NCBI RefSeq assembly: GCF_000732725.1
Contig: NZ_JPNB01000001.1
Span: forward strand, 868,001 to 932,000
Reading direction: 5' to 3'
Length of the DNA stretch: 64,000 nucleotides
Source: Kineothrix alysoides
Lineage (GTDB): Bacteria; Bacillota; Clostridia; Lachnospirales; Lachnospiraceae
Below, in pieces: positions 1 to 64,000 of the stretch. Under the pieces are notes generated by a model that was given only the letters and a program-made list of their open reading frames with translations, was not told the DNA's origin and did no database searches. The position numbers were made by a program, and so were the translations under genes. Positions within the stretch are counted from its first letter, which is position 1, and every line of letters begins with the position of its first letter.

Positions 1-188
1 AAATTATAAGTATAAGAAGCAGAGATTTTTTCCTTATGTTTTCCTCTTCTGGCAATAAATAGATGTTGTAAAATATGAAAATAAATAGTACAATAGTACT
101 AGGATATACTAAAGAAAATACAAATTATATCCGATATAAATAATAAGCAAAGGAGTAATTTATGTAAAGAAGAAAGGTGGTGAGAGTT

Positions 189-554
189 ATGAGGATGATA
201 GAAGTAATAGGAATGCCGAAATCTCATGATTCCTTGCAGGCACAGCCGAAGCGAATTATTGAAGAAGCGCAAATACAGCCGATGCCGGAGAAGCAGCCGG
301 ATTCCTCTGACTACTCTCTGAAAGAAGTAAAGAAGACCTTTACTGATATAAATAACATTTCACTTACTTTTAATAAAGAAGAATCCTATGATTACATAGG
401 AAGCGAGAGCAGCCTTGCTAAGTTGGATATTCAGCAGGCGATTTCTGATATGCGAAGAGATAAGATTTTTGAGGAATATCAGTATTTTGTGGGTGGAAAG
501 CCGGATTTGGAGTATGACGGTGATATCGACGGAACTGTGATTATAAAAAAATAA
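189..554 (+). CDS. Hypothetical protein, about 121 aa
   Basis: I do not recognise this protein. It is polar, has no signal peptide or membrane segment, and begins with a Pro/Gln-rich stretch followed by a probably helical middle (around LAKLDIQQAISDMRRDKIF) and a short acidic tail. An open frame extends upstream to a GTG at 177, but AAGGTGG at 174-180 lies 8 nt before the ATG at 189, so I take 189. An intrinsic terminator follows directly, so it is at least the last gene of its transcript. The layout loosely recalls small flagellar FlaG-like proteins, but no diagnostic motif supports that. Confidence 0.7.
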   Translation: MRMIEVIGMPKSHDSLQAQPKRIIEEAQIQPMPEKQPDSSDYSLKEVKKTFTDINNISLTFNKEESYDYIGSESSLAKLDIQQAISDMRRDKIFEEYQYFVGGKPDLEYDGDIDGTVIIKK

Positions 555-562
555 AGAGTGTG

Positions 563-594
563 AGGATGTTCCAAGCGGGGCATCCTTCTTTTTT
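563..594 (+). terminator. Intrinsic terminator after the first gene
   Basis: AGGATG (563-568) pairs with CATCCT (581-586) and runs into a T-rich tract. It separates the first gene from the yqeG-aro block. Confidence 0.75.
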
Positions 595-685
595 GCTTGC
601 TTAGCGAGAGTTACTTTGTTAAGATATATTTATTAAAAAATGAAGAGGAAGGCCGAAAGGCTATGGCTAAAAGGACGGAATGAAT

Positions 686-1216
686 ATGCTCAAGAGGTTT
701 TATCCCGATGAATATGCAGATTCTACTTATGAAATCGATTTTAATAAGCTATACGAGGAAGGGTATCGGGGGGTAATCTTCGATATCGATAATACGCTGG
801 TCCCCCATGGGGCGCCTGCGGATGAAAGAAGTAAGGATTTTATCGGGCGGCTGAAGGCACTGGGATATCACATCATATTGTTATCCAATAACAAGGAGCC
901 CAGGGTAAAAGGCTTTAACGACGCGGTGGGCACAGAATACATTTATAAAGCAGGCAAGCCCTCGGTAGGAAACTATCTGAAGGCTATGGAGCGGATGAGC
1001 ACCACGAAGGAAAATACGCTGTTCGTGGGTGATCAGATTTTTACGGACGTATGGGGAGCGAATCGGGCCGGAATCAGGACATATTTAGTAAAGCCCATTC
1101 ATCCCAAGGAAGAGATACAAATCGTTCTAAAAAGATATTTGGAGAAAATCGTGCTGTTCTTTTATTTGAGGAATTCCAGGAAGAAAGAAAAACCCAGGGA
1201 GAGGAGCAAAAAATGA
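686..1216 (+). CDS. yqeG: YqeG family HAD IIIA-type phosphatase
   Basis: This is a HAD-superfamily hydrolase of the YqeG type. The catalytic motif DIDNT, with the nucleophile and acid/base aspartates, sits near residue 34, and GDQIFTDVWGANRAG near residue 115 is motif IV. Family members are small cytoplasmic phosphatases of uncertain substrate. The open frame allows ATG 680, but AAGGACGG (671-678) is only 1 nt from that codon and 7 nt from ATG 686 (MLKRFYPDEY), which fits the family N-terminus. The stop codon overlaps the aroE start as ATGA, so the two genes are translationally coupled. Confidence 0.93.
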   Translation: MLKRFYPDEYADSTYEIDFNKLYEEGYRGVIFDIDNTLVPHGAPADERSKDFIGRLKALGYHIILLSNNKEPRVKGFNDAVGTEYIYKAGKPSVGNYLKAMERMSTTKENTLFVGDQIFTDVWGANRAGIRTYLVKPIHPKEEIQIVLKRYLEKIVLFFYLRNSRKKEKPRERSKK

Positions 1217-2094
1217 GGCAGATAGACGGATATACGAGGACCTGCGGTCTGATTGGGAATCCGGTGGAGCATACTATGTCTCCAATGATTCACAACACTT
1301 TGGCGGAAAGAGAAGGAAGGAATCTGGCATATATGCCCTTCCATGTGGAGAACGGAAACGTGAAGGCGGCAATAGAAGGAGCGTATGCACTGAATATATT
1401 AGGGTTGAACGTGACGGTTCCTTATAAGAGTGAGGTTATGAAATACCTTGCGGAGACGGATGAGACGGCGCAGAGGATCGGTGCGGTAAATACGTTAGTA
1501 CGGACGGCGGCGGGATATAAGGGGTATAATACCGACATGCCGGGTTTATATAGGGCGATGTGCAGTGAGGGAATCCGGCTGAAGGACGAGCACGTTATAC
1601 TTTTAGGTGCGGGCGGCGCAGCGCGGGCGGTGGCGTTTATGTGTGTCTTGGAGGGAGCAAAAAAGGTATATATTTTAAATCGCACATTAGATAAAGCGAA
1701 TCAGATAGCATCGGAGGTAAATCGCCTTCTCGAAACTGACTGCGTCACAGCCATGGAGATGCGGGATTACGCCAGTCTGCCGCGAGAAAGAAAATATCTT
1801 GCCATACAAGCGACCAGCGTAGGACTATATCCTAACGTAGAGGATGTGGTAATACAGGACAAGGATTTTTTCGAAATGCTTCACACCGGCTTCGATTTGA
1901 TATATAGGCCTGCGAACACAAAGTTTATGTCGCTTGTAAAGGAAGCGGGCGGACAGGCCTTCCATGGCCTTAAGATGCTGCTGTATCAAGGTGTAATAGC
2001 ATATGAGCTATGGAATGATATATCGGTAACGGAAGAAGATGCGCTTATCGTATACGAGAAGATGAAAGCTGCGATGGGAATTGGAGAAGCATGA
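1213..2094 (+). CDS. aroE: Shikimate dehydrogenase AroE
   Basis: This NADP-dependent enzyme reduces 3-dehydroshikimate to shikimate, the fourth step of chorismate synthesis. The substrate half starts with GLIGNPVEHTMSP and carries the catalytic lysine in NVTVPYK and the aspartate in NTDMPG. The Rossmann half has GAGGAARA, then NRT. The C-terminus FHGLKMLLYQG is typical. The frame is open upstream to 1051, but ATG 1213 overlaps the yqeG stop as ATGA and gives the usual length of about 293 aa. It overlaps aroK by 4 nt. Confidence 0.96.
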   Translation: MRQIDGYTRTCGLIGNPVEHTMSPMIHNTLAEREGRNLAYMPFHVENGNVKAAIEGAYALNILGLNVTVPYKSEVMKYLAETDETAQRIGAVNTLVRTAAGYKGYNTDMPGLYRAMCSEGIRLKDEHVILLGAGGAARAVAFMCVLEGAKKVYILNRTLDKANQIASEVNRLLETDCVTAMEMRDYASLPRERKYLAIQATSVGLYPNVEDVVIQDKDFFEMLHTGFDLIYRPANTKFMSLVKEAGGQAFHGLKMLLYQGVIAYELWNDISVTEEDALIVYEKMKAAMGIGEA

Positions 2095-2609
2095 ACAATA
2101 TAATTTTAATCGGTTTTATGGGCTGCGGAAAAACAAGTGTAGGAATTCGGCTGTCATATTTGCTAAAGCAGGCGATGACGGATACGGATAGGATGATCGA
2201 GAAGCTGAGCAGTATGACGGTTTCAGAGATTTTTGATAAATATGGGGAAGAAGAGTTTCGAAGTTTGGAAACGGACTGTCTGAGGAAACTTTTGCAGGAG
2301 CCGGATAACCAGATCATTTCGGTGGGCGGCGGCCTTCCCATGAGGAGTGAAAACAGGGAGCTGTTAAAGCAGCTTGGCAAAGTAGTTTATTTAAGAGTGA
2401 CTGCGCCTACCGTTTGCGAAAGGCTGTCGGAAGATATGAGCAGGCCCCTTTTACAAGGCAGTAACCCGGAGGAGAAAATAAGGGAGCTTTTAGAAAAGCG
2501 GTCGCCGATATATGAAAGCGCTGCGGATATGGTCATCGATGTGGACGGGAAAGACTTTGATGAAATACTGGATGAAATCGTGAAGAAAATGGAGGAAATA
2601 AAGGAATGA
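2091..2609 (+). CDS. aroK: Shikimate kinase AroK
   Basis: This 172-aa P-loop kinase phosphorylates shikimate at O3 using ATP. The Walker A motif GFMGCGKTS lies at about residues 7-15, the shikimate-binding DTDRMIE follows, and GGGLP near residue 80 is the glycine-rich substrate loop. The lid arginine region RPLLQG is present. The start overlaps the aroE stop and the stop overlaps the aroQ start, both as ATGA, so aroE, aroK and aroQ are made as one coupled unit. Confidence 0.95.
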   Translation: MNNIILIGFMGCGKTSVGIRLSYLLKQAMTDTDRMIEKLSSMTVSEIFDKYGEEEFRSLETDCLRKLLQEPDNQIISVGGGLPMRSENRELLKQLGKVVYLRVTAPTVCERLSEDMSRPLLQGSNPEEKIRELLEKRSPIYESAADMVIDVDGKDFDEILDEIVKKMEEIKE

Positions 2610-3052
2610 ATCTGCTTGTTATCAACGGACCTAATATCAATTTTCTCGGAATCAGGGAAAAGAGCGTTTACGGAGCGCAGGATTACGATTATCTTTTGGG
2701 GCTGATTGCCGGGAAAGGGGAAGCAACGGGCTGTAAGATAGAGGTCTTTCAAAGCAATCACGAGGGAGCAATCATAGATAGGATTCAGGATTCCTACTTC
2801 GACCAGACGGAGGCCATCGTCATTAATCCCGGAGCATATACTCATTACAGCTATGCGATCAGAGATGCCCTCGCCAGTATAACAGTACCTAAGGTGGAGA
2901 TACATATTTCCGATATAACGAAGCGGGAGGAATTCAGAAAGGTGTCCGTAACGGCTCCGGTCTGCGATAAACAAATATATGGTCATGGGCTGGAAGGGTA
3001 TTTGGAAGCAATCGATTATTGTCTGTCTGTTGTTAGCAAAGAAAACCCTTAG
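2606..3052 (+). CDS. aroQ: Type II 3-dehydroquinate dehydratase AroQ
   Basis: This 148-aa protein is a type II dehydroquinase, which converts 3-dehydroquinate to 3-dehydroshikimate and normally forms a dodecamer. Diagnostic stretches are NGPNINFLG at the N-terminus, the tyrosine-containing SVYG, FQSNHEGAIID, NPGAYTHYS, and the substrate-binding EVHISDI-like segment (EIHISDITKREEFR). GHGLEGY is the C-terminal signature. It is the last of the coupled aro genes; about 110 nt separate it from efp. Confidence 0.95.
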   Translation: MNLLVINGPNINFLGIREKSVYGAQDYDYLLGLIAGKGEATGCKIEVFQSNHEGAIIDRIQDSYFDQTEAIVINPGAYTHYSYAIRDALASITVPKVEIHISDITKREEFRKVSVTAPVCDKQIYGHGLEGYLEAIDYCLSVVSKENP

Positions 3053-3162
3053 AATAGGTATTAGGGTTCGAATGAAAGTTTAGAAAAAATAGTTGAAATA
3101 TGTGAGCTTTTAGTATAAACTGTTATAGAATTATAACGTGAAAATTTTAGGAGGAATATTTT

Positions 3163-3720
3163 ATGATTTCTGCAGGTGATTTCAGAAATGGTATTACTAT
3201 TGAATTAGATAATAATATTTACCAGATTATTGAGTTCCAGCACGTAAAACCGGGTAAAGGGGCAGCGTTCGTAAGAACCAAACTTAAAAACGTTAAGAAC
3301 GGCGGTGTAATTGAGAAAACATTCAGACCCACCGAGAAATGCCCGCAAGCACGTATTGATAGAAAAGATATGCAGTACTTATATTCAGACGGTGATTTAT
3401 TCCATTTTATGGATGTAGAGAGTTATGAGCAGATCGGACTCGATGAGGCCTCGGTAGGCGATTCTCTGAAATTCGTAAAGGAGAATGTGATGGTTAAAGT
3501 ATGTTCCCATAACGGAAATGTATTCGCTATCGAGCCGCCGCTGTTCGTAGAACTGGAGATTACGGATACAGAACCAGGATTCAAGGGAGACACGGCAACA
3601 GGAGCTACAAAGCCTGCTGTTGTGGAGACGGGAGCAACCGTTTATGTTCCTTTATTCGTGGATCAGAACGACGTAATCAAAATCGATACAAGAACGGGAG
3701 AATATCTCTCCAGAGCATAA
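3163..3720 (+). CDS. efp: Elongation factor P
   Basis: This 185-aa protein is EF-P, which enters the ribosomal E site and relieves stalling at polyproline. The three beta-barrel domains are complete. The tip loop reads KPGKGAAF, with the lysine at the position that carries 5-aminopentanol in Bacillus subtilis. [17 protein letters not shown] and VPLFVDQND near the C-terminus are family signatures. AGGAGG lies 8-9 nt before the ATG. A strong terminator follows, so it is probably transcribed with the aro genes or from its own promoter in the 110-nt gap. Confidence 0.97.
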
Positions 3721-3749
3721 TCTGTATCAACTATCATTTAAGCTTATAG

Positions 3750-3787
3750 GACAATGGAAATATGAATTTTTCCGTTGTCTTTTTTTA
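3750..3787 (+). terminator. Intrinsic terminator after efp
   Basis: GACAATGGAAA pairs with TTTCCGTTGTC across a short AT loop and runs into seven T residues. A second hairpin, TTGGCATC...GATGCCAA at about 3806-3834, lies further down and has no T run. Confidence 0.9.
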
Positions 3788-3929
3788 TTATTCAAATCAT
3801 AAAAGTTGGCATCTTATACTTTTTTCGATGCCAAGCAAATCTTCGGCGGAAAATCCGCACAGTCATGGTACGTCGTTACCGCAAATCACAAACTAAAAAA
3901 CAACAAATTAGAAAGAAAGAGGATTTTAC

Positions 3930-4910
3930 ATGAAAATCATGGAATTTTGCGAGAAGGTAAAGGGTGAATTAGAGCTTTGTTTTGGAGGAGAGGTAACCGT
4001 TGAGGTAAACCAGATCACGAAGAATAACGGAGTAATATTAAATAGCGTAGTAATAGCTAAGAAGGGAAGAAACATATCCCCTAATATTTATCTCGATGAA
4101 TTTTTCGAAGAATACGAGCGGGGAAAAACCTTGCAGGATATTATTGAAGAAATAAGACGGATTTATAGGGAAAGCAGCTTTAAGAAAAGTTTGGACATGG
4201 AATTTTTTTTGGATTATGGAAAGCTGAAGGGAAAAGTAGCATATAAAGTAATAGGGTATGAAAAAAATAAAGAGATATTGAAAGAGATCCCTCACTTTCT
4301 TTTCCTCGATATGGCCGTGGTATTTTATTGCAGTGTCGATGAAAAAGAGCTAAGCAAAGCTACTATTTTAATCTATAACAATCACCTCAAGCTGTGGGGC
4401 ATTACGAAGGAAATGTTGTATGAGGATGCGAAAGAAAATACGAGGCGACTGCTTCCGGCCAGAGTGCTGCCTATCGAGAAGATGATGCAGGAAATTTTTT
4501 CACAGGATCTGAAGAAGGAATTTGTTACAGGAATCGGAGAAGACGGCTTTATGCCCGATGAAGAATGGTTCGATAATGCAGCTTCGCAATTGCTATCTAC
4601 GGTGACGGATTGCGGAAGCTGTGGACAAATGTTCGTTATGGGAAATGAGAACAAGCTGTTTGGAGCCGCAACGCTGCTGTATGAGAATGCTTTGCGTAGA
4701 TTTTCCAATGCAGTTTGTAAAGACTTATTCATTCTTCCAAGTTCTATTCATGAAATCATATTAATACCCGACGACGGAAATCAGGAACCGATACAGCTTT
4801 GGAGAATGGTCTGCGATATCAACGAAACGCAGGTGGATCCTGAGGATGTGCTGACGGATGCGGTATATCTCTATTCCAGAAAGGAGAACAAAATTACAAA
4901 GCTATTCTAG
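3930..4910 (+). CDS. DUF5688 family protein
   Basis: This 326-aa cytoplasmic protein resembles DUF5688, a family common in Lachnospiraceae and of unknown function. The recognisable part is the C-terminal half, where a segment like MFVMGNENKLFGAATLLYE is followed by DLFILPSSIHEIILIP. There is no signal peptide, membrane segment or catalytic motif that I can name. AAAGAAAGAGGA precedes the start. The gene stands alone between the efp terminator and the tRNA-Arg promoter. Confidence 0.8.
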   Translation: MKIMEFCEKVKGELELCFGGEVTVEVNQITKNNGVILNSVVIAKKGRNISPNIYLDEFFEEYERGKTLQDIIEEIRRIYRESSFKKSLDMEFFLDYGKLKGKVAYKVIGYEKNKEILKEIPHFLFLDMAVVFYCSVDEKELSKATILIYNNHLKLWGITKEMLYEDAKENTRRLLPARVLPIEKMMQEIFSQDLKKEFVTGIGEDGFMPDEEWFDNAASQLLSTVTDCGSCGQMFVMGNENKLFGAATLLYENALRRFSNAVCKDLFILPSSIHEIILIPDDGNQEPIQLWRMVCDINETQVDPEDVLTDAVYLYSRKENKITKLF

Positions 4911-4966
4911 GGCATCCAAATAGTAATCCAAATTTTCCCTATTGGGCATGTTCACAAAAAGTACAC

Positions 4967-4995
4967 TAGACAATAAGAAATTGTTATGATATTAT
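4967..4995 (+). promoter_or_regulatory. Probable promoter of tRNA-Arg
   Basis: TAGACA (4967-4972), a 17-nt spacer and TATTAT (4990-4995) lie about 60 nt before the tRNA. Confidence 0.5.
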
Positions 4996-4996
4996 A

Positions 4997-5141
4997 TCAG
5001 AGTGATGTAACAAATTTGTAATATATTATAACTTTATAAGTACCAATTTCTTATGCACTCGTAGTCTAATGGATAGAACGGAGGCCTCCGACGCCTTTAA
5101 TGCAGGTTCGATTCCTGCCGGGTGCATTTACATCACTCTGA
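4997..5141 (+). repeat. 14-bp perfect inverted repeat enclosing tRNA-Arg
   Basis: TCAGAGTGATGTAA at 4997-5010 is the exact reverse complement of 5128-5141, which starts 2 nt after the tRNA 3' end. If both arms are transcribed they would clamp the precursor into one long stem. The left arm starts right after the proposed -10 box, so only part of it may be in the transcript. Confidence 0.6.
5055..5126 (+). tRNA. tRNA-Arg (anticodon CCG)
   Basis: The 72-nt cloverleaf folds with a 7-bp acceptor (GCACTCG with CGGGTGC), anticodon stem GAGGC/GCCTT, loop CTCCGAC and a T arm GCAGG-TTCGATT-CCTGC. The anticodon CCG reads CGG. The D stem contains one A-C mismatch. The discriminator is A and CCA is not encoded. 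Confidence 0.92.
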
Positions 5142-5186
5142 GTAATAAAAGAAGGGAAGTAAGGACAGAAAGGACAGTTTTATTTT

Positions 5187-6518
5187 ATGAGTAGGCATAG
5201 AAAATCATCTATGAACAACAGCATAAAAGATAGATTGGATGATATAAAGGATTGGATATCCGACCATGCGAAAATAGTAATGCCGGTCATCCTCGTAGTT
5301 TGTGTGCTATTTACGGTTCTCATCGCGGTCAATGCGAATAAAAAAGCGGCTGCCGAAGAAGAAGCGCAGATGGCGGAGAGCACAGAGGTAGCGGATACTG
5401 CAGCACTTTTGACAGAGGATGTGGAAACTGTACCGGAGCTTCCTCTTGAGGAAAATGCATATCCGGCAGTAAACGCGCTTGTGAGCAGCTATTATTCTGC
5501 TTTGGCGGAGGGAGATTTGGATACGGTTTCCTCCATCAATGCGTTTGTGGACGATACGGAAAAAATAAGAATCCAGGAAATGAGCAAATATATCGACTCC
5601 TATCCGCAGCTCGATGTGTACACGAAAGCAGGGCCGGTAGAAGGTTCCTATCTGGTATATGTATATTCCAAAGTGAAGTTTACCGAATATGACGAAATGG
5701 TACCCGGGATGCAGGCGTTTTATGTATGCACGGATGAGAACGGGAACTGCTATATTAACGAAGGCGAAGATAATTCCGTTGTAACAAACTATATCAGAGA
5801 TATTTCTCTTCAGGACGATGTGGTTGATTTGAACAATAAGGTTGCAGTAGAATACAATGAGCTTTTGGAAAGTGACGAGGAATTGAACGCATTTCTCGTA
5901 GATTTGGCACAGAGGATCGATGTTTCTGTAGGTGAAGCGCTTGCAAAAGCAGAGGCTTCTCAGGTGCAGGAAGAAACTGCGGCTGAGGAAAATACCGAGA
6001 CAACGGAAGCTGCGGGGGCAGAGACAGCACAAGTTGCCGAAGAAGCTCCGGTGAACGTGACAAAGACGGTGCGCGCAACGGATGTAGTCAATGTTCGAAG
6101 CTCCGACAGCGAGACAGCCGATAAGGTGGGTAAGGCGCAGATTGGCGATGAATTTACCTTGCTGGAGGAAAAAGGAAACGGCTGGAGCAAGATTACTTTC
6201 GATGGAAAAGATGCTTTCATTAAGACAGAATATCTGGAGCCCGTAGAAAAAGCTGCGGCAGCATCCGAAACAGAGCAGACAAGTCAAGATACAGCGCAAG
6301 CTGAAACAAATACAGTAACACAGACTACCGGTGACGGCACTACAGTAACTGTAAAAGAAAATGTCAACATCAGAAAGACTGCCAGTGAGACCGGTGAGAA
6401 ATTAGGACTCGTATATGTCGGCGAGAAGCTGGAGCTGGTGATGAAACAGGCGGACGGCTGGACGAAAGTAAAATATAAGGGACAGACTGCGTATGTCAAA
6501 TCCGATTATGTGGAATAA
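5187..6518 (+). CDS. Membrane-anchored protein with two bacterial SH3 domains
   Basis: This 443-aa protein has a short basic cytoplasmic N-terminus and one membrane segment at about residues 31-50 (IVMPVILVVCVLFTVLIAVNA), so the bulk is outside the cell. A folded middle region (about 85-245) is followed by an acidic Glu/Ala/Thr-rich linker. Two SH3b repeats come next: one at about 285-345 (VVNVRSSDSETADKVGKA) and one at about 385-443 (NVNIRKTASETGEKLG). Such domains usually bind cell-wall peptides. No catalytic domain is visible, so a scaffold or envelope role is inferred. It follows the tRNA by 60 nt. Confidence 0.85.
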   Translation: MSRHRKSSMNNSIKDRLDDIKDWISDHAKIVMPVILVVCVLFTVLIAVNANKKAAAEEEAQMAESTEVADTAALLTEDVETVPELPLEENAYPAVNALVSSYYSALAEGDLDTVSSINAFVDDTEKIRIQEMSKYIDSYPQLDVYTKAGPVEGSYLVYVYSKVKFTEYDEMVPGMQAFYVCTDENGNCYINEGEDNSVVTNYIRDISLQDDVVDLNNKVAVEYNELLESDEELNAFLVDLAQRIDVSVGEALAKAEASQVQEETAAEENTETTEAAGAETAQVAEEAPVNVTKTVRATDVVNVRSSDSETADKVGKAQIGDEFTLLEEKGNGWSKITFDGKDAFIKTEYLEPVEKAAAASETEQTSQDTAQAETNTVTQTTGDGTTVTVKENVNIRKTASETGEKLGLVYVGEKLELVMKQADGWTKVKYKGQTAYVKSDYVE

Positions 6519-6618
6519 TTTACAAGCGTGAAAGACTGAGCAGCAACATTTCTGTGCATTAACTCTTGCTATGAAGCTGCGAGCTGAACAGTAATAAATC
6601 TTTGATCGAGAGGAGAGA

Positions 6619-7617
6619 ATGGTGCAGGATATGAATTTAAACAATAAGATAAACGTGGCAATTCTGGGAGCCGGAGGCATCGGCGCAACGATGGCACAGA
6701 CTTTGAATAAGATGAAGACCGCAAGATGTTATGCGGTAGGTTCCAGAAATAAGGATAAGGCGGCAGAATTTGCTAAAAAATACGGATGTAAGAAATCCTA
6801 TGGCTCTTACGAGGAACTGGTTGCGGACAAAAAGGTGGATTTGGTCTATATTGCGACGCCCCATTCGGAGCATTATGAACATGCAAGGCTATGTATAGAA
6901 AACGGAAAAGCAGTGCTCTGTGAAAAAGCTTTCACAGCCAATGCTGCACAGGCAGAGGAATTAATCGCCTTGGCAAAAGAAAAAAATGTGCTTATAACAG
7001 AGGCAATATGGACCCGTTACATGCCTATGCTTCAAACGATAAAGGAAGTACTAAACAGCGGAGTGATTGGTGTTCCTACGATGCTGACTGCGAACCTTGG
7101 CTATGTAATTAACGGTGTATCCCGCCTGACGGACCCTGCACTTGCAGGAGGTGCGCTTCTCGACGTAGGAGTGTATACGATTAATTTCGCTTCGATGATA
7201 TTCGGGACAGAAGTAAAGAAATTGTCATCTGTATGTACCTATACGAAGAGTGGCGTGGATGAGCAGAACAGCATAACGATGGTATTCGAGGACGGAAAGA
7301 TGGCTGTGTTGAACAGTTCTATGCTTTCGTTAAGCGACAGAAAAGGAATCATATACGGAACCAAGGGCTTTGCGGTAATCGAGAATATCAACAATTTCGA
7401 GAGTATGACAGTGTATGACAGCAGCTATAATAAAGTAGAGAAATATAACCGTCCGAAGCAGATTTCAGGCTATGAATACGAAGTGGAAGCTTGCGCGAAG
7501 GCTCTGCAGAACGGAGAGATAGAATGTCCCCAGATGCCGCATGCGGAAACGATTCGCGTCATGAGGCTGATGGATAGTCTCAGATATGAGTGGGGAATCA
7601 AATATCCCTTTGAATAA
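6619..7617 (+). CDS. Gfo/Idh/MocA family oxidoreductase
   Basis: This 332-aa NAD(P)-dependent oxidoreductase has an N-terminal Rossmann fold (AILGAGGIGATMAQTL, near residue 10) and the family motif CEKAFTANAAQAEEL at the position of the usual EKP catalytic lysine. The C-terminal sheet contains GGALLDVGVYTINFA. The family acts on sugars, inositols and related polyols or on trans-dihydrodiols; the substrate here cannot be told. AGAGGAGAG precedes ATG 6619, and an in-frame ATG at 6631 is an alternative. It ends at a very strong terminator and looks monocistronic. Confidence 0.9.
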   Translation: MVQDMNLNNKINVAILGAGGIGATMAQTLNKMKTARCYAVGSRNKDKAAEFAKKYGCKKSYGSYEELVADKKVDLVYIATPHSEHYEHARLCIENGKAVLCEKAFTANAAQAEELIALAKEKNVLITEAIWTRYMPMLQTIKEVLNSGVIGVPTMLTANLGYVINGVSRLTDPALAGGALLDVGVYTINFASMIFGTEVKKLSSVCTYTKSGVDEQNSITMVFEDGKMAVLNSSMLSLSDRKGIIYGTKGFAVIENINNFESMTVYDSSYNKVEKYNRPKQISGYEYEVEACAKALQNGEIECPQMPHAETIRVMRLMDSLRYEWGIKYPFE

Positions 7618-7657
7618 AATATAAAAAAGAGCGCATACTCTTAATCAGAGGAATTGA

Positions 7658-7695
7658 GGTGTAAGTATAGAAAGCTATACTTACACCTTTTCTGT
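7658..7695 (+). terminator. Intrinsic terminator with 13-bp perfect stem
   Basis: GGTGTAAGTATAG (7658-7670), loop AAAG, and its exact complement (7675-7687) are followed by TTTTCTGTTT. Confidence 0.92.
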
Positions 7696-7766
7696 TTAGT
7701 TTTTTACTGAAAAATATTCTGATGGAAATAGGTAGGGCCGGCGAGGCTGGAAAGGAAGAGTGTGCG

Positions 7767-8198
7767 ATGAAAAAAGACGATGTGGAAATTTTGCGCGGAG
7801 TGCAGAAGAATACGGAAATGGCAATGAAAGCAATCAATACGATAAGTGAAAAAGTTTTGGACGATAGTCTGGCGGTACAATTATCCAAGCAGGCTTTAAA
7901 ATATTCTGAAATCCATAATAAGGCGTTGGATAAGATTCTGGAGGCAAAATCGGAGCCGTATCGCACGAATAATGTGAGCCAGATGATGCTGGTAGGAGGC
8001 ATTCATTCCAACACGATGTTCGATACGAGCACGAGCCATATCGCAGAAGTGATGATTCAGGGAAGTAACCGGGGAATAACAGATATGTGCAAGCATTTGA
8101 ACCACCATGAGCATGCGGAGGATACTTCACTGGAAATCGCGAAGGAATTAATGGATTTTGAGGAAAAGAATATTGAACGGCTGAAGAAATATTTATGA
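7767..8198 (+). CDS. Hypothetical helical protein, 143 aa
   Basis: I do not recognise the family. The sequence is almost entirely amphipathic helix with conserved-looking histidines (ILRGVQKNTEMAMKAIN, SHIAEVMIQ, KHLNHHEHAED), which could suit a small four-helix bundle. There is no signal peptide or membrane segment. The frame is open from 7722, but GGAAGAG lies about 8 nt before ATG 7767 (MKKDDVEIL), so I choose that start. It sits between a terminator and the gdhA leader and is probably monocistronic. Confidence 0.75.
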   Translation: MKKDDVEILRGVQKNTEMAMKAINTISEKVLDDSLAVQLSKQALKYSEIHNKALDKILEAKSEPYRTNNVSQMMLVGGIHSNTMFDTSTSHIAEVMIQGSNRGITDMCKHLNHHEHAEDTSLEIAKELMDFEEKNIERLKKYL

Positions 8199-8284
8199 TT
8201 GTATACACGTATTATTGTACAATGTGTATAAAAAAACGGTCAAAAATGGCCTAAAACTTTTACAGTTTAATACCCTAAAGTGTC

Positions 8285-8313
8285 TTGTGAAATTGTTATC
8301 AGCATTATATAAT
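8285..8313 (+). promoter_or_regulatory. gdhA promoter
   Basis: TTGTGA (8285-8290), a 17-nt spacer and TATAAT (8308-8313). The predicted transcript would begin near 8320, exactly where the structured leader starts. Confidence 0.75.
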
Positions 8314-8320
8314 AATACGT

Positions 8321-8367
8321 GGACAAAGGCGTCTTGGCACAAAAGATTGTTCTTTTGTGCTTTTTTT
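8321..8367 (+). promoter_or_regulatory. ANTAR-type dual-hexaloop antiterminator in the gdhA leader
   Basis: Two adjacent hairpins both have six-base loops with A at position 1 and G at position 4, the hallmark of RNA targets of ANTAR-domain antiterminators. P1 is GGAC-AAAGGC-GTCT (8321-8334). P2 is GCACAAAAG-ATTGTT-CTTTTGTGC (8337-8360), and it is also a terminator because seven T residues follow. ANTAR systems are known to control nitrogen-metabolism genes, which fits glutamate dehydrogenase downstream. No ANTAR protein is encoded in the window. The remaining 165 nt of leader hold a weaker stem, GCGCAGC with GCTGTGC, near 8409-8441. Confidence 0.75.
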
Positions 8368-8532
8368 CTGTAATTAGGAAAATACTTCTATTACAGAAAC
8401 CATGAATGCGCAGCTACGCGCGCGAAACAAAAGCTGTGCTGCCAAAGTATTTGGCTGCGAGAGTATATATGAGCACACTTTTGTTCACATAGAGCAATTC
8501 GCTATACAATCAAACTAAAGGAGGACACGTAG

Positions 8533-9867
<1,335 letters not shown>

Positions 9868-9903
9868 GGGATTTTTTAGAAAAGATGCATAAAAATGAAA
9901 ATG

Positions 9904-9942
9904 GCGTGGTGGCTGTAAATGGCTTAACCACGCTATTTGTTT
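9904..9942 (+). terminator. Possible terminator after gdhA
   Basis: GCGTGGT (9904-9910) pairs with ACCACGC (9927-9933) and is followed by TATTTGTTTA. The T tract is poor. Confidence 0.45.
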
Positions 9943-10121
9943 AGAAAATTTGCAGGATTATATGATAAAAATTTGCCTAAAAATTTATGCGTAATATAGT
10001 CTAAAAGTTATAGAAATATAAGATTATTTATAACAGAAAGATGTGATATGATTTCTCTAGAGAGTAATCGTGTACAAGGTGGTAGCCTCCCGAACTTGAA
10101 AAGAGAAGGGAGGTGGTGCGG

Positions 10122-10217
10122 ATGAATACATACGAATCTATCAGCCTATTGTTTTTAGGCGGTTCGTTTCTGATTGCACTGCTTGCCTATATAGATAGGA
10201 ACAACAAGCGAAAATAA
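10122..10217 (+). CDS. Holin-like type I toxin, 31 aa
   Basis: This tiny gene encodes a 31-residue hydrophobic peptide: MNTYESISLL, a single membrane segment, then a basic tail RNNKRK. The pattern Tyr-Glu-x-Ile-Ser-Leu followed by one hydrophobic helix is that of the putative holin-like toxins (Hol_Tox) of Firmicutes type I toxin-antitoxin pairs. GGGAGG (10108-10113) is the RBS, and CCTCCC at 10086-10091 can pair with it, so translation is probably blocked in the full-length mRNA, as in other type I toxins. An extended -10 (TGATATGAT, 10044-10052) is the likely promoter. An antisense promoter faces it. Confidence 0.75.
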   Translation: MNTYESISLLFLGGSFLIALLAYIDRNNKRK

Positions 10218-10260
10218 ATAAGCCACTCTTGTCTTAGCCGGACGAGTGACTTATTTTTAT
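10217..10260 (+). terminator. Bidirectional terminator shared by toxin and antisense RNA
   Basis: AATAAGCCACTC (10217-10228) pairs with GAGTGACTTATT (10244-10255). TTTTT follows on the + strand, and the minus strand reads out into TTATTTATTTT. Confidence 0.8.
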
Positions 10261-10306
10261 CATTTATTGAGGCTAACCACTTTGTGGGCGGCTGCTCTCT
10301 TTTTAT
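10217..10306 (-). ncRNA. Candidate antisense antitoxin RNA
   Basis: A minus-strand promoter at 10313-10341 would start an RNA near 10306 that runs to the shared terminator and overlaps the 3' end of the toxin mRNA. This 3'-overlap layout is the one known for TxpA/RatA-type pairs. The length, about 90 nt, is inferred from promoter and terminator only. Confidence 0.55.
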
Positions 10307-10312
10307 ATCTTT

Positions 10313-10341
10313 ATTATAGTATGTGATACGGAAAGTTGCAA
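10313..10341 (-). promoter_or_regulatory. Consensus promoter for the antisense RNA
   Basis: On the minus strand, TTGCAA (10341-10336), a 17-nt spacer and a perfect TATAAT (10318-10313). It is better matched to consensus than the toxin promoter, as expected for an excess antitoxin RNA. Confidence 0.7.
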
Positions 10342-10415
10342 GAGGTAAAATGTGCGTTAAAGGAAGATAGTAATAGCTAAGGTAGTAATCCGCCAATGGA
10401 TTTTGTATTTTTGCG

Positions 10416-10564
10416 GTTACTGTTCACACAGTGGCTTAACACTTGTTGTTAAGCTACGTAAGAACGTGATTCAAGAGGTGATTTCTGTTTCGCAGAGCGA
10501 ATTTACATGCAAAAATTTTGCATTACAGAAATCATGTGTTGCTGAGAACGGAGTGAACAGTAAC
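10416..10564. repeat. Nested inverted-repeat element of about 150 bp
   Basis: Three concentric palindromes lie in this gap: GTTACTGTTCAC (10416-10427) with GTGAACAGTAAC (10553-10564); TGATTTCTGT (10479-10488) with ACAGAAATCA (10525-10534); and ATGCAAAA/TTTTGCAT around 10507-10523. There is no convincing gene. Fragments of the same words (attacagaaa, gaacagtaa) occur near 8391 and 6584, so this may be a family of small mobile repeats. Confidence 0.65.
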
Positions 10565-10680
10565 TTATTGCGAATATGGTTTATTTCTTTTATAGTTTAG
10601 GTATTTACTATTGCACGCATGCTGTGATAATATATTAAACGTGAAAAGAATTAAAAAAAACATATAATGCTGAACGAAGA

Positions 10681-10719
10681 AGTTTGGATAAGGCGTATTG
10701 CCTTGCCCAAGCTTTTTTT
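10681..10719 (+). terminator. Terminator or attenuator in the chemoreceptor leader
   Basis: AGTTTGG (10681-10687) pairs with CCAAGCT (10707-10713), with an inner AGGC-GTATT-GCCT stem, followed by seven T residues. It lies just after a TATAAT-like box (10663-10668) and 65 nt before the chemoreceptor start, so it could be a leader attenuator. Confidence 0.65.
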
Positions 10720-10783
10720 ATTAAAATCGGAAAAGTCCGCATCGCGCACTTTACCTAATTTAAACCAAAAAGGAGAAGAAGCC

Positions 10784-12289
10784 ATGATGAGCAAAAGAAG
10801 CATGTACAGACAACTTGAGAAGGATTGCGAGGCAATTAGGAAGCAAACGAACCGGCTTGCCAAAGGGAACTTGGATATCGATAAAATCGAGGCGGGAGAG
10901 GAGCATCTTCAAAAGGTAAGTGATGATATCAATGATATTGCAATCGTACTGGATGAATACATAGCGGAAATATCGGGAGTTCTTTCTCACCTGTCGGTAG
11001 GCGATTTACTCGTTCAGATATCGGATACCGCTAAATTTTACGGAGATTTTATTCCGATAAAAACAGCGCTTACTAAAATAACGGTATCATTGTCCGAAAC
11101 GTTTATTAAGATTAATGATATAATGAATCAGATTAACAAGATAGGGGAGCAGGCTAACCATACCACCGTGCTTTTGGCAGAAAATGAAACGCATATAGCG
11201 GAGGAAATGAATATGGTAACGGTAAAAGCCGACAGCGTATATGAGGAGACGGAGAGAAATTACGATAGTGTGAACAAAATATGCGCAGGTATGACGGAGC
11301 TGATGGCGCACGCGAAAGAAGGATATGCTGACGCGGTGCAAATGGTAGATGCTATGGAGCAGGTAAATATAGCCTCGGGCAATATTTCCAAGGTGGCGGA
11401 TATGATTCATTCCATTTCTTCTCAGACGAAGCTCCTATCCCTGAATGCGTCTATCGAAGCGGCGCGGGCCGGCGAACACGGAAGAGGCTTCGCGGTGGTA
11501 GCGCAGGAGATAGGGGAATTGGCGCAACAAACTACGAAGGCGGTGGAGCAGACGGGGGATTTGATAGAGGAGAGCGTGTCTAAGGTAGGGGAATGTCAGA
11601 CGGTAGTAAACCTGACGGCAGACCGCTTTGCGCAAATGAAGGATTCTCTTGGCGAAATAAACGAGGACAGTCTGGAGATTGCAAGGAATACGGCAAAACA
11701 AAAGGAAAATATAAAGGGAATGGTAGATACTATTGCGGGAATATCCTCAACCATTCAAAACAATGCTGCGCTGGCTCAGGAAAATGCAGGGACAAATGCT
11801 TGCCTTTATGAGGAAACTGCAAAGCTGAAAGAAGTTTTGGACACCTTTATTATAGACCCCGCCAAAAGAGTTGTTTTGAAAAAAAGCCTGGTTGATAACG
11901 AGGCAGGAGCCTTTATGAAGAAAGCTTTGAGGGCGTTAAAGGATTGTACGGAAAATAAAATAGATGAAACACTAAAGGACTGCTTAAAGGAAGAAGCTCA
12001 TGTTGAATGTGCCTATGTAATTGGCAGCGACGGAAGGCAGATAAGCCATACGGTAATGGGCCATCTGGTGGAAGTAGGAAGGACAGGAGCTTTTAAACCG
12101 GCAGAGCCCGGAGACGACCATAAGGCGAAGCGGTATTTCAATCAGGCGGATAGACAAAGGGATGAACTGTGTGTGTCTCATGAATACATATCAAGCGCTA
12201 CGGGGAATTTATGTTCCACTTATTCCAAAGCATATGAATCGGACTTCGGAATGATTTATGTATTATGTGTGGATATGAAATATATGTGA
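10784..12289 (+). CDS. Soluble methyl-accepting chemotaxis-type protein
   Basis: This 501-aa receptor has no membrane segment or signal peptide, so it is cytoplasmic. A short N-terminal helical region (about 1-110, with HAMP-like GDLLVQIS) leads to a long coiled coil and the receptor signalling tip SSQTKLLSLNASIEAARAGE at about residues 212-231, which docks CheA and CheW. The C-terminal 130 residues (AYVIGSDGRQIS, then AKRYFNQADRQRDELCVSHEYIS) resemble a small PDC/Cache-like sensor domain. The frame is open from 10667, but AAAGGAGAAG lies just before ATG 10784. The ligand is unknown. Confidence 0.88.
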   Translation: MMSKRSMYRQLEKDCEAIRKQTNRLAKGNLDIDKIEAGEEHLQKVSDDINDIAIVLDEYIAEISGVLSHLSVGDLLVQISDTAKFYGDFIPIKTALTKITVSLSETFIKINDIMNQINKIGEQANHTTVLLAENETHIAEEMNMVTVKADSVYEETERNYDSVNKICAGMTELMAHAKEGYADAVQMVDAMEQVNIASGNISKVADMIHSISSQTKLLSLNASIEAARAGEHGRGFAVVAQEIGELAQQTTKAVEQTGDLIEESVSKVGECQTVVNLTADRFAQMKDSLGEINEDSLEIARNTAKQKENIKGMVDTIAGISSTIQNNAALAQENAGTNACLYEETAKLKEVLDTFIIDPAKRVVLKKSLVDNEAGAFMKKALRALKDCTENKIDETLKDCLKEEAHVECAYVIGSDGRQISHTVMGHLVEVGRTGAFKPAEPGDDHKAKRYFNQADRQRDELCVSHEYISSATGNLCSTYSKAYESDFGMIYVLCVDMKYM

Positions 12290-12343
12290 TAATCTGGCAT
12301 CAGAATGCAGCGAAAGTAAAAATTAATAGCAAAGAGTATAAGG

Positions 12344-12373
12344 TTGTTAGATATAGCGAAGATGTGGTACAAT
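12344..12373 (+). promoter_or_regulatory. Possible promoter of the rluF-like gene
   Basis: TTGTTA (12344-12349), an 18-nt spacer and TACAAT (12368-12373). Confidence 0.45.
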
Positions 12374-12394
12374 AAATAAGGCAAATTAAGGTGC

Positions 12395-12428
12395 GGAATT
12401 CATTTCAGACAGAGGTGAATTCCTTTCT
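12395..12428 (+). terminator. Small hairpin in the rluF leader
   Basis: GGAATTCA (12395-12402) pairs with TGAATTCC (12416-12423) over a 13-nt loop, followed by TTTCTG. It lies between the likely promoter and the gene, so it may attenuate. Confidence 0.35.
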
Positions 12429-12484
12429 GCTCGTTGCCCGAAGTATATGAGTGATAAGTATAAAAGAGGCTGGCTGGTGAAAAA

Positions 12485-13204
12485 ATGGCGGAAAAGAATA
12501 TGGAACGTTTAAATAAATATTTGGCGGCATGCGGCGTATGCTCCAGACGGGATGCAGATAAGCTGATTGGAGAAGGGCGAGTAACGGTAAATGGGAAAGC
12601 AGCCGTTATTGGCAGTATGGTATGCGGTTCGGATACGATAACAGTAAACGGAAAAACAATAGGCGAGAAGAATAAAAAAGTAGTTTTGGCCTATTATAAG
12701 CAAGTAGGGGTTACTTGTACGCAGCGTGATAAATATGCGGAGAAGAAGATCAGCGACCAGCTGAAATTTCCGGTTCGGCTGACTTATGCGGGCAGGCTGG
12801 ACAAGGATTCCGAGGGGCTGATCATCATGACGAACGACGGAATGCTGATCGATGCTATGATGCGTGGAGCCAACCGTCATGAAAAAGAATATGTGGTAAG
12901 GGTAGATAAGGAAATATCGCAGGAGTTTTTGGAAGCGATGGCGAGAGGCGTTCGTTTGGAAGAGCTAAGCATTACAACAAGGCCGTGCGAAGTTAAGAAG
13001 ATTGGAAAGTACACTTTTAATATAACTCTGACCCAAGGAGTCAACAGACAAATCCGGAGGATGTCGAAAACCTTGGGCTATGAGGTGAAGGAGATAAAAA
13101 GAACACGTGTTATGAATATTGAGCTTGCAAGCTTAAAGCCTGGAGAGTACCGCCGGCTTCAGGGAGAGGAATTGCAGCAGTTATATCAAGCATGCGGGAT
13201 GTAG
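12485..13204 (+). CDS. rluF: 23S rRNA pseudouridine synthase, RluF-like
   Basis: This 239-aa RsuA-family enzyme isomerises uridine in rRNA. An S4 RNA-binding domain occupies about residues 8-60 (RLNKYLAACGVCSRRDADKLI). The catalytic aspartate is in GRLDKDSEGL near residue 104. RQIRRM near residue 185 is the family motif III. The run MRGANRHEKEYVV is closer to RluF, which modifies U2604 in Escherichia coli, than to RluB, so the position specificity is inferred. Confidence 0.88.
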   Translation: MAEKNMERLNKYLAACGVCSRRDADKLIGEGRVTVNGKAAVIGSMVCGSDTITVNGKTIGEKNKKVVLAYYKQVGVTCTQRDKYAEKKISDQLKFPVRLTYAGRLDKDSEGLIIMTNDGMLIDAMMRGANRHEKEYVVRVDKEISQEFLEAMARGVRLEELSITTRPCEVKKIGKYTFNITLTQGVNRQIRRMSKTLGYEVKEIKRTRVMNIELASLKPGEYRRLQGEELQQLYQACGM

Positions 13205-13291
13205 TTCACAATAATTGGAAATTAGTATTTGAAAGTATAGGAGTAGAATGATAATATAGTAAGAAACAGATTGAGGGAAAAGTTGCCGGAC

Positions 13292-15277
13292 ATGACTAAA
13301 AAAGACGATAAAACAAAAAGGATAAGGGAATTAACGGAATTACTCAACCGGGCTTCTAAGGCGTATTATGCGGAAGATACGGAATTCATGAGCAATTTTG
13401 AATACGATAAATTGTATGACGAACTGGTCCGGTTAGAGGAAGAAACGGGAACGGTTCTGGCAAACAGCCCCACGATACAGGTAGGTTATGCGGCTGTGGA
13501 TGAGCTGCCCAAGGAGCGCCATGAAAGACAGATGTTATCTTTGGGAAAGACGAAGAGCAGAGAAGATCTTCAGGACTGGTTGCAGGAACAAACTGCATTA
13601 TTGTCGTGGAAATTAGACGGATTAACCGTTGTTTTGACATATTTTGACGGAAAACTTGCAAAAGCGGTTACCAGAGGAAACGGGGAGGTGGGAGAAGTCG
13701 TTACGAATAATGCGAAGACCTTCCGCAATCTGCCGATATCCATTCCTTATAAAGGAGAATTGATCCTTCGTGGTGAGGCTGTAATAACATATTCCGATTT
13801 CGACAAAATAAATGCAGGTATAGAAGAGGATGCAGCAAAATATAAAAATCCCAGAAATCTTTGCAGCGGCTCCGTAAGGCAGTTGAATAATGAGATTACT
13901 GCAAAAAGGAATGTGATTTTTTTTGCGTTTGCCCTTGTGAAAGCGGATGACGTGGATTTTCATAATTCCAGGGAGGAGCAGTTTTTATTTTTGCAGGAAC
14001 AGGGTTTTCAGACAGTCGAGTTTAAAAAAGTAGACAGGGATACCCTTATCTCCACTCTTGAAGATTTTGAAAAGAAGATTGAGAACTACGATGTGCCGTC
14101 GGATGGATTGGTTATCGTTTATGATAATATCGCTTACGGGCAATCGCTGGGGACCACTGCCAAATTCCCCAGGGATTCCATTGCCTTTAAATGGGAAGAT
14201 GAAGTAAGGGAAACGGTGCTGAAGGAAATCGAATGGAGTCCAAGCAGAACCGGTCTCATTAATCCCGTAGCTATCTTCGAACCGGTAGAACTGGAGGGAA
14301 CTACCGTGAGCCGTGCGTCGGTGCATAATATAAGCATTCTGCGCGGATTGAAGCTGGGAATCGGAGATCGTATTACTGTATATAAGGCCAATATGATTAT
14401 CCCGCAGATTGCAGAGAATCTGACAGAAAGCGATAACGTGGAGCCTCCGAAGGAATGTCCGGCCTGTGGAGGAGATACAGAGGTCAGGAAAGTAAATGAG
14501 GTACAGTCGCTATATTGCATTAACCCATTTTGCAGTGCGAAGAAAATAAAGGCCTTTACCTTATTTGTAAGCAGGGATGCCATGAACATCGAAGGTCTTT
14601 CGGAGGCCACTTTGGAGAAATTCATCGCCAAAGGATATATTCATGAATATGCGGATATCTTCCATCTAGAGAAATATAAGGATGAAATCGTTGAGATGGA
14701 GGGATTCGGTGAAAAATCATATACAAACCTGATAAAAAGTATCGAAATCTCAAGAAAGACGACTTTGCCCCGGTTGATTTACAGCCTTGGAATCGCCAAC
14801 ATAGGGCTGGCGAATGCGAAGATGATATGCAGGTATTACCGCTATGATCTTAAGGCTATGATGGAGGCAGATACGGAGGATTTAAGCGGAGTAGACGGAA
14901 TCGGCGGGGTAATAGCCGCAGCCTTTTATCAGTATTTCAGAGAAGAAAACAACAAAGCGAATCTGGAGAATCTTTTAAAGGAGATAGAAATCGAAGTGGA
15001 AGCGCTGGAAGCTGGCAGCGAGACGTTGGCCGACAAGGTATTTGTCATTACCGGAAGCCTTAATATTTATTCCAGCCGCAACGATTTGAAAGAAGTGATC
15101 GAGAAAAAGGGCGGAAAAGTTACCGGGAGCGTGACATCGAAAACCGATTGTCTGATCAACAACGATATTGCTTCTTCATCATCGAAAAATAAGAAGGCTA
15201 AGGAGCTGCAAGTGCCGATTCTTACAGAGGAACAATTTATAGAACAGTTTTTAGGAGGAGAAAATCATGCCAATTAA
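13292..15277 (+). CDS. ligA: NAD-dependent DNA ligase LigA
   Basis: This 661-aa ligase seals nicks using NAD. Domain order is the standard one: Ia domain ([13 protein letters not shown]), adenylation domain with the nucleotide-binding lysine in SWKLDGL near residue 107, OB fold, a four-cysteine zinc finger (CPACGG then CINPFC, near 388-412), helix-hairpin-helix repeats and a C-terminal BRCT domain (about 585-655). The sequence is a rather divergent member. The start is uncertain: GAGGGAAAAG better suits TTG 13283, while ATG 13292 gives the usual N-terminus. It overlaps metA by 11 nt. Confidence 0.93.
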
Positions 15278-16172
15278 GACACAGAATGATTTGCCTGCAA
15301 AAGGGATACTGGAAAATGAAAATATATTCGTAGTGGATGAAAACAGAGCGCTTCATCAGGATATTCGTCCACTGCAAATCTGTATTTTGAATCTGATGCC
15401 CGTCAAACAGGATACGGAGCTTCAATTGCTAAGAGCGCTGTCGAACAGTCCTCTTCAAGTGGATGTGACCTTTATGAAAATGAACGGCCATCGCTCTCTC
15501 AATACCTCTATGAATCATCTGAATAAGTTTTATAATACCTTTGATGAGCTGAAGGAAAACAAGTACGACGGTTTGATTATTACAGGGGCGCCGGTGGAGC
15601 AGATTGCTTTTGAAGAGGTGGATTATTGGGATGAACTATGCGAAATCATGGAGTGGTCCAAGAACAATGTGACCTCCACCTTACATATCTGCTGGGGAGC
15701 ACAGGCAGGGCTGTACTATCATTACGGACTGTGCAAGGAGCTCCTTCCGGAAAAGCTTTTCGGCATATACGAGCATAAGATAATGAACCGGAAGATTCCC
15801 CTCGTAAGGGGATTTGATGATAATTTTCTCGTTCCCCACAGCCGCCATACGACGGTCTCCACTCATGAGGTCCATGCATGCAAAGAATTGATGGTATTGG
15901 CAGAATCACAGGAAGCAGGAGTGACGCTCTGCATGGCAGGGGAAGGAAAGCAGATATTCATCATGGGACACCCGGAGTACGACCGCATGACGCTCCATAA
16001 CGAATATGTGCGCGATAAAGAAAAGGGGCTTCCGATAGATATTCCGTACAATTATTACCCGAATAACGACCCGGAGGAAAGACCTAATCTCCAGTGGAGA
16101 GCGCATTGCAACTGTTTGTATGTGAACTGGCTGAATTATTATGTATATCAGGTAACGCCATACGAGTTGTAA
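15267..16172 (+). CDS. metA: Homoserine O-acyltransferase MetA (probably acetyl-CoA dependent)
   Basis: This 301-aa enzyme acylates homoserine, the first committed step of methionine synthesis. Cys142 in HICWGAQ is the acyl nucleophile, and GHPEYD supplies the His and Glu of the active site. Residue 111 is Glu (GAPVEQI), which in this family is associated with acetyl-CoA use, whereas succinyl-CoA enzymes carry Gly. AGGAGG within ligA precedes the start. The last 12 codons lie inside an 18-bp plus imperfect repeat that recurs at 31,740, so the 3' end is the integration site of the adjoining element. Confidence 0.95.
16136..16153 (+). repeat. attL core, within metA
   Basis: TTATTATGTATATCAGGT, identical to 31740-31757. 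Similarity continues with mismatches past the metA stop: AGGAAATGCC and AGTGCTTTTTCTTATCGTA here match AGGAAATGCC and AGTACTTTTTCTTAGCGTA at the right end. Confidence 0.85.
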
Positions 16173-16260
16173 GAAGTGTTAGGAAATGCCTAGATTTCAT
16201 GCGGTTTTGAGGGATTAGGAAGTGCTTTTTCTTATCGTAAAATATCGTATGTTTTGGGGC

Positions 16261-16372
16261 GAAATTGGAGTCAAAAGGTGTCAAAATTGGAGTCAAAAAC
16301 GGGTGAAAAAGGTGTCAGAAATTCTAACTGATGGGATGGTGTCACTTGAGTTTAGAATGACAAATGGTGTCA
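16261..16372 (+). repeat. Left-end direct repeats, candidate integrase arm sites
   Basis: AAATTGGAGTCAAAA occurs twice (from 16262 and 16284), and AAAATTGGAGTTAAAT recurs at the right end (31643-31658) in the same orientation, there preceded by AGGTGCC as here by AGGTGTC. GGTGTCA occurs four times (16277, 16311, 16338, 16366). Tn916-type integrases bind such short arm repeats near each element end. The rest of 16173-16611 shows no gene. Confidence 0.6.
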
Positions 16373-16611
16373 GGTCTTTTGACTGTAATGTGTAAAAATT
16401 AAATGAATTGTAACAATGAAATGATTGTGGAAGATAATCTGTGATATGGGAATCGGTACATGTAATGTATGTGAAAGCAGTGTGTTTTGAAATTGTCGGT
16501 TAAGGGCAATTTTGGCATGCTGCTTTTTGATTTTTTTTTTATCTGTAGATGGAGGAGTGGGAATTTGATTATATTATTTTGACTTAGTTGTCATAGGAAA
16601 GAGTAATTAAA

Positions 16612-16854
16612 ATGAATGGAATATATGCAAGGTATAACGAACAGAAAAATTATGTTGATGTGACGGTATATGAAGCTGGATATGTATTAGGGCTAGATTG
16701 TGGGAAATGGGAAGATGGAATTAAGACCACAATGAATTCACAAGGGAGGCTGGATGCATTGGCAATTGATGATCCACTGGAATATGTTAGGCTGGCACTG
16801 GATGAGGAAATGCAGGTGTGGGTGGATGCTATGGATGATGATAGTTTGTGGTAA
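16612..16854 (+). CDS. Small DUF6061-like protein
   Basis: This 80-aa acidic protein matches my memory of the DUF6061 family, whose core reads like GRLDALAIDDPLEYVRLALD with a final Trp-rich tail. Function is unknown; members occur on mobile elements of gut Firmicutes. It has no membrane segment. The RBS is poor (GGAAAGAG about 9 nt upstream). It stands alone, between the left arm repeats and the first block of GGAATTTCC repeats. Confidence 0.65.
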   Translation: MNGIYARYNEQKNYVDVTVYEAGYVLGLDCGKWEDGIKTTMNSQGRLDALAIDDPLEYVRLALDEEMQVWVDAMDDDSLW

Positions 16855-16890
16855 TTAGGAGAAGATGAAATTGATTTTGGCTTAATATTT

Positions 16891-17098
16891 TCCCCATGGA
16901 ATTTCCATGGGGAAATGAACTTTTGCTAGGGAATTTCCAATGAAAACCATCAATCCATAGGGAATTTCCGAGGGTACAATAATCTGAGGATTTTAAGATC
17001 AATTTTTTACACATTATGCCCATGGGGAAATATGAGGGGGAAATGAGCTTTCCATGGGGAATTTCCAAATGATAAGTACCGATTTATGGGGAATTTCC
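16891..17098. repeat. Five GGAATTTCC boxes in about 210 bp
   Basis: The palindromic word GGAATTTCC occurs at 16898, 16930, 16961, 17058 and 17090, four times as GGGAATTTCC. The first sits in a longer near-palindrome, TCCCCATGGAATTTCCATGG. Gaps of about 32, 31, 97 and 32 bp again suggest a 32-bp period with skipped positions. No gene is present. This looks like a protein-binding array. Confidence 0.6.
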
Positions 17099-17117
17099 AT
17101 GGGAAACATAAAATATC

Positions 17118-17427
17118 AGGGGTTTTAGGGGGAGAGCCCCTAACTAGAGGCATTTGGGGCGGAGACGTCTCCAATGCGTATCTAGCCATGTAGGTGGGGA
17201 GTGTATTGTTTGCAAGGCAAGGAGACATGGATGAGAAAATGACGGGTAAAGTAAATTTAATTAGTACTGATAAATGATTTAGGCACAATGATAAGGTGCT
17301 TTAATTGGAACAAATTTGGGTGTATGTATTAAGCAAAGCCCTTGGGGGTCTGTTGCTAGATACGCATAAGAGACGGCTCCGGTCTTTTATGAATCTAGTT
17401 AGGGGAAAATCCCCTAAACCCCTAAAA
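17118..17427. repeat. Large inverted repeat with branched arms
   Basis: The left arm (17118-17185) contains AGGGG, CCCCTAACTAGA and ATGCGTATCTAG. The right arm (17356-17427) contains the complements CTAGATACGCAT, CTAGTTAGGGG and CCCCTAAACCCCT in reverse order. About 170 bp without a gene separates them. Each arm also folds on itself (AGGGG with CCCCT; GGAGACGTCTCC). This resembles the ends of a small non-autonomous element or a mobilisation/replication origin. Confidence 0.6.
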
Positions 17428-17436
17428 ATATTGAAG

Positions 17437-17649
17437 TGATAGCACTTCTTACTATCATTTTAGGAAAGTGAGTGCACAAAATACTATCACAGGGAAATTA
17501 TGATAGCACTTTTTGCTATCACTTTTTATATGGATTTTTATAAGATTTATTTCTAAAGAAAAGTGAGTGCATTTTTTACTATCACTTTTGTTTGGTGAGT
17601 GCACTTTTTACTATCTTTGATCCATTTTGATAGCACTTTTTGCCATCAC
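17437..17649. repeat. Six 22-bp imperfect palindromes phased at 32 bp
   Basis: Units resemble TGATAGCACTTTTTGCTATCA and start at 17437, 17469, 17501, 17564, 17596 and 17628. Spacing is 32, 32, 63, 32 and 32 bp, as if one unit near 17533 had decayed. The units alternate between TGATAGCAC and TGAGTGCAC left halves. A 32-bp step is about three helical turns, which puts all sites on one DNA face. The array sits about 100 bp upstream of the abiE promoter. Confidence 0.75.
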
Positions 17650-17705
17650 TTTATAATTAATATATTTAAATGTACCCATATAGGTGGATGCTATATTTGT
17701 GCTAA

Positions 17706-17797
17706 ATTTATCCGCAAATAAGTAATTTTGCGGATAAATTGTTTTGACAAGATAAAATATTTTGGATATAATAATTGATATGAATTTATCCGCAATT
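17706..17797 (+). promoter_or_regulatory. abiE promoter with operator repeats
   Basis: A textbook promoter, TTGACA (17744-17749), 17-nt spacer, TATAAT (17767-17772). Three copies of one word surround it: ATTTATCCGCAAAT (17706-17719), the inverted TTTGCGGATAAATT (17727-17740) and AATTTATCCGCAATT (17783-17797). AbiEi antitoxins are known to repress their own promoters through inverted repeats, so these are likely AbiEi operators. Confidence 0.75.
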
Positions 17798-17834
17798 ATA
17801 AAAAAGTTTTCTCAAATTAAGAGAGGGTGCTTGA

Positions 17835-18431
17835 ATGGATATTCAAACAGCAAAACAAATTTTTAATGCCCATAATGGCATTATGAAATCGAAAGAAATT
17901 ATTGAAAATAAAATATATAATCGTTTTCTGAAAAAACTGATCGATGAAGGATATGTAGAGAAGATTAAATTCGGTTTTTACCAATGGCAGGATGAACGTG
18001 CTTATAGTGAAGCAACTGTTATAACCAGGCTTTTTCCTGATGCAGTCATTTGTATGGAAAGTGCATTACAATATTATGGCTATACTGATCGTACTCCATC
18101 AGCATGGTGTCTAGCAGTTGATAAGCATTCCACAAAATCAAGATTCAATATTGATTATCCAAGTGTAAAACCACATTACATTCCAGAGGAACAAATGACT
18201 CTCGGAGTGGAAGTGGTAAAGATTGAAGATACAGAACTGAAAATTTTTAATAGAGAACGTGTAATTTGTGACTGTCTTAGACAAGAAAACAAGATGGATG
18301 TTGAAGTCTTCAATAAGGCAATCCAAGCATATATAAAAGACCCTAAGAAAAATGTTCCTCGTCTGATGGAATATGCAAAGATACTGCGAACAGAGAATAA
18401 GGTTCGTAAGATGATAGGAGTATGGCTATGA
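17835..18431 (+). CDS. abiEi: AbiEi-like antitoxin and autorepressor
   Basis: This 198-aa protein is the antitoxin of a type IV toxin-antitoxin pair. The N-terminal winged helix (KEIIENKIYNRFLKKLIDEGYVEKIKFGFY) binds DNA, and the C-terminal part, with VICMESALQYYGYTD and ELKIFNRERVICDCLR, is the AbiEi antitoxin domain. AGAGAGGGTGC lies just before the start. It overlaps the toxin gene. In lactococci and streptococci AbiE causes abortive infection of phage-infected cells. Confidence 0.88.
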   Translation: MDIQTAKQIFNAHNGIMKSKEIIENKIYNRFLKKLIDEGYVEKIKFGFYQWQDERAYSEATVITRLFPDAVICMESALQYYGYTDRTPSAWCLAVDKHSTKSRFNIDYPSVKPHYIPEEQMTLGVEVVKIEDTELKIFNRERVICDCLRQENKMDVEVFNKAIQAYIKDPKKNVPRLMEYAKILRTENKVRKMIGVWL

Positions 18432-19333
18432 AAGATATAGCAGCGTCAATTTTGGCGCGCTTGAAAAATCAAGCAAAGGAAACAGGATTAAGCTATCAAA
18501 TGTGTTTGCAGCTATTTTGCCAAGAGGAATTTTTAAGACGGTTATCCTTGTCACAATACAGCAGTAATTTTATTTTAAAGGGAGGATTGTTCATTTATAC
18601 ACTTACTGAATTTCAAAGTAGGGCAACACAGGATATAGATTTTCTTATGCGTCAACTTTCAAATGATATCAGTAAAGTGCAAAGTATTATGGAAGAAATA
18701 AGCCTTGTTCCTACAGCGAATGACTATATTACAATAGAGGTATTAAATGCCGACACAATAACACCAGATAAGGAATATCAGGGAGTATCCGTTAAGTTCA
18801 TTGGAAGGATTAAGCAAGTAAAAATACCGTTCTCAATTGATATAGGGATGGATGATGTAATTGTGCCAAAAGCAGTTAAGAGAATGATTAAAACAAGATT
18901 ATCAGATTTTGAAGCACCAGAAGTCTATACATATTCACTGGAAAGTACCATAGCTGAAAAATTTGATGCCATCCTAAAACGTATGGAAGCCACGAGTCGG
19001 ATGAAAGATTTTTTTGACATTTACTATTTATCCAGTATGTTTGATTTTGATGGACGTAAATTACAGGAAGCTATCTGGCAGACTATACAGCATAGGGGAA
19101 CACCTTATGAATCTAATACTTTTGATCGAATTGCGGCTTTTGGAGTAAATACATTTTTATCAGCACAATGGACACGGTTTCAACCATCTATACGGGTGCA
19201 GTTACCAGGATTTGAAGTTATCCTACAACGAATAAAAGAGTTTCTTCAACCGGTATTTGAAGCATCCATTCAGGAAAGAGAATTCTTTGGAGAGTGGTAT
19301 GCAGAAGAGAAAAAATGGCAGGAACAGATATGA
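18428..19333 (+). CDS. abiEii: AbiEii nucleotidyltransferase toxin
   Basis: This 301-aa protein belongs to the AbiEii/AbiGii toxin family, a DNA polymerase beta-like nucleotidyltransferase. The motif ILKGGLFIY followed by ATQDIDFLM gives the GG and DxD metal-binding pattern at about residues 55-80, and VYTYSLESTIAEKFDAIL with SRMKDFFDIYYL is the family's third block. AGGAG at 18416-18420 is 7 nt from ATG 18428 but only 1 nt from ATG 18422, so I choose 18428. It overlaps abiEi by 4 nt, ensuring coupled synthesis. Confidence 0.88.
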   Translation: MKDIAASILARLKNQAKETGLSYQMCLQLFCQEEFLRRLSLSQYSSNFILKGGLFIYTLTEFQSRATQDIDFLMRQLSNDISKVQSIMEEISLVPTANDYITIEVLNADTITPDKEYQGVSVKFIGRIKQVKIPFSIDIGMDDVIVPKAVKRMIKTRLSDFEAPEVYTYSLESTIAEKFDAILKRMEATSRMKDFFDIYYLSSMFDFDGRKLQEAIWQTIQHRGTPYESNTFDRIAAFGVNTFLSAQWTRFQPSIRVQLPGFEVILQRIKEFLQPVFEASIQEREFFGEWYAEEKKWQEQI

Positions 19334-19377
19334 AGATAAGTAGTAAACGAATGACACAATATGTGAGGGAGGTAAAG

Positions 19378-22300
19378 ATGAACTCTAATTTTGAATTCTT
19401 ACAAGATAAATTTCCAATTCTATATCAAATTGGCGCTTTAGCTGAAAAATATCTATATTCGGATGCTAATTCATGCCTAATTAAGTTAGGAATGATGGGC
19501 GAAACTATTGTAAATATGATGTTAAAACTAGATGGGATAGATCCACCAGATGTTGAGAATACACATGCTAATCGTATACGTGTTCTTAAAAAAGAAGGAT
19601 TAATACCTAAGAATATTGATGACATCCTTTACGCACTTAGAGTAACTAGAAATGATGCAATACACCAAAATTTCGAAGATGTTGAAAAGTGTAAAACACT
19701 AATCGAAATGGCATATACACTTTCTGTCTGGTTTATGCAGACTTATGGAGAATGGGATTTTAATTCCGTCGCTTTTGTTCTTCCATCAGAAGAAAGTGAT
19801 AACTATCATTCAATCATCAAAGAAAAAGAACAGCTAATACAGGAATTGACGCATAAAATTGAATCTATTCCGGCACAAAGTGTTAGTAGCAATGCGAGAA
19901 GACAGCAGGCAAATAAGGCAGCCTCTTTTATTAACCTTTCAGAAAGAGAAACTAGATATATTATTGATGAACAACTTCGTCAAGTTGGATGGGAAGCTGA
20001 TACTGATAATCTCAAATACTCAAAAGGAACACGGCCACAAAAAGGTAAAAATATTGCAATTGCCGAGTGGCCGACTGATTCAAAAATCAGTTCGAGAGGT
20101 TACGCAGATTATGCCCTGTTTGTAGGAGAAAAAATAGTGGCTATTATTGAAGCAAAAAAGGCAATAGTTGATATTCCTTCAGTATTGGATGTACAAGCCA
20201 AAGACTATGCACAATGTGTGAGAGAAGAACATACTCCATATATTGTTTCTAAATGGCATATTTATCAAGTACCATTTGTTTTTGCTACTAATGGTCGAAA
20301 ATATTTGGAACAATATAAGGAAAAATCAGGAATATGGTTCCTTGATTTGCGAGATGAAAGTAATATTGCTAAGCCTTTACGTGGGTGGGTGAGTCCGCAA
20401 GGTATTTTGGAATGGCTTGAAAAGGACATAGAAGCAGCAAATAATAATCTTCAGAATACATCGAAAGATTTATTGACAGACAAAGAAGGTCTAAATTTAA
20501 GAGACTATCAAGTAGAGGCAATAAGCGCTGTTGAAGATGCTATTATGAAAGAGGCAAAAACTGCATTACTTTCTATGGCAACAGGTACAGGAAAAACACG
20601 TACTATTCTTGGAATGATTTACCGATTTTTAAAATCTGGTCGTTTTAGAAGAATATTATTTTTAGTAGATCGTACAGCTTTAGGAGAACAGGCACAAGAT
20701 GTTTTCAAAGAGGTAAAACTTGAAGATGTAATGACTCTCGATGAAATCTACAATATTAAGAACTTGGACGATAAAGACATCGACCCTGAAACAAAAATAC
20801 AGATTGCTACTGTTCAAAGTCTTGTAAAACGAATTATGTATAATACGGGGGAAACAATGCCTGCCGTTTCTGACTATGATTTAATTATAGTAGATGAGGC
20901 TCATAGAGGCTATATATTAGATAAGGAAGCCGGAGAAGATGAGCTCTTATATCGCAACCAAGATGACTTTGTGAGCAAATATCGTACAGTGATTGAATAT
21001 TTCGATGCTGTAAAGGTAGCATTAACGGCAACTCCAGCATTACACACAAGTGAGATTTTTGGAAAGCCCGTTTATGAATATAGCTACCGTAGAGCAGTTG
21101 TAGAAGGATATTTAAATGACCATGACGCACCACATAATTTGACAACCAAGCTAAGTGAAGACGGTATAGTATATGAAAAAGGTGATATTGTTCCTGTTTA
21201 TGATCCTGCTACCGGCGAAATTACGAATAGTGCGGAGCTTGTAGATGAACTAAAATTCGATGTAGAGCAGTTTAATAAACGTGTTATTACGCCTAATTTT
21301 AATCGAACGGTTTTAGAAGAAATAGCAAATGATATAAACCCAACGGGAATGGGTAAGACCCTTATTTATGCTGTGGATGATAATCATGCTGATATGATTG
21401 TAAACATTTTGCGTGAAATTTATGAGCCCTTTGGTATTAGCAACAATGCCATAATGAAGATAACAGGTAAATCAGGTGATAAAAAACGCGTAATGGAGCT
21501 TATTCGTACTTATAAGAATGAACAATATCCCAATATTGCAGTTACAGTTGATCTACTAACAACCGGTATTGATGTGCCTGAAATTACAACACTTGTATTT
21601 ATGCGTCGCGTAAAATCCCGTATTCTATATGAGCAAATGCTGGGTCGTGCTACACGTCTGTGCGATAAAATAGGCAAAACTCATTTTGAAATTTATGATC
21701 CCGTTGGTGTGTACGAATCCCTACAGGATGTCAGTACAATGAAACCTGTTGTTGCAAATGCAAATGCTACGTTTGTGGATCTGATTAAAGGATTAGAAAC
21801 TCTTGATACCGATGCTAAAGTTCAAAATCAAATAGACATGATTGTAGCGAAAATTCGAAGGAAACAAAAACGAATGACGGAAAGAGAAAAAGAACAGTTT
21901 GAGCATTTATCAGGTGGTAAAAATCCATTGGAGTTTATAGCGCACATAAACAGTCTGTCAACAAATGAAAGTAAAAACGTATTACTAAATAAACAAGAAC
22001 TCTTTTATATGTTGAATGAAGGTGGCATAGATGCGCGACGCGCTGTAGTTGTTTCAGATAAAGAGGATAAGTTATTAACTCATACCAGAGGCTATGGAAG
22101 GGGACAAAAGCCGCAGGATTATTTAGAGGAATTCAAAGCATTTATTATAGAAAATGCTGAAAAAATAGAAGCACTTAAGCTAGTATGTACTCGTCCTGCT
22201 GAGCTTACAAGAGCAGCATTAAAGTCCTTAAGATTAGAGCTTGATAGTAAAGGTTTTACAGAGACACAGCTTAATAGTGCATGGAAGGAAACAACAAACC

Positions 22301-22623
22301 AAGATATTGCCGCTGATATTATCAGTTTTATCCGATCACAGGCAGTAGGTTCAGATCTTTTAGGCCATGAAGAGCGCATACAAAAGGCAGTGACGAAATT
22401 AAAGTTAGCTCATAATTTTTCCAAAATGGAATTAGATTGGCTGGAACGTATTGAAAAATTTCTGCTTACAGAAACCGTGTTAAACGAAGAAACATTTAAT
22501 CTGGGTGCATTCCATGATTTTGGTGGGTATACCCGTATTGATAAGCTATTTAAAAATAAATTAAAAGATTACATCACAGAGTTAAATCAATATCTCTATG
22601 ATGATGGAGGCAAAGTAGCATAA
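19378..22623 (+). CDS. hsdR: Type I restriction enzyme HsdR
   Basis: This 1,081-aa subunit translocates and cuts unmethylated DNA. A DUF4145-like helical domain (about 1-130) precedes the nuclease domain with YADYALFVG and IIEAKK near 245-260, the PD-(D/E)xK site. The motor has Walker A MATGTGKTRTI near 402, DEAH near 505, and TTGIDVPEI and MLGRATR in the second RecA domain. The C-terminal part is of the EcoEI type. GGGAGG lies about 7 nt before ATG 19378; the frame is open from 19294. It overlaps hsdM by 1 nt. Confidence 0.95.
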   Translation: MNSNFEFLQDKFPILYQIGALAEKYLYSDANSCLIKLGMMGETIVNMMLKLDGIDPPDVENTHANRIRVLKKEGLIPKNIDDILYALRVTRNDAIHQNFEDVEKCKTLIEMAYTLSVWFMQTYGEWDFNSVAFVLPSEESDNYHSIIKEKEQLIQELTHKIESIPAQSVSSNARRQQANKAASFINLSERETRYIIDEQLRQVGWEADTDNLKYSKGTRPQKGKNIAIAEWPTDSKISSRGYADYALFVGEKIVAIIEAKKAIVDIPSVLDVQAKDYAQCVREEHTPYIVSKWHIYQVPFVFATNGRKYLEQYKEKSGIWFLDLRDESNIAKPLRGWVSPQGILEWLEKDIEAANNNLQNTSKDLLTDKEGLNLRDYQVEAISAVEDAIMKEAKTALLSMATGTGKTRTILGMIYRFLKSGRFRRILFLVDRTALGEQAQDVFKEVKLEDVMTLDEIYNIKNLDDKDIDPETKIQIATVQSLVKRIMYNTGETMPAVSDYDLIIVDEAHRGYILDKEAGEDELLYRNQDDFVSKYRTVIEYFDAVKVALTATPALHTSEIFGKPVYEYSYRRAVVEGYLNDHDAPHNLTTKLSEDGIVYEKGDIVPVYDPATGEITNSAELVDELKFDVEQFNKRVITPNFNRTVLEEIANDINPTGMGKTLIYAVDDNHADMIVNILREIYEPFGISNNAIMKITGKSGDKKRVMELIRTYKNEQYPNIAVTVDLLTTGIDVPEITTLVFMRRVKSRILYEQMLGRATRLCDKIGKTHFEIYDPVGVYESLQDVSTMKPVVANANATFVDLIKGLETLDTDAKVQNQIDMIVAKIRRKQKRMTEREKEQFEHLSGGKNPLEFIAHINSLSTNESKNVLLNKQELFYMLNEGGIDARRAVVVSDKEDKLLTHTRGYGRGQKPQDYLEEFKAFIIENAEKIEALKLVCTRPAELTRAALKSLRLELDSKGFTETQLNSAWKETTNQDIAADIISFIRSQAVGSDLLGHEERIQKAVTKLKLAHNFSKMELDWLERIEKFLLTETVLNEETFNLGAFHDFGGYTRIDKLFKNKLKDYITELNQYLYDDGGKVA

Positions 22624-24137
22624 TGAGCAATCAAGAAATAGTACAAAAACTATGGAATCTTTGTAATGTACTTCGTGATGATGGTATAACTTATCACCAG
22701 TATGTTACAGAGCTAACCTACATTTTATTTCTAAAAATGATGCAGGAAACGGCGCAGGAACAAGATATTGCTAAGAATATTACAGGTTTGGAAGAACTAA
22801 AAGAAAAACAAAATAAAGGTGAAAAGCTGACAAAAGAAGAACAAGGTGCACTTGCAGAAAAAGAAATCGTTGTAGATTATTCATGGGAAACTCTTGTTTC
22901 AAAGGATGGAATTGAATTAAAGAAATACTACAATACCATGCTCCGTTTGCTTGGCGAACACTGTACAGGACATATTCGAGATATTTATCGTGAGGCAAGA
23001 AGTAATATTGATGAGCCAAAAAATCTTGAGAAGATTATCAAGAATATTGACAGTCTCGACTGGTACAGTGTAGACAAAGATGGTTTTGGGGATCTTTATG
23101 AAGGGTTGCTGGAAAAAAATGCAAATGAAAAGAAATCAGGTGCAGGGCAATATTTCACCCCTCGTGTGTTAATCGATATTATGGTAAAACTAACAAAGCC
23201 AGAAGTGGGTGAACTATGCAATGACCCTGCTTGTGGTACATTTGGATTTATGATAGCAGCTGACCGCTATGTGAAAGAGCATAATGACATGTTCGCTTTA
23301 TCTGATATACAATATAGTTTTCAAAAGCATAACGCATTTACTGGTTGTGAGCTTGTTGCAGATACGCACCGCCTCGCTATGATGAATGCAATGATCCATG
23401 GCATAGATAGTGATATTAAGCTTGCAGATACACTATCCAATCAAGGAAAGAGTATGCATGGTTTTGACTTGGTACTGACAAATCCACCTTTTGGCACTAA
23501 GCAAGGAGGCGAACGCACTACACGTGATGATCTTACCTACCCAACATCAAACAAGCAGTTAAACTTTTTACAACATATTTATCGTAGCTTAAAGCAAGAT
23601 GGTAAAGCCCGTGCAGCAGTTGTATTGCCTGATAATGTACTTTTTGCAGATGGTGACGGTGCAAAAATCCGTGAAGATTTAATGAATAAATGCAACTTGC
23701 ATACTATTTTACGATTACCTACAGGGATTTTTTATGCGCAGGGAGTAAAAACAAATGTCCTGTTTTTTACTCGTGGGAAAACCAATGAAGATAATACGAA
23801 AGAAGTATGGTTTTATGACATGCGTACCAATATGCCTTCTTTTGGCAAGACAACACCACTGAAAGAAGAGCATTTTGCTAATTTTATTAAAGCTTATGAA
23901 GCGATAAATAGAACTACAGTGAAAGACGAACGTTTATCTGTATTTATGCGTGAAGAAATAGCAAATAAAAATAACAGCCTTGATTTAGGCTTAATTCGTG
24001 ATGACAGTATTTTGGATTACGAGGATTTACAAGATCCTATTGAAAGTGGGGAAGAAGTAATTGCACAGCTCGAAGAAGCAGTTGACTTAATTATGAGCGT
24101 AGTGAAAGAACTGAAAAGTTTAGGTGGTGAATTCTGA
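22623..24137 (+). CDS. hsdM: Type I methyltransferase HsdM
   Basis: This 504-aa subunit methylates adenine at N6 in the sequence chosen by HsdS. The N-terminal helical domain is followed by the SAM-binding motif DPACGTFGFMIAA near residue 201 and the catalytic NPPFGTK near 289. GAGQYFTPR just upstream is typical. The start shares an A with the hsdR stop (TAATG), and its stop overlaps the hsdS start (TGATGG), so R, M and S are coupled. The order R-M-S without interruption means a complete system. Confidence 0.96.
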   Translation: MSNQEIVQKLWNLCNVLRDDGITYHQYVTELTYILFLKMMQETAQEQDIAKNITGLEELKEKQNKGEKLTKEEQGALAEKEIVVDYSWETLVSKDGIELKKYYNTMLRLLGEHCTGHIRDIYREARSNIDEPKNLEKIIKNIDSLDWYSVDKDGFGDLYEGLLEKNANEKKSGAGQYFTPRVLIDIMVKLTKPEVGELCNDPACGTFGFMIAADRYVKEHNDMFALSDIQYSFQKHNAFTGCELVADTHRLAMMNAMIHGIDSDIKLADTLSNQGKSMHGFDLVLTNPPFGTKQGGERTTRDDLTYPTSNKQLNFLQHIYRSLKQDGKARAAVVLPDNVLFADGDGAKIREDLMNKCNLHTILRLPTGIFYAQGVKTNVLFFTRGKTNEDNTKEVWFYDMRTNMPSFGKTTPLKEEHFANFIKAYEAINRTTVKDERLSVFMREEIANKNNSLDLGLIRDDSILDYEDLQDPIESGEEVIAQLEEAVDLIMSVVKELKSLGGEF

Positions 24138-25765
24138 TGGCAAAGAAAAAAGAGAGTCTTACTTTAGACGAAGGATTAGATAAAGCACTTGTGGCAGATT
24201 GGGAACAACCTTATCAAGTGCCAAATAATTGGCTCTGGATAAGGTTAGGTGAATTACTTACAGAGGTAAAGAATGGAACAACGATTAAGCAAGATAAAGC
24301 TTTAGAGGGATTTAATGTAACTCGAATTGAATCATTACAACAACAAACAATAGATTTTAATAGACTTGGTGTAATTGTGGATGACTCGAAAATAAAAGAT
24401 TCTGATTGGTATAAAAAAGGTGATATAGCATTAAGCCATATTAACAGTGCAGAACATGTTGGAAAGACCGCATTTATAACAGAAGATATGTTGCCTTTAG
24501 TTCATGGTATGAATCTTCTTCGCTTGAGATTTAATAATCTGTTTGATCCAAAATTATTTCAACTATTTTCTCAATCATTTCAATATAAACAATCTGTGAT
24601 TGAACGTATAAATATGGCAGTTAATCAAGTCAGTATAAATCAGAAACAGTTATGTACCATAGAAGTACCACTGCCACCACTTGATGAACAGCAACGTATT
24701 GTTGGCCGTATTCAAAGTCTGTTTTTTAAACTTGACGAAGCAAAAGAAAAGGCACAAGTTGCACTTGACAGTTTTGAAAAACGAAAAACAACTATTTTAC
24801 ACATGGCATTCACAGGTGAACTTACTAAAAAATGGCGAAAAGATAACAATATTGATTTGGATAGTTGGGAAAAAACTAAATTAGGTAAAGCTTGTCAAGT
24901 TAACCCTAAGAGAGTGGATATCAAAAAAATGGATGACACTACAATAGTAACCTTTGTACCAATGCCATCTGTTTCTGAAATACTTGGAGAAATTACAGAG
25001 CCAATTAGTGAAAGATTACAAAAGGTAAAAAAAGGATATACAAATTTTTGTACAGATGATGTTTTATTTGCCAAAATAACACCATGTATGGAAAATGGTA
25101 AATCAGCTGTAGTCGGAAATTTAGAAAATAATTTAGGGTTTGGTTCGACTGAATTTCATGTACTTAGGAGTAATGAAAATACATTTAACAGATATATTTA
25201 TCATTTAGTAAGATGGAAGAAATTTAGAGATGAAGCGAAAACAGTTATGACTGGTGCAGTTGGTCAACAACGTGTTCCAAAATCGTTTATGGAAGAATAC
25301 TCCTTATATCTTCCGTCTTTACCAGAACAAACCGAAATTGTCCGTATTCTTGACAGCATTTTTGAAAATGAACAACAAGCAAAAGAGCTTACTTGCGTCA
25401 TAGAAAAAATAGACCTAATAAAAAAAGCGATTCTTGCCAGAGCTTTCCGTGGTGAACTTGGCACAAATAATCCAGAGGAAGAAAGTGCATTGCAGCATCT
25501 TAAGGAAATGTTGTCTAAAGAAAATATAGAAGAACAAAAGCCTAATAAAAAACAGATTACTATTCCAAATAGCATTTCAAAGCAATTTAAGACGGACTTA
25601 GAGGAACAGATTTATAGGGTTATATTAGAAAATCAGAATTCCACTTTAAATCAAATTTTATCATGTATTTCTTCATCAAAACATCTTGATGCTATGGAAG
25701 TAATTACGATTTTATATGAAAAAGGGCTGATAAACAAAAAAGAAGATCTTTATTCTGCTAAATAA
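24137..25765 (+). CDS. hsdS: Type I specificity subunit HsdS with C-terminal extension
   Basis: This 542-aa subunit sets the DNA target. Two target-recognition domains lie at about 28-175 and 245-405, each followed by the conserved spacer helix beginning PLPPLDEQQRIV and LPSLPEQTEIV. The distal helix region ends at FRGELGT near residue 440. A further 90 residues (DLEEQIYRVILENQNSTLNQIL and on) look like a winged helix and exceed the usual HsdS length. No second hsdS or invertase is nearby, so recombinational switching is not evident. Confidence 0.93.
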   Translation: MAKKKESLTLDEGLDKALVADWEQPYQVPNNWLWIRLGELLTEVKNGTTIKQDKALEGFNVTRIESLQQQTIDFNRLGVIVDDSKIKDSDWYKKGDIALSHINSAEHVGKTAFITEDMLPLVHGMNLLRLRFNNLFDPKLFQLFSQSFQYKQSVIERINMAVNQVSINQKQLCTIEVPLPPLDEQQRIVGRIQSLFFKLDEAKEKAQVALDSFEKRKTTILHMAFTGELTKKWRKDNNIDLDSWEKTKLGKACQVNPKRVDIKKMDDTTIVTFVPMPSVSEILGEITEPISERLQKVKKGYTNFCTDDVLFAKITPCMENGKSAVVGNLENNLGFGSTEFHVLRSNENTFNRYIYHLVRWKKFRDEAKTVMTGAVGQQRVPKSFMEEYSLYLPSLPEQTEIVRILDSIFENEQQAKELTCVIEKIDLIKKAILARAFRGELGTNNPEEESALQHLKEMLSKENIEEQKPNKKQITIPNSISKQFKTDLEEQIYRVILENQNSTLNQILSCISSSKHLDAMEVITILYEKGLINKKEDLYSAK

Positions 25766-25777
25766 GGTGGTATTATA

Positions 25778-27382
25778 ATGCAAATTCAATATTTAAAAAT
25801 CAATGGTTTTAAAGCACTAAAGGACTTTGAAATTCACTTTAATGCTCGTGAAACAGGGGATAGTTTGGTTGTACTAATCGGAGAAAATGGTGCTGGAAAA
25901 TCTACGGTATTGGAGGTTATCCTAAGGATTTTTGGAGCATTTTATTCTGGCAAAGTATCAAATGAATATCGTTTTGACTTTGAAATTATATATATTCATG
26001 CAGCAAAACGAGTAAACATGGTATGCATTAGTAAAAATTATGAAGTAAAAGTGTTAGAAAATAGCCAAGTTATTTTTGATGAATCGGGTTCCCTAAATGT
26101 AATTAAGAAAAAATTAAAAAATGAACAGCTAAGAATTGTTCCTTTGCGTATAGTGACATTTTATTCCGGAGTGAATAATAAGTTTTCATCTATTGTGGAC
26201 ACTTTAGAAAAATCATATGCTAAATCATGGCGTGAAGATGTAATTAATCATCTTAAATTTATTTATTCAGAACGCCCAGTAGAGAATGAAAGAGGTCATT
26301 CTTCTTATTCAAGGTATGATAAGAGATTTATTCACTGCAAGGATGATTTAGTTCCAATATATTTAATATCATTATTATGCGGAATAGATAGTTCATGTAA
26401 GAATTTCTTAAAAGATGAGCTTATAATAAGTGAAAACCTTAAAATCAAAATAGAATTGAATGTGAAAAAGTGGAAAAATCTTGCAGATGATAGTTCTGAG
26501 AGACACTTAAAAAAGGTTCTTAGTGTTATATCTTTTGTTATGGATAATTTTGAAAACAAAGAAAAATTTATGGATGATTTTTATCACAACACATCAAAAA
26601 CTTCGCTTAATGACAAATTTTTAATATCAATAGATGATACTAGTTTATTTAATGCACCTCAAAGTCTAATATATAATTTTTTGGAAAGGATATCAGCATT
26701 ATTTGATGCAAAAGTTAAGGTTACAATCAACGGTGTCGATATTATGGATTTTAGCGAAGGACAATTACAATTAATTAAAATATTTGGCATGTTAAGCATT
26801 TGTAAAAATGAAGAGTGTTTAGTACTTCTAGATGAGCCAGATGCACATATGAATCCTAAGTGGAAATATTACATTAGGGATTATGTTCAAAAGGCTGTAT
26901 CAGGAGCTGTAAACACACAAATTATACTTGCTACACATGACCCACTCGTTATTAATGGCATGCCAAAAGAAGATATAAAAATTTTTGGTAAAAATAATGA
27001 ATCAAATATCCAAGTTTTTGATCCGAATAATGACACGATGGGAATGGGTATAGATGGACTTTTGCAAAGTGAATATTATAGGCTTAAAACTTCATACGAC
27101 CAAAAAACTTCTGATAAATATCAAGAAAGACAGCGCCTATACATCAAGCTTATCAATAAAGAGATAACCGATGAAGAGAAAATCAAGCTAAAAACACTGA
27201 CAAAAGAAATCGGAGCACTTCCTGTTTCTAATAACACGATTGACTTTCTGTATGATGATTTTATGAGTGTGTTCAGACAGAGTGAATTTTACAATAAAGA
27301 GTATCTTGAATTTGATCAGATAGAAGAACGTCGACGAAAAATTAAAGAAATTATATCTACTTTATATGAGGAAATACGATGA
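25778..27382 (+). CDS. ptuA: Septu-like AAA ATPase (PtuA-like)
   Basis: This 534-aa ABC/SMC-type ATPase has Walker A GENGAGKST near residue 35, a signature-like FSEGQLQLIKI near 327, Walker B LVLLDEPDAHMNP near 350, and the H-loop ATHDP near 387. In Septu defence a PtuA ATPase acts with a PtuB HNH nuclease. The next gene is an HNH protein overlapping by 4 nt, which supports that reading. OLD-type systems are an alternative, but no TOPRIM domain is present. GGTGG before ATG 25778 is a modest RBS. Confidence 0.8.
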   Translation: MQIQYLKINGFKALKDFEIHFNARETGDSLVVLIGENGAGKSTVLEVILRIFGAFYSGKVSNEYRFDFEIIYIHAAKRVNMVCISKNYEVKVLENSQVIFDESGSLNVIKKKLKNEQLRIVPLRIVTFYSGVNNKFSSIVDTLEKSYAKSWREDVINHLKFIYSERPVENERGHSSYSRYDKRFIHCKDDLVPIYLISLLCGIDSSCKNFLKDELIISENLKIKIELNVKKWKNLADDSSERHLKKVLSVISFVMDNFENKEKFMDDFYHNTSKTSLNDKFLISIDDTSLFNAPQSLIYNFLERISALFDAKVKVTINGVDIMDFSEGQLQLIKIFGMLSICKNEECLVLLDEPDAHMNPKWKYYIRDYVQKAVSGAVNTQIILATHDPLVINGMPKEDIKIFGKNNESNIQVFDPNNDTMGMGIDGLLQSEYYRLKTSYDQKTSDKYQERQRLYIKLINKEITDEEKIKLKTLTKEIGALPVSNNTIDFLYDDFMSVFRQSEFYNKEYLEFDQIEERRRKIKEIISTLYEEIR

Positions 27383-28110
27383 GATATATTAACTTAGAGA
27401 AACTTTTAGAGCAACGCGACAAATGGGGAGAGGGCGCAGAACTTTGGAAGAATGCAATATTGAAAGAAGACTTCAAAAATTATTTTTATTCTAAATGTTG
27501 GTACACAGAAGTTAGTTTTGCTGGTTTCGATATTGATATTGACCATTTTAGACCTAAATCGGCAATAAAACAGTATAAGGACTATTATTATAATAGTGAA
27601 TTAAGTGATTGTGGATATTATTGGTTAAAAAATGATGTATTAAATTATCGTGCAAGTTGTACTTTTTCGAATCGGGCACGAGGAGATGGTGGAAAAAGAG
27701 AATGGTTTCCTCTTAAAAATGAAAGTCCTTTATTAACTGAGAGTGGACAAGAAGTTGAGATACCTTTCCTATTAGATCCTTGTGATAGAGAAGATGTGGA
27801 GTTAATATCCTTTATGGGAAATGAAATTGAATGTACATCTACGGACCAATTTAATGAGGAAAGAGTTAAGGTAAGTAGCGAATTATATAATTTAGTACAT
27901 ACTGATATTAAATCAAAACGTATTAAAGTGTGGAATGAAGTAGAAAAAACATTGGTAGAATATGAGGCGACAGATATTTCAGAGGGAGTATGCCTAAGAA
28001 GATTAGGCGAAATGGTTAATAGAAATGCTGAATTTTCTGCGTGTGCAATTTCGGCAGTAAAATCGTTAGCACCAGATGAAATAAAAAATAAACTTGATTT
28101 AGAGCTGTAG
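27379..28110 (+). CDS. ptuB: Septu-like HNH endonuclease (PtuB-like)
   Basis: This 243-aa protein has the HNH pattern DIDHFRPKS near residue 54, followed by YYWLKNDVLNYRASCTFSN and KREWFPL, which is the PtuB arrangement. The first His is the metal/base residue. The start overlaps the ATPase stop as ATGA, so the two are made in fixed ratio. In characterised Septu systems the complex degrades DNA on phage infection. Substrate and trigger here are unknown. Confidence 0.82.
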   Translation: MRYINLEKLLEQRDKWGEGAELWKNAILKEDFKNYFYSKCWYTEVSFAGFDIDIDHFRPKSAIKQYKDYYYNSELSDCGYYWLKNDVLNYRASCTFSNRARGDGGKREWFPLKNESPLLTESGQEVEIPFLLDPCDREDVELISFMGNEIECTSTDQFNEERVKVSSELYNLVHTDIKSKRIKVWNEVEKTLVEYEATDISEGVCLRRLGEMVNRNAEFSACAISAVKSLAPDEIKNKLDLEL

Positions 28111-28145
28111 ATTTGAATAAAAAATGAATTTGGTGAGGGTGTAAT

Positions 28146-28832
28146 GTGAAAAAAGAGAAGGAAATATTAACACCAGAATTAATCATTGATGGAAAATATA
28201 GTTCAGTAGAAAAGAGTAATTCTGATGTGATTCAAAAACTTGAATGGGGTGAACATACTGATGTTTTATATTCGTTTTGTAATATAATAGCGTTGGGGCT
28301 TTATATTCAGGAGAAAAATAAATATGAAATAGGAAATGATAAGCGCATACGACTGCGCGGTAATAGAAAGTGGCTAGCTACGCATAAGAATCTTCAAGAA
28401 CTTAAGTTGTACAACGATAAGGCAATTAAGGTTTTAATAGATTCTCAAATAATTAAGGAATTTGCCAAAATATATAACACAATTGGTAATGTTATTCCTA
28501 TATGGCCAGGTGGTAATGAATTTAAAGGTAGATGCTTTATAAATGGTGCATATTGCTATGATATACCGGATATATTTTTTTGTGAATTCTACGAAATGGA
28601 AAAGGTGTATCTTAAAAATATACTAAAAAAAGAAATCACGGATGTAGCGTTGAGTCGATTTGGTGTTATTGCAGATACAAATTCACCAAATAAAATAAAA
28701 AGTATCTTTGAAATCTTTGAATATAAATCTCTTGATGATTATTTGGCTTTTGTGAACAATATTGTCAAAGAAATCAACACAAGAAATGATGAAATAAAAA
28801 AAATATTGAAAAATATTACAAATTCCAAGTGA
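28146..28832 (+). CDS. Unknown protein following the Septu pair
   Basis: I do not recognise this 228-aa protein. It has no signal peptide or membrane segment. The segment IYNTIGNVIPIWPGGNEFKGR followed by YDIPDIFFCEFY recalls proteins found beside restriction and ATPase genes in defence islands, but I cannot name a family. The C-terminal 60 residues are helical and charged. It starts 35 nt after the HNH gene with GGTGAGGGTG as RBS, so it is probably in the same transcript and may be a third component. A hairpin follows at 28,901. Confidence 0.7.
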   Translation: MKKEKEILTPELIIDGKYSSVEKSNSDVIQKLEWGEHTDVLYSFCNIIALGLYIQEKNKYEIGNDKRIRLRGNRKWLATHKNLQELKLYNDKAIKVLIDSQIIKEFAKIYNTIGNVIPIWPGGNEFKGRCFINGAYCYDIPDIFFCEFYEMEKVYLKNILKKEITDVALSRFGVIADTNSPNKIKSIFEIFEYKSLDDYLAFVNNIVKEINTRNDEIKKILKNITNSK

Positions 28833-28900
28833 CATAAGTGAATTGTGTAAAAAAATGATGACTATTTATTGTAGATGATTGGAACTTGGACTGATATGTT

Positions 28901-28934
28901 CACCAACTCCCCACATGTGGGAGTGGTGGTATTT
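28901..28934 (+). terminator. Hairpin after the Septu-associated gene
   Basis: CACC-CTCCC-ACATGTGGGAG-GGTG, a 10-bp interrupted stem followed by TATTTTC. Termination is plausible but the T run is short. Confidence 0.45.
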
Positions 28935-28972
28935 TCAAACATAAGAAGTGGAATATTACGGGAGGTGGTTTG

Positions 28973-29877
28973 ATGAAGAGTAGTAATTATATGGAATTAT
29001 TAAAGTGTAATAATATGAAATTACTTGAAATTATGAAACGTATTGAGATGTCACAAACGGTGTTTAAATATAGAAGATTTGACAATGCATCGACTGACGG
29101 AGATAAAAAAAAGATTTGGCAAGAATCAATGGATGGTGTTATTTTTTTTCAAAGCCAGCATTTTTTAATCAAAACGATATAAATGATTGTTGCGTAACAT
29201 ACGATACAGATATTCTATTAGATGATATTGCAAGACTTAATGGTTGTAATGATGTTGAAAGAACAAGAAATTTTTTGAAAGACAATCACGCTGATTTAGT
29301 TTCACAAGTTGAAAATCATAAAAATGAAATTCGTAATAATATAAGAATTGGTTGCTTTACATCGACTTCACCCAATGAATTAGAGATGTGGAGTAATCCA
29401 TATTTTAGAGATGATCATAAAGGATTTTGTATGGAGTATAAAGTGTCAGAAGAAATGTTTTTTCCAGATCCAATGGTTTTTTTAAAAATAAACTATTGTG
29501 ATGAAAAATTTGACTTTACAGATGTGATGATGAATTTGAATAGATATTGTCATAGTAATCATGAATCCTATTTGTACAAGGTGGTTTGTAATGGACAAAA
29601 GTTTACCTTGTTTAAGCCAGTGTCATATCAGAATGAGAACGAATGGAGAGTCATCGTTACTAAAAATCGATGGAAGTCGTATTTTGATATAAATCATAGT
29701 GATAAAAAAGACTTTCGAAAATCGATTAAGGCTATATATCTTGGAGCAGAAAGTATTGAAGAACCTGGATATATGGAGTATAAAAAATATGCAGAAGAAA
29801 GTTGTAGAGAGAATGATATAGCTTTATATCAAATGAAGTATACCGAACATGGGTTAGCTAAAGAGGAATTGATATAA
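28973..29877 (+). pseudogene. DUF2971-like gene split by a frame change in a T8 tract
   Basis: Two overlapping frames read as one protein of about 300 aa. The first (28973-29182) gives VFKYRRFDN and MDGVIFF; the second (to 29877) continues SKPAFFNQNDIND, TSTSPNELEMWSNP, KGFCMEYKV and YQNENEWRV. This is the layout of DUF2971 proteins, whose function is unknown. The break is at a run of eight T residues (29142-29149); nine would restore the frame. RNA-polymerase slippage or a -1 ribosomal slip on T TTT TTT could still give full-length protein, so the gene may be phase-variable instead of dead. GGGAGGTGG is a strong RBS. Confidence 0.7.
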
Positions 29878-29946
29878 TATAGGTCGGGTATGTTTCGGAA
29901 AATATTTAGTAAATCTGATTCAACAACCTTAATAGATAATGAACTA

Positions 29947-29971
29947 AGCCCCATAACATGGGGCTATTTTT
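29947..29971 (+). terminator. Intrinsic terminator at the end of the defence genes
   Basis: AGCCCCAT-AAC-ATGGGGCT followed by ATTTTT. It separates the defence cargo from xis-int. Confidence 0.85.
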
Positions 29972-30000
29972 CTGCCCTAAAATTTAAAAAGGAGGTCACC

Positions 30001-30189
30001 ATGAACCAACAATCCGAAAAAGCCCTACTCAACCTAGAAGAGTTCTGCTCATACTTAGGTATAGGCAAAACCAAAGCAAGAGAATTATTGAAAGACCCAT
30101 CAAGCACATTTACCTTTAAGATTGGCAACCGTTATTACGCCAACAAGAAGCTATTAGACAAATGGCTTGACCGGAATAGCGGGAATTAG
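30001..30189 (+). CDS. xis: Excisionase-like small DNA-binding protein
   Basis: This 62-aa protein has the winged-helix excisionase/HTH_17 pattern: LLNLEEFCSYLGIGKTKARELLKD and then TFKIGNRYYANKKLLDKWLD. Such proteins bend attachment-site DNA and drive excision by a neighbouring tyrosine integrase, as Xis does in Tn916. AAAAAGGAGGTCACC gives an excellent RBS for ATG 30001; an upstream open frame from 29890 runs through a terminator and is not the real start. It sits 139 nt before the integrase gene. Confidence 0.85.
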   Translation: MNQQSEKALLNLEEFCSYLGIGKTKARELLKDPSSTFTFKIGNRYYANKKLLDKWLDRNSGN

Positions 30190-30328
30190 CCTATGAACAT
30201 GACAAATAATAAAAAATCAAATAATTCAATCCAACCAGCCTGTTTTATAGTATAATAAGTCCATACATTGCTATGTATTTACGATTCCTATAACGCAGGT
30301 TGTTTTCGTTTATGAAAGGAGCCTGTAT

Positions 30329-31606
30329 ATGGGAAAAGATTTAAATGGCAAGGAACTGGGCACAGGAATTATGCAGAGAAAAGATGGAAGATACGTTGGT
30401 CGGTTTACCAATCGATTTGGACAACGACAGGAAGTAAAAAGCCGTGATCTAAAGGAATTGAAGACGTTATTAAACACAGCAATTTATGAAGATACCAATC
30501 ATATGAATCTGTGTAAAACGTCAATTACCTTAGATAAATGGTTCAAGACATGGATGGAGCACTACAAGGAAAATACCATTTGTGCCAACACCAAACGACG
30601 TTATATGGAAATCTATCGGATGCACATTTCACCAGTTCTAGGAAAAATGAAACTGCTGGACATTACACAATTACAGATTTTGCAGCTCTTGAAAAAGATG
30701 GATGCAAAAGGATTACAGTTTGAGAGCCGGAATAAAGTGCGGATTCTGTTACAGGATATGTTTGACAAAGCTATGATTAACGACATGCTTTATAAGAATC
30801 CAGCAAAAGGAATTAAACTAGGCGCACATGATAAGAAAGAACCAAGGGTACTAACACCAGAAGAACAGGCAAGTTTTTTCGAGTGTTCCAAGGGAACGTT
30901 TTATGATAATCTTTTTGTGGTTGCCGTATCTACAGGACTAAGACCTGGCGAGGTATGTGCGTTAACCCTAAAGGATGTTGATTTTAAAGATTCTCTTATC
31001 CGTGTAAACAAAACCCTCGTCTATCAGACTTTTGAAGGGGATGAAAAGAAGACCTTTCATTTTGATGATCCTAAGACCAAATCAAGTAAAAGAGAAATTC
31101 CAATGAATCAACAATGTGCATTGGCACTAAAAAAGCAGCTCATGCAGCGAAATGTTGTTATGGGCAGAACCACGGCCAAGCCTATTGTAGGATTTGAGGA
31201 ACTTATCTTTACCACCAAATTTGGAACACCAATTAATACCCAGACTTATTCTGATGCCATTAAGGCAGTCCTAGAAAACGTAAACTTATGTAGGGACGAG
31301 CTGGAGAAAATTGAATATTTCAGTCCCCATTGTTTCCGACATACCTTTGCTACCAGATGCTTTGAGGCAGGCATCAAACCAAAGACAGTACAGCAGTATT
31401 TGGGACATGTCACCTTACAGATGACCATGGACTTATATACGCATGTGCTAAAGGAACATTCACAGGAAGAAATGATAAAACTGGAAAAGGTTTTAGATAA
31501 TACACTGGATGTTTCAGATGCTACTATCCATGAACGATTTGAAAAATTCCAAGAGTCAGATAAAGAGAAAGATAATATCGTTTATCTAAGTTCAGTTGGT
31601 ACCTGA
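30329..31606 (+). CDS. int: Tyrosine-recombinase integrase, Tn916 type
   Basis: This 425-aa site-specific recombinase has an N-terminal arm-binding domain (GIMQRKDGRYVGRFTNRFGQRQE), a SAM-like core-binding domain (about 75-170) and a catalytic domain. Catalytic residues are Arg in STGLRPGEVCAL, His and Arg in SPHCFRHTFATR, the His of YLGHV and the nucleophile Tyr in TMDLYTHV. It lies at the right end reading towards the attR repeat, as in many integrative elements. GAAAGGAG precedes the ATG. The target is inferred to be the metA 3' end. Confidence 0.95.
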   Translation: MGKDLNGKELGTGIMQRKDGRYVGRFTNRFGQRQEVKSRDLKELKTLLNTAIYEDTNHMNLCKTSITLDKWFKTWMEHYKENTICANTKRRYMEIYRMHISPVLGKMKLLDITQLQILQLLKKMDAKGLQFESRNKVRILLQDMFDKAMINDMLYKNPAKGIKLGAHDKKEPRVLTPEEQASFFECSKGTFYDNLFVVAVSTGLRPGEVCALTLKDVDFKDSLIRVNKTLVYQTFEGDEKKTFHFDDPKTKSSKREIPMNQQCALALKKQLMQRNVVMGRTTAKPIVGFEELIFTTKFGTPINTQTYSDAIKAVLENVNLCRDELEKIEYFSPHCFRHTFATRCFEAGIKPKTVQQYLGHVTLQMTMDLYTHVLKEHSQEEMIKLEKVLDNTLDVSDATIHERFEKFQESDKEKDNIVYLSSVGT

Positions 31607-31626
31607 GAGAGCCAATAACTCTCTCA
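31604..31626 (+). terminator. Hairpin overlapping the int stop codon
   Basis: TGAGAGAG-CCAATAA-CTCTCTCA with no T run; it may stabilise the mRNA end instead of terminating. Confidence 0.3.
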
Positions 31627-31739
31627 AAATTCTCCAGGTGCCAAAATTGGAGTTAAATTCAAAGAGATTGGTGTTGCTACCCAACATACCTAGATTCTAC
31701 AAGCCCTCACAAATCCAAATGAACACACGTTTGCACGTC

Positions 31740-31757
31740 TTATTATGTATATCAGGT
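31740..31757 (+). repeat. attR core, displaced metA 3' end
   Basis: Identical to 16136-16153. It continues as a degenerate copy of the last metA codons with a stop (TAG, 31774-31776) in register with the real one, then about 90 bp of similar downstream sequence. Bases 31758-32200 hold no convincing gene apart from the hairpin at 31921. Confidence 0.85.
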
Positions 31758-31920
31758 TACGCCGTATGATTTGTAGGAAATGCCGTTTATATATATGATT
31801 TAGTGGGGGAAGGGGACTTATAAGTACTTTTTCTTAGCGTAGAGTGTTGCAGTTTAGTGTGGCTTAATTAAAAATCGGGGTACAAAAGTCATACTTAGTT
31901 AATTACATTCAATACATCCA

Positions 31921-31966
31921 AATAAGCATATGCTGACTGAAATGGTTAGTATATATGCTTATTTTA
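31921..31966 (+). terminator. Intrinsic terminator, probably the original metA terminator
   Basis: AATAAGCATAT (31921-31931) pairs with ATATGCTTATT (31953-31963), followed by TTT. Its position downstream of the displaced metA end suggests it served metA before integration. Confidence 0.6.
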
Positions 31967-32197
31967 GTGCCTGAATTATCATGCAGGTTATACCACCTTA
32001 TGGCATTATAAAACATCACTTTCATCTGTCATACAAAAAATATCAAAAAAGATTCCTGTGCTTATCGCATAGATTGATGGAGGTTTTTTAAAGTCGGAAA
32101 AGTAGAGATGACCGTACTAGTTATGCGTATGGTTTCTTTTATTATGTATTATATCTAAGAACCAAAGGCAACCAGTAGAAGGCAAGGCTTCGCCATA

Positions 32198-32260
32198 TGT
32201 AAGGTTAGGTTGACAATAAAAAATTAATATGCTAGTATTCGATTGTAAGGTTAACATGAC
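32198..32260 (+). promoter_or_regulatory. Promoter and direct repeats upstream of the XRE gene
   Basis: TTGACA (32210-32215), 17-nt spacer, TAGTAT (32233-32238). TGTAAGGTTA occurs twice, at about 32198 and 32245, once upstream of the -35 and once after the -10, so it is a likely operator for the XRE protein. Confidence 0.65.
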
Positions 32261-32283
32261 ATGTCGGGAGGTGAACAAATATA

Positions 32284-32538
32284 ATGAAAAATAAAGTTCG
32301 ACAATTACGAGAGGCGTTAGGTATGACACAAGAACAGTTGGGTGAAAAAGTCGGAACATCAAGACAGGCTATCAACGCAATTGAAACAGAAAAAAATGAG
32401 CCTTCCATATGGCTTGCGTATGATATCGCCCAAGTTTTCAATGAACCGATTGAAAGCGTTTTTATATTTGAAGAAAGCGAGCGAAAATCCCGTGCAGATA
32501 TAAGCAGGAGGTATGCATATGGCACTCAGAGAGATTAG
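32284..32538 (+). CDS. XRE family transcriptional regulator
   Basis: This 84-aa protein is a single Cro/C1-type helix-turn-helix: KVRQLREALGMTQEQLGEKV then SRQAINAIETEKNEPSIWLA, followed by a short charged tail (ESERKSRADISRR). It resembles the small YozG-like regulators, which have no effector domain. CGGGAGG lies about 12 nt upstream. The C-terminus overlaps the deformylase gene by about 20 nt, so they form an operon; direct repeats at its promoter suggest autoregulation. Confidence 0.88.
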   Translation: MKNKVRQLREALGMTQEQLGEKVGTSRQAINAIETEKNEPSIWLAYDIAQVFNEPIESVFIFEESERKSRADISRRYAYGTQRD

Positions 32539-32977
32539 AACGTTTGATGATCAATTTTTACATAAGATAAGCAAACCTGTGGATAAGGTTGATGACCATA
32601 TTAGGGAAATCCTTAATGATATGGCAGAGACAATGTATAATACACAAAATGGAGGCGGCTTAGCCGCGTGTCAAGTTGGAATATTGCGCCGCTTAGTTGT
32701 TGCTGATATGGGACAAGGTTTATTAAAGTTGGTGAATCCTCAAATTGTTGAATCCGAAGGAGATCAACTTGTTATTGAGGGTTGCTTGAGCTATCCTGGT
32801 ATATGGGGTAAAGTACTGAGGCCAAAAAGAGTATTGCTCAAGGCGCTTGACGAAAACGGGAAAGCTATTACTATTGAGGCTTATGACGAACTTGCAAAGT
32901 GTCTTTGTCATGAAACCGACCATTTGGATGGATTATTATTTAAGGATAAAATAATTGAGTATGTGGATATCGAATAG
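32519..32977 (+). CDS. def: Peptide deformylase
   Basis: This 152-aa metalloenzyme removes the formyl group from nascent proteins. All three motifs are intact: GGGLAACQVG (about residue 45), EGCLSYPG (with the metal-ligand Cys) and HETDHLDG (metal-ligand histidines and catalytic Glu). AGGAGG at 32506-32511 is 7 nt from ATG 32519 but 1 nt from ATG 32513, so 32519 is chosen. Pairing with an XRE regulator and location away from fmt suggest an accessory deformylase, possibly induced under some stress or inhibitor; that is inference. Confidence 0.93.
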   Translation: MALREIRTFDDQFLHKISKPVDKVDDHIREILNDMAETMYNTQNGGGLAACQVGILRRLVVADMGQGLLKLVNPQIVESEGDQLVIEGCLSYPGIWGKVLRPKRVLLKALDENGKAITIEAYDELAKCLCHETDHLDGLLFKDKIIEYVDIE

Positions 32978-33086
32978 CGTTCAGGGGTAATAAGATGGAA
33001 AATATAGATTAGTGTAATGTATCGAACTATGCGAAAAATGTTAATAAGCGCAAGCCGCACAGTGCGGCGGGAGAGGCGGATTATGT

Positions 33087-33118
33087 ACCGAGAGATTTAA
33101 TCTTCTCTCGGTTTGTTT
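33087..33118 (+). terminator. Intrinsic terminator after def
   Basis: ACCGAGAGA (33087-33095) pairs with TCTCTCGGT (33104-33112), followed by TTGTTT. Confidence 0.75.
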
Positions 33119-33279
33119 CCGGGGGATTCAGTCCCCGGAAATGGTTCTGCCGGATAACCGTTGTTTTGCAGATCGGTTGTTAAAGAACCTGGTTTCTTAA
33201 AATGTTGTTTGGATGGTGTGGCCTCCCAAGTGCCGGAGGGTACGGTAGAGATGGGTTTATCTTTATCGGTTGCTTTCAT
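33097..33279 (-). CDS. Small hypothetical protein, 60 aa, minus strand
   Basis: I do not recognise it. The peptide is polar and rich in Pro, Gly, Thr and Lys, ends in NKPRED, and has no hydrophobic segment. What supports it as a gene is a near-perfect Shine-Dalgarno, ACAGGAGGTCACTCAT, placed right before the minus-strand ATG at 33279. It converges on def, and its stop codon lies within the def terminator hairpin. Confidence 0.55.
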   Translation of the reverse strand: MKATDKDKPISTVPSGTWEATPSKQHFKKPGSLTTDLQNNGYPAEPFPGTESPGNKPRED

Positions 33280-33669
33280 ATGAGTGACCTCCTGTTTTCT
33301 GATTAGTATGTGCAGGGAAAAGAATAATCATAAGAAAAAAGAAAATTATTTATCCGATGCAGGAAAAGAATATAAAAGCTATTTTTTAAACTTCTTGCTT
33401 ATCAGTTAGAACGTACCATTATTTCTCTCTATATTGAAATAAATTTGTCTGAAGGAAAAATTGTATATGTATAGGTAACTACTAATATTAATTTTGGATT
33501 AGTAGTTTTTTTATGCATTCAGAAATTCCATTTTTATAAAACGGTTTGACGAACTTAAAGCTCAGGAAAATTAAGAATATCCCCTATACAGTATTATCAT
33601 CAGTAGTCCGTACAACTATATCCTCCATAACTACACCAATCTGCATTATAATATTTAAATATAATAAGG
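33280..33669. other. Intergenic region, 390 bp, one orphan terminator
   Basis: No gene longer than about 25 codons with an RBS is visible. The only clear structure is CTACTAAT (33479-33486) with ATTAGTAG (33498-33505) and seven T residues, a good + strand terminator with nothing obvious in front of it. It could end a small RNA. Confidence 0.5.
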
Positions 33670-33698
33670 TTGACATGTCAACTAATTTAATTTAAAAT
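33670..33698 (+). promoter_or_regulatory. Promoter and operator of marR-MFS
   Basis: TTGACA (33670-33675), 17-nt spacer, TAAAAT (33693-33698). The -35 box is the left half of a perfect palindrome, TTGACATGTCAA (33670-33681), a likely MarR operator that would block polymerase. Confidence 0.7.
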
Positions 33699-33790
33699 CT
33701 AGCTATTCTCAATATGTAATAAAAAGACATAGAGGAGAGCAAAATGATAAGGAACGAAAAGAAACCTTCTTTTTCCGGAAAGGAGACAAT

Positions 33791-34243
33791 ATGCAGAAAG
33801 CAAGAATTCCCATTACGAAACTAACGGGAGGTATATACCGTAATACTCTGGAATATACCAACGAAGTTTTTAAGAAATATTCGCTGGGCAGCGGCACCTA
33901 TCCTTATTTGATGATTCTATATAATAAAGAAGGAATCAGCCAAAATCAAATCAGTAAAGAGCTGGCAGTAGATAAAGCCCTATCCGCAAGAGTTATAAAA
34001 AAGCTAATTGATTTAGATTATATAAGAAAAGAAACCAATACGAAAGATTCCAGAGCTTACTGTCTTTATTTAACGGACAAAGCAAAAGCCATTATTCCAG
34101 CCATGAAAGAAGAATTGGGTATATGGAATGAAATTATGACACAGAACCTTACGGAAGAAGAAAAGGATAATATTACAGATATTCTAAGCAAGGTCTTGGG
34201 GAATATAAAAAAATACAGATTAGAAAATGAGGAAAGTGACTAA
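33791..34243 (+). CDS. MarR family transcriptional regulator
   Basis: This 150-aa winged-helix regulator has the MarR core: LMILYNKEGISQNQISKELAVDKALSARVIKKLIDLDYI, then the wing with TKDSRAYCLYLT. MarR proteins are dimeric repressors released by small molecules or oxidation. AAAGGAGA precedes the ATG. The stop TAA is followed at once by the ATG of the exporter gene, so the pair is an operon, and a palindrome at the promoter suggests it represses both. Confidence 0.92.
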   Translation: MQKARIPITKLTGGIYRNTLEYTNEVFKKYSLGSGTYPYLMILYNKEGISQNQISKELAVDKALSARVIKKLIDLDYIRKETNTKDSRAYCLYLTDKAKAIIPAMKEELGIWNEIMTQNLTEEEKDNITDILSKVLGNIKKYRLENEESD

Positions 34244-35671
34244 ATGAATCAGGCAGACGATAAATTTTATAAGAAAAGAAATATTATTTTATTTAATATT
34301 GCATTAATGACCTTTATGGGAACTTTAGACGGAAGTATTGTTAACGTTGCATTACCTACCATGGCAAAAAAATTATATATAAGTACGGAAGCTATTTCCT
34401 GGGTAGTTTCTATTTATCTGCTGGTAATTGCAGGTACCATATTAGTTTTCGGCAGATTGGGTGATATTATAGGAAAAACCAAGATTTTTAACTTTGGTAT
34501 TATAATATTTACCATGGGCTCCCTTATCTGCGGTATTGCAGGCTCTTTTCCTTTTCTGCTCTTTGCAAGAGTTGTACAGGCTATCGGTGCTGCCGGTACC
34601 ATGTCTGCTAGCCAGGGTATTATAACACAGGTATTCCCTCCTCAGGAAAGAGGAAGGGCTCTGGGGATTAACGGTACTTTTGTGGCCCTTGGTTCTTTGG
34701 CAGGCCCACCCATAGGAGGTTTCATCGTAGGGTCTTTGGAGTGGAATTACATCTTTTTAATTAATGTTCCTATCGGTATCATTGTATATCTCCTTTCGTT
34801 CCGCTTGCTTCCTAAATCAACCGAAAATTCGGATGAAAAACTGGATGTTAAAGGTGCATTGCTTTTTGCCATTGCAATCGTATCCTTATTCGGCTCCCTG
34901 CTAATAGGTGAAGATTATGGTTATAGACATCCATATATCATTGGCGGATTTATTTTATTTGTGTTATCCTTTGTTACATTTATTATTGTTGAAAATAGGA
35001 CGGAGGCACCTCTTTTACAGCTGAAGCTGTTTCAGAATAAGCTATTTTCTCTCAGCATATTCTGTGGATTTATATCTTTTATCGCCATCAACAGTTTAAC
35101 AATTATCCAACCCTTTTATCTTCAAAATACACTAAAGTTTTCACCCAGTTTTACCGGACTGATTATGATGGTATTTCCGGTGGTGCTGGCTGTAGTGGCT
35201 CCTTTAAGCGGAGCATTATCTGATAAAATCGGTTCGGAAATTTTAACCTTTATAGGATTATCGATAAACAGTGTCGGTTTAATTTTAATGTCCACCTTAA
35301 CAGAACACACCAGTTTATATACCATGATTATTTATATTGTTATTATGTCCATTGGAAACGGCTTGTTTCAGTCACCTAATAATTCCCTGATTTTATCTAA
35401 TGCTCCAAAGAATATGCTGGGTATTGTAGGCAGTGTAAATGCACTCGTTAGAAATCTTGGAATGATTACCGGTATTGCCATGGCTATTCTTATTCTCTAC
35501 GGCAGAATGAGCAATATAATCGGTTATGATGTTTCAACTTATATTGAAGGAAGGGACGATGCATTTATCTATGGTATGAAAGGTGCTTATATGACAGCCG
35601 CAAGTGTTTGTGCGGTTGGTGCTATTTTAACGGCTATTCGCTTAAGTAAAAGGAAAAGCAATATATCATGA
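34244..35671 (+). CDS. MFS drug exporter, DHA2 (EmrB/QacA) type
   Basis: This 475-aa membrane transporter has about 14 predicted helices, as in the drug:H+ antiporter-2 family. Motifs include LDGSIVNVALPTM in helix 1, GRLGDIIGKTK (motif A) and GPPIGGFIVGSLEWNYIFLINVPIG (motif C region). Such proteins export lipophilic drugs or dyes. Its start abuts the marR stop, so it is probably the target of that regulator. Substrate unknown. Confidence 0.92.
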   Translation: MNQADDKFYKKRNIILFNIALMTFMGTLDGSIVNVALPTMAKKLYISTEAISWVVSIYLLVIAGTILVFGRLGDIIGKTKIFNFGIIIFTMGSLICGIAGSFPFLLFARVVQAIGAAGTMSASQGIITQVFPPQERGRALGINGTFVALGSLAGPPIGGFIVGSLEWNYIFLINVPIGIIVYLLSFRLLPKSTENSDEKLDVKGALLFAIAIVSLFGSLLIGEDYGYRHPYIIGGFILFVLSFVTFIIVENRTEAPLLQLKLFQNKLFSLSIFCGFISFIAINSLTIIQPFYLQNTLKFSPSFTGLIMMVFPVVLAVVAPLSGALSDKIGSEILTFIGLSINSVGLILMSTLTEHTSLYTMIIYIVIMSIGNGLFQSPNNSLILSNAPKNMLGIVGSVNALVRNLGMITGIAMAILILYGRMSNIIGYDVSTYIEGRDDAFIYGMKGAYMTAASVCAVGAILTAIRLSKRKSNIS

Positions 35672-35829
35672 CTGAAATAGTTGATGAATATTCTTATCTT
35701 AGCACCTTAAATTATCAAACAAGAAATTCATATAAAGTGATAAAAACTGGATACGAGATATACAGAGCGTTACAAGGGTATCCTGTTAGAATGATATATG
35801 ACAAATACTTTTATAAAAGTACGTTATAA
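35668..35829 (+). CDS. Possible small ORF, 53 aa, coupled to the MFS gene
   Basis: An open frame starts with an ATGA overlap on the MFS stop and runs 53 codons, tyrosine-rich (MTEIVDEYSYLS, IYRALQGYPVRMIYDKYFY). I recognise no family and there is no separate RBS. It may be a chance frame. Confidence 0.25.
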   Translation: MTEIVDEYSYLSTLNYQTRNSYKVIKTGYEIYRALQGYPVRMIYDKYFYKSTL

Positions 35830-35896
35830 AGGAAGTGTTCCTCCATTATATTCACAATGTGCTTCTGAGAGTAGAAATAAAGCAGTATTAATTGCA

Positions 35897-35940
35897 GGGC
35901 ATATCGGATAGTAAGACATCTGGTATGCCTTATTTTTATT
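35897..35940 (+). terminator. Terminator of the marR-MFS transcript
   Basis: GGCATA (35898-35903) pairs with TATGCC (35924-35929), with an inner imperfect stem, followed by TTATTTTTATT. Confidence 0.6.
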
Positions 35941-36083
35941 TCTATATTTCATTATTCCTGTTATAAAATAATGGTAATGATTTCCTATATAAGATATAAT
36001 AAGATAAAATTTTCATGAAGACCGGTTTTTAAAAATCCATAAGTGTATTAGTGGAATAAACTCAGAAACTGGAGGAGATTACG

Positions 36084-37019
36084 ATGATAAAAAGAGAGGA
36101 ACAAAAAAAGACAATGCAAAGAGCAATCTATCTTGTGCTTGTTCTCGGCATATCTTATTTGCTATTTGTTATCGCTTTGTTTGTGAATGATAATAGTAAT
36201 AATCCAATATATGAAATTCTCCAAAAGGGATTTACGGCGTTTCCTGTGCTTGCGGCAATCATCGCGCGCGGACTTACGAGAGATAAAACTCCTTGGCGAA
36301 TTTCCATAAAAGTTTGGAAGCAGCCAAAGCTGTGGGTATTTTGTGCATTTATACCGAGTATTCTCATTGTGTTGGGAGCCGTATCTTATTTTATGCTGTT
36401 TCCAAATGATTACAGTGGTGGATTTCATTATGGCAGCCTGCTTGCACTGACGGGAGCAGAAGTAAACGGTATAATGAAAATTAATAATCCTGTTGTGTTT
36501 TGGATGATCTCAGTCCTGATTTCCGCTGTTTTTATTCCCATTCAGCTTCTGGAACTCGGCGAAGAAATCGGTTGGCGCGCATACCTCCTGCCAAAGCAGA
36601 TAGAGCGTTATGGTATGCGCAAGGCGGTGCTGTTAAATGGCGTTCTCTGGGGTATCGCCCATTTGCCGTTAATTTACTTCGGCTTTAACTATAGTTCAGA
36701 TAACCCTGGTGCACCTTGGAGCAATATGGCGATGATGCTATTGACTTGTGTAATCTTGGGGGTTATTCTTTCCTATGTGATGATTATCAGCGGAAATGTA
36801 ATGTACCCTGCCATCATTCATGGTGCTGTTAATGTAATCGGTGAAGTACCGGTATATCTTACGATTTCTCAAAAAAGTGGATTGCTTGGCCCTAATCCAA
36901 CAGGACTGGTTGGTATGATGGGGCTGATTCTCTGTGCTATCGTTCTGTTTGTCTGCCTTGGAAAAGCAGATAATAAGCTGACAATAGAAGGCAAAGGGTT
37001 TACTTGCCTGGAAAGCTGA
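36084..37019 (+). CDS. CPBP family intramembrane metalloprotease
   Basis: This 311-aa integral membrane protein has about eight hydrophobic segments and the CPBP (Abi, CAAX protease and bacteriocin-processing) motifs: EEIGWRAYLLPK around residue 162, WGIAHLPLIYFG, and ILSYVMIISGNVMYPAIIHGAVN. Glutamates and histidines in these helices form the metal site. In Firmicutes such proteins often give bacteriocin self-immunity or process peptides, but no bacteriocin gene is adjacent. CTGGAGGAG gives a good RBS. Monocistronic. Confidence 0.88.
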   Translation: MIKREEQKKTMQRAIYLVLVLGISYLLFVIALFVNDNSNNPIYEILQKGFTAFPVLAAIIARGLTRDKTPWRISIKVWKQPKLWVFCAFIPSILIVLGAVSYFMLFPNDYSGGFHYGSLLALTGAEVNGIMKINNPVVFWMISVLISAVFIPIQLLELGEEIGWRAYLLPKQIERYGMRKAVLLNGVLWGIAHLPLIYFGFNYSSDNPGAPWSNMAMMLLTCVILGVILSYVMIISGNVMYPAIIHGAVNVIGEVPVYLTISQKSGLLGPNPTGLVGMMGLILCAIVLFVCLGKADNKLTIEGKGFTCLES

Positions 37020-37125
37020 GTATTTCCATAGGGATTTTTAAAATTTAGTTAATAGAAAATATGTATATTTTTCCAAACCTGTCCATATATTATACAATAA
37101 TTGAATTTATTATTGGAGGTAGAGT

Positions 37126-37353
37126 ATGGCAGGGAGACCGAAAAAACCGCTGGAAGATAGAATTGCGGAAAAAGAAGCATTAATATCAAGTTTACAGACA
37201 AGAATCAAATCCGAGCAAAGCGAGTTAGAAGCTTTGTATAATGAAAAGAAGCTGAAGGATTTGGAAAGCTTGAGTGACCTACTTAATACGTCGGGCTTGA
37301 ACGCCGACGAAATAACGGAGGCGATTGAATCCTACATATCCCAGAAAAAGTAA
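37126..37353 (+). CDS. Small coiled-coil protein with AT-hook-like start
   Basis: This 75-aa protein begins AGRPKKPLEDRI, an AT-hook-like sequence, followed by a coiled coil (AEKEALISSLQTRIKSEQ) and a short acidic helix. I know no function; the form suggests a small DNA-associated or adaptor protein. TTGGAGG lies about 8 nt before the ATG, and a terminator follows, so it is an independent gene. Confidence 0.7.
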   Translation: MAGRPKKPLEDRIAEKEALISSLQTRIKSEQSELEALYNEKKLKDLESLSDLLNTSGLNADEITEAIESYISQKK

Positions 37354-37403
37354 GTCTGATAGATGTGCAATGTGATATACACTTGGCACATCACATAAAA
37401 ATG

Positions 37404-37436
37404 AGCGAAAGCAGTACATCTGCCTTCGCTTATTTT
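37404..37436 (+). terminator. Intrinsic terminator
   Basis: AGCGAA-GCAG (37404-37414) pairs with CTGC-TTCGCT (37420-37430), followed by TATTTT. Confidence 0.8.
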
Positions 37437-37523
37437 AATATCTACTTGACAAATCGTGGGACTATGTTTTAATCTTAAAGCCGACTAAGAACATAGTAAT
37501 AATATAGAAAGTAGATAAATAGA

Positions 37524-38285
37524 ATGTTAAACCAATTTTCGAGAACACAATTATTATTGGGCGAAGAGGCGATGAACAGACTGCAAAACGCCCGGGTTGC
37601 CATATTCGGCATCGGGGGAGTCGGAGGCTTTGCTGTGGAGGCCTTAGTTCGAAGCGGCATAAAAAGCTTCGATTTAATTGACGATGACAAGGTTTGTCTT
37701 ACCAACTTAAACAGACAGCTTATCGCAACTTATAAGACGATAGGAAAATATAAAGTGGATGTGATGAAAGAACGTATATTGGAGATCAATCCTAAGGCAG
37801 AGGTAAATGTACACAAGTGTTTTTACCTTCCGGAGAATGCCGGTGATTTTGACTTCACGTCTTATTCTTATGTAATTGACGCAGTGGATACCGTGACGGC
37901 CAAGCTAGACCTTGTGGTACGTGCTAATGAGTCGGGAGTTCCGATCATAAGCTGTATGGGAGCAGGGAACAAGCTGGATGCGACGAAATTCGAGGTGGAT
38001 GACATCTATCATACCTCTATGTGCCCCCTCGCCAAGGTAATGAGGCGGGAACTGAAAAAAAGAGGAATCGGACGGCTGAAGGTAGTCTATTCCAAGGAAA
38101 AGCCCACAAGGCCGATAGAGGATATGGCGATCAGCTGCAGGACTCAATGTATCTGCCCTCCGGGAGCGGCACATAAATGCACGGAAAGACGGGATATTCC
38201 GGGAAGCGTAGCTTTCGTGCCCTCAGTGGCCGGATTGATTCTTGCCGGAGAAGTCATAAAGGATATATGCGGGATGGAAGCGTAG
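37524..38285 (+). CDS. tcdA: tRNA threonylcarbamoyladenosine dehydratase TcdA
   Basis: This 253-aa E1-like (ThiF/MoeB superfamily) enzyme uses ATP to cyclise the t6A37 modification of tRNA to ct6A. The ATP-binding glycine motif is GIGGVGGFAVEALVRSG near residue 27, then DLIDDDKVCLTNLNRQ, and the catalytic region ends with CRTQCICPPGA. The length matches YgdL/TcdA. No strong Shine-Dalgarno is visible. It is followed by another tRNA-modification gene, which suggests a small tRNA-modification cluster. Confidence 0.92.
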   Translation: MLNQFSRTQLLLGEEAMNRLQNARVAIFGIGGVGGFAVEALVRSGIKSFDLIDDDKVCLTNLNRQLIATYKTIGKYKVDVMKERILEINPKAEVNVHKCFYLPENAGDFDFTSYSYVIDAVDTVTAKLDLVVRANESGVPIISCMGAGNKLDATKFEVDDIYHTSMCPLAKVMRRELKKRGIGRLKVVYSKEKPTRPIEDMAISCRTQCICPPGAAHKCTERRDIPGSVAFVPSVAGLILAGEVIKDICGMEA

Positions 38286-38374
38286 GTAGAAGGGCGTTAT
38301 TATTCGTATGAAAAATAAGTTTTTCATACGTGGCTTTGAGCTTGCAGTCCGAAGTCTGCAGGCATTGGAAGGAC

Positions 38375-39556
38375 ATGATTATTAATATGGGACAAGGAAT
38401 AGATATCACAATCGCGCAGTTGGAAGAACTGGGAAAACAGGATTACATGCTGGTTGATGTCAGGGATGAAATATCCTTCGGACACGGATATATACCCGGA
38501 GCGGTAAATATCGGTATGAGCCGGATAGAACAGGGAGATTATGAGCTGCCGAAGGATAAAAAGATTATATTATACTGCGGAAAAGGAATTATCAGCGCAG
38601 ACGCAGCAGGACTTTTGAATGCGCGCGGCTTTGAAGCATATAACCTGCGAAGCGGCTACGGTGCATGGCTTCTGTCCTCTTTAGAAAAAGAAGCGGACAG
38701 AGAAGGTGCGGAGGAAGCCAGATGTGAAGAAATTGAAAAAAGCATTAAAAAGAAATTCCACAAAGCACTTTTTTCCAGATTCGCCAAGGCAATAAACACC
38801 TATGAGCTGGTAAAGGAGGGGGATAAAATCGCCGTATGTATATCCGGCGGCAAAGACTCCATGCTCATGGCTAAGCTGTTTCAGGAGCTGAAACGGCATA
38901 ATAAATTTCCTTTCGAGCTGGTATTTCTTGTAATGGACCCGGGCTACAACGAGACAAACCGTAAAGTGATTGAGAATAACGCCAGATTGTTAAAGGTTCC
39001 TATTACTGTCTTTGAAACGAATATTTTTGAATCCGTCTATGAAGTGGAGAAATCTCCCTGCTATCTCTGCGCGAGAATGCGCAGAGGCTATTTGTACAGC
39101 AAGGCAAAGGAGCTTGGCTGCAACAAAATCGCTTTGGGGCATCATTACGACGATGTCATCGAGACGATATTGATGGGAATGCTATACGGCGGACAGATAC
39201 AGACTATGATGCCGAAGCTCCACAGCACTAACTTCGAAGGCATGGAGCTGATACGCCCGATGTATCTCATTCGCGAGGATGACATTAAGCACTGGAGAGA
39301 TTATAATAATCTGCACTTTATTCAATGCGCCTGCCGCTTCACAGACAATTGCACTACCTGCCGGAGTGACGGGAGTATGGGCTCAAAGCGGATGGAAATC
39401 AAGGAGCTGATTAAGCAGCTTAAGAAAGTGAATCCATATGTAGAGGGTAATATTTTTAAAAGCATGGAAAATGTAAACCTAAGCACAATCGTTGCATATA
39501 AGGAAAACGGTATTGTACACAATTTCTTGGATAATTATGATAAAGTAGAGGAATAG
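38375..39556 (+). CDS. Rhodanese-TtcA fusion, tRNA thiolation enzyme
   Basis: This protein of about 393 aa joins two sulfur-handling modules. An N-terminal rhodanese domain (about 5-110) carries the sulfur-accepting Cys in YCGKGI. The C-terminal module (about 125-360) is a TtcA-like PP-loop ATPase with SGGKDSM, the cluster-type CYLC motif and LGHHYDDVIETILM, plus a final CACRFTDNCTTC. TtcA thiolates C32 of tRNA using an iron-sulfur cluster. The fusion suggests persulfide delivery within one chain. The start is ambiguous: ATG 38375 is close to GGAAGG, and ATG 38387 is further. Its 3' end is duplicated at 49,452. Confidence 0.88.
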   Translation: MIINMGQGIDITIAQLEELGKQDYMLVDVRDEISFGHGYIPGAVNIGMSRIEQGDYELPKDKKIILYCGKGIISADAAGLLNARGFEAYNLRSGYGAWLLSSLEKEADREGAEEARCEEIEKSIKKKFHKALFSRFAKAINTYELVKEGDKIAVCISGGKDSMLMAKLFQELKRHNKFPFELVFLVMDPGYNETNRKVIENNARLLKVPITVFETNIFESVYEVEKSPCYLCARMRRGYLYSKAKELGCNKIALGHHYDDVIETILMGMLYGGQIQTMMPKLHSTNFEGMELIRPMYLIREDDIKHWRDYNNLHFIQCACRFTDNCTTCRSDGSMGSKRMEIKELIKQLKKVNPYVEGNIFKSMENVNLSTIVAYKENGIVHNFLDNYDKVEE

Positions 39557-39582
39557 CGCACTTATTGAAGAACCGATACTGC
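39461..39582 (+). repeat. Direct repeat copy 1: ttcA 3' end plus 26 bp
   Basis: This stretch aligns without gaps to 49452-49573 (offset 9,991). Shared words include AGCATG, TATAA(a/g)GAAAACG, ACACAA-like and GAACCGATAC after the stop. It marks the left border of the nitrogenase-like cluster. Confidence 0.75.
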
Positions 39583-39614
39583 CTCATGCCGTAAACTACG
39601 AAAAGAATTTGGCG

Positions 39615-39655
39615 CAGCACGCTATAGATTTTAACTATAGCGTGCTGTAATTTTT
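39615..39655 (+). terminator. Intrinsic terminator after the ttcA-like gene
   Basis: CAGCACGCTATAG (39615-39627), loop ATTTTAA, and its perfect complement (39635-39647), then TAATTTTTATC. Confidence 0.88.
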
Positions 39656-39751
39656 ATCTATTAGCGCAAAAGAAGATTATTTGATATTATTTTCACAACG
39701 ACAATGAGACAAACATATATGTATACTATGCTATGGGCGATGAGGTGTGTC

Positions 39752-39910
39752 ATGATGAAAGTAGTGCATCAAAAAGACAGTATAAGTAATCAGGAATGGA
39801 ATAAAATCAAGGAATATATTGAGGCGATTTCCTATGGTTCTGTAACAGTTGTAGTGCAGGATGGAAAGATTATTCAGATTGAGAAGAATGAGAAAGTAAG
39901 ATTAAAATAG
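39752..39910 (+). CDS. YezD/DUF2292 family small protein
   Basis: This 52-aa protein matches the DUF2292 (YezD) pattern: WNKIKEYIEAISYGSVTVVVQDGKIIQIEKNEK. Function is not established, though I recall such genes beside sulfur-assimilation genes. The frame is open from 39704, but GATGAGGTGTGTC precedes ATG 39752 (with ATG 39755 as a close alternative). It has its own terminator and lies at the head of the sulfur-themed cluster. Confidence 0.75.
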   Translation: MMKVVHQKDSISNQEWNKIKEYIEAISYGSVTVVVQDGKIIQIEKNEKVRLK

Positions 39911-39950
39911 GGACTATATAGATGAAAAGGACAGTAGAGGCTGACCGGAA

Positions 39951-40003
39951 AACCGGAGGCTTCAAAGCAGACATATGTACTGCTTTGAAGCCTCCGGTTT
40001 TTT
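39951..40003 (+). terminator. Very strong terminator just before tRNA-Cys
   Basis: A perfect stem of about 20 bp (arms 39951-39970 and 39980-39999, containing CCGGAGGCTTCAAAGCAG) with loop ACATATGTA and six T residues. It ends only 9 nt before the tRNA, leaving no room for a separate promoter. Confidence 0.9.
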
Positions 40004-40011
40004 GCAAATCA

Positions 40012-40083
40012 GGTGTCGTAGCCAAATGGAAAGGCAAGAGTCTGCAAAACTTTTACATGCTGGTTCGAGTCCAGCGGGCACCT
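40012..40083 (+). tRNA. tRNA-Cys (anticodon GCA)
   Basis: The 72-nt cloverleaf has acceptor GGTGTCG with GGGCACC, D stem GCC/GGC, anticodon stem AGAGT/ACTTT with loop CTGCAAA (anticodon GCA), T arm GCTGG-TTCGAGT-CCAGC and discriminator T, as tRNA-Cys requires. Position 7 pairs G with G, a mismatch. CCA is not encoded. A terminator hairpin abuts it upstream, and no terminator separates it from the ABC gene 44 nt downstream, so it may be processed from an operon leader. Confidence 0.85.
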
Positions 40084-40126
40084 CTTCGCTTTATAAAAAA
40101 GAAAGTGACGCTGAGAGGAGATTAAA

Positions 40127-40879
40127 ATGCTGGAAATTAAGGATGTACATAAAAAATTTGGAAACAATGAAGTGCTTAAGGGAGTATCTATTACCGTGGA
40201 AAAGGGTGATGTAGTAGTCATTTTAGGACCAAGCGGCTCCGGTAAGACGACCCTGCTCCGGAGTATTAATTTTTTGGAGCGGGCGGATAAAGGCACTTTG
40301 CACTTTGATGAGGTGTCTTTGGATTTGAAACACGCTTCCCACAAGGAAGTGCAGAAAGTTAGAAAAAAGACAGCATTTGTTTTTCAGAACTATAATCTCT
40401 TTTCCAATAAAACAGCTTTAGAAAATGTAACAGAAGGTCTGATCATTGGGCGGAAAGTGCCGAAGAAGGAAGCGGAGGAAAGCGGAAGACGGGCATTGGA
40501 TAAGGTAGGTCTTTCCGATAGATACCATTATTATCCAAGCCAGCTTTCCGGAGGGCAGCAGCAGAGAGTTGGAATTGCAAGGGCGGTGGCAGTGAATCCG
40601 GATATCATTTTGTTCGATGAACCGACCTCCGCGTTAGACCCGGAGCTGATCGGGGAAGTTCTGAATGTTATGAAGGAACTGGCAAAAGAAGGAACGACCA
40701 TGGTAGTGGTAACCCATGAAATGCATTTTGCAGAGGAGGTAGCAAATAAAGTCATATTCATGGATGACGGAAAAGTGCTGGAGGAAGGAACACCGCAGGA
40801 TATTTTTTCCCATCCAAAGGAGGAAAGAACAAAGCAGTTTTTACACCGGATACTGCCGGATTTTGATTACGTCATATAA
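40127..40879 (+). CDS. Polar amino acid ABC transporter, ATPase subunit
   Basis: This 250-aa ATPase powers import of a polar amino acid. Walker [12 protein letters not shown] is near residue 34, the Q-loop is in FQNYNLF, the ABC signature is [14 protein letters not shown], and Walker B is [14 protein letters not shown], with the H-loop in VVTHEM. It is of the GlnQ/TcyC type. Its partner binding protein and two permeases lie downstream, separated by the two nitrogenase-like genes, so one operon is likely. GAGAGGAG precedes the ATG. A sulfur amino acid substrate is inferred from context. Confidence 0.92.
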
Positions 40880-40905
40880 AAATGAAAAGAGAGGAAATGG
40901 AAAAA

Positions 40906-42384
40906 ATGAGTATCAATTTATCAAATTCACAGGTAAATATTCGCGACAGCCGCCTGGGCTCTATTACATCCTATCATGGAGATGCCCAGACTCTGATAGA
41001 CCAATCCAAAGATAGGGCGCTCCACTTTAGAAACCGTTCCTACAGCCAGTGCAGCGACTGCTCTCAAGGATGTGCGGAGACACTGGTGTACCATATCCGT
41101 GGGGCGGCAGTGGTGACCCACGCACCGATTGGCTGCAATGCAGGTGTTTCCGGACAGAATTACACAGCACGGGCAGTATCTGTGGCAAGAGGTCAGGAAA
41201 TACACAATGTACATATGATCAGCACCAATATTCAGGAAAAAGACACCGTTTATGGCGGACTGGAAAAACTGCGCGAGACAATTCAGGAGGCTTATGATCG
41301 TTTTTCTCCATCGGCTATATTTGTCACCTCCTCCTGCGCGTCCGGCATCGTAGGCGATGATATTGAAAGTGTTACTTGCGAGATGGAGAATGAATTGGGA
41401 ATTCCTGTGATTCCGGTGTTCTGTGAAGGTTTCAAATCCAGAGTATGGACTACAGGTTTTGATGCAGCCTATCACAGTATCTTGAGAAAACTGGTAAAAC
41501 CGCCTCAAAAGAAGCAGAAGGATCTTGTTAATATTTTTAACTTTCAGGGCGGCGATACCTTTAGCTCTCTGTTAAAGAAAATGAACCTGAGAAGTAATTA
41601 TCTGGTACCCCTTGCTACAGTAGAACAGCTGGCAGAAATGTCAGAGGCGGCCGTCTCCGTCCATATGTGTGAAACCTTGGGTACCTATATTTCCGCCGCA
41701 TTGGAGGAGCAGTATGGTGTACCTGAGGTAAAGGCACCGGCACCCTTTGGAGTAGAATGGACAGATAAGTGGATTCGTGCTATTGCCAAAGAAACCGGCA
41801 GGGAAAAACTTGCCGAGAAGGTGATTGCACAGGAGCATGAAAGAATTGCGCCGCAGCTTCAGGAAATCAGAGAAAAACTGAAAGGCAAGAAGGTTTATGT
41901 CTTTGCGGGTGATTCCTTTGCCCATAGTCTGGCAAATCTGGCAATCGATGTAGGTCTGGAGCTGGTGGGCATCACGACATTGCATCATGACCAAAAGGTG
42001 GATAACACAAACAGTGAAGAGCTGATCACATTGGATAACCTGATCAAAAGCAGAGGAAATATAACCGAGTTTTCGGTATGTAATAAACAACCCTATGAGG
42101 TAATAAAGATTTTGAAGCGCCTGCGTCCTGACGTGATGATTGTGCGTCACCAGGGATTGACGGTTCTGAGTGCCAAGTTGGGGATTCCGGCTATCAACGA
42201 AGGCGATGCTAATGCCAGCGTAGGCTATGACGGTGTGATTAAGTTTGGTAACCGCGTTTATGATGCACTCCGTACAATTAAATTTGAAAAGAATATTGCA
42301 GCGCATGTGAAGTTCCCTTACAGCAAATGGTGGCTGGAAGAGGAACCGGATCCATTCTATTTTGAAAAGGAGGAAGAAAAATAA
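40906..42384 (+). CDS. Nitrogenase component 1-like protein, D-type subunit
   Basis: This 492-aa protein has the NifD/NifE-type fold. P-cluster-type cysteines are present: the CSDCSQGC group (49, 52, 56), Cys77 in APIGC and Cys144 in SSCASGIVGDD. Cys255 in VHMCETLGTYISAALEEQYG aligns without gaps with the FeMo-cofactor ligand Cys275 of NifD. The His442 ligand (HGYDG) is replaced: SVGYDG has Val439. So it may bind a metal cluster, but not in the nitrogenase way. It is unlikely to fix nitrogen. The start at ATG 40906 is 11 nt after AGAGAGG; ATG 40897 or 40882 are alternatives. Confidence 0.88.
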   Translation: MSINLSNSQVNIRDSRLGSITSYHGDAQTLIDQSKDRALHFRNRSYSQCSDCSQGCAETLVYHIRGAAVVTHAPIGCNAGVSGQNYTARAVSVARGQEIHNVHMISTNIQEKDTVYGGLEKLRETIQEAYDRFSPSAIFVTSSCASGIVGDDIESVTCEMENELGIPVIPVFCEGFKSRVWTTGFDAAYHSILRKLVKPPQKKQKDLVNIFNFQGGDTFSSLLKKMNLRSNYLVPLATVEQLAEMSEAAVSVHMCETLGTYISAALEEQYGVPEVKAPAPFGVEWTDKWIRAIAKETGREKLAEKVIAQEHERIAPQLQEIREKLKGKKVYVFAGDSFAHSLANLAIDVGLELVGITTLHHDQKVDNTNSEELITLDNLIKSRGNITEFSVCNKQPYEVIKILKRLRPDVMIVRHQGLTVLSAKLGIPAINEGDANASVGYDGVIKFGNRVYDALRTIKFEKNIAAHVKFPYSKWWLEEEPDPFYFEKEEEK

Positions 42385-43742
42385 TGAGTACAATTATTGA
42401 GCAGCCCCGATATTCCTGTGCACTTTCTGCGCTACAGACTGTTCTTGCAATACCCAGAGCACTGCCCATTGTACATGCTGGACCGGGTTGTGCCTCCAAA
42501 GCTTTTGGAGCGGTAGCAGGAGCAGCAGGTTATCAGGGCGAAGGCTTTGGCGGCGGTGCGGCGGTGACCTGTACAAACACCGGAGAAGAGGATGTGGTTT
42601 TCGGCGGTGAAAATAAACTTAGGAAAACGATTGAAGGAGCGCTTAAGGTGCTGGACGGCGATTTGTTTGTCGTAGTATCAGGCTGTACATCAGACATTGT
42701 GGGTGACGACTCCATTCATGTGGCAGAGGAATACCGCAAGAAGGGCTATCCGATTGTAGGCACGGAGACGGCTGGCTTTAAGGGAAATAATTATTATGGA
42801 CATGAAATAGTGGAACGAGCAATTATCGAAGAATTCGTGGGGGATGTGGAACCGCAGGTGAGAAAAGGGCTTGTTAATGTCTTTTCGGTAGTTCCCTATC
42901 AGGACCCGTTCTGGCGGGGAGATCTGCAGGAAATCAAAGGACTGCTAAAGGGTATCGGTCTGGAAGTGAATATTCTGTATGGCTATGAATCGAAGGGAGT
43001 AAGCGAATGGAAGGACATTCCGAATGCACAGTTTAATCTGGTGCTGTCCCCATGGATGGGAGTGGATATCGGAGAGCTGCTCAAGAAAAAATATGAAACT
43101 CCTTATCTGCATTATCAGGTTTTGCCTGTAGGCGCTCAGGAAACAAGCCAGTTCTTGCGAACCGTGGGTGAATTTGCAGGACTTCCCAAGGAACAGGTAG
43201 AAACAGTAATCACAAAAGAGGAAGATGTGTTTTACCAATATCTGATTTCAATTACAGATTTTATCGCGGATTTGCGCAATAATCTTCCGCATGAGTTCTA
43301 TACGGTGGCAGACAGTGCTTATGCTCTTGGTACAAGCAAGTTTCTGGTAGAGGAACTAGGATTTATCCCAAGAGGAGTTTACATTATTGACGATGCTCAG
43401 GGCAAAAATGCCAAGCTGATTGAGAAGGCAGTGGATGGGCTTGGAAAGGAGTTTCAGGGCTTAGTCAGAATAGAAGCGGACGGCGGACATATTGAAAAGG
43501 ATATCCGTTCTAAAATCAATAGTGGAAAGAAATCCCTGCTGCTTGGCAGCACATGGGAAAAAAATCTTGCTGCGGAGACGGCAAGTGAACATTTGTTTTT
43601 AAGTATTCCAATCAATGACGGAGTGGTTGTCAATAGAACCTACCTCGGTTATAAGGGCGGGTTAAGGCTGCTCGAAGACATCTATGACGGAATATTCAAA
43701 AATGGCAATATTGCCAGAACAACACTGACCACACTTGGCTAA
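42384..43742 (+). CDS. Nitrogenase component 1-like protein, K-type subunit
   Basis: This 452-aa protein pairs with the preceding subunit; its ATG shares a base with that gene's stop (TAATG), so equal amounts are made. P-cluster-type cysteines are at Cys12 (YSCALSALQT), Cys36 (HAGPGCASKAF) and Cys101 (VSGCTSDIVGDD), matching NifK in order and spacing. It lacks the NifK N-terminal extension. Together the two could form a heterotetramer with P-like clusters. A reductase partner of the NifH type is not in the window. Confidence 0.88.
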   Translation: MSTIIEQPRYSCALSALQTVLAIPRALPIVHAGPGCASKAFGAVAGAAGYQGEGFGGGAAVTCTNTGEEDVVFGGENKLRKTIEGALKVLDGDLFVVVSGCTSDIVGDDSIHVAEEYRKKGYPIVGTETAGFKGNNYYGHEIVERAIIEEFVGDVEPQVRKGLVNVFSVVPYQDPFWRGDLQEIKGLLKGIGLEVNILYGYESKGVSEWKDIPNAQFNLVLSPWMGVDIGELLKKKYETPYLHYQVLPVGAQETSQFLRTVGEFAGLPKEQVETVITKEEDVFYQYLISITDFIADLRNNLPHEFYTVADSAYALGTSKFLVEELGFIPRGVYIIDDAQGKNAKLIEKAVDGLGKEFQGLVRIEADGGHIEKDIRSKINSGKKSLLLGSTWEKNLAAETASEHLFLSIPINDGVVVNRTYLGYKGGLRLLEDIYDGIFKNGNIARTTLTTLG

Positions 43743-43796
43743 GGAAAGCTGACTTAAAGTGTGCGATTGCGCTAAGGCGCGGGAAAGGAGAACATT

Positions 43797-44732
43797 ATGA
43801 GGAAATATGGAGTATTAGGATTAGGAATTGTGCTGGCGTTAGGAGCCGGCACTCTGGCAGGTTGCGGAAACGCTGCAGCAGCGCAGACATCACAGGCAGC
43901 CGGCACATCTGCGGAGCAGGCAGTACAGACAGCAGACACTGCCGCAGATGCGGAGCAGCAATCGGAGACAGCAGAAAACACAGAAGTGCGGACAATCAAA
44001 ATCGCACATACGGAAAACGGAGTTCCCTACGGCTATGTGGATGATGACGGAAAGTCTACCGGTTATGATGTAGAGGTACTGCGCCTGGCGGATGAATTGA
44101 TTCCGGAGTATGCATTTGAATTTATAGGGACAGGCTCCTCCACAGATGCCTGGGTTGGCGCGCAGGAAGGAAAGTACCAGATTGCCATTACTAACAGCTT
44201 TTATACGCAGGAGCGTGCGAAGAACTATATCATTCCGGAGCACTGGTTGGGAGCCTGCCTTGGAGGCATTATTGTCCGAAAGGAAAACGCAGATGTAGAC
44301 AGCTTTGAGAAAGCTTCCGAGCAGGGGTTTAAGCATGTGCCGATCAAGGCAGGAGATGGATGGCAGTTCGTTCTGGAGGATTACAATGCCAAACACCCGG
44401 ATAAACAGGTGGAATTTGAATTGACAGACAACGAAGACTGGTCAGTAGGAATCCCATATGTGGCAGAAGGCAGGTATGATTTGTTCGGAACCATTAAGAC
44501 TTTGTGGACCCGTGCAGTGGAAGCAGAGGACGGTGCTTATCATGATTTGTATGACGATCTGGTATTTAATGAGTTCCTCGGTATAAAGACTTATACGTTA
44601 ATTAATAAAAATGAGGCGGACCTTGCAGAGAAGATCAACGATGCACTGATTGAACTGGAGAAAGAAGGTAAATTGTCCGAGGTTTCCATACAGTTTTATG
44701 GTGAGGACCTTACACAGTACATAGAAGATTAG
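43797..44732 (+). CDS. Amino acid ABC transporter substrate-binding lipoprotein
   Basis: This 311-aa protein has a signal peptide ending in the lipobox LAGC (Cys near residue 22), an Ala/Gln/Glu-rich linker, then a family 3 binding domain (IKIAHTENGVPYGYVDDDGKSTG). It is tethered outside the membrane and captures the substrate for the importer. GGAAAGGAG precedes the ATG. The transporter's other genes flank it, and the nitrogenase-like pair is directly upstream. The ligand cannot be read from sequence. Confidence 0.92.
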   Translation: MRKYGVLGLGIVLALGAGTLAGCGNAAAAQTSQAAGTSAEQAVQTADTAADAEQQSETAENTEVRTIKIAHTENGVPYGYVDDDGKSTGYDVEVLRLADELIPEYAFEFIGTGSSTDAWVGAQEGKYQIAITNSFYTQERAKNYIIPEHWLGACLGGIIVRKENADVDSFEKASEQGFKHVPIKAGDGWQFVLEDYNAKHPDKQVEFELTDNEDWSVGIPYVAEGRYDLFGTIKTLWTRAVEAEDGAYHDLYDDLVFNEFLGIKTYTLINKNEADLAEKINDALIELEKEGKLSEVSIQFYGEDLTQYIED

Positions 44733-44777
44733 TGAGCTGGGAGACTTCGGGTACTTCCACATTAAGGAGTGAGAACT

Positions 44778-45491
44778 ATGCTTCGATTTAATACTGAAAT
44801 TTTTTGGGAATCATTTCCCCAGCTTTTACGGTATTTGCCGATTACCTTTGAAATGATTTTTTTATCGCTGCTTTTAGGCGTCATATTGAGCCTGGCACTG
44901 GTGGTTATGAAGCTGGGTAAAAGAAAGGCCTTGAGAAAATTTTCGAATGGATACACTACGGTCATACGCTGTACGCCAAGTATTGTATTACTCTTTTTGG
45001 TATATTATGGACTGCCCAAAGTCGTTGCCCGGTTTGGCGTGAATATTGACGAATGGAATAAACTTTTTTTCGTAGTTCTCACTTATGCACTGATGAGCGC
45101 AGGAGGCTTGTCTGAGGTAATGCGCTCTTCCTATGAAGCTATTCCAAGAGGACAGACGGAAGCAGCATTAAGCGCTGGTTTAACAAGACTTCAGACCCTA
45201 CGGCGGATTGTGTTACCACAAGCTTTTGTAGTAGCGCTTCCCAATTTAGGCAACACGGTAATTTCCATCCTGAAAAACGGGGCATTGGCTTATACCATTG
45301 GGTTTGCAGATATGATGGGAAAGGCTACCCGCATCATTGCCAAGCGTTATACCACTTATGCATTGGAGACTTATGTTGCTTTGGCAATCATATATTGGGT
45401 GATATGTATTCTGATTGAACAAATTATTAAATTTGGGGAACAAAGATTGGAAAAACGAAAGATTAAGGCGGCAAAGGAGGGAATCGGATGA
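44778..45491 (+). CDS. Amino acid ABC transporter permease (first)
   Basis: This 237-aa HisM-type permease has about five membrane helices and the ATPase-contact EAA loop, SYEAIPRGQTEAALSAGLTRLQTLRRIVLPQA. RCTPSIVLLFLVYYGLPK is also typical. AAGGAG lies 8 nt before ATG 44778; an in-frame GTG at 44769 is inside the RBS. Its stop overlaps the next permease gene by 4 nt (ATGA), as expected for a heterodimeric channel. Confidence 0.92.
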   Translation: MLRFNTEIFWESFPQLLRYLPITFEMIFLSLLLGVILSLALVVMKLGKRKALRKFSNGYTTVIRCTPSIVLLFLVYYGLPKVVARFGVNIDEWNKLFFVVLTYALMSAGGLSEVMRSSYEAIPRGQTEAALSAGLTRLQTLRRIVLPQAFVVALPNLGNTVISILKNGALAYTIGFADMMGKATRIIAKRYTTYALETYVALAIIYWVICILIEQIIKFGEQRLEKRKIKAAKEGIG

Positions 45492-46189
45492 ACTGGACTT
45501 TTCTTTATCAGACACTTATTCTGGTGCTTCATGGAATACCGATGACTCTGTTTCTAACGGAAGTCTCCCTGCTTTTTTCGGTGCCGCTTGCTTTTGGCAT
45601 TGCCCTTGTAAGAAAAAATAATGTAGCTGTTCTTGACAAGATATGTGCTGCATATGTTTCCTTTATCCGCGGAACACCAGTTATTCTGCAGATTTATGTA
45701 ATATATAATATTGTACCAAGTATTTTGGCGGTACTGTTTGAAATGTGGGGCATAGACTATCCGGTTTACGAGATAAATCCGGTAATTTACGCCATTATCA
45801 TCTTTTCCCTAAGTACATCGGCAACAATGTCGGAGGTAATCCGTTCTGCTCTTGCGACGGTGGACAAAGGACAGTATGAAGCTGCGGTAACCATAGGATT
45901 AAGCGGCAGGCAGGCATATTTCAGAATTGTTTTTCCGCAGGCGCTGGTGGCTGCAGTTCCCAACCTGTGTACTCTGGTAGTGAATCTAATCAAATCTACC
46001 TCGCTGGCATTTGCAATGACTGTACAGGATATAACAGCCATTGCCAAAATCGAGGCTGCTTCCGGTTATAATTACATAGAGGCATATCTTGATATTTTTA
46101 TTGTGTATCTGGTATTGTGCTCTGCAGTCGAGCAAATTTTCAAACTGGTGGAGTGCAGGCTGAAACGATATAAATCAGCAACCATTTAA
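45488..46189 (+). CDS. Amino acid ABC transporter permease (second)
   Basis: This 233-aa permease has the HisM-type layout, with FIRGTPVILQIYVIYNI and the EAA loop ALATVDKGQYEAAVTIGLSGRQAYFRIVFPQA. It forms the channel with the preceding permease, which it overlaps. GGAGG lies about 8 nt upstream. The PLP enzyme gene follows after 23 nt, so uptake and breakdown are probably co-expressed. Confidence 0.92.
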   Translation: MNWTFLYQTLILVLHGIPMTLFLTEVSLLFSVPLAFGIALVRKNNVAVLDKICAAYVSFIRGTPVILQIYVIYNIVPSILAVLFEMWGIDYPVYEINPVIYAIIIFSLSTSATMSEVIRSALATVDKGQYEAAVTIGLSGRQAYFRIVFPQALVAAVPNLCTLVVNLIKSTSLAFAMTVQDITAIAKIEAASGYNYIEAYLDIFIVYLVLCSAVEQIFKLVECRLKRYKSATI

Positions 46190-46212
46190 GGAGAAAGGTA
46201 AAAGATAGTATT

Positions 46213-47352
46213 ATGCGAGAAAAAACGAATTTTGTGCATGGATATAGTGGTGTTTCTAAGGATACAGGGGCAATCAGTTTTCCTATTTATCAGGGAGTTA
46301 CCTTTGCGCATCCGGCATTGGGGGAGAATACAAGGGGGTTCGCCTATGCAAGGGCGGACAGTCCGACCCGACAGGAATTTGAGAGAAGCCTTGCCTTGTT
46401 AGAACATGGGGTGCGTGCATGGGCGTTCTCCAGCGGGATGGCAGCTATTTCTGTGTTTATTAAGCTGTTTGATGTGGGAGATCATCTGATTGTATCGGAG
46501 GACCTGTACGGAGGCACCTATCGGCTGTTTACGGAGGTTTATGAAAAATACGGTCTTACTTTTGACTATGTGGATACCAGTAGCCCGGAGAAAGTAAATG
46601 CGGCAATCAAACCGAACACGAAGGGAATCTTTATAGAAACACCCTCCAATCCGCTGATGCATGTCACGGATATAAAGGCGGTGGCTGAGCGGATGAAGGA
46701 AATCGGAGCGGTAGTAGCGGTGGACAATACTTTTTTGTCTCCCTATTTTCAAAAGCCGCTTGATCTGGGGGCAGATTTTGTTATTCATAGTGCTACAAAA
46801 TATATTGGAGGGCACAATGATGTGCTTGCAGGAGCCCTGATAGTAAAGGATGAAAAATGGATAGAGCCGATTTTCACGATGGCGATGTCAGAGGGCGGCA
46901 CTTTGGGTCCAAGTGACAGTTGGCTTCTCTTAAGAAGTTTAAAGACACTGACAGTTCGTATGGAAAGGCAGCAGGAAAACGCCATCAGGATTGTAGAATA
47001 TATGAAAAAACATCCGAAGATAAAAAGGGTGTTTTACGTAGGAGATGAGAACCATCCGGACCGGGAAGTTACACTGAAACAGACCACAGGTTTTGGCGGG
47101 ATGATTTCGTTTGCCCTAAAGAACGGGGAGAAGGTACCAGAGATTCTGAAGCGGTTTCAGGTTATCACTTTTGCGGAAAGTCTTGGCGGTGTGGAAAGCC
47201 TGATCACTTATCCGATGATCCAGACTCATGGAGCAATTCCAAAAGAAATGCGGGAGCGGCTTGGGGTCAATGATAAGCTTTTGCGACTGTCGGTAGGAAT
47301 CGAGGATGTGGACGATTTGATTGAGGATTTAGAACAGGCGTTATCTATTTAG
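46213..47352 (+). CDS. PLP-dependent Cys/Met metabolism enzyme (cystathionine/methionine lyase-like)
   Basis: This 379-aa enzyme belongs to the gamma-family that includes cystathionine gamma-synthase, cystathionine lyases and methionine gamma-lyase. SSGMAAISVFIKL, YGGTYRLF, ETPSNPLMHVTDI and the PLP-lysine motif SATKYIGGHND are present, and SLGGVESLITYP is the C-terminal signature. It cleaves or exchanges a C-S bond beta or gamma to the amino group. Which substrate it uses cannot be decided; in this operon it likely acts on the imported sulfur amino acid or a product of the nitrogenase-like protein. Confidence 0.92.
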   Translation: MREKTNFVHGYSGVSKDTGAISFPIYQGVTFAHPALGENTRGFAYARADSPTRQEFERSLALLEHGVRAWAFSSGMAAISVFIKLFDVGDHLIVSEDLYGGTYRLFTEVYEKYGLTFDYVDTSSPEKVNAAIKPNTKGIFIETPSNPLMHVTDIKAVAERMKEIGAVVAVDNTFLSPYFQKPLDLGADFVIHSATKYIGGHNDVLAGALIVKDEKWIEPIFTMAMSEGGTLGPSDSWLLLRSLKTLTVRMERQQENAIRIVEYMKKHPKIKRVFYVGDENHPDREVTLKQTTGFGGMISFALKNGEKVPEILKRFQVITFAESLGGVESLITYPMIQTHGAIPKEMRERLGVNDKLLRLSVGIEDVDDLIEDLEQALSI

Positions 47353-47368
47353 CGGAAGGAGATAATGG

Positions 47369-47770
47369 ATGGCATACAGGATTGCGGTAACCTCCTCGGA
47401 CGGGAGCCATGTAGATGAGCATTTTGGACAGGCTGAAGACTTTTGGGTCTATGAGGTGGAGGAGGAGACAGGAATTACCAGCTTGGTTGAAAGACGGAAG
47501 ATAAAGCGTAGCTATCGGAATCGGATGTGCAAAGAAGAAGTTTCTGACTGCGGTGGCTGCTGCGGAAGGGACGACGGCTATGTGTCCTATGTGGCGGAGC
47601 AGTTGCAGGATTGCATTTTTTTGCTTACCGGGCACATTGGCAAGAAGCCATATAAAACACTGGAAAGAAAAGGAATCGCAAGTCTGGAAACGCCCTATGG
47701 ATTGGAGGAAGCAGTTGCCAAATTGAATATTTATTATAGAAGATGTTATAGGAAAAATAGGAAAGTATAG
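47369..47770 (+). CDS. NifX/NafY-like iron-molybdenum cofactor-binding domain protein
   Basis: This 133-aa protein has the dinitrogenase cofactor-biosynthesis fold found in NifX, NafY and the NifB C-terminus: RIAVTSSDGSHVDEHFGQAEDFWVYEV, with the cluster-binding His in DEHFGQ. An unusual cysteine knot, DCGGCCG, follows near residue 55, and FLLTGHIGKKPYKTLERKGI is the typical end. Such proteins carry or protect complex metal clusters. Its presence argues that the component-1-like proteins hold a real cofactor. AAGGAG is 7 nt from ATG 47369. Confidence 0.85.
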   Translation: MAYRIAVTSSDGSHVDEHFGQAEDFWVYEVEEETGITSLVERRKIKRSYRNRMCKEEVSDCGGCCGRDDGYVSYVAEQLQDCIFLLTGHIGKKPYKTLERKGIASLETPYGLEEAVAKLNIYYRRCYRKNRKV

Positions 47771-47809
47771 AAAAAGCTTAATTTCGGCGCATGAAAGGAG
47801 ATGCAGACT

Positions 47810-49423
47810 GTGGCAAAGATTTTTTATCCAGATTTTTTTAATGATGTATTTGGTCCCATTATGCAGCCCGGTTCCAGCGGTTCATTTGCCGGAACCAGCC
47901 GCGTGGGCAGGATAGCGGGGAGTCTTTTGAGGGATGAGGTCAGGAGTGTGGAGTTTTGTTTTAACAAAAGCGAAGAAGGAAGATTTAAACAACTGGGAAA
48001 CATGATGGATGACAGAGGCTTTCTGGGGGGTGTAATGGGTTTTCCTACCGATGATGTCCGCCTTTTCGATGCTCATAAAATAGCCAGAGAAAAAGGGATT
48101 TCCTATCGTTTTGTGCTGGGGGACAGAGATAACGGACATAAAGGAAGCGTGACGATTACAGTGTCTGGAAAAAAGGAAGAAACAGCCAGCCTTATTGGTG
48201 CCTCTGTAGGGGGAGGCATGACTCGCATTTATGAAATAAACGGCTTTGCGCTTTCGTGGCAATCAGATACCTACGGTGTACTCATCGAAGCGATACGGAA
48301 GGAAGGAATCACAGAACAGCTTCAGCGGTTTGAACTGGTGTGGAAGCAGACGCATGTGGAGACCACTTTACTTACGTCCGCCGATGGAAGAGACGCATAT
48401 TTTATTGAGTTATCCGAAGCGCCTTCCAAGGAGGAGCTGGACAGTATCTTTAAGGGACAAAAGGTAATATTGCTTCCGGCTGTGTTGCCGGTAGTGACAA
48501 AAAGGAATAAAAAGCCGCAGTTGTTTAGCACAGTGGAGGAATGGAGAGAGGTGGCAAAGGAAAGAAAGATTTCCTTTGTACAGGCGGCAATTGAATACGA
48601 GAAAGCATCTTCCGGCTGGAAGGATGAAGAAATTTGGGACTTCTTTGAAAAGATAGCTGATATTTTAAACAAGCAGATACATTCATTGGAGACCATAGGT
48701 TATGAAAATGCTTTAGACACACCGCTTCTGCCGGTTTATGGTAAACAGTGGAAAAAGTATCTGGACAGAGGAAACCCACTCAGCGATCCGCTGACCAGAC
48801 ATATTCTGACACATGCCTATGCGGTCAATGCCAAATTGCCCGGAGTGCTGATCGTGCCGGGACCTATGGGAACAGGCGGAGGCTACCTGTTTTCGGCATT
48901 GGACGCCTTACGTGAGGAGCGGGGATTTTCCCATGAGAAATTAGTGGAATCGCTAGTAGTGGCCGCTGCTCTTGGGGCCATTGCCTATACTCACACCAAT
49001 GCCAGCGGTGAGGTGGGGTGTGTGGGAGAGTCAGGAGTATGCTGCGCTATGGCTTCCGGTGCGGCTGCCTGGCTTGCCGGAGGTGATGGGGAGATGGTGG
49101 AGCATGCAGCCTCCATGGCACTTCAGGCCAATATGGGCTTGTGCTGTGACCCCATACCAGGTGGTCTGGAATTCCCCTGTATCACCCGTACCTTGCGGGC
49201 AGCCGTGACAGCGCCCATGTATGCGGAAATGGCACTGACGGGAATCGATCCTTTGATTCCATACCACGAATGTCTGCAGGCGATTGAGCTGCAATTTAGA
49301 AGAGTACCAAAGAAGTTTCTATGTGGAAATGAGTGTGGCTGCAACACAACGCCAACAGCAGATAAGTGCCGCGCCTTTCTTACAAGTCAGATGCAGGGCA
49401 ATCTGCAGTATCACCGGGAATGA
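47810..49423 (+). CDS. Iron-sulfur serine dehydratase-like protein, altered beta-domain motif
   Basis: This 537-aa protein fuses the beta and alpha regions of 4Fe-4S L-serine dehydratases. Cluster cysteines are conserved in GEVGCVGESGV and CCDPIPGGLEFPC. The beta-domain signature, usually PSSSHTAG, reads PGSSGSFAGTSRVG, so substrate contacts differ. Extra cysteines occur near the end (CGNECGCNTTPTADKC). The same fold includes L-cysteine desulfidase, so with this neighbourhood a cysteine or related beta-elimination is plausible. AAGGAG is 9 nt from GTG 47810 and abuts ATG 47801, so GTG is preferred. Confidence 0.85.
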   Translation: MAKIFYPDFFNDVFGPIMQPGSSGSFAGTSRVGRIAGSLLRDEVRSVEFCFNKSEEGRFKQLGNMMDDRGFLGGVMGFPTDDVRLFDAHKIAREKGISYRFVLGDRDNGHKGSVTITVSGKKEETASLIGASVGGGMTRIYEINGFALSWQSDTYGVLIEAIRKEGITEQLQRFELVWKQTHVETTLLTSADGRDAYFIELSEAPSKEELDSIFKGQKVILLPAVLPVVTKRNKKPQLFSTVEEWREVAKERKISFVQAAIEYEKASSGWKDEEIWDFFEKIADILNKQIHSLETIGYENALDTPLLPVYGKQWKKYLDRGNPLSDPLTRHILTHAYAVNAKLPGVLIVPGPMGTGGGYLFSALDALREERGFSHEKLVESLVVAAALGAIAYTHTNASGEVGCVGESGVCCAMASGAAAWLAGGDGEMVEHAASMALQANMGLCCDPIPGGLEFPCITRTLRAAVTAPMYAEMALTGIDPLIPYHECLQAIELQFRRVPKKFLCGNECGCNTTPTADKCRAFLTSQMQGNLQYHRE

Positions 49424-49451
49424 TAGCTGACCATGATGCCAAATCGGCGGA

Positions 49452-49547
49452 AGCATGAAAAACGTAAAGCTAAATATAATTGTTGCGTATAAAGAAAACG
49501 ATGTTGTTCACAAATTTATGAAAATATATGGTAATATAGATGCATAA
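49452..49547 (+). pseudogene. Remnant of a ttcA 3' end (direct repeat copy 2)
   Basis: Translated, this stretch gives KNVKLNIIVAYKENDVVHKF and a stop, matching the ttcA-like C-terminus (ENVNLSTIVAYKENGIVHNF) without gaps. Similarity continues past the stop to about 49573 (GAACCGATAC). No start codon or RBS belongs to it. It marks the right border of the nitrogenase-like cluster. Confidence 0.75.
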
Positions 49548-49593
49548 TATTTCTATTGACGAACCGATACCGCACTGGGAAAGGAGCAGCTTC

Positions 49594-50175
49594 ATGTCGC
49601 AAACGACGAAACGGGCTCTGGAAGCATCACTTAAAAATCTGCTTTTGAAGAAGCCTTTGGATAGAATTACGATTAACGACATTGCCGAGGACTGCGGCAT
49701 CAACCGCATGACCTTTTACTATCATTTTAAGGATATTTACGACCTTGTGGAGTGGTCCTGCGTGGAAGACGCGACTAAGGCTCTGGAAGGTAAGAGGACC
49801 TACGATACTTGGCAGCAGGGCTTTTTGCAGATTTTTGAGGCTGTTTTAGCGAACAAGCCGTTTATTATGAATGTCTATCACTCTGTCAGCAGAGAGCAGG
49901 TGGAAATTTATTTATATAAGCTGACCTATGATTTGATGATTGATGTTGTGGAAGAGAAGGCGGATGGGATGACTGTCCGGGATGAGGATAAGAAATTTAT
50001 CGCCGATTTCTATAAATTTGCATTTGTCGGTCTCATGTTAGATTGGATCAAAAAAGATATGCGGGAGAACCCGCAGACTATCATCGACCGCCTGGCGATT
50101 CTCGTGCATGGAAATATTTCTAATGCTCTGGAAAGCTACCGTACGGATAAAAACACATCAAATTCCAAAAAATGA
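49594..50175 (+). CDS. TetR family regulator
   Basis: This 193-aa regulator has an N-terminal TetR helix-turn-helix (KALEASLKNLL-like start, then ITINDIAEDCGINRMTFYYHFKDIYDLVEW). The C-terminal domain resembles the DhaS-like group. The frame is open from 49540 through the ttcA remnant, but GGAAAGGAGC lies about 8 nt before ATG 49594, so that start is used. It precedes oleate hydratase in the same direction, across a terminator, and may control it. Confidence 0.9.
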   Translation: MSQTTKRALEASLKNLLLKKPLDRITINDIAEDCGINRMTFYYHFKDIYDLVEWSCVEDATKALEGKRTYDTWQQGFLQIFEAVLANKPFIMNVYHSVSREQVEIYLYKLTYDLMIDVVEEKADGMTVRDEDKKFIADFYKFAFVGLMLDWIKKDMRENPQTIIDRLAILVHGNISNALESYRTDKNTSNSKK

Positions 50176-50194
50176 TAAAACTTTTTACAAGTTC

Positions 50195-50235
50195 TCCCTC
50201 TGTGATAAAAATCTTATCACGGAGGGATTTCTGTT
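50195..50235 (+). terminator. Terminator between tetR and oleate hydratase
   Basis: TCCCTC-TGTGATAA pairs with TTATCAC-GGAGGGA over loop AAATC, followed by TTTCTGTTTA. Confidence 0.7.
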
Positions 50236-50308
50236 TATTGTGAGATTGAAAAAGAATTGTTAGCATATAACTATCAAAAGGAAATAAATTATACAGGAGG
50301 TTATGATT

Positions 50309-52084
50309 ATGTATTATTCAAGCGGTAATTATGAAGCGTTCGCCCGCCCTTTAAAGCCGGAGGGAGTTGACGGAAAATCGGCGTATATAGTCGGCAGCGG
50401 TCTTGCAGCCCTTGCAGCGGCCTGCTTTCTTGTCAGGGACGGACAGATGGCGGGAAAGCATGTCCATGTTCTGGAAAAAGACCCTATTCCCGGAGGAGCC
50501 TGTGACGGCTATCAGTATGAAAATGTTGGTTACGTTATGCGAGGCGGACGCGAGATGGACAACCATTTCGAGTGCATGTGGGATTTGTTCCGCTCCGTTC
50601 CATCCATTGAAACGGAAGGTGTTTCCGTACTCGATGAATACTACTGGCTGAATAAGGAGGACCCTAACTATTCTCTTTGCCGGGCTACGTTAAACCGCGG
50701 AGAGGATGCCAATACGGAAGGGAAATTCGATATCTCGGATAAAGGTGCCATGGAGATTATGAAGCTGTTTTTCACAGCCAATGAAGAACTTCAGGACAAG
50801 CGTATTACCGATGTGTTTGACAGCGAGGTGCTGGATTCTAATTTCTGGATGTATTGGCGTACCATGTTCGCTTTCGAAAACTGGCACAGCGCTTTGGAGA
50901 TGAAGCTCTATATTCAGCGCTTTATCCATCATATCGGCGGTCTGCCCGACTTCAAGGCGCTGCGTTTCACCAAGTACAATCAGTATGAATCCATGATTCT
51001 TCCTATGATAAAATATCTGGAAGGCTTTGGCGTACAGTTTCACTACGGTGTCAAGGTAGTAAATGTGAAATTTGACTGTGCCGGGGGCAAAAAACAAGCT
51101 ACGAGCATAGAACTGATCAGAGACGGTAAGGAAGAGAATATAGACCTTACTGAAAATGACCTCGTATTCATCACTAACGGCGGCTGTGTGGAGAACTCGA
51201 CTATCGGTGACCAGAATACGCCGGCAGACTATCAGACAGCAATCAAAGCCGGCGGCGGCTGGGATATGTGGCGTAAGATCGCGGCTCAGGACAAGTCCTT
51301 CGGCCGTCCGGATAAATTCTGCTATGATCCGGAACAGACCAACTGGATGAGTGCTACTGTCAACACCCTCGACCAGCGTATAGTTCCTTACATTCAGAAT
51401 ATTTGTAAGAGGGACCCATTCTCCGGCAAAGTGGTTACAGGAGGAATTGTCACCGTAAAGGATTCCTCATGGCTTTTGAGCTGGACCATCAACCGTCAGC
51501 CGCAGTTTCGCAATCAGCCTAAGGATCAGCTCCTTGTCTGGGTATACGGTTTATTTTCCGATAAACCCGGCGATTATGTGAAGAAACCCATGCGGGATTG
51601 CACCGGCAAAGAAATATGCATGGAGTGGCTGTACCATATCGGCGTACCGGAAAAAGAAATTGAAGATATGGCTGAAAACGGTGCAAATACCGTACCTTGT
51701 ATGATGCCGTATATCACTGCGTTCTTCATGCCCCGCGCATACGGAGACCGTCCGGACGTAGTGCCGCAGGGCGCCGTTAACTTCGCTTTCCTCGGCCAGT
51801 TTGCGGAGACGAAGCGGGATACCATCTTTACTACCGAGTATTCCATCCGTACCGGTATGGAGGCGGTTTATACTTTGCTGAATATCGACCGGGGCGTACC
51901 CGAGGTATGGGGAAGCGTATACGATGTACGGGATTTGTTAAATGCTACCGTTCAGCTTCGCGACGGTAAGAAAGCTACCGATATGAAGCTGGGATTCGTG
52001 GAAAAGATAGTGGTTAAAGAAGCACTGAAAAAAATAGCAGGTACAGATATTGAAAAGTTATTGAATGAATATCATGTGATTTGA
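50309..52084 (+). CDS. ohyA: Oleate hydratase
   Basis: This 591-aa FAD enzyme adds water to the cis-9 double bond of oleic and linoleic acids, giving 10-hydroxy fatty acids. The FAD-binding motif is YIVGSGLAALAAACFL near residue 28, with the glutamate of VLEKDPIPGGACDG; the family signature RGGREMDNHFECMWDLF follows. In gut bacteria it detoxifies unsaturated fatty acids. AGGAGG is 8 nt from ATG 50309 but 2 nt from ATG 50303, so 50309 is preferred. Strong terminators lie on both sides. Confidence 0.95.
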   Translation: MYYSSGNYEAFARPLKPEGVDGKSAYIVGSGLAALAAACFLVRDGQMAGKHVHVLEKDPIPGGACDGYQYENVGYVMRGGREMDNHFECMWDLFRSVPSIETEGVSVLDEYYWLNKEDPNYSLCRATLNRGEDANTEGKFDISDKGAMEIMKLFFTANEELQDKRITDVFDSEVLDSNFWMYWRTMFAFENWHSALEMKLYIQRFIHHIGGLPDFKALRFTKYNQYESMILPMIKYLEGFGVQFHYGVKVVNVKFDCAGGKKQATSIELIRDGKEENIDLTENDLVFITNGGCVENSTIGDQNTPADYQTAIKAGGGWDMWRKIAAQDKSFGRPDKFCYDPEQTNWMSATVNTLDQRIVPYIQNICKRDPFSGKVVTGGIVTVKDSSWLLSWTINRQPQFRNQPKDQLLVWVYGLFSDKPGDYVKKPMRDCTGKEICMEWLYHIGVPEKEIEDMAENGANTVPCMMPYITAFFMPRAYGDRPDVVPQGAVNFAFLGQFAETKRDTIFTTEYSIRTGMEAVYTLLNIDRGVPEVWGSVYDVRDLLNATVQLRDGKKATDMKLGFVEKIVVKEALKKIAGTDIEKLLNEYHVI

Positions 52085-52095
52085 TAAAGATGAAA

Positions 52096-52146
52096 AACAG
52101 CGGTTTTGATTTTATTTTTCAAAAGCGCTGTTGTTTTCTTTTTTGG
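52096..52146. terminator. Bidirectional terminator
   Basis: AACAGCG-GTTTTGA pairs with TTCAAAA-GCGCTGTT, with T runs on both strands. It ends oleate hydratase from the left and the tetR/Cys-rich operon from the right. Confidence 0.8.
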
Positions 52147-52285
52147 CGGACTTATCTTTACTATCCCTCATACAATATGGTTTTGACTTTTTCTTGGAAT
52201 GCCGCTCAATACACAGCGTACAATTAGAATGCCTTTTGCATTTGGTTTTTGGACACGGACAATTATCATTTTCATTATTTATCAT
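52112..52285 (-). CDS. Small Cys-rich protein, 57 aa
   Basis: A 57-codon minus-strand frame gives a protein with CPCPKTKCKRHSNCTLC, then a His (ERHSKKK) and PYCMR. The regular C-x-C-x4-C-x2-H-x2-C-x2-C-x3-H pattern looks like a metal-binding knot; I believe similar short proteins are common in Lachnospiraceae, with no known role. Its ATG overlaps the tetR stop as ATGA, so it is the second gene of that operon. The shared terminator hairpin overlaps its 3' end. Confidence 0.75.
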   Translation of the reverse strand: MINNENDNCPCPKTKCKRHSNCTLCIERHSKKKSKPYCMRDSKDKSAKKENNSAFEK

Positions 52286-52905
52286 CTTGAGTCCTCTTTA
52301 CTATGAAACAGTACGCCGCTGTCAATTCCCAAGATATTAGCCGTAATTTCAGGCAGTAACTTGAGAGTCTGCGGTATGCTATTGGCAGGGGCCTCTGCAC
52401 CTGAACTTAATGCACCTAATGCCCCGTTTATGATAAAGCTTGCGTAAAAATGCGAATTATCCAAAGAAAACAAGTTTTCTTCCATTCCTATTTTCAAGAC
52501 TTCTTCTAAATAAGGAGTTATAGCGGTGGTCATTCTTTTTGTCAGCTTATAAATCATAACGTCGTTCGACGGATGAAAAAATGTTTCCATTCCCAATGTC
52601 TTACCTGACATTTGCTTAATCAAGTTCATTATTTCCGAAAACTTGTCAGCAAAAGTAGTATTAGTATTGTCCAGTATCCTAATGATAGCTTTTTCGTAAT
52701 CACCTGCCCATTTTTCAACAAGTGTTTCTAACAGTAACTCTTTACTTTCAAAAAATTGATAAAATGTACCCTTTGCACCTTTTACGGCATTCATTATGTC
52801 ACTTATGGAAGTTTCATCATATCCATTGGTAATGAAAAAATGCTGGGCTGCATTTATAATTTCTTGCGTCCACTGTTCAGGGGATTTTTTTATAGGACGA
52901 GCCAT
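52282..52905 (-). CDS. TetR/AcrR family regulator
   Basis: This 207-aa repressor has the TetR helix-turn-helix (QEIINAAQHFFITNGYDETSISDIMNAVKGAKGTFYQFFESKELLL) and a helical ligand domain. The minus-strand start is ATG 52905 (MARPIKKSPEQW), 6 nt after GAGGTG; a GTG at 52914 is also in frame. Two palindromic operators flank its promoter, so autoregulation is likely. It is transcribed away from the HMA-TauE gene, which begins about 220 nt away, and may sense a ligand relevant to either neighbour. Confidence 0.9.
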   Translation of the reverse strand: MARPIKKSPEQWTQEIINAAQHFFITNGYDETSISDIMNAVKGAKGTFYQFFESKELLLETLVEKWAGDYEKAIIRILDNTNTTFADKFSEIMNLIKQMSGKTLGMETFFHPSNDVMIYKLTKRMTTAITPYLEEVLKIGMEENLFSLDNSHFYASFIINGALGALSSGAEAPANSIPQTLKLLPEITANILGIDSGVLFHSKEDSR

Positions 52906-52927
52906 AGGATTCACCTCATAATAATTA

Positions 52928-53002
52928 TTGACTTGAAGTCATTAATAATTTTACTACTTGGATTGAGCGATGTCAATAAATTAATGACCGAAGTTCAATA
53001 AT
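52928..53002 (-). promoter_or_regulatory. tetR promoter with two operators
   Basis: On the minus strand, TTGACA (52976-52971), 17-nt spacer, TAAAAT (52953-52948). TTGACTTGAAGTCATTAAT (from 52928) and an inverted partner TTAATGACCGAAGTTCAATA (from 52981) flank it; each has a TGACTT/AAGTCA-like core. Confidence 0.7.
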
Positions 53003-53128
53003 ATTTATAATAGGAAAGTGCGTCTATTACATTAAAAATAAATGCGATATTAAAAATTTTTTCTTCTCCATAACTTCTACAAATTTGTTTTATATACTCA
53101 TGCCATAAGATTAAAAGGAGGACGCCAA

Positions 53129-54982
53129 ATGAAATCGGGTGTAAAATCCAAAACATTGCGAATCGGCGGCATGACTTGTGTCAGCTGTCAAAATAAAATT
53201 GAAAAAAAACTGCGGAATACCGCAGGCATACAGTCCGCTGCGGTAAGCTATAACGCAGGGACTGCCCACGTCACATACGATACGGACATTATTTCTTTAA
53301 AAGATATTATTTCTGTTATTGAACGGCTGGATTATGAGGTGCTGACGGAAAATGATAAGGGGGTATCGGGAAACAGCCGAACAGTAGGGCTGCTTCTCAT
53401 AATTTTCTCTCTCTATATTATCATACAGCAGTTTGGCCTTTTGAATTTGCTCGTTCCAAGTCAGCTTGCGGAAACGAATATGGGATATGGGATGCTTTTT
53501 GTTATAGGCCTGATCACATCGGTACACTGTGTGGCCATGTGCGGCGGCATTAATCTGTCGCAGTGCATTCCGGTAAGGCCTCTGGAAGAGGAAAGCAGCC
53601 GTTTTGCTTTTCTCAGACCGACATTCTTATATAATTTCGGACGTGTGATTTCTTATACCGTAGTAGGCTTTATCGTTGGAGCACTGGGCTCAGTATTTAC
53701 TTTTTCCGATACGATGCAGGGAGCTTTGAAACTGGCGGCGGGAGTTTTCATGGTAATTATGGGAATCAACATGCTGGGAATATTTCCATGGCTTCGCAGA
53801 TTGAATCCCAGGATGCCCAAGGTATTCGCCAGAAAAATCAATGCAAAAAAGGGAAAAAGCAAAAGTCCTCTTATCGTAGGTCTCTTAAATGGATTAATGC
53901 CCTGCGGCCCCTTGCAGGCCATGCAGATTTATGCCCTTTCCACCGGAAACGCTTTTGCGGGGGCGATGTCCATGTTTTTGTTCAGCATGGGAACCGTACC
54001 CTTGATGTTCGGGCTTGGCGCGGCAGGAACGGCACTTGGCAAAAAGTTCACAAATAAGATAATGACTGCCGGAGCGGTGCTGGTGGTAGTACTGGGCTTA
54101 TCCATGTTTTCACAAGGAGTAAATCTGGCGGGAATATACCAGCCCTTATCCTTTGCAAAAGAAGGCGGCAACGGGCAGGCAGATATTGTAGGCGAGAAAA
54201 CAGAGGATGGAGTGCAGGTAGTAAACAGCACGCTTTCCTCCGGCAGATATCCCGATATTACCGTTCAGGCAGGGATGCCTGTAAAATGGGTCATCGATGC
54301 GCCCCAGGGCAGTATCAACGGATGTAACAACGAAATGATCATTCGGGAATACGGTATCAAGCACAAATTTACAGACGGTGAAAACATCGTAGAATTTACC
54401 CCTACGGAGACGGGAACCTTCCAATATACTTGCTGGATGGGTATGATCCGCGGTTCCATTACCGTAGTGGAAGGCGGGGAAGATACCTCTTCGGGGCCTA
54501 TCGCTTTTGATACCACTCCGGCTGCCCCTGAACCGATACCTTCCGACTATGTGATTCCGGTAGAAGATATTGCCATAGCAGAACCCATAACGGATGAATC
54601 AGGCAACAATATACAGCAAATAAACGTAACGCTGACGGACGACGGTTTCCAGCCGGCAGTTGCGGTCATTCAGGCAGGTGTGAATGTATTATGGAACATC
54701 GATAACCAGTCCACGAATATGCAGGGCTTGGATGAAATAATTGTGCCTGCATATTATGCGCAGCTCTCCCTGGCGAAGGGTGAGAACCCTTTATACTTTG
54801 CACCCTCGGCAGATTTCGAGTTCTATGACGGAAGCAATCAGTTTTTCGGATATATAAAGGTGGTAGACAGCTTGGATAATATTGATTTGGACGCGGTAAA
54901 AGCGGAGATTTCCTCTCATGAGACGCTTGTATATCCGCAGGAATATTTTACGCAGCAAGCAGGTGCATCTTGCTGTCAGTGA
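53129..54982 (+). CDS. HMA-TauE/SafE-cupredoxin fusion, probable copper handling
   Basis: This 617-aa protein has three parts. An N-terminal heavy-metal domain (about 5-70) carries GGMTCVSC. A membrane region (about 85-340) of the SafE/UreH type follows, with TSVHCVAMCGG and LNGLMPCGPLQAMQIYALS, whose paired cysteines suggest metal or thiol transfer. Two cupredoxin-like repeats end it: one with NGCNNEMIIREY and FQYTCWMGMIRG, and another from about 480. The tail is AGASCCQ. It plausibly moves copper between the cytosol and the outside. AAAAGGAGG precedes ATG 53129. Confidence 0.85.
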   Translation: MKSGVKSKTLRIGGMTCVSCQNKIEKKLRNTAGIQSAAVSYNAGTAHVTYDTDIISLKDIISVIERLDYEVLTENDKGVSGNSRTVGLLLIIFSLYIIIQQFGLLNLLVPSQLAETNMGYGMLFVIGLITSVHCVAMCGGINLSQCIPVRPLEEESSRFAFLRPTFLYNFGRVISYTVVGFIVGALGSVFTFSDTMQGALKLAAGVFMVIMGINMLGIFPWLRRLNPRMPKVFARKINAKKGKSKSPLIVGLLNGLMPCGPLQAMQIYALSTGNAFAGAMSMFLFSMGTVPLMFGLGAAGTALGKKFTNKIMTAGAVLVVVLGLSMFSQGVNLAGIYQPLSFAKEGGNGQADIVGEKTEDGVQVVNSTLSSGRYPDITVQAGMPVKWVIDAPQGSINGCNNEMIIREYGIKHKFTDGENIVEFTPTETGTFQYTCWMGMIRGSITVVEGGEDTSSGPIAFDTTPAAPEPIPSDYVIPVEDIAIAEPITDESGNNIQQINVTLTDDGFQPAVAVIQAGVNVLWNIDNQSTNMQGLDEIIVPAYYAQLSLAKGENPLYFAPSADFEFYDGSNQFFGYIKVVDSLDNIDLDAVKAEISSHETLVYPQEYFTQQAGASCCQ

Positions 54983-55007
54983 GATTATGCAGAAAGGAGC
55001 TAATAGC

Positions 55008-55109
55008 ATGGATTTCTTATTGAGTCACTGGCACTGTATTTTGCCGGCAGCAGCAATTTTAATCGGGGTGCTTCTCGTAGGACGTAATAAAAAGCGGGAC
55101 GAAGACTAG
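55008..55109 (+). CDS. 33-aa single-pass membrane peptide
   Basis: A short frame with an excellent RBS (AGAAAGGAGCTAATAGC) encodes MDFLLSHWHCILPAAAILIG and a basic tail ending NKKRDED. The His/Cys cluster SHWHC next to one membrane helix suggests a metal-related accessory peptide, but I know no family. It lies 25 nt after the fusion protein and is probably in the same transcript. Confidence 0.65.
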   Translation: MDFLLSHWHCILPAAAILIGVLLVGRNKKRDED

Positions 55110-55179
55110 TGTGATGTCCCATTCATAATTAGTCAAACAGTACTGCCTGTTTAACTAAAAATGGATGAGACAGCACACT
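55108..55179. repeat. 72-nt near-perfect hairpin
   Basis: Two 33-nt arms (55108-55140 and 55147-55179) pair at 28 of 33 positions around the loop TACTGC; the ends are AGTGTG and CACACT. There is no T run. It fills the gap between the membrane peptide and the DUF2318 gene and could be a miniature transposable element or an mRNA processing/stability site. Confidence 0.7.
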
Positions 55180-55225
55180 GGACAACTTTAAAATAACAAA
55201 ATAAAGGTCAAAAGGAGAAAAGAAA

Positions 55226-55831
55226 ATGTTTTCATTTAGTGAGAAAATAGCTATGAAGTCTAACGGAAAAAGTAATGAAATAAGCGGAGGGAAAAAAGAA
55301 AAGAAATTCAGGAGAGGTGCGTCATGTATAGTTTTGATACTTTTACCCACACTTTTATTGGCGGCTTGCGGGCAGAAAGATAATGCGGTTTCTGAAACGG
55401 AAACCGCAAAAGTGCAGCAGCCTATAGAAGAAGGTACTTCGAATGATGTGAAAACCGAAGCATCGACAGGAGAGGACCTGATCATTCCCGTTTCGGATAT
55501 TACAGAGGAAGCTTCTTTTTATCCGGTTACAGTGGATGGAATCGATATGGAGGTCATAGCAGTCAAGGCATCTGATGGAAGCATCCGCACCGCTTTTAAT
55601 ACTTGTCAGGTATGCTACGATTCCGGCAGAGGCTATTACAAGCAGGATGGCGACAAACTGGTATGTCAAAACTGCGGTAATCAGTTCCCGATGGATCGCG
55701 TGGAAGTAGAAGCCGGAGGATGCAACCCGTGGCCGATTTTCGATGAAAACAAAACGGTGACGGATGACGCCATTACCATACCTTACAGCTTTTTACAGGA
55801 ATCCGAGCAAATATTCTCCAATTGGAAATAA
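55226..55831 (+). CDS. DUF2318 domain lipoprotein
   Basis: This 201-aa protein has a long basic N-terminus, a hydrophobic signal and the lipobox LLAAC (Cys near residue 49). The mature part matches DUF2318: FNTCQVCYDSGRGYYKQDGDKLVCQNCGNQFPMDRVEVEAGGCNP, with two CxxC pairs that should bind metal. DUF2318 proteins occur beside membrane metal/iron transport genes. AAAAGGAG precedes ATG 55226. It is probably part of the copper operon started by the fusion protein. Confidence 0.88.
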   Translation: MFSFSEKIAMKSNGKSNEISGGKKEKKFRRGASCIVLILLPTLLLAACGQKDNAVSETETAKVQQPIEEGTSNDVKTEASTGEDLIIPVSDITEEASFYPVTVDGIDMEVIAVKASDGSIRTAFNTCQVCYDSGRGYYKQDGDKLVCQNCGNQFPMDRVEVEAGGCNPWPIFDENKTVTDDAITIPYSFLQESEQIFSNWK

Positions 55832-55863
55832 GCATGATATTTTACTGATTTTACGAAGGATTA

Positions 55864-56205
55864 TTATTCAAGATGCATGGAACAATTTATTTCCATGCCA
55901 TTGTTTTTAAGATAATCGGAGCCCCAGCCATACATGGCTGATAAAATAGGGTGAATGCTCATCCCCAGCTCAGTCAGGGAATATTCCACCTTGGGAGGTA
56001 CCACCGGATATACCGTGCGACATATTAAATTGTCCTCTTCCAATTCCCGAAGCTGCTGGGTGAGCATTTTAGGGGTAGCCTGCGGAATAAACTTGCGCAG
56101 CTCTCCGAAACGAAGCGTGGAATCGATCAAATGCCATAGGATAAGTGCTTTGTATTTACCTCCGATCATTTTAAGGGTAGTTTCTACAGGGCAATTATAA
56201 AGCAT
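55864..56205 (-). CDS. HxlR family winged-helix regulator
   Basis: This 113-aa protein has the HxlR pattern [22 protein letters not shown], then [29 protein letters not shown] and [12 protein letters not shown]. Many HxlR proteins sense aldehydes, quinones or oxidants through an N-terminal Cys; Cys5 here is in that place. AAAGGAGG lies about 8 nt before the minus-strand ATG 56205. The longer open frame from 56385 begins upstream of its probable promoter and is not used. It is divergent from copA. Confidence 0.92.
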
Positions 56206-56376
56206 AACGCATTCCTCCTTTATTATTCGAATTGAAAATAGGCGATTGTGTAATTCATAACATTCCAAATGATATCCAAAACTTTTATTACTTAGATAAT
56301 CATATCTTAGAAGATTCATAACTCGAAAGTTTCGTAACTGTCTATAGCCTATATTGACGTAACAATTATTTGGACT

Positions 56377-56405
56377 ATAATACAACGCCGGTGGTCAAAG
56401 GTCAA
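56377..56405 (-). promoter_or_regulatory. hxlR promoter
   Basis: Minus strand TTGACC (56405-56400), 17-nt spacer, TATTAT (56382-56377). It gives a 5' leader of about 165 nt. Confidence 0.6.
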
Positions 56406-56430
56406 GTGCCGGGAAGTGGAAAAAACACTA

Positions 56431-56498
56431 TAGTACCTTTTTAGGTACTATTATACAATAAAGTGCGTAGTTGCAAAAAGAATTATTTACGCTAAAAT
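56431..56498 (+). promoter_or_regulatory. Palindromic operator and likely copA promoter
   Basis: TAGTACCT-TTTT-AGGTACTA (56431-56450) is a perfect 8-bp inverted repeat between hxlR and copA. A plausible copA promoter, TTGCAA (56471-56476), 16-nt spacer, TAAAAT (56493-56498), lies 20 bp downstream. No CopY or CsoR-type box is seen. Bases 56206-56617 contain no other gene. Confidence 0.6.
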
Positions 56499-56617
56499 GA
56501 AATTATGACAAAAGCAATTACAAAAAATGATCTTGCAAGAGCATAATAGTTGCTGATTCCGCAATGGCCGGAATTCTAAAATATGCAGATATGGAATGGA
56601 AAGGAGATAAATACAAG

Positions 56618-59104
56618 ATGGAAAGTCGAGTATTAGATATACATGGCATGACCTGCGCAGCTTGTGCCCAAAGAATTGAAAAAACTGTCCGCAAGCTGGA
56701 TGGCATCGAACAGGCGAATGTGAATCTTGCCAGTGAAAAGCTGTTCGTAGAATATGACAGCGCCCTGATTGAACTGGATGCTATTAAGGACAGAGTAACT
56801 AAAATAGGCTATGAGGTGGTAGAAAAAGCCGCCAGCCAGAACGTAACGATTCCAATCGGAGGAATGTCCTGCGCGGCCTGCGCAAAGAGAGTGGAAAAGG
56901 CAGTTGGAAAGCTGGAGGGTATAGAAAACGTATCGGTAAACTATGCCACCGAAAAAGCTTCAGTGTCTTATTTTCCCCAGCAGGTACGGCTTTCTGCCAT
57001 CCGTGAAGCCATCGAGAAAGCCGGGTATCAGGCTCTGGAAGCGAATAAGGCGGATGCAGCCGACGAGGACAGAATACGAAAGAAGAAGGAAATACGCACT
57101 CTTTGGACGAAATTCATCGTGTCTGCGGTATTTTCCCTTCCGCTGTTATATATAGCGATGGCCCCCATGATTCAGTTCGTGCGCCTTCCGTTTCCCTCAG
57201 GGTTAAACCCCATGCAGTTTCCTCTTATTTATGCGATGCTGCAAATCATACTGGTGGCTCCGGTTATCGGCGTAGGCTACAGATTTTATACGATAGGATT
57301 TAAAGCCCTCTGGCAGAGAAGTCCGAATATGGATTCCCTTATCGCGGTAGGAACCACATCAGCAGTCATTTACAGCGCTTATAATGTATTTCAGATTGCA
57401 AAAGGAAACTTTCATGCGGTAGAATCTCTATACTTCGAGACGGCAGGAGTTATCATAACCCTGATTCTTCTTGGAAAATCGCTGGAGGCAGTTTCCAAGG
57501 GACGTACCGGAGAGGCCATCAAAAAGCTGATGGGGCTGGCTCCCAAAACGGCAATCATTATTCATAATGGAGAAGAAAAGGAAATACCGATCGATGAAGT
57601 GGAAGTGGGGGATATCATTGTTGTAAAGCCCGGTGCAAAGATACCTGTTGACGGAACGGTAATCGAAGGAAATACCGCAATCGATGAATCAATGCTTACC
57701 GGCGAGAGTATGCCGGTGGATAAAAAGGCGAATGACGAAGTCTATGCCGCATCTATTAACACGACCGGAACCATACGTTTCCGTGCGGAAAAAGTCGGAA
57801 GCAATACGGTTCTTTCACAGATTATCAAGCTGGTGGAGGATGCGCAGGGCTCAAAGGCTCCCATCGCTCAGATGGCGGATATCGTATCCGGATATTTCGT
57901 ACCGGTAGTCTGCCTTATTGCCCTTCTGGCAGGAGCAGCATGGTTCTTCGGAACGGGCGGAGATGTGAAGTTCGCGCTGACCATTTTTATTTCGGTGCTG
58001 GTAATTGCCTGCCCTTGTGCGCTTGGTCTCGCAACACCGACGGCCATTATGGTCGGTACGGGAAAGGGTGCGGAGAACGGCATTTTGATCAAAGGCGGCG
58101 AAGCGTTGGAAATCGCTCATAAAATTAATACTATTGTATTCGATAAGACGGGTACGATTACGGAAGGAAAGCCCACAGTTACGGATGTATTGGCGACTGG
58201 GGGAACGAAAGAAGAGCAGCTGCTTCAAATCGCGGCTTCGGCGGAAAAAAGCTCCGAACATCCCCTCGGGCAAGCGATTGTGGCTAGGGCAGAAGCGAAA
58301 GGATACGACATCCTCAAGGTGGATAGCTTTACCTCCATTACGGGACGCGGCATTGAAGCACTGATAAGCGGTCAGACCGTTTTGGCAGGCAATCGTAAGC
58401 TGATGGAGGAAAGAAATATCGGTTTAAAGGATTTCGAATCGGCTTCCGACCGGCTGGCGGAGGAAGGTAAGACTCCTATGTATATAGCGCTTGACGGCGA
58501 GTTGGCAGGCATTATAGCCGTGGCGGACGTAGTAAAGCAAAGCAGCAGGGCTGCTATCGACAGCCTTCACAAAATGGGCATCGAAGTAGCGATGATTACC
58601 GGTGATAATAAGAGAACGGCCGCAGCCATCGCCCGTCAGGTAGGTATTGACCGCGTGCTTGCGGAAGTGCTTCCTCAGGATAAGGCAAGCGAGGTGAAGA
58701 AGCTTCAGGAAATAGGCCGGAAGGTAGCGATGGTAGGCGACGGCATTAACGATGCGCCGGCGCTGGCTCAGGCGGATATCGGTATCGCAATCGGCTCCGG
58801 CACGGATGTGGCGATGGAAAGCGCCGACATCGTGCTCATGCGCTCCGACCTTATGGATGTTCCTACGGCAATTCATTTGAGTAAAAAGACAATTTTAAAT
58901 ATAAAAGAAAATCTTTTCTGGGCTTTCGGCTACAACGTAATCGGTATTCCGGTTGCTGCCGGCTTGCTCTATTTGTTCGGCGGTCCGCTTCTCAACCCGA
59001 TTTTCGCGGCGGCAGCCATGAGCTTAAGCTCGGTTTCCGTGCTGACTAATGCCCTGCGGTTAAAGAGATTCAAGCCCGTTACGGCGAAAGGAGAGGTGAA
59101 CTGA
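56618..59104 (+). CDS. copA: Copper-exporting P-type ATPase CopA
   Basis: This 828-aa P1B-type ATPase pumps copper out of the cytosol. Two heavy-metal domains carry MTCAAC and MSCAAC (about residues 3-68 and 74-140). The membrane part has the metal-site CPC in VIACPCALGLATP. TGES is in the actuator domain, DKTGT is the phosphorylation site, SSEHPLG holds the nucleotide-binding HP, and GDGINDAPAL is the hinge. AAAGGAGATAAATACAAG precedes ATG 56618; the open frame from 56564 lacks an RBS. copZ is nearby. Confidence 0.96.
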   Translation: MESRVLDIHGMTCAACAQRIEKTVRKLDGIEQANVNLASEKLFVEYDSALIELDAIKDRVTKIGYEVVEKAASQNVTIPIGGMSCAACAKRVEKAVGKLEGIENVSVNYATEKASVSYFPQQVRLSAIREAIEKAGYQALEANKADAADEDRIRKKKEIRTLWTKFIVSAVFSLPLLYIAMAPMIQFVRLPFPSGLNPMQFPLIYAMLQIILVAPVIGVGYRFYTIGFKALWQRSPNMDSLIAVGTTSAVIYSAYNVFQIAKGNFHAVESLYFETAGVIITLILLGKSLEAVSKGRTGEAIKKLMGLAPKTAIIIHNGEEKEIPIDEVEVGDIIVVKPGAKIPVDGTVIEGNTAIDESMLTGESMPVDKKANDEVYAASINTTGTIRFRAEKVGSNTVLSQIIKLVEDAQGSKAPIAQMADIVSGYFVPVVCLIALLAGAAWFFGTGGDVKFALTIFISVLVIACPCALGLATPTAIMVGTGKGAENGILIKGGEALEIAHKINTIVFDKTGTITEGKPTVTDVLATGGTKEEQLLQIAASAEKSSEHPLGQAIVARAEAKGYDILKVDSFTSITGRGIEALISGQTVLAGNRKLMEERNIGLKDFESASDRLAEEGKTPMYIALDGELAGIIAVADVVKQSSRAAIDSLHKMGIEVAMITGDNKRTAAAIARQVGIDRVLAEVLPQDKASEVKKLQEIGRKVAMVGDGINDAPALAQADIGIAIGSGTDVAMESADIVLMRSDLMDVPTAIHLSKKTILNIKENLFWAFGYNVIGIPVAAGLLYLFGGPLLNPIFAAAAMSLSSVSVLTNALRLKRFKPVTAKGEVN

Positions 59105-59105
59105 T

Positions 59106-59831
59106 ATGAAGAAAAATATAAAAGCTATTATTGCGACAGCGGTTGCCGTTCTGGCTGTAGTCTCCTTCCTCCTCGTCCTTGTCACTACGGCAGGCGGCAG
59201 CCTGGATGTGATCGGAAGGGGCTCTGGAACTTCTTTTGCGGAGGTTTTGCAAAAGATACCGGAGCGTGTTAAAATTGATGAAGCGAACAGCGGATATAGT
59301 CTGGATGCTCCGGATGATACGGTACGCTTTATATGGAGCGGAGATTACAGTCAAAGCCCTTACTACGACGCGATGCTGGAATTCGATATACAGCCGTTTC
59401 TCGATGCAGGTCTGGATGCAGGAAAACTGCCGGACAATTACACCTTATCCGGAGATAAACTGTTAGCCGGTACGAAGTTAGGGACAGAGACATTTAAGGA
59501 AGGGGCTGCAGTTACTCCCCTTGCTGCCTATGAGAGGATCGTAGAGGAGCATAGAGACAAGATAAACTATCATTCCGCCATGGATCACTTCGGCGTGAAG
59601 CTGGATGGAGGAAATATGTTCGAATGGGCGAAGGATATGGGTACAAATTCTGTAACAGGCGATGTACAGGATAAGGATATCGTATTCGTACTTGATCCCC
59701 AGCCTTTGATAGAGGCAGGCGTTTCTCCGGAAAAAGTGCAAGGCTGGGCATATGCTACGGTAAAGGTCGAGGAAAATGGAAAGATGGTAGAAGTGTATAA
59801 GTTTTTAAAACCCTTTGATTTAGGTGAATAA
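59106..59831 (+). CDS. Membrane-anchored or secreted protein of unknown function
   Basis: I do not recognise this 241-aa protein. It has an N-terminal hydrophobic segment (about 5-30, ATAVAVLAVVSFLLVLVTTA) that is a signal peptide or anchor. The exterior part is mixed, with VRFIWSGDYSQSPYYDAML, a middle helix and VYKFLKPFDLGE at the end; no Cys or Met-rich metal motif is visible. It starts 1 nt after the copA stop, so it is surely co-expressed and may be a partner of the copper pump. Confidence 0.75.
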   Translation: MKKNIKAIIATAVAVLAVVSFLLVLVTTAGGSLDVIGRGSGTSFAEVLQKIPERVKIDEANSGYSLDAPDDTVRFIWSGDYSQSPYYDAMLEFDIQPFLDAGLDAGKLPDNYTLSGDKLLAGTKLGTETFKEGAAVTPLAAYERIVEEHRDKINYHSAMDHFGVKLDGGNMFEWAKDMGTNSVTGDVQDKDIVFVLDPQPLIEAGVSPEKVQGWAYATVKVEENGKMVEVYKFLKPFDLGE

Positions 59832-59900
59832 AATATTGAAAATAAATGAAACAAGAAACAAACAAAAAAACTAAAGGAAACTGACAGGAGGATTTTCAAA

Positions 59901-60110
59901 ATGGAAAAAGTGATTTTAAATGTGGATGGTATGTCCTGCGAACATTGCGTAAAGGCTGTTACCGGCGCGGTAGGAGCTTTGTCGGGTGTGTCCGGTGTGG
60001 ATGTGGATTTGAAGGGTAAGACGGTAGCGGTAGAGTTCGATCCTTCCAAGGTATCCGTAGATGAAATTAAAGCAGAAATCGAAGACCAAGGCTACGACGT
60101 AGTCGCATAA
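59901..60110 (+). CDS. copZ: Copper chaperone CopZ-like protein
   Basis: This 69-aa protein is a single heavy-metal-associated domain with the Cu(I) site MSCEHC near residue 10 and a typical end, EIKAEIEDQGYDVVA. It carries copper in the cytosol to CopA. GACAGGAGG precedes the ATG. It lies 70 nt after the unknown protein and 27 nt before the response regulator. Confidence 0.92.
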   Translation: MEKVILNVDGMSCEHCVKAVTGAVGALSGVSGVDVDLKGKTVAVEFDPSKVSVDEIKAEIEDQGYDVVA

Positions 60111-60137
60111 TCAAATAATTCGAGGAATGGAGCTGCT

Positions 60138-60839
60138 ATGCCGGGCGTGAGCAAAAATATATTGGTTGTGGACGATGAACCTAAAATACTCGAGGTAATT
60201 TCTGCGCTTTTGGAGAACAAGGGCTTTCATGTCTTTCCCGCTGAGAACGGCGGGAAAGCTCTCGAGATATTCGATAGGGAGAATATTACGCTTGTAGTTT
60301 TGGATTTGATGCTGCCTGATATTTCAGGCGAGGAGGTCTGTAAGGCGATACGGAGGAAGTCGAGAGTACCTATACTGATGCTTACTGCCAGGGCGGAAGA
60401 AAATGATTTGCTGTATGGCTTGGAAATCGGTGCAGACGATTATATTACCAAGCCTTTCAGCCTGAAAGAATTATATGCGCGCATGGAGGCCATTTTGCGG
60501 AGAACGCAGAATGACCTTATGCCGTTAAATGTGAGGAATTCGTTTCATGACGGCGATTTCATCGTGGACTTTGAAAAAAATATTTTTCAGAAGTCGGGAC
60601 ATGCAGTCAGCCTGACACCCAATGAAATCAAAATATTGTCGGCGCTCATCAAATATCCCGGAAAAGTATTCACCAGAGAAGAACTCATAGGAATCGCGTT
60701 AGGCAGCGAATTCGAGGGCTATGACAGGGCTATCGACAGCCACGTTAAAAACCTGCGCCAGAAGATTGAGGATGACCCTAAGAAGCCGGTATATGTCCTG
60801 ACCGTCCACGGGCTGGGCTACAAATTTGGAGGCGATTAG
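60138..60839 (+). CDS. OmpR/PhoB-type response regulator
   Basis: This 233-aa regulator has a receiver domain with acidic DDE near residue 12, the phosphoacceptor Asp in LVVLDLMLPD, the Thr in MLTARA and the Lys in DDYITKPF. A winged-helix DNA-binding domain follows (TPNEIKILSALIKYPGKVFTREEL and DSHVKNLRQKIEDDP). GGAGCTGCT precedes the ATG. The sensor kinase is next. Location in the copper operon suggests it controls these genes. Confidence 0.93.
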   Translation: MPGVSKNILVVDDEPKILEVISALLENKGFHVFPAENGGKALEIFDRENITLVVLDLMLPDISGEEVCKAIRRKSRVPILMLTARAEENDLLYGLEIGADDYITKPFSLKELYARMEAILRRTQNDLMPLNVRNSFHDGDFIVDFEKNIFQKSGHAVSLTPNEIKILSALIKYPGKVFTREELIGIALGSEFEGYDRAIDSHVKNLRQKIEDDPKKPVYVLTVHGLGYKFGGD

Positions 60840-60840
60840 A

Positions 60841-62226
60841 ATGATGCGGAGCTTAAGGACCCAGCTGTCTTTATCCATACTGCTGATTGTGCTTGTTACA
60901 GTAGCGCTCAGCAGTGTATTTTCCAATTGGTTTATCAATCAGGAGTTCGAGGACTACATCGCCAGGCAGGAGCAGGTACGGAGCGAGAATATCGTAAGTG
61001 ATCTCGGTGCCCAGTACAATGGGCTCACTCGCAGTTGGAATCAGGACTTCTTACATACCATTGGTATGTATGCTTTATATGAAAGCTATATTATAAAAAT
61101 TTACGATGCAGACGGAAATTTGCTCTGGGATGCGGAAAACCATGACATGTCCAAATGCTGGCAGGTCATGGATGAGATTTCTGCACGAATGGAGAAACTG
61201 AAAAAGGATGGAGGCTTTGTGTCCCATACCTATGATATCGAACAGGGTGGGCAGAAGGTGGGCTCTGTTTCCATTACCTATTACGGGCCCTTCTTTTTTA
61301 GTGAAAATGACTTCCTCTTTATCAATACGTTAAATATCGTCCTGCTTATAATCGGTGCCTTGGCGGGATTTTTTTCTATTGTGGTGGGAAGTCTGATGGC
61401 TCGCCGGATAGCGAGGCCTGTGACAAAGACAGCTTATATCGCCAAGGAGATTTCGGAAGGAAACTACGATATCCGTTTCGAAAGCGAGACGAATACCAGA
61501 GAGCTTAACGATTTGGTAACCGCCGTCAATCAGCTTGCAGACGCGTTAAACGAACAGGAGAATCTGCGAAAAAGATTAACTACGGATATCGCTCATGAGC
61601 TTCGTACTCCACTTACTGCAGTAGGTTCCCATCTGGAAGCAATGCTGGAAGGCGTATGGGAGCCTACACCGGAACGGCTTTCCAGTTGTCATGAGGAGAT
61701 ACTTCGCCTTGGAAATCTGGTGGCGGATCTGGGGCGTCTGGCCAAGGTGGAAGGAGATAACCTGAAGCTGAAAAAGGAGCAGGCGGACCTGTTGGAAATC
61801 GCTAAGGCAGCCTTCGAAACGCTGGAAGCGGAAGGGGCGAAGAAGAAACTTGTCATGTCTGTAGGAGGAGAATCCGCGGTGGTTCTGGCAGATAGAAGCA
61901 GAATGCTTCAAGTGACGATAAACCTCTTATCCAATGCCATAAAATATACGCCGGAGGGCGGCAGCATTTCTGTCGAAGTGTCAGACGCTTCGGGAGAAGG
62001 GCATATTCGGGTGAAAGATAACGGTATTGGAATCCCGCAGGAGGAGTTGCCCCTCGTTTTTGAGCGTTTTTACCGGACAGATAAATCCCGCAGCCGTAAG
62101 ACGGGCGGCGCAGGAATAGGGCTGACCATTGCCAAATCTATCGTTACGGCTCATGGAGGCACGATCAATGTAAGCAGTAAGGTAAATGAGGGAAGCTGCT
62201 TTACGGTAACCATACCGAAAGAATAA
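60841..62226 (+). CDS. Sensor histidine kinase
   Basis: This 461-aa kinase has two membrane segments (about 8-28 and 160-185) around an extracytoplasmic sensor domain of about 130 residues, a HAMP linker (RRIARPVTKTAYIAKEISEGNY), the phosphorylated His in DIAHELRTPLTAVGSHLE, and an ATPase domain with NLLSNAIKYTPEG, DNGIGIP and GAGIGLTIAK. GGAGG lies 9 nt before ATG 60841, and TTG 60826 is not needed. The signal is unknown; copper or envelope stress is inferred. Confidence 0.93.
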   Translation: MMRSLRTQLSLSILLIVLVTVALSSVFSNWFINQEFEDYIARQEQVRSENIVSDLGAQYNGLTRSWNQDFLHTIGMYALYESYIIKIYDADGNLLWDAENHDMSKCWQVMDEISARMEKLKKDGGFVSHTYDIEQGGQKVGSVSITYYGPFFFSENDFLFINTLNIVLLIIGALAGFFSIVVGSLMARRIARPVTKTAYIAKEISEGNYDIRFESETNTRELNDLVTAVNQLADALNEQENLRKRLTTDIAHELRTPLTAVGSHLEAMLEGVWEPTPERLSSCHEEILRLGNLVADLGRLAKVEGDNLKLKKEQADLLEIAKAAFETLEAEGAKKKLVMSVGGESAVVLADRSRMLQVTINLLSNAIKYTPEGGSISVEVSDASGEGHIRVKDNGIGIPQEELPLVFERFYRTDKSRSRKTGGAGIGLTIAKSIVTAHGGTINVSSKVNEGSCFTVTIPKE

Positions 62227-62303
62227 GAAGCCGCACATTTAAGACTAGAACTCAAAGCTTTTGCAGAAAATAGTGAAAAAGTCTAAAATAAGGAGAATGA
62301 ATT

Positions 62304-62672
62304 GTGAAAACAATAATCCCCAACCTATTCATCGAAAATACTATGGAGAACCTGAATTATTATCAGGGCATTTTTGGAGGCGAAATTAAAAATACCGTTC
62401 CTTCCCATGAAAATCCTGAAAGATTGATGCACGCAGAACTCTATATCAATGAAAATTGCGTTCTGTTTTTTGGCGACAGGGAAAAATCGGACAAGCCTAA
62501 CGATACCATTCATGTTTATGTTAAATTGGAAACTGACGAGGAAATACAGAAGATATATGATAATCTAAAGACTACCAGTACGGTAGGCTATGAACTTCAA
62601 AAGACCTTTTGGGGCAGTCTGCACGCTATGCTTACCGATAAGAACGGAATTATATGGGACTTGGACAAATAA
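62304..62672 (+). CDS. VOC family protein (PhnB-like)
   Basis: This 122-aa protein has the vicinal-oxygen-chelate fold of PhnB-type proteins: PNLFIENTMENLNYYQGIFGGEI, HAELYINENCVLFFGD and LQKTFWGSLHAMLTDKNGIIWDLDK. The family includes glyoxalases and antibiotic-binding proteins; many PhnB-like members have no known reaction. AAGGAGAATG precedes the start. It is the last gene before a strong terminator. Confidence 0.88.
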   Translation: MKTIIPNLFIENTMENLNYYQGIFGGEIKNTVPSHENPERLMHAELYINENCVLFFGDREKSDKPNDTIHVYVKLETDEEIQKIYDNLKTTSTVGYELQKTFWGSLHAMLTDKNGIIWDLDK

Positions 62673-62748
62673 TTATAAAAAAGCAATATCATACGGCAAA
62701 TAAAAAAGCCATGATATGATATATATTTTCATATGTATTTCCCGATTA

Positions 62749-62797
62749 AAACGACGGCTTTGATTTTTTTACTTCAAAGCCGCCGTTTCATTTTCTT
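62749..62797. terminator. Intrinsic terminator after the VOC gene
   Basis: AACG-A-CGGCTTTGA pairs with TCAAAGCCG-C-CGTT, followed by TTTCATTTTC. Confidence 0.85.
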
Positions 62798-62875
62798 ATA
62801 AATTATGTTGAAAAAAAGGAAAGTAAAGGTAATTTTTTTCCATAAAATTATAAGATATTTAATTTATAAAAAGTG

Positions 62876-62904
62876 TTGACAATATATAAAATCGATAATA
62901 TACT
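62876..62904 (+). promoter_or_regulatory. Promoter of the second ABC permease operon
   Basis: TTGACA (62876-62881), 17-nt spacer, TATACT (62899-62904). The transcript would have a leader of about 125 nt with a small hairpin (CCTAT-AGACTTG-ATAGG) and GC-rich pairing around 62935-62965; I match it to no known riboswitch. Confidence 0.75.
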
Positions 62905-63037
62905 AAACCTATAGACTTGATAGGAATTGATTTTGGCCGTGTGACACCGCGGAAAGAGCCGAAAGATGGAAAGCAGGTACGAGCATATATATGCTTCTTT
63001 TTTTGCGCCGAAACGAGAGGGAGAAGGAGAAAGACAG

Positions 63038-63715
63038 ATGGATTTGGAATTTATGAGAACGCATTTGCCGCTTTATACCGAGGCGGCATGGCTGACCTTG
63101 AGAATAGCTGCCATGGGAATCCTGCTGGCATTTTTGATCGGGCTGGTTACAAGCATAACAAAATACTTGAAGATACCGGTACTGACACAGATAGCAAATG
63201 TTTATATAGAACTATCGAGAAATACTCCGCTTTTGATACAGTTGTTTTTTCTATATTTTGGCCTTCCCAAACTGGGAGTAGTACTTAGCTCAGAAAGCTG
63301 TGGGATTATCGGACTGGCGTTTTTAGGAGGCAGCTACATGTCGGAGGCGTTTCGTTCAGGACTGGATAATGTGGCGCAGATACAGACGCAGTCGGGACTA
63401 AGCCTGGGCTTTACAAACAGCCAAATATTCCGGCATATCATACTACCGCAGGCAGTGTCCACTTCTGTACCTCTGTTTTGTGCAAATGTCATTTTTTTGA
63501 TAAAAGAAACTTCGGTGTTCAGCGCGGTAGCGCTGGCGGATTTAATGTTTGTAGCAAAGGATTTGATCGGTATTTATTACAAGACGGATGAAGCGTTGTT
63601 CATGCTGGTATCAGCTTATCTGGTAATTCTGCTTCCGATATCTGTTATTGCATCATTCATAGAAAGGAGAGTACGCTATGCAGGATTTGGGGATACAAGT
63701 GCTGTTTCAGGGTAG
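63038..63715 (+). CDS. Amino acid ABC transporter permease (third in window)
   Basis: This 225-aa HisM-type permease has about five helices and the motifs NTPLLIQLFFLYFGLPK and the EAA-like loop SGLDNVAQIQTQSGLSLGFTNSQIFRHIILPQA. GAGAGGGAGAAGGAG precedes ATG 63038; the open frame from 62966 is inside the leader. It overlaps the next permease gene by 38 nt and belongs to a separate importer from the one at 40-46 kb. Confidence 0.9.
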   Translation: MDLEFMRTHLPLYTEAAWLTLRIAAMGILLAFLIGLVTSITKYLKIPVLTQIANVYIELSRNTPLLIQLFFLYFGLPKLGVVLSSESCGIIGLAFLGGSYMSEAFRSGLDNVAQIQTQSGLSLGFTNSQIFRHIILPQAVSTSVPLFCANVIFLIKETSVFSAVALADLMFVAKDLIGIYYKTDEALFMLVSAYLVILLPISVIASFIERRVRYAGFGDTSAVSG

Positions 63716-64000
63716 GAATTTTATAAGGCTGTGGGAAGGCCTATGGGTAACCCTTCGCATAGCGGTAATCTCTATGGCGTTTTCCGTTTTGCTTGGCTTC
63801 TTTTTAGGAATGGTCATGACGATGCACAATAGGGCGGTGCGATGTATTACGAGGCTTTATCTGGAAACTGTCAGAATTTTACCTCAGTTGGTTCTGCTCT
63901 TCCTCGTATATTTCGGTGCAGCGAAACATTTAGGAATCAATATGTCCGGTGAGACAGCAGCCATTATTGTGTTCACCTTTTGGGGAACTGCGGAAATGGG
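63678..64000 (+). CDS. Amino acid ABC transporter permease, 5' part (cut by window end)
   Basis: The first 107 codons of a second permease run off the window. AAAGGAGA precedes ATG 63678. The start MQDLGIQVLFQGRNF, then LWVTLRIAVISMAFSVLLGF and VRILPQLVLLFLVYFGAAK match the family. It pairs with the preceding permease; the ATPase and binding protein are expected downstream. Confidence 0.88.
   Translation, partial: MQDLGIQVLFQGRNFIRLWEGLWVTLRIAVISMAFSVLLGFFLGMVMTMHNRAVRCITRLYLETVRILPQLVLLFLVYFGAAKHLGINMSGETAAIIVFTFWGTAEM

Follow-up and report, generated by a model that had tools for sequence, protein, structure and literature searches.

A nitrogenase-like pair in a sister clade of methylthio-alkane reductase shares an operon with an amino-acid-type importer and a Cys/Met-metabolism enzyme in Kineothrix alysoides

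The known reactions of nitrogenase-like enzymes are few. Clusters related to the large ones of nitrogenase also occur in NifEN and in the MCR activation complex. Methylthio-alkane reductase (Mar) is the only nitrogenase-like enzyme described with both of the large nitrogenase clusters, and an Arg428-His429 pair is a possible Mar hallmark (PMC12552129). Another known system is the isethionate reductase IsrBHDK, which is nitrogenase-like, serves sulfur assimilation and is paired with a transporter for a sulfur compound (PMC11423573). Here we describe an operon in a stretch of 64,000 nucleotides from Kineothrix alysoides (the window).

From the ABC ATPase gene onward, the genes of the operon are separated by gaps of at most 54 bases, with two gene pairs overlapping (Table 1). 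Every operon protein has its main Pfam match above cut-off, which excludes chance. The gene list of the initial annotation, in which the genes run in one direction behind a YezD-like (DUF2292) gene and a tRNA-Cys, agrees with both the coordinates, all on the plus strand, and Pfam. The TtcA-like sulfurtransferase gene is probably a neighbour lying outside the operon, and its homologues are found close to D genes in 3 of the 67 rows outside the W clade defined below. The hairpin (-46.3 kcal/mol, z -9.5) occurs once in the genome and is absent from the output of a simple terminator scan, while the tRNA-Cys is the sole genome match to one Cys-anticodon-arm pattern. A search for riboswitches returned no convincing Rfam family besides tRNA upstream of the operon, and none at Rfam gathering scores in the locus of a second nitrogenase-like cluster (L009).

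Table 1. Features of the operon and its upstream flank, in window positions.
Feature	Position	Strand	Supporting match
Rhodanese + PP-loop (TtcA-like) sulfurtransferase	38330..39556	+	PF01171, PF00581
YezD-like small protein (DUF2292)	39752..39910	+	PF10055, E 4.9e-19
Very stable hairpin with a T run at its end, immediately 5' of tRNA-Cys	39946..40004	+	
tRNA-Cys (GCA)	40012..40084	+	
ABC ATPase, polar amino-acid type, nearest TcyN (under cut-off)	40127..40879	+	
NifD-like catalytic subunit (D), W clade, sister of MarD	40882..42384	+	
NifK-like subunit (K), W clade, sister of MarK	42384..43742	+	
Extracellular solute-binding protein (SBP), family 3	43797..44732	+	
ABC permease, polar amino-acid type	44769..45491	+	TIGR01726 (general permease-domain model), above cut-off
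ABC permease, polar amino-acid type	45488..46189	+	TIGR01726 (general permease-domain model), above cut-off
Cys/Met-metabolism PLP enzyme, nearest cystathionine gamma-lyase/homocysteine desulfhydrase	46213..47352	+	
NifX/NifB-C-terminal-like cluster-binding protein	47369..47770	+	PF02579, 7.4e-14
Fused beta+alpha Fe-S serine-dehydratase-like enzyme, conserved cysteines retained	47801..49423	+	

The best solved relative of the operon D protein is MarD, with an E-value of about 1e-140 as against 3e-41 for NifD. The bit scores against MarDK are 472.6 for D and 425.6 for K; D scores 144.7 with the best NifD, and K scores 73.9 with its next match. Judged by sequence, the pair is not an orphan family and its homology to MarDK is closer than that to NifDK. 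A structure model of D also places MarDK as the closest solved relative, but its quality is low (mean pLDDT 64, from three sequences) and it serves as support only. The best-match criterion is itself not specific to the W clade described next, as the D protein of the second cluster likewise matches Mar best (4.1e-134), Mar being the only solved member of the branch. In the D tree, a seven-row clade (W; support 100/99) is sister to an eleven-row MarD clade with a joint support of 100/98, and the K tree recovers the identical seven rows (support 99), joined with Mar in a corresponding group of 18 rows (89), both trees being built from rows that include no Isr, Nfa or Cfb sequences. An AU test rejected a tree in which the window and Butyrivibrio join Mar while the remaining W rows stay apart (p 0.00015), a result that covers the placement of these two rows and not that of the whole W clade inside Mar. 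A position within a characterised clade, which the initial annotation had regarded as fatal to its reading, is thus nearly what we find: in neither tree does the pair fall inside the Mar clade, but it belongs to the separate clade that is its sister.

The six P-cluster cysteines (positions assigned by alignment), Cys270 and the Arg428-His429 pair are all retained in the window D/K and, together with Trp195, Phe199 and His375, in each of the seven W rows. Mar residues Cys73, Gln74 and His194 are replaced in the window by T, L and V, respectively; Cys73 and His194 are present throughout the 11 Mar rows and altered in all seven W rows, one of which (G991) retains Gln74. An acidic residue at position 271, next to the cluster cysteine, is present in 7/7 W rows and 0/73 others, as are Trp300, Asp351, Lys415 and Asn450; these clade-specific columns are a descriptive result. 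The W clade therefore has an altered pocket. We dropped the idea that the Asn opposite MarD His450 represents a lost cluster ligand, because the Mar histidine ligand has been assigned to position 429 (PMC12552129), which lies in another loop and is kept in the window. Recoded in-frame stops in D homologues were also rejected for four plus-strand cases (L026, L052, L054 and L061), in which the stops lie upstream of the start codon and hence involve no recoding.

The initial annotation had made its reading depend on conservation of the neighbouring genes, and the operon order is indeed kept in Butyrivibrio sp. AC2005 (NifB-NifX-NifX-NifH-ATPase-D-K-SBP-permA-permB-PLP-SDH) and largely in G595 (NifB-NifH-D-K-NifX-SBP-perms-ATPase). 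Window-like permeases lie within 8 kb of D in three of the six other W loci, in addition to the window, and near none of the 67 non-W D genes (Fisher p 0.0003, a descriptive value computed post hoc on related rows with the window excluded). PatB-type C–S lyases occur in both the Butyrivibrio and the G595 cluster, and in G959 at a distance of about 12 kb from its W-type D, and an Fe-S dehydratase lies close to D in one of the six other W loci. The nearest solved proteins to the window SBP are 4c0r, 4eq9, YtmK and Lmo2349, which we take to be sulfur-nutrient binding types, the first two presumably glutathione binders. There is no clear second Asp in the window SBP of the kind that we assume to be a motif of classic amino-acid-binding SBPs, and the binding protein of G689 is just 21% identical to it. 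The ABC ATPase scores 322.4 against the NCBIfam equivalog TcyN (L-cystine importer), under the cut-off of 406. The PLP enzyme belongs to the Cys/Met-metabolism PLP family (PF01053, E 2.4e-141) and falls under the cut-offs of all 25 subtype models among the matches listed, cystathionine-lyase included. The Fe-S protein contains the SDH alpha domain with its conserved cysteines, which presumably bind a cluster; it scores under the curated cut-offs of serine-dehydratase models, and a separate PF03313 gene elsewhere in the genome scores far higher (263 bits).

Encoded alongside an uptake system and sulfur-nutrient lyases, this Mar-sister enzyme probably lets anaerobic bacteria cleave C–S bonds for sulfur. 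Our favoured reading, held with moderate confidence, is that the operon encodes a Mar-type reductase that cleaves C–S bonds of an organosulfur nutrient which is imported and resembles an amino acid, and that the product enters sulfur assimilation. Cleavage of C–S bonds by the W enzymes would parallel the chemistry of their sister Mar, and an amino-acid character of the substrate is likewise proposed, as are all steps beyond reduction. The earlier notion of a metal-cluster enzyme linked to the uptake and cleavage of a sulfur amino acid gains from the Mar-sister pair, the kin of the SBP, the conserved operon and the PatB lyases, while the exact substrate and products would still be conjectural.

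An unlikely alternative is that the W enzymes are reductases of amino-sulfonates (taurine or cysteate) that release sulfite, resembling Isr but with a large cluster. Ssu-type matches, and no amino-acid importer, are found near D in three of the six other W loci, including that of Treponema saccharophilum (the G991 match is weak, 24%), suggesting that the substrate class may differ within W; the ammonium group of such a substrate would fit the acidic pocket residues, and Isr provides a precedent for desulfonation by a nitrogenase-like enzyme (PMC11423573). However, the window, Butyrivibrio and G595 carry an amino-acid-type importer with lyases suited to thioether or thiol amino acids. According to the same study, IsrD has one of three P-cluster cysteines and no equivalent of the Cys275 ligand, whereas the window D keeps them all, in a comparison made outside the tree, which holds no IsrD sequence. 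It is also improbable that the pair is an ordinary Mar acting on volatile methylthio compounds in methionine salvage, with the transporter a mere neighbour: despite its sister relationship to MarDK and the hallmark Arg-His, both trees give a separate clade, Cys73 and His194 are altered throughout it, and the transporter is conserved within the operon in Butyrivibrio and G595. Furthermore, a Mar-type and a W-type D occur together at one locus of G959 (L139), which suggests different jobs for the two.

The operon itself carries neither NifH nor NifB, as the initial annotation had noted, but a search of the whole genome, which it had suggested, found both: one full-length NifH (C1:591009-591818, 418 bits) and a NifB-like radical SAM gene (L009:13689-14564) sit in the second nitrogenase-like cluster, about 0.33 Mb from the operon. 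In Butyrivibrio sp. AC2005 a NifB-like gene, two NifX-like genes and NifH lie immediately upstream of the orthologous operon, and NifH adjoins the pair in G595 too and lies about 6 kb off in G959. The missing NifH and NifB are therefore not a property of the system. We infer that the NifH of the second cluster, encoded in trans, supplies this D/K pair. The four PF00148 matches in the genome are two Mar-like D/K pairs, none of them of NifEN type. This coexistence of two pairs, with a NifX-like gene in the operon, could be read to mean that the D/K proteins are a NifEN-like scaffold maturing the reductase of the second cluster; that is very unlikely for a pair that retains the P-cluster cysteines and Mar cluster ligands, adjoins MarDK in the tree and is the sole D/K pair in the Butyrivibrio and G595 genomes. 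A donor other than NifH, suggested earlier from the composition of the operon, is given little chance by the NifH genes found elsewhere in this genome and beside the pair in its relatives. A nitrogen-fixing nitrogenase, despite the shared family and fold, is hardly credible in a genome lacking a NifEN-type pair, since the window has Trp and Phe in place of nitrogenase Gln191 and His195 and carries the His that binds the cluster in the loop used by Mar (residues equated as in PMC12552129, with the His442 column left uncounted).

Under the favoured reading of an imported nutrient cleaved by a Mar-type reductase, an organosulfur compound would enter through the ABC importer. The D/K heterotetramer would bear a P-cluster together with an [Fe8S9C] cluster that is expected by homology and has the equivalents of Cys270 and His429 as its ligands, and would receive ATP-driven electrons from the NifH of the second cluster (inside the operon in two relatives). 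The cluster precursor would be made in trans by the NifB-like radical SAM protein, with the NifX-like protein as carrier. Two-electron cleavage of the C–S bond would yield a thiol or a less complex sulfur amino acid, from which the PLP enzyme of cystathionine-lyase type, together with the Fe-S lyase/dehydratase, could release sulfide or a thiol, ammonia and a keto acid for cysteine and methionine synthesis. We know of no activity for any W-clade member. More tentatively, and with rather less confidence, we suggest that the W enzymes may be the first of nitrogenase type to be devoted to a substrate resembling an amino acid. Their [Fe8S9C] cluster, seated in a pocket with an acidic residue beside the cysteine ligand, would reductively split a C–S bond in an imported sulfur compound of zwitterionic character, leaving the final steps to dedicated PLP and Fe-S lyases. 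With its cluster ligands unchanged, its pocket altered and its importer defined, this separate clade offers a concrete and testable second substrate for the cluster chemistry. If true, anaerobes such as Butyrivibrio could draw on organic matter as a source of sulfur in this way, and the distinction may help to correct annotations in which such genes are taken for nitrogen fixation genes.

Among described systems, Heliophilum has several Nfl D/K pairs, one of them in the MarDK clade, and a single NifH-like protein is proposed to serve more than one of these pairs, a situation comparable to that of the window genome; in contrast to the window, the available part of that report makes no mention of linkage to an amino-acid importer (PMC9147875). 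The TcyJKLMN-type importers of cystine and organosulfur compounds are of the same polar-amino-acid ABC type as the window importer, whose SBP is closest to 4c0r/4eq9 and YtmK, but the window importer falls short of the TcyN model and shares its operon with a reductase. MarBHDK of Rhodospirillum rubrum (PDB 9FMG and 9D9U; PMC12552129) is homologous to the window D/K over nearly the full length, has the P-cluster cysteines, Cys270, Arg428-His429, Trp195, Phe199 and His375 in common with it, and has NifH- and NifB-like partners as do the relatives of the window. Unlike MarBHDK, the window pair belongs to a separate clade, replaces Cys73, Gln74 and His194, displays the acidic residue 271, Asn450 and other clade-specific residues, and is encoded with importer and lyase genes, its NifH and NifB-like genes lying in trans.

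The genes, order and coordinates of the initial annotation were borne out by open reading frames and domain searches, the co-directional genes of the operon being separated by gaps of at most 54 bases, with two overlapping pairs. PF00148 scores 282.7 bits for the NifD-like subunit (D) and 195.8 bits for the NifK-like subunit (K). Among PDB chains, D matches 9fmg_A (E 1.1e-140) and 9d9u_A (E 6.7e-140), the best NifD reaching 3e-41, while K matches 9d9u_C (E 1.9e-126) with the next match at 9.2e-20. Both entries are named as methylthio-alkane reductase (Mar) in the structure search listing and are top-ranked for a predicted model of D (pLDDT 64). The genome has a second nitrogenase-like cluster, whose D protein also finds its best PDB matches in 9fmg/9d9u, and the match to Mar therefore places the branch and not the clade.

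Window D falls in a seven-row clade (100/99) of a tree built from 80 D proteins: 73 taken from fetched stretches, those of the window and of the second cluster, R. rubrum MarD as a typed reference and four outgroup rows of Nif type, without IsrD or NfaD sequences. The eleven-row MarD clade (100/100) is the sister of this clade (joint support 100/98). The other members are Butyrivibrio sp. AC2005 (70% identity to window D), genomes G595, G689, G959 and G991, and Treponema saccharophilum plasmid pTS2; end branches are long or fairly long in four rows, with G689 (0.99) and Treponema (0.73) listed as long. A 75-row K tree, from a short search without bootstrap, groups those seven genomes again (99) and joins them to the MarK side in a set of 18 rows (89). 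Six further D rows (L103, L106, L110, L141, L145, L148) form a separate, deeper clade that keeps the P-cluster and Cys270 positions and is without the Arg428 equivalent.

According to PMC12552129, Mar carries a P-cluster together with an [Fe8S9C] cluster whose ligands are Cys270 and His429, has Arg428-His429 as a possible hallmark, and lines its active site with Cys73, Gln74, His194, Trp195, Phe199 and His375. By alignment, window D retains the three P-cluster cysteines (MarD 66, 91 and 158), Cys270, Arg428, His429, Trp195, Phe199 and His375, and has Thr, Leu and Val for Cys73, Gln74 and His194; window K retains its three cysteines, invariant in 75/75 K rows. Several columns, chosen post hoc from the 80-row alignment, are specific to the seven-row clade: residue 271, which adjoins the cluster cysteine in sequence, is Glu/Asp in 7/7 rows and 0/73 others, Trp300, Asp351, Lys415 and Asn450 are each present in 7/7 and 0/73, and Glu446 in 6/7 and 0/73.

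The neighbourhood is conserved in Butyrivibrio, where the last eight genes match those of the window at 48–74% identity; the NifX-like gene between the PLP enzyme and the dehydratase in the window is not at that spot in Butyrivibrio. In 3/6 other loci of the clade, D has permeases with at least 30% identity to those of the window no more than 8 kb away; the same holds for 0/67 other D genes. The G595 locus has an Rrf2 regulator on the opposite strand, under the CymR cut-off, and Ssu-type matches lie near the G959, G991 and Treponema loci. Type I-C CRISPR genes lie about 5 kb beyond the pTS2 D/K pairs. A NifEN-like scaffold role for the pair is argued against by the Butyrivibrio (completeness unstated) and G595 genomes, whose sole PF00148 pair is of this type; these one-pair genomes also show that NifB, NifX, NifH, D and K can occur as a self-contained set.

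The initial annotation had found neither NifH nor NifB in the cluster; a NifH and a NifB-like gene lie elsewhere in the genome (4.68 Mb, three contigs; the window is C1:868001-932000). Four PF00148 matches comprise the window pair and a second pair, and four PF00142 matches include one full-length NifH, above the TIGR01287 cut-off and 81% identical to Butyrivibrio NifH. We call the radical SAM gene of the second cluster NifB-like because it is 58% identical to the Butyrivibrio gene, for which the top NCBIfam model, nifB, scores 277 bits, under the 344 cut-off. The second-cluster D branches with many other fetched Clostridia rows, outside both Mar and the seven-row clade. The simplest history would be that the window lineage dropped, or never had, local copies, since both proteins come from the second cluster. 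For Heliophilum, one NifH-like protein has been proposed to serve several D/K pairs (PMC9147875).

Features of the window, the second cluster and related loci. C1, contig with the window; L, fetched DNA stretches; SBP, solute-binding protein. Second-cluster D/K, NifH, DUF4418, FtsX, radical SAM, RACo and V4R had model searches; its remaining names come from reading of the sequences.
Feature	Location	Genes or basis
Rhodanese/PP-loop fusion	window 38330-39556	upstream of operon
DUF2292 protein (the YezD-like gene)	window 39752-39910	model search
Nearest forward promoter-like match	window 39879-39908	upstream of hairpin
Hairpin and tRNA-Cys	window 39946-40084	
Operon	window 40127-49423, + strand	
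D	window 40882-42384	
K	window 42384-43742	
Second cluster	L009 3142-19846 and L010 272-2392; C1:575141-594391	
Second cluster, first part		methionine-type transporter, Cys/Met PLP enzyme, cysteine-synthase-like, DUF4418, FtsX-type permease and ABC ATPase
Second cluster, middle, after ABC ATPase		D, K, NifX-like, radical SAM (NifB-like), MetY-like
Second cluster, end		sulfonate-type SBP, permease and ATPase, NifH, then RACo-like, V4R protein
Second D/K pair	C1:582619-585257	profile search
Full-length NifH	C1:591009-591818	genome search
Butyrivibrio locus, first part	L111	PatB C–S lyase, Cys/Met PLP, MORN-repeat protein, NifB-like, NifX-like, NifX-like, NifH
Butyrivibrio locus, last eight genes after NifH	L111	ATPase, D, K, SBP, two permeases, PLP, Fe-S dehydratase
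G595 locus		PLP, PatB, CysK-like, NifB-like, NifH, D, K, NifX-like, SBP, two permeases, ATPase; without dehydratase
G689 locus		CysK-like, SBP (21% identity), two permeases, K, D
Treponema pTS2	L150 2981-13232	two different Mar-like D/K pairs flanking an ABC transporter with sulfonate-type matches

Proteins close to window D are rare. Matches occur in 25/150 family genomes at E ≤1e-30, 3/16 genus genomes and 22/391 class genomes at E ≤1e-100, 13/397 family genomes at E ≤1e-135 and 9/398 phylum genomes at E ≤1e-120, in overlapping samples that each include the window's own genome. With the window itself left aside, identity across these samples reaches at most 58% (G959), and the two other same-genus matches are of the second-cluster type (45%). 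When the species-genome collection was scanned with peptide patterns taken from one protein, two relatives emerged, the Butyrivibrio protein and a distant deltaproteobacterial one (34%). In-frame stops within D matches (L026, L052, L054, L061, plus-strand) were considered as recoded codons and rejected, since they precede the start codon.

Ahead of the operon, a very stable hairpin with a T run (-46 kcal/mol), not listed by a simple terminator scan, ends 7 bases before tRNA-Cys. The promoter-like match lies upstream of it, so the tRNA, and perhaps the operon too, may be transcribed through the hairpin. This tRNA is the only genome match to one Cys anticodon-arm pattern, with no similar second copy in the genome, and so seems to be the sole tRNA-Cys gene there. 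No tRNA was found in seven stretches around the other six clade members; its connection with the operon seems to be either incidental or regulatory. Homologues of the upstream rhodanese/PP-loop fusion occur near D genes outside the clade (L086, L087, L091).

The nearest models of the ABC ATPase and the permeases are TcyN and cystine permease, respectively, both under their equivalog cut-offs. The SBP is closest to 4c0r, 4eq9, YtmK and Lmo2349, the first two of which we take to be glutathione binders. It seems to be without the second Asp that marks classic amino-acid-binding SBPs, and its ligand may therefore be a larger or a modified one. For the PLP enzyme, the nearest type is cystathionine gamma-lyase/homocysteine desulfhydrase. 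The Fe-S protein retains the family-conserved cysteines, with 62% identity to that of Butyrivibrio, 36% to a paralogue and 32% to the top PF03313 match in the genome.

Given the sister enzyme Mar and the conserved cluster ligands, we infer that D/K would carry out reductive C–S cleavage, and the importer and lyase genes, together with the acidic residue, suggest an amino-acid-like substrate. As an illustration, S-methylcysteine might be converted to cysteine, or methionine to homocysteine, from which the lyases would release sulfide, ammonia and a keto acid. In the open PubMed Central literature, represented mostly by titles and abstract openings, we saw no account of a sister clade of Mar linked to an importer of amino acids. 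The other sulfur-assimilating nitrogenase relative, isethionate reductase (IsrBHDK), differs in that IsrD, as described in PMC11423573, is without ligands that are present in window D.
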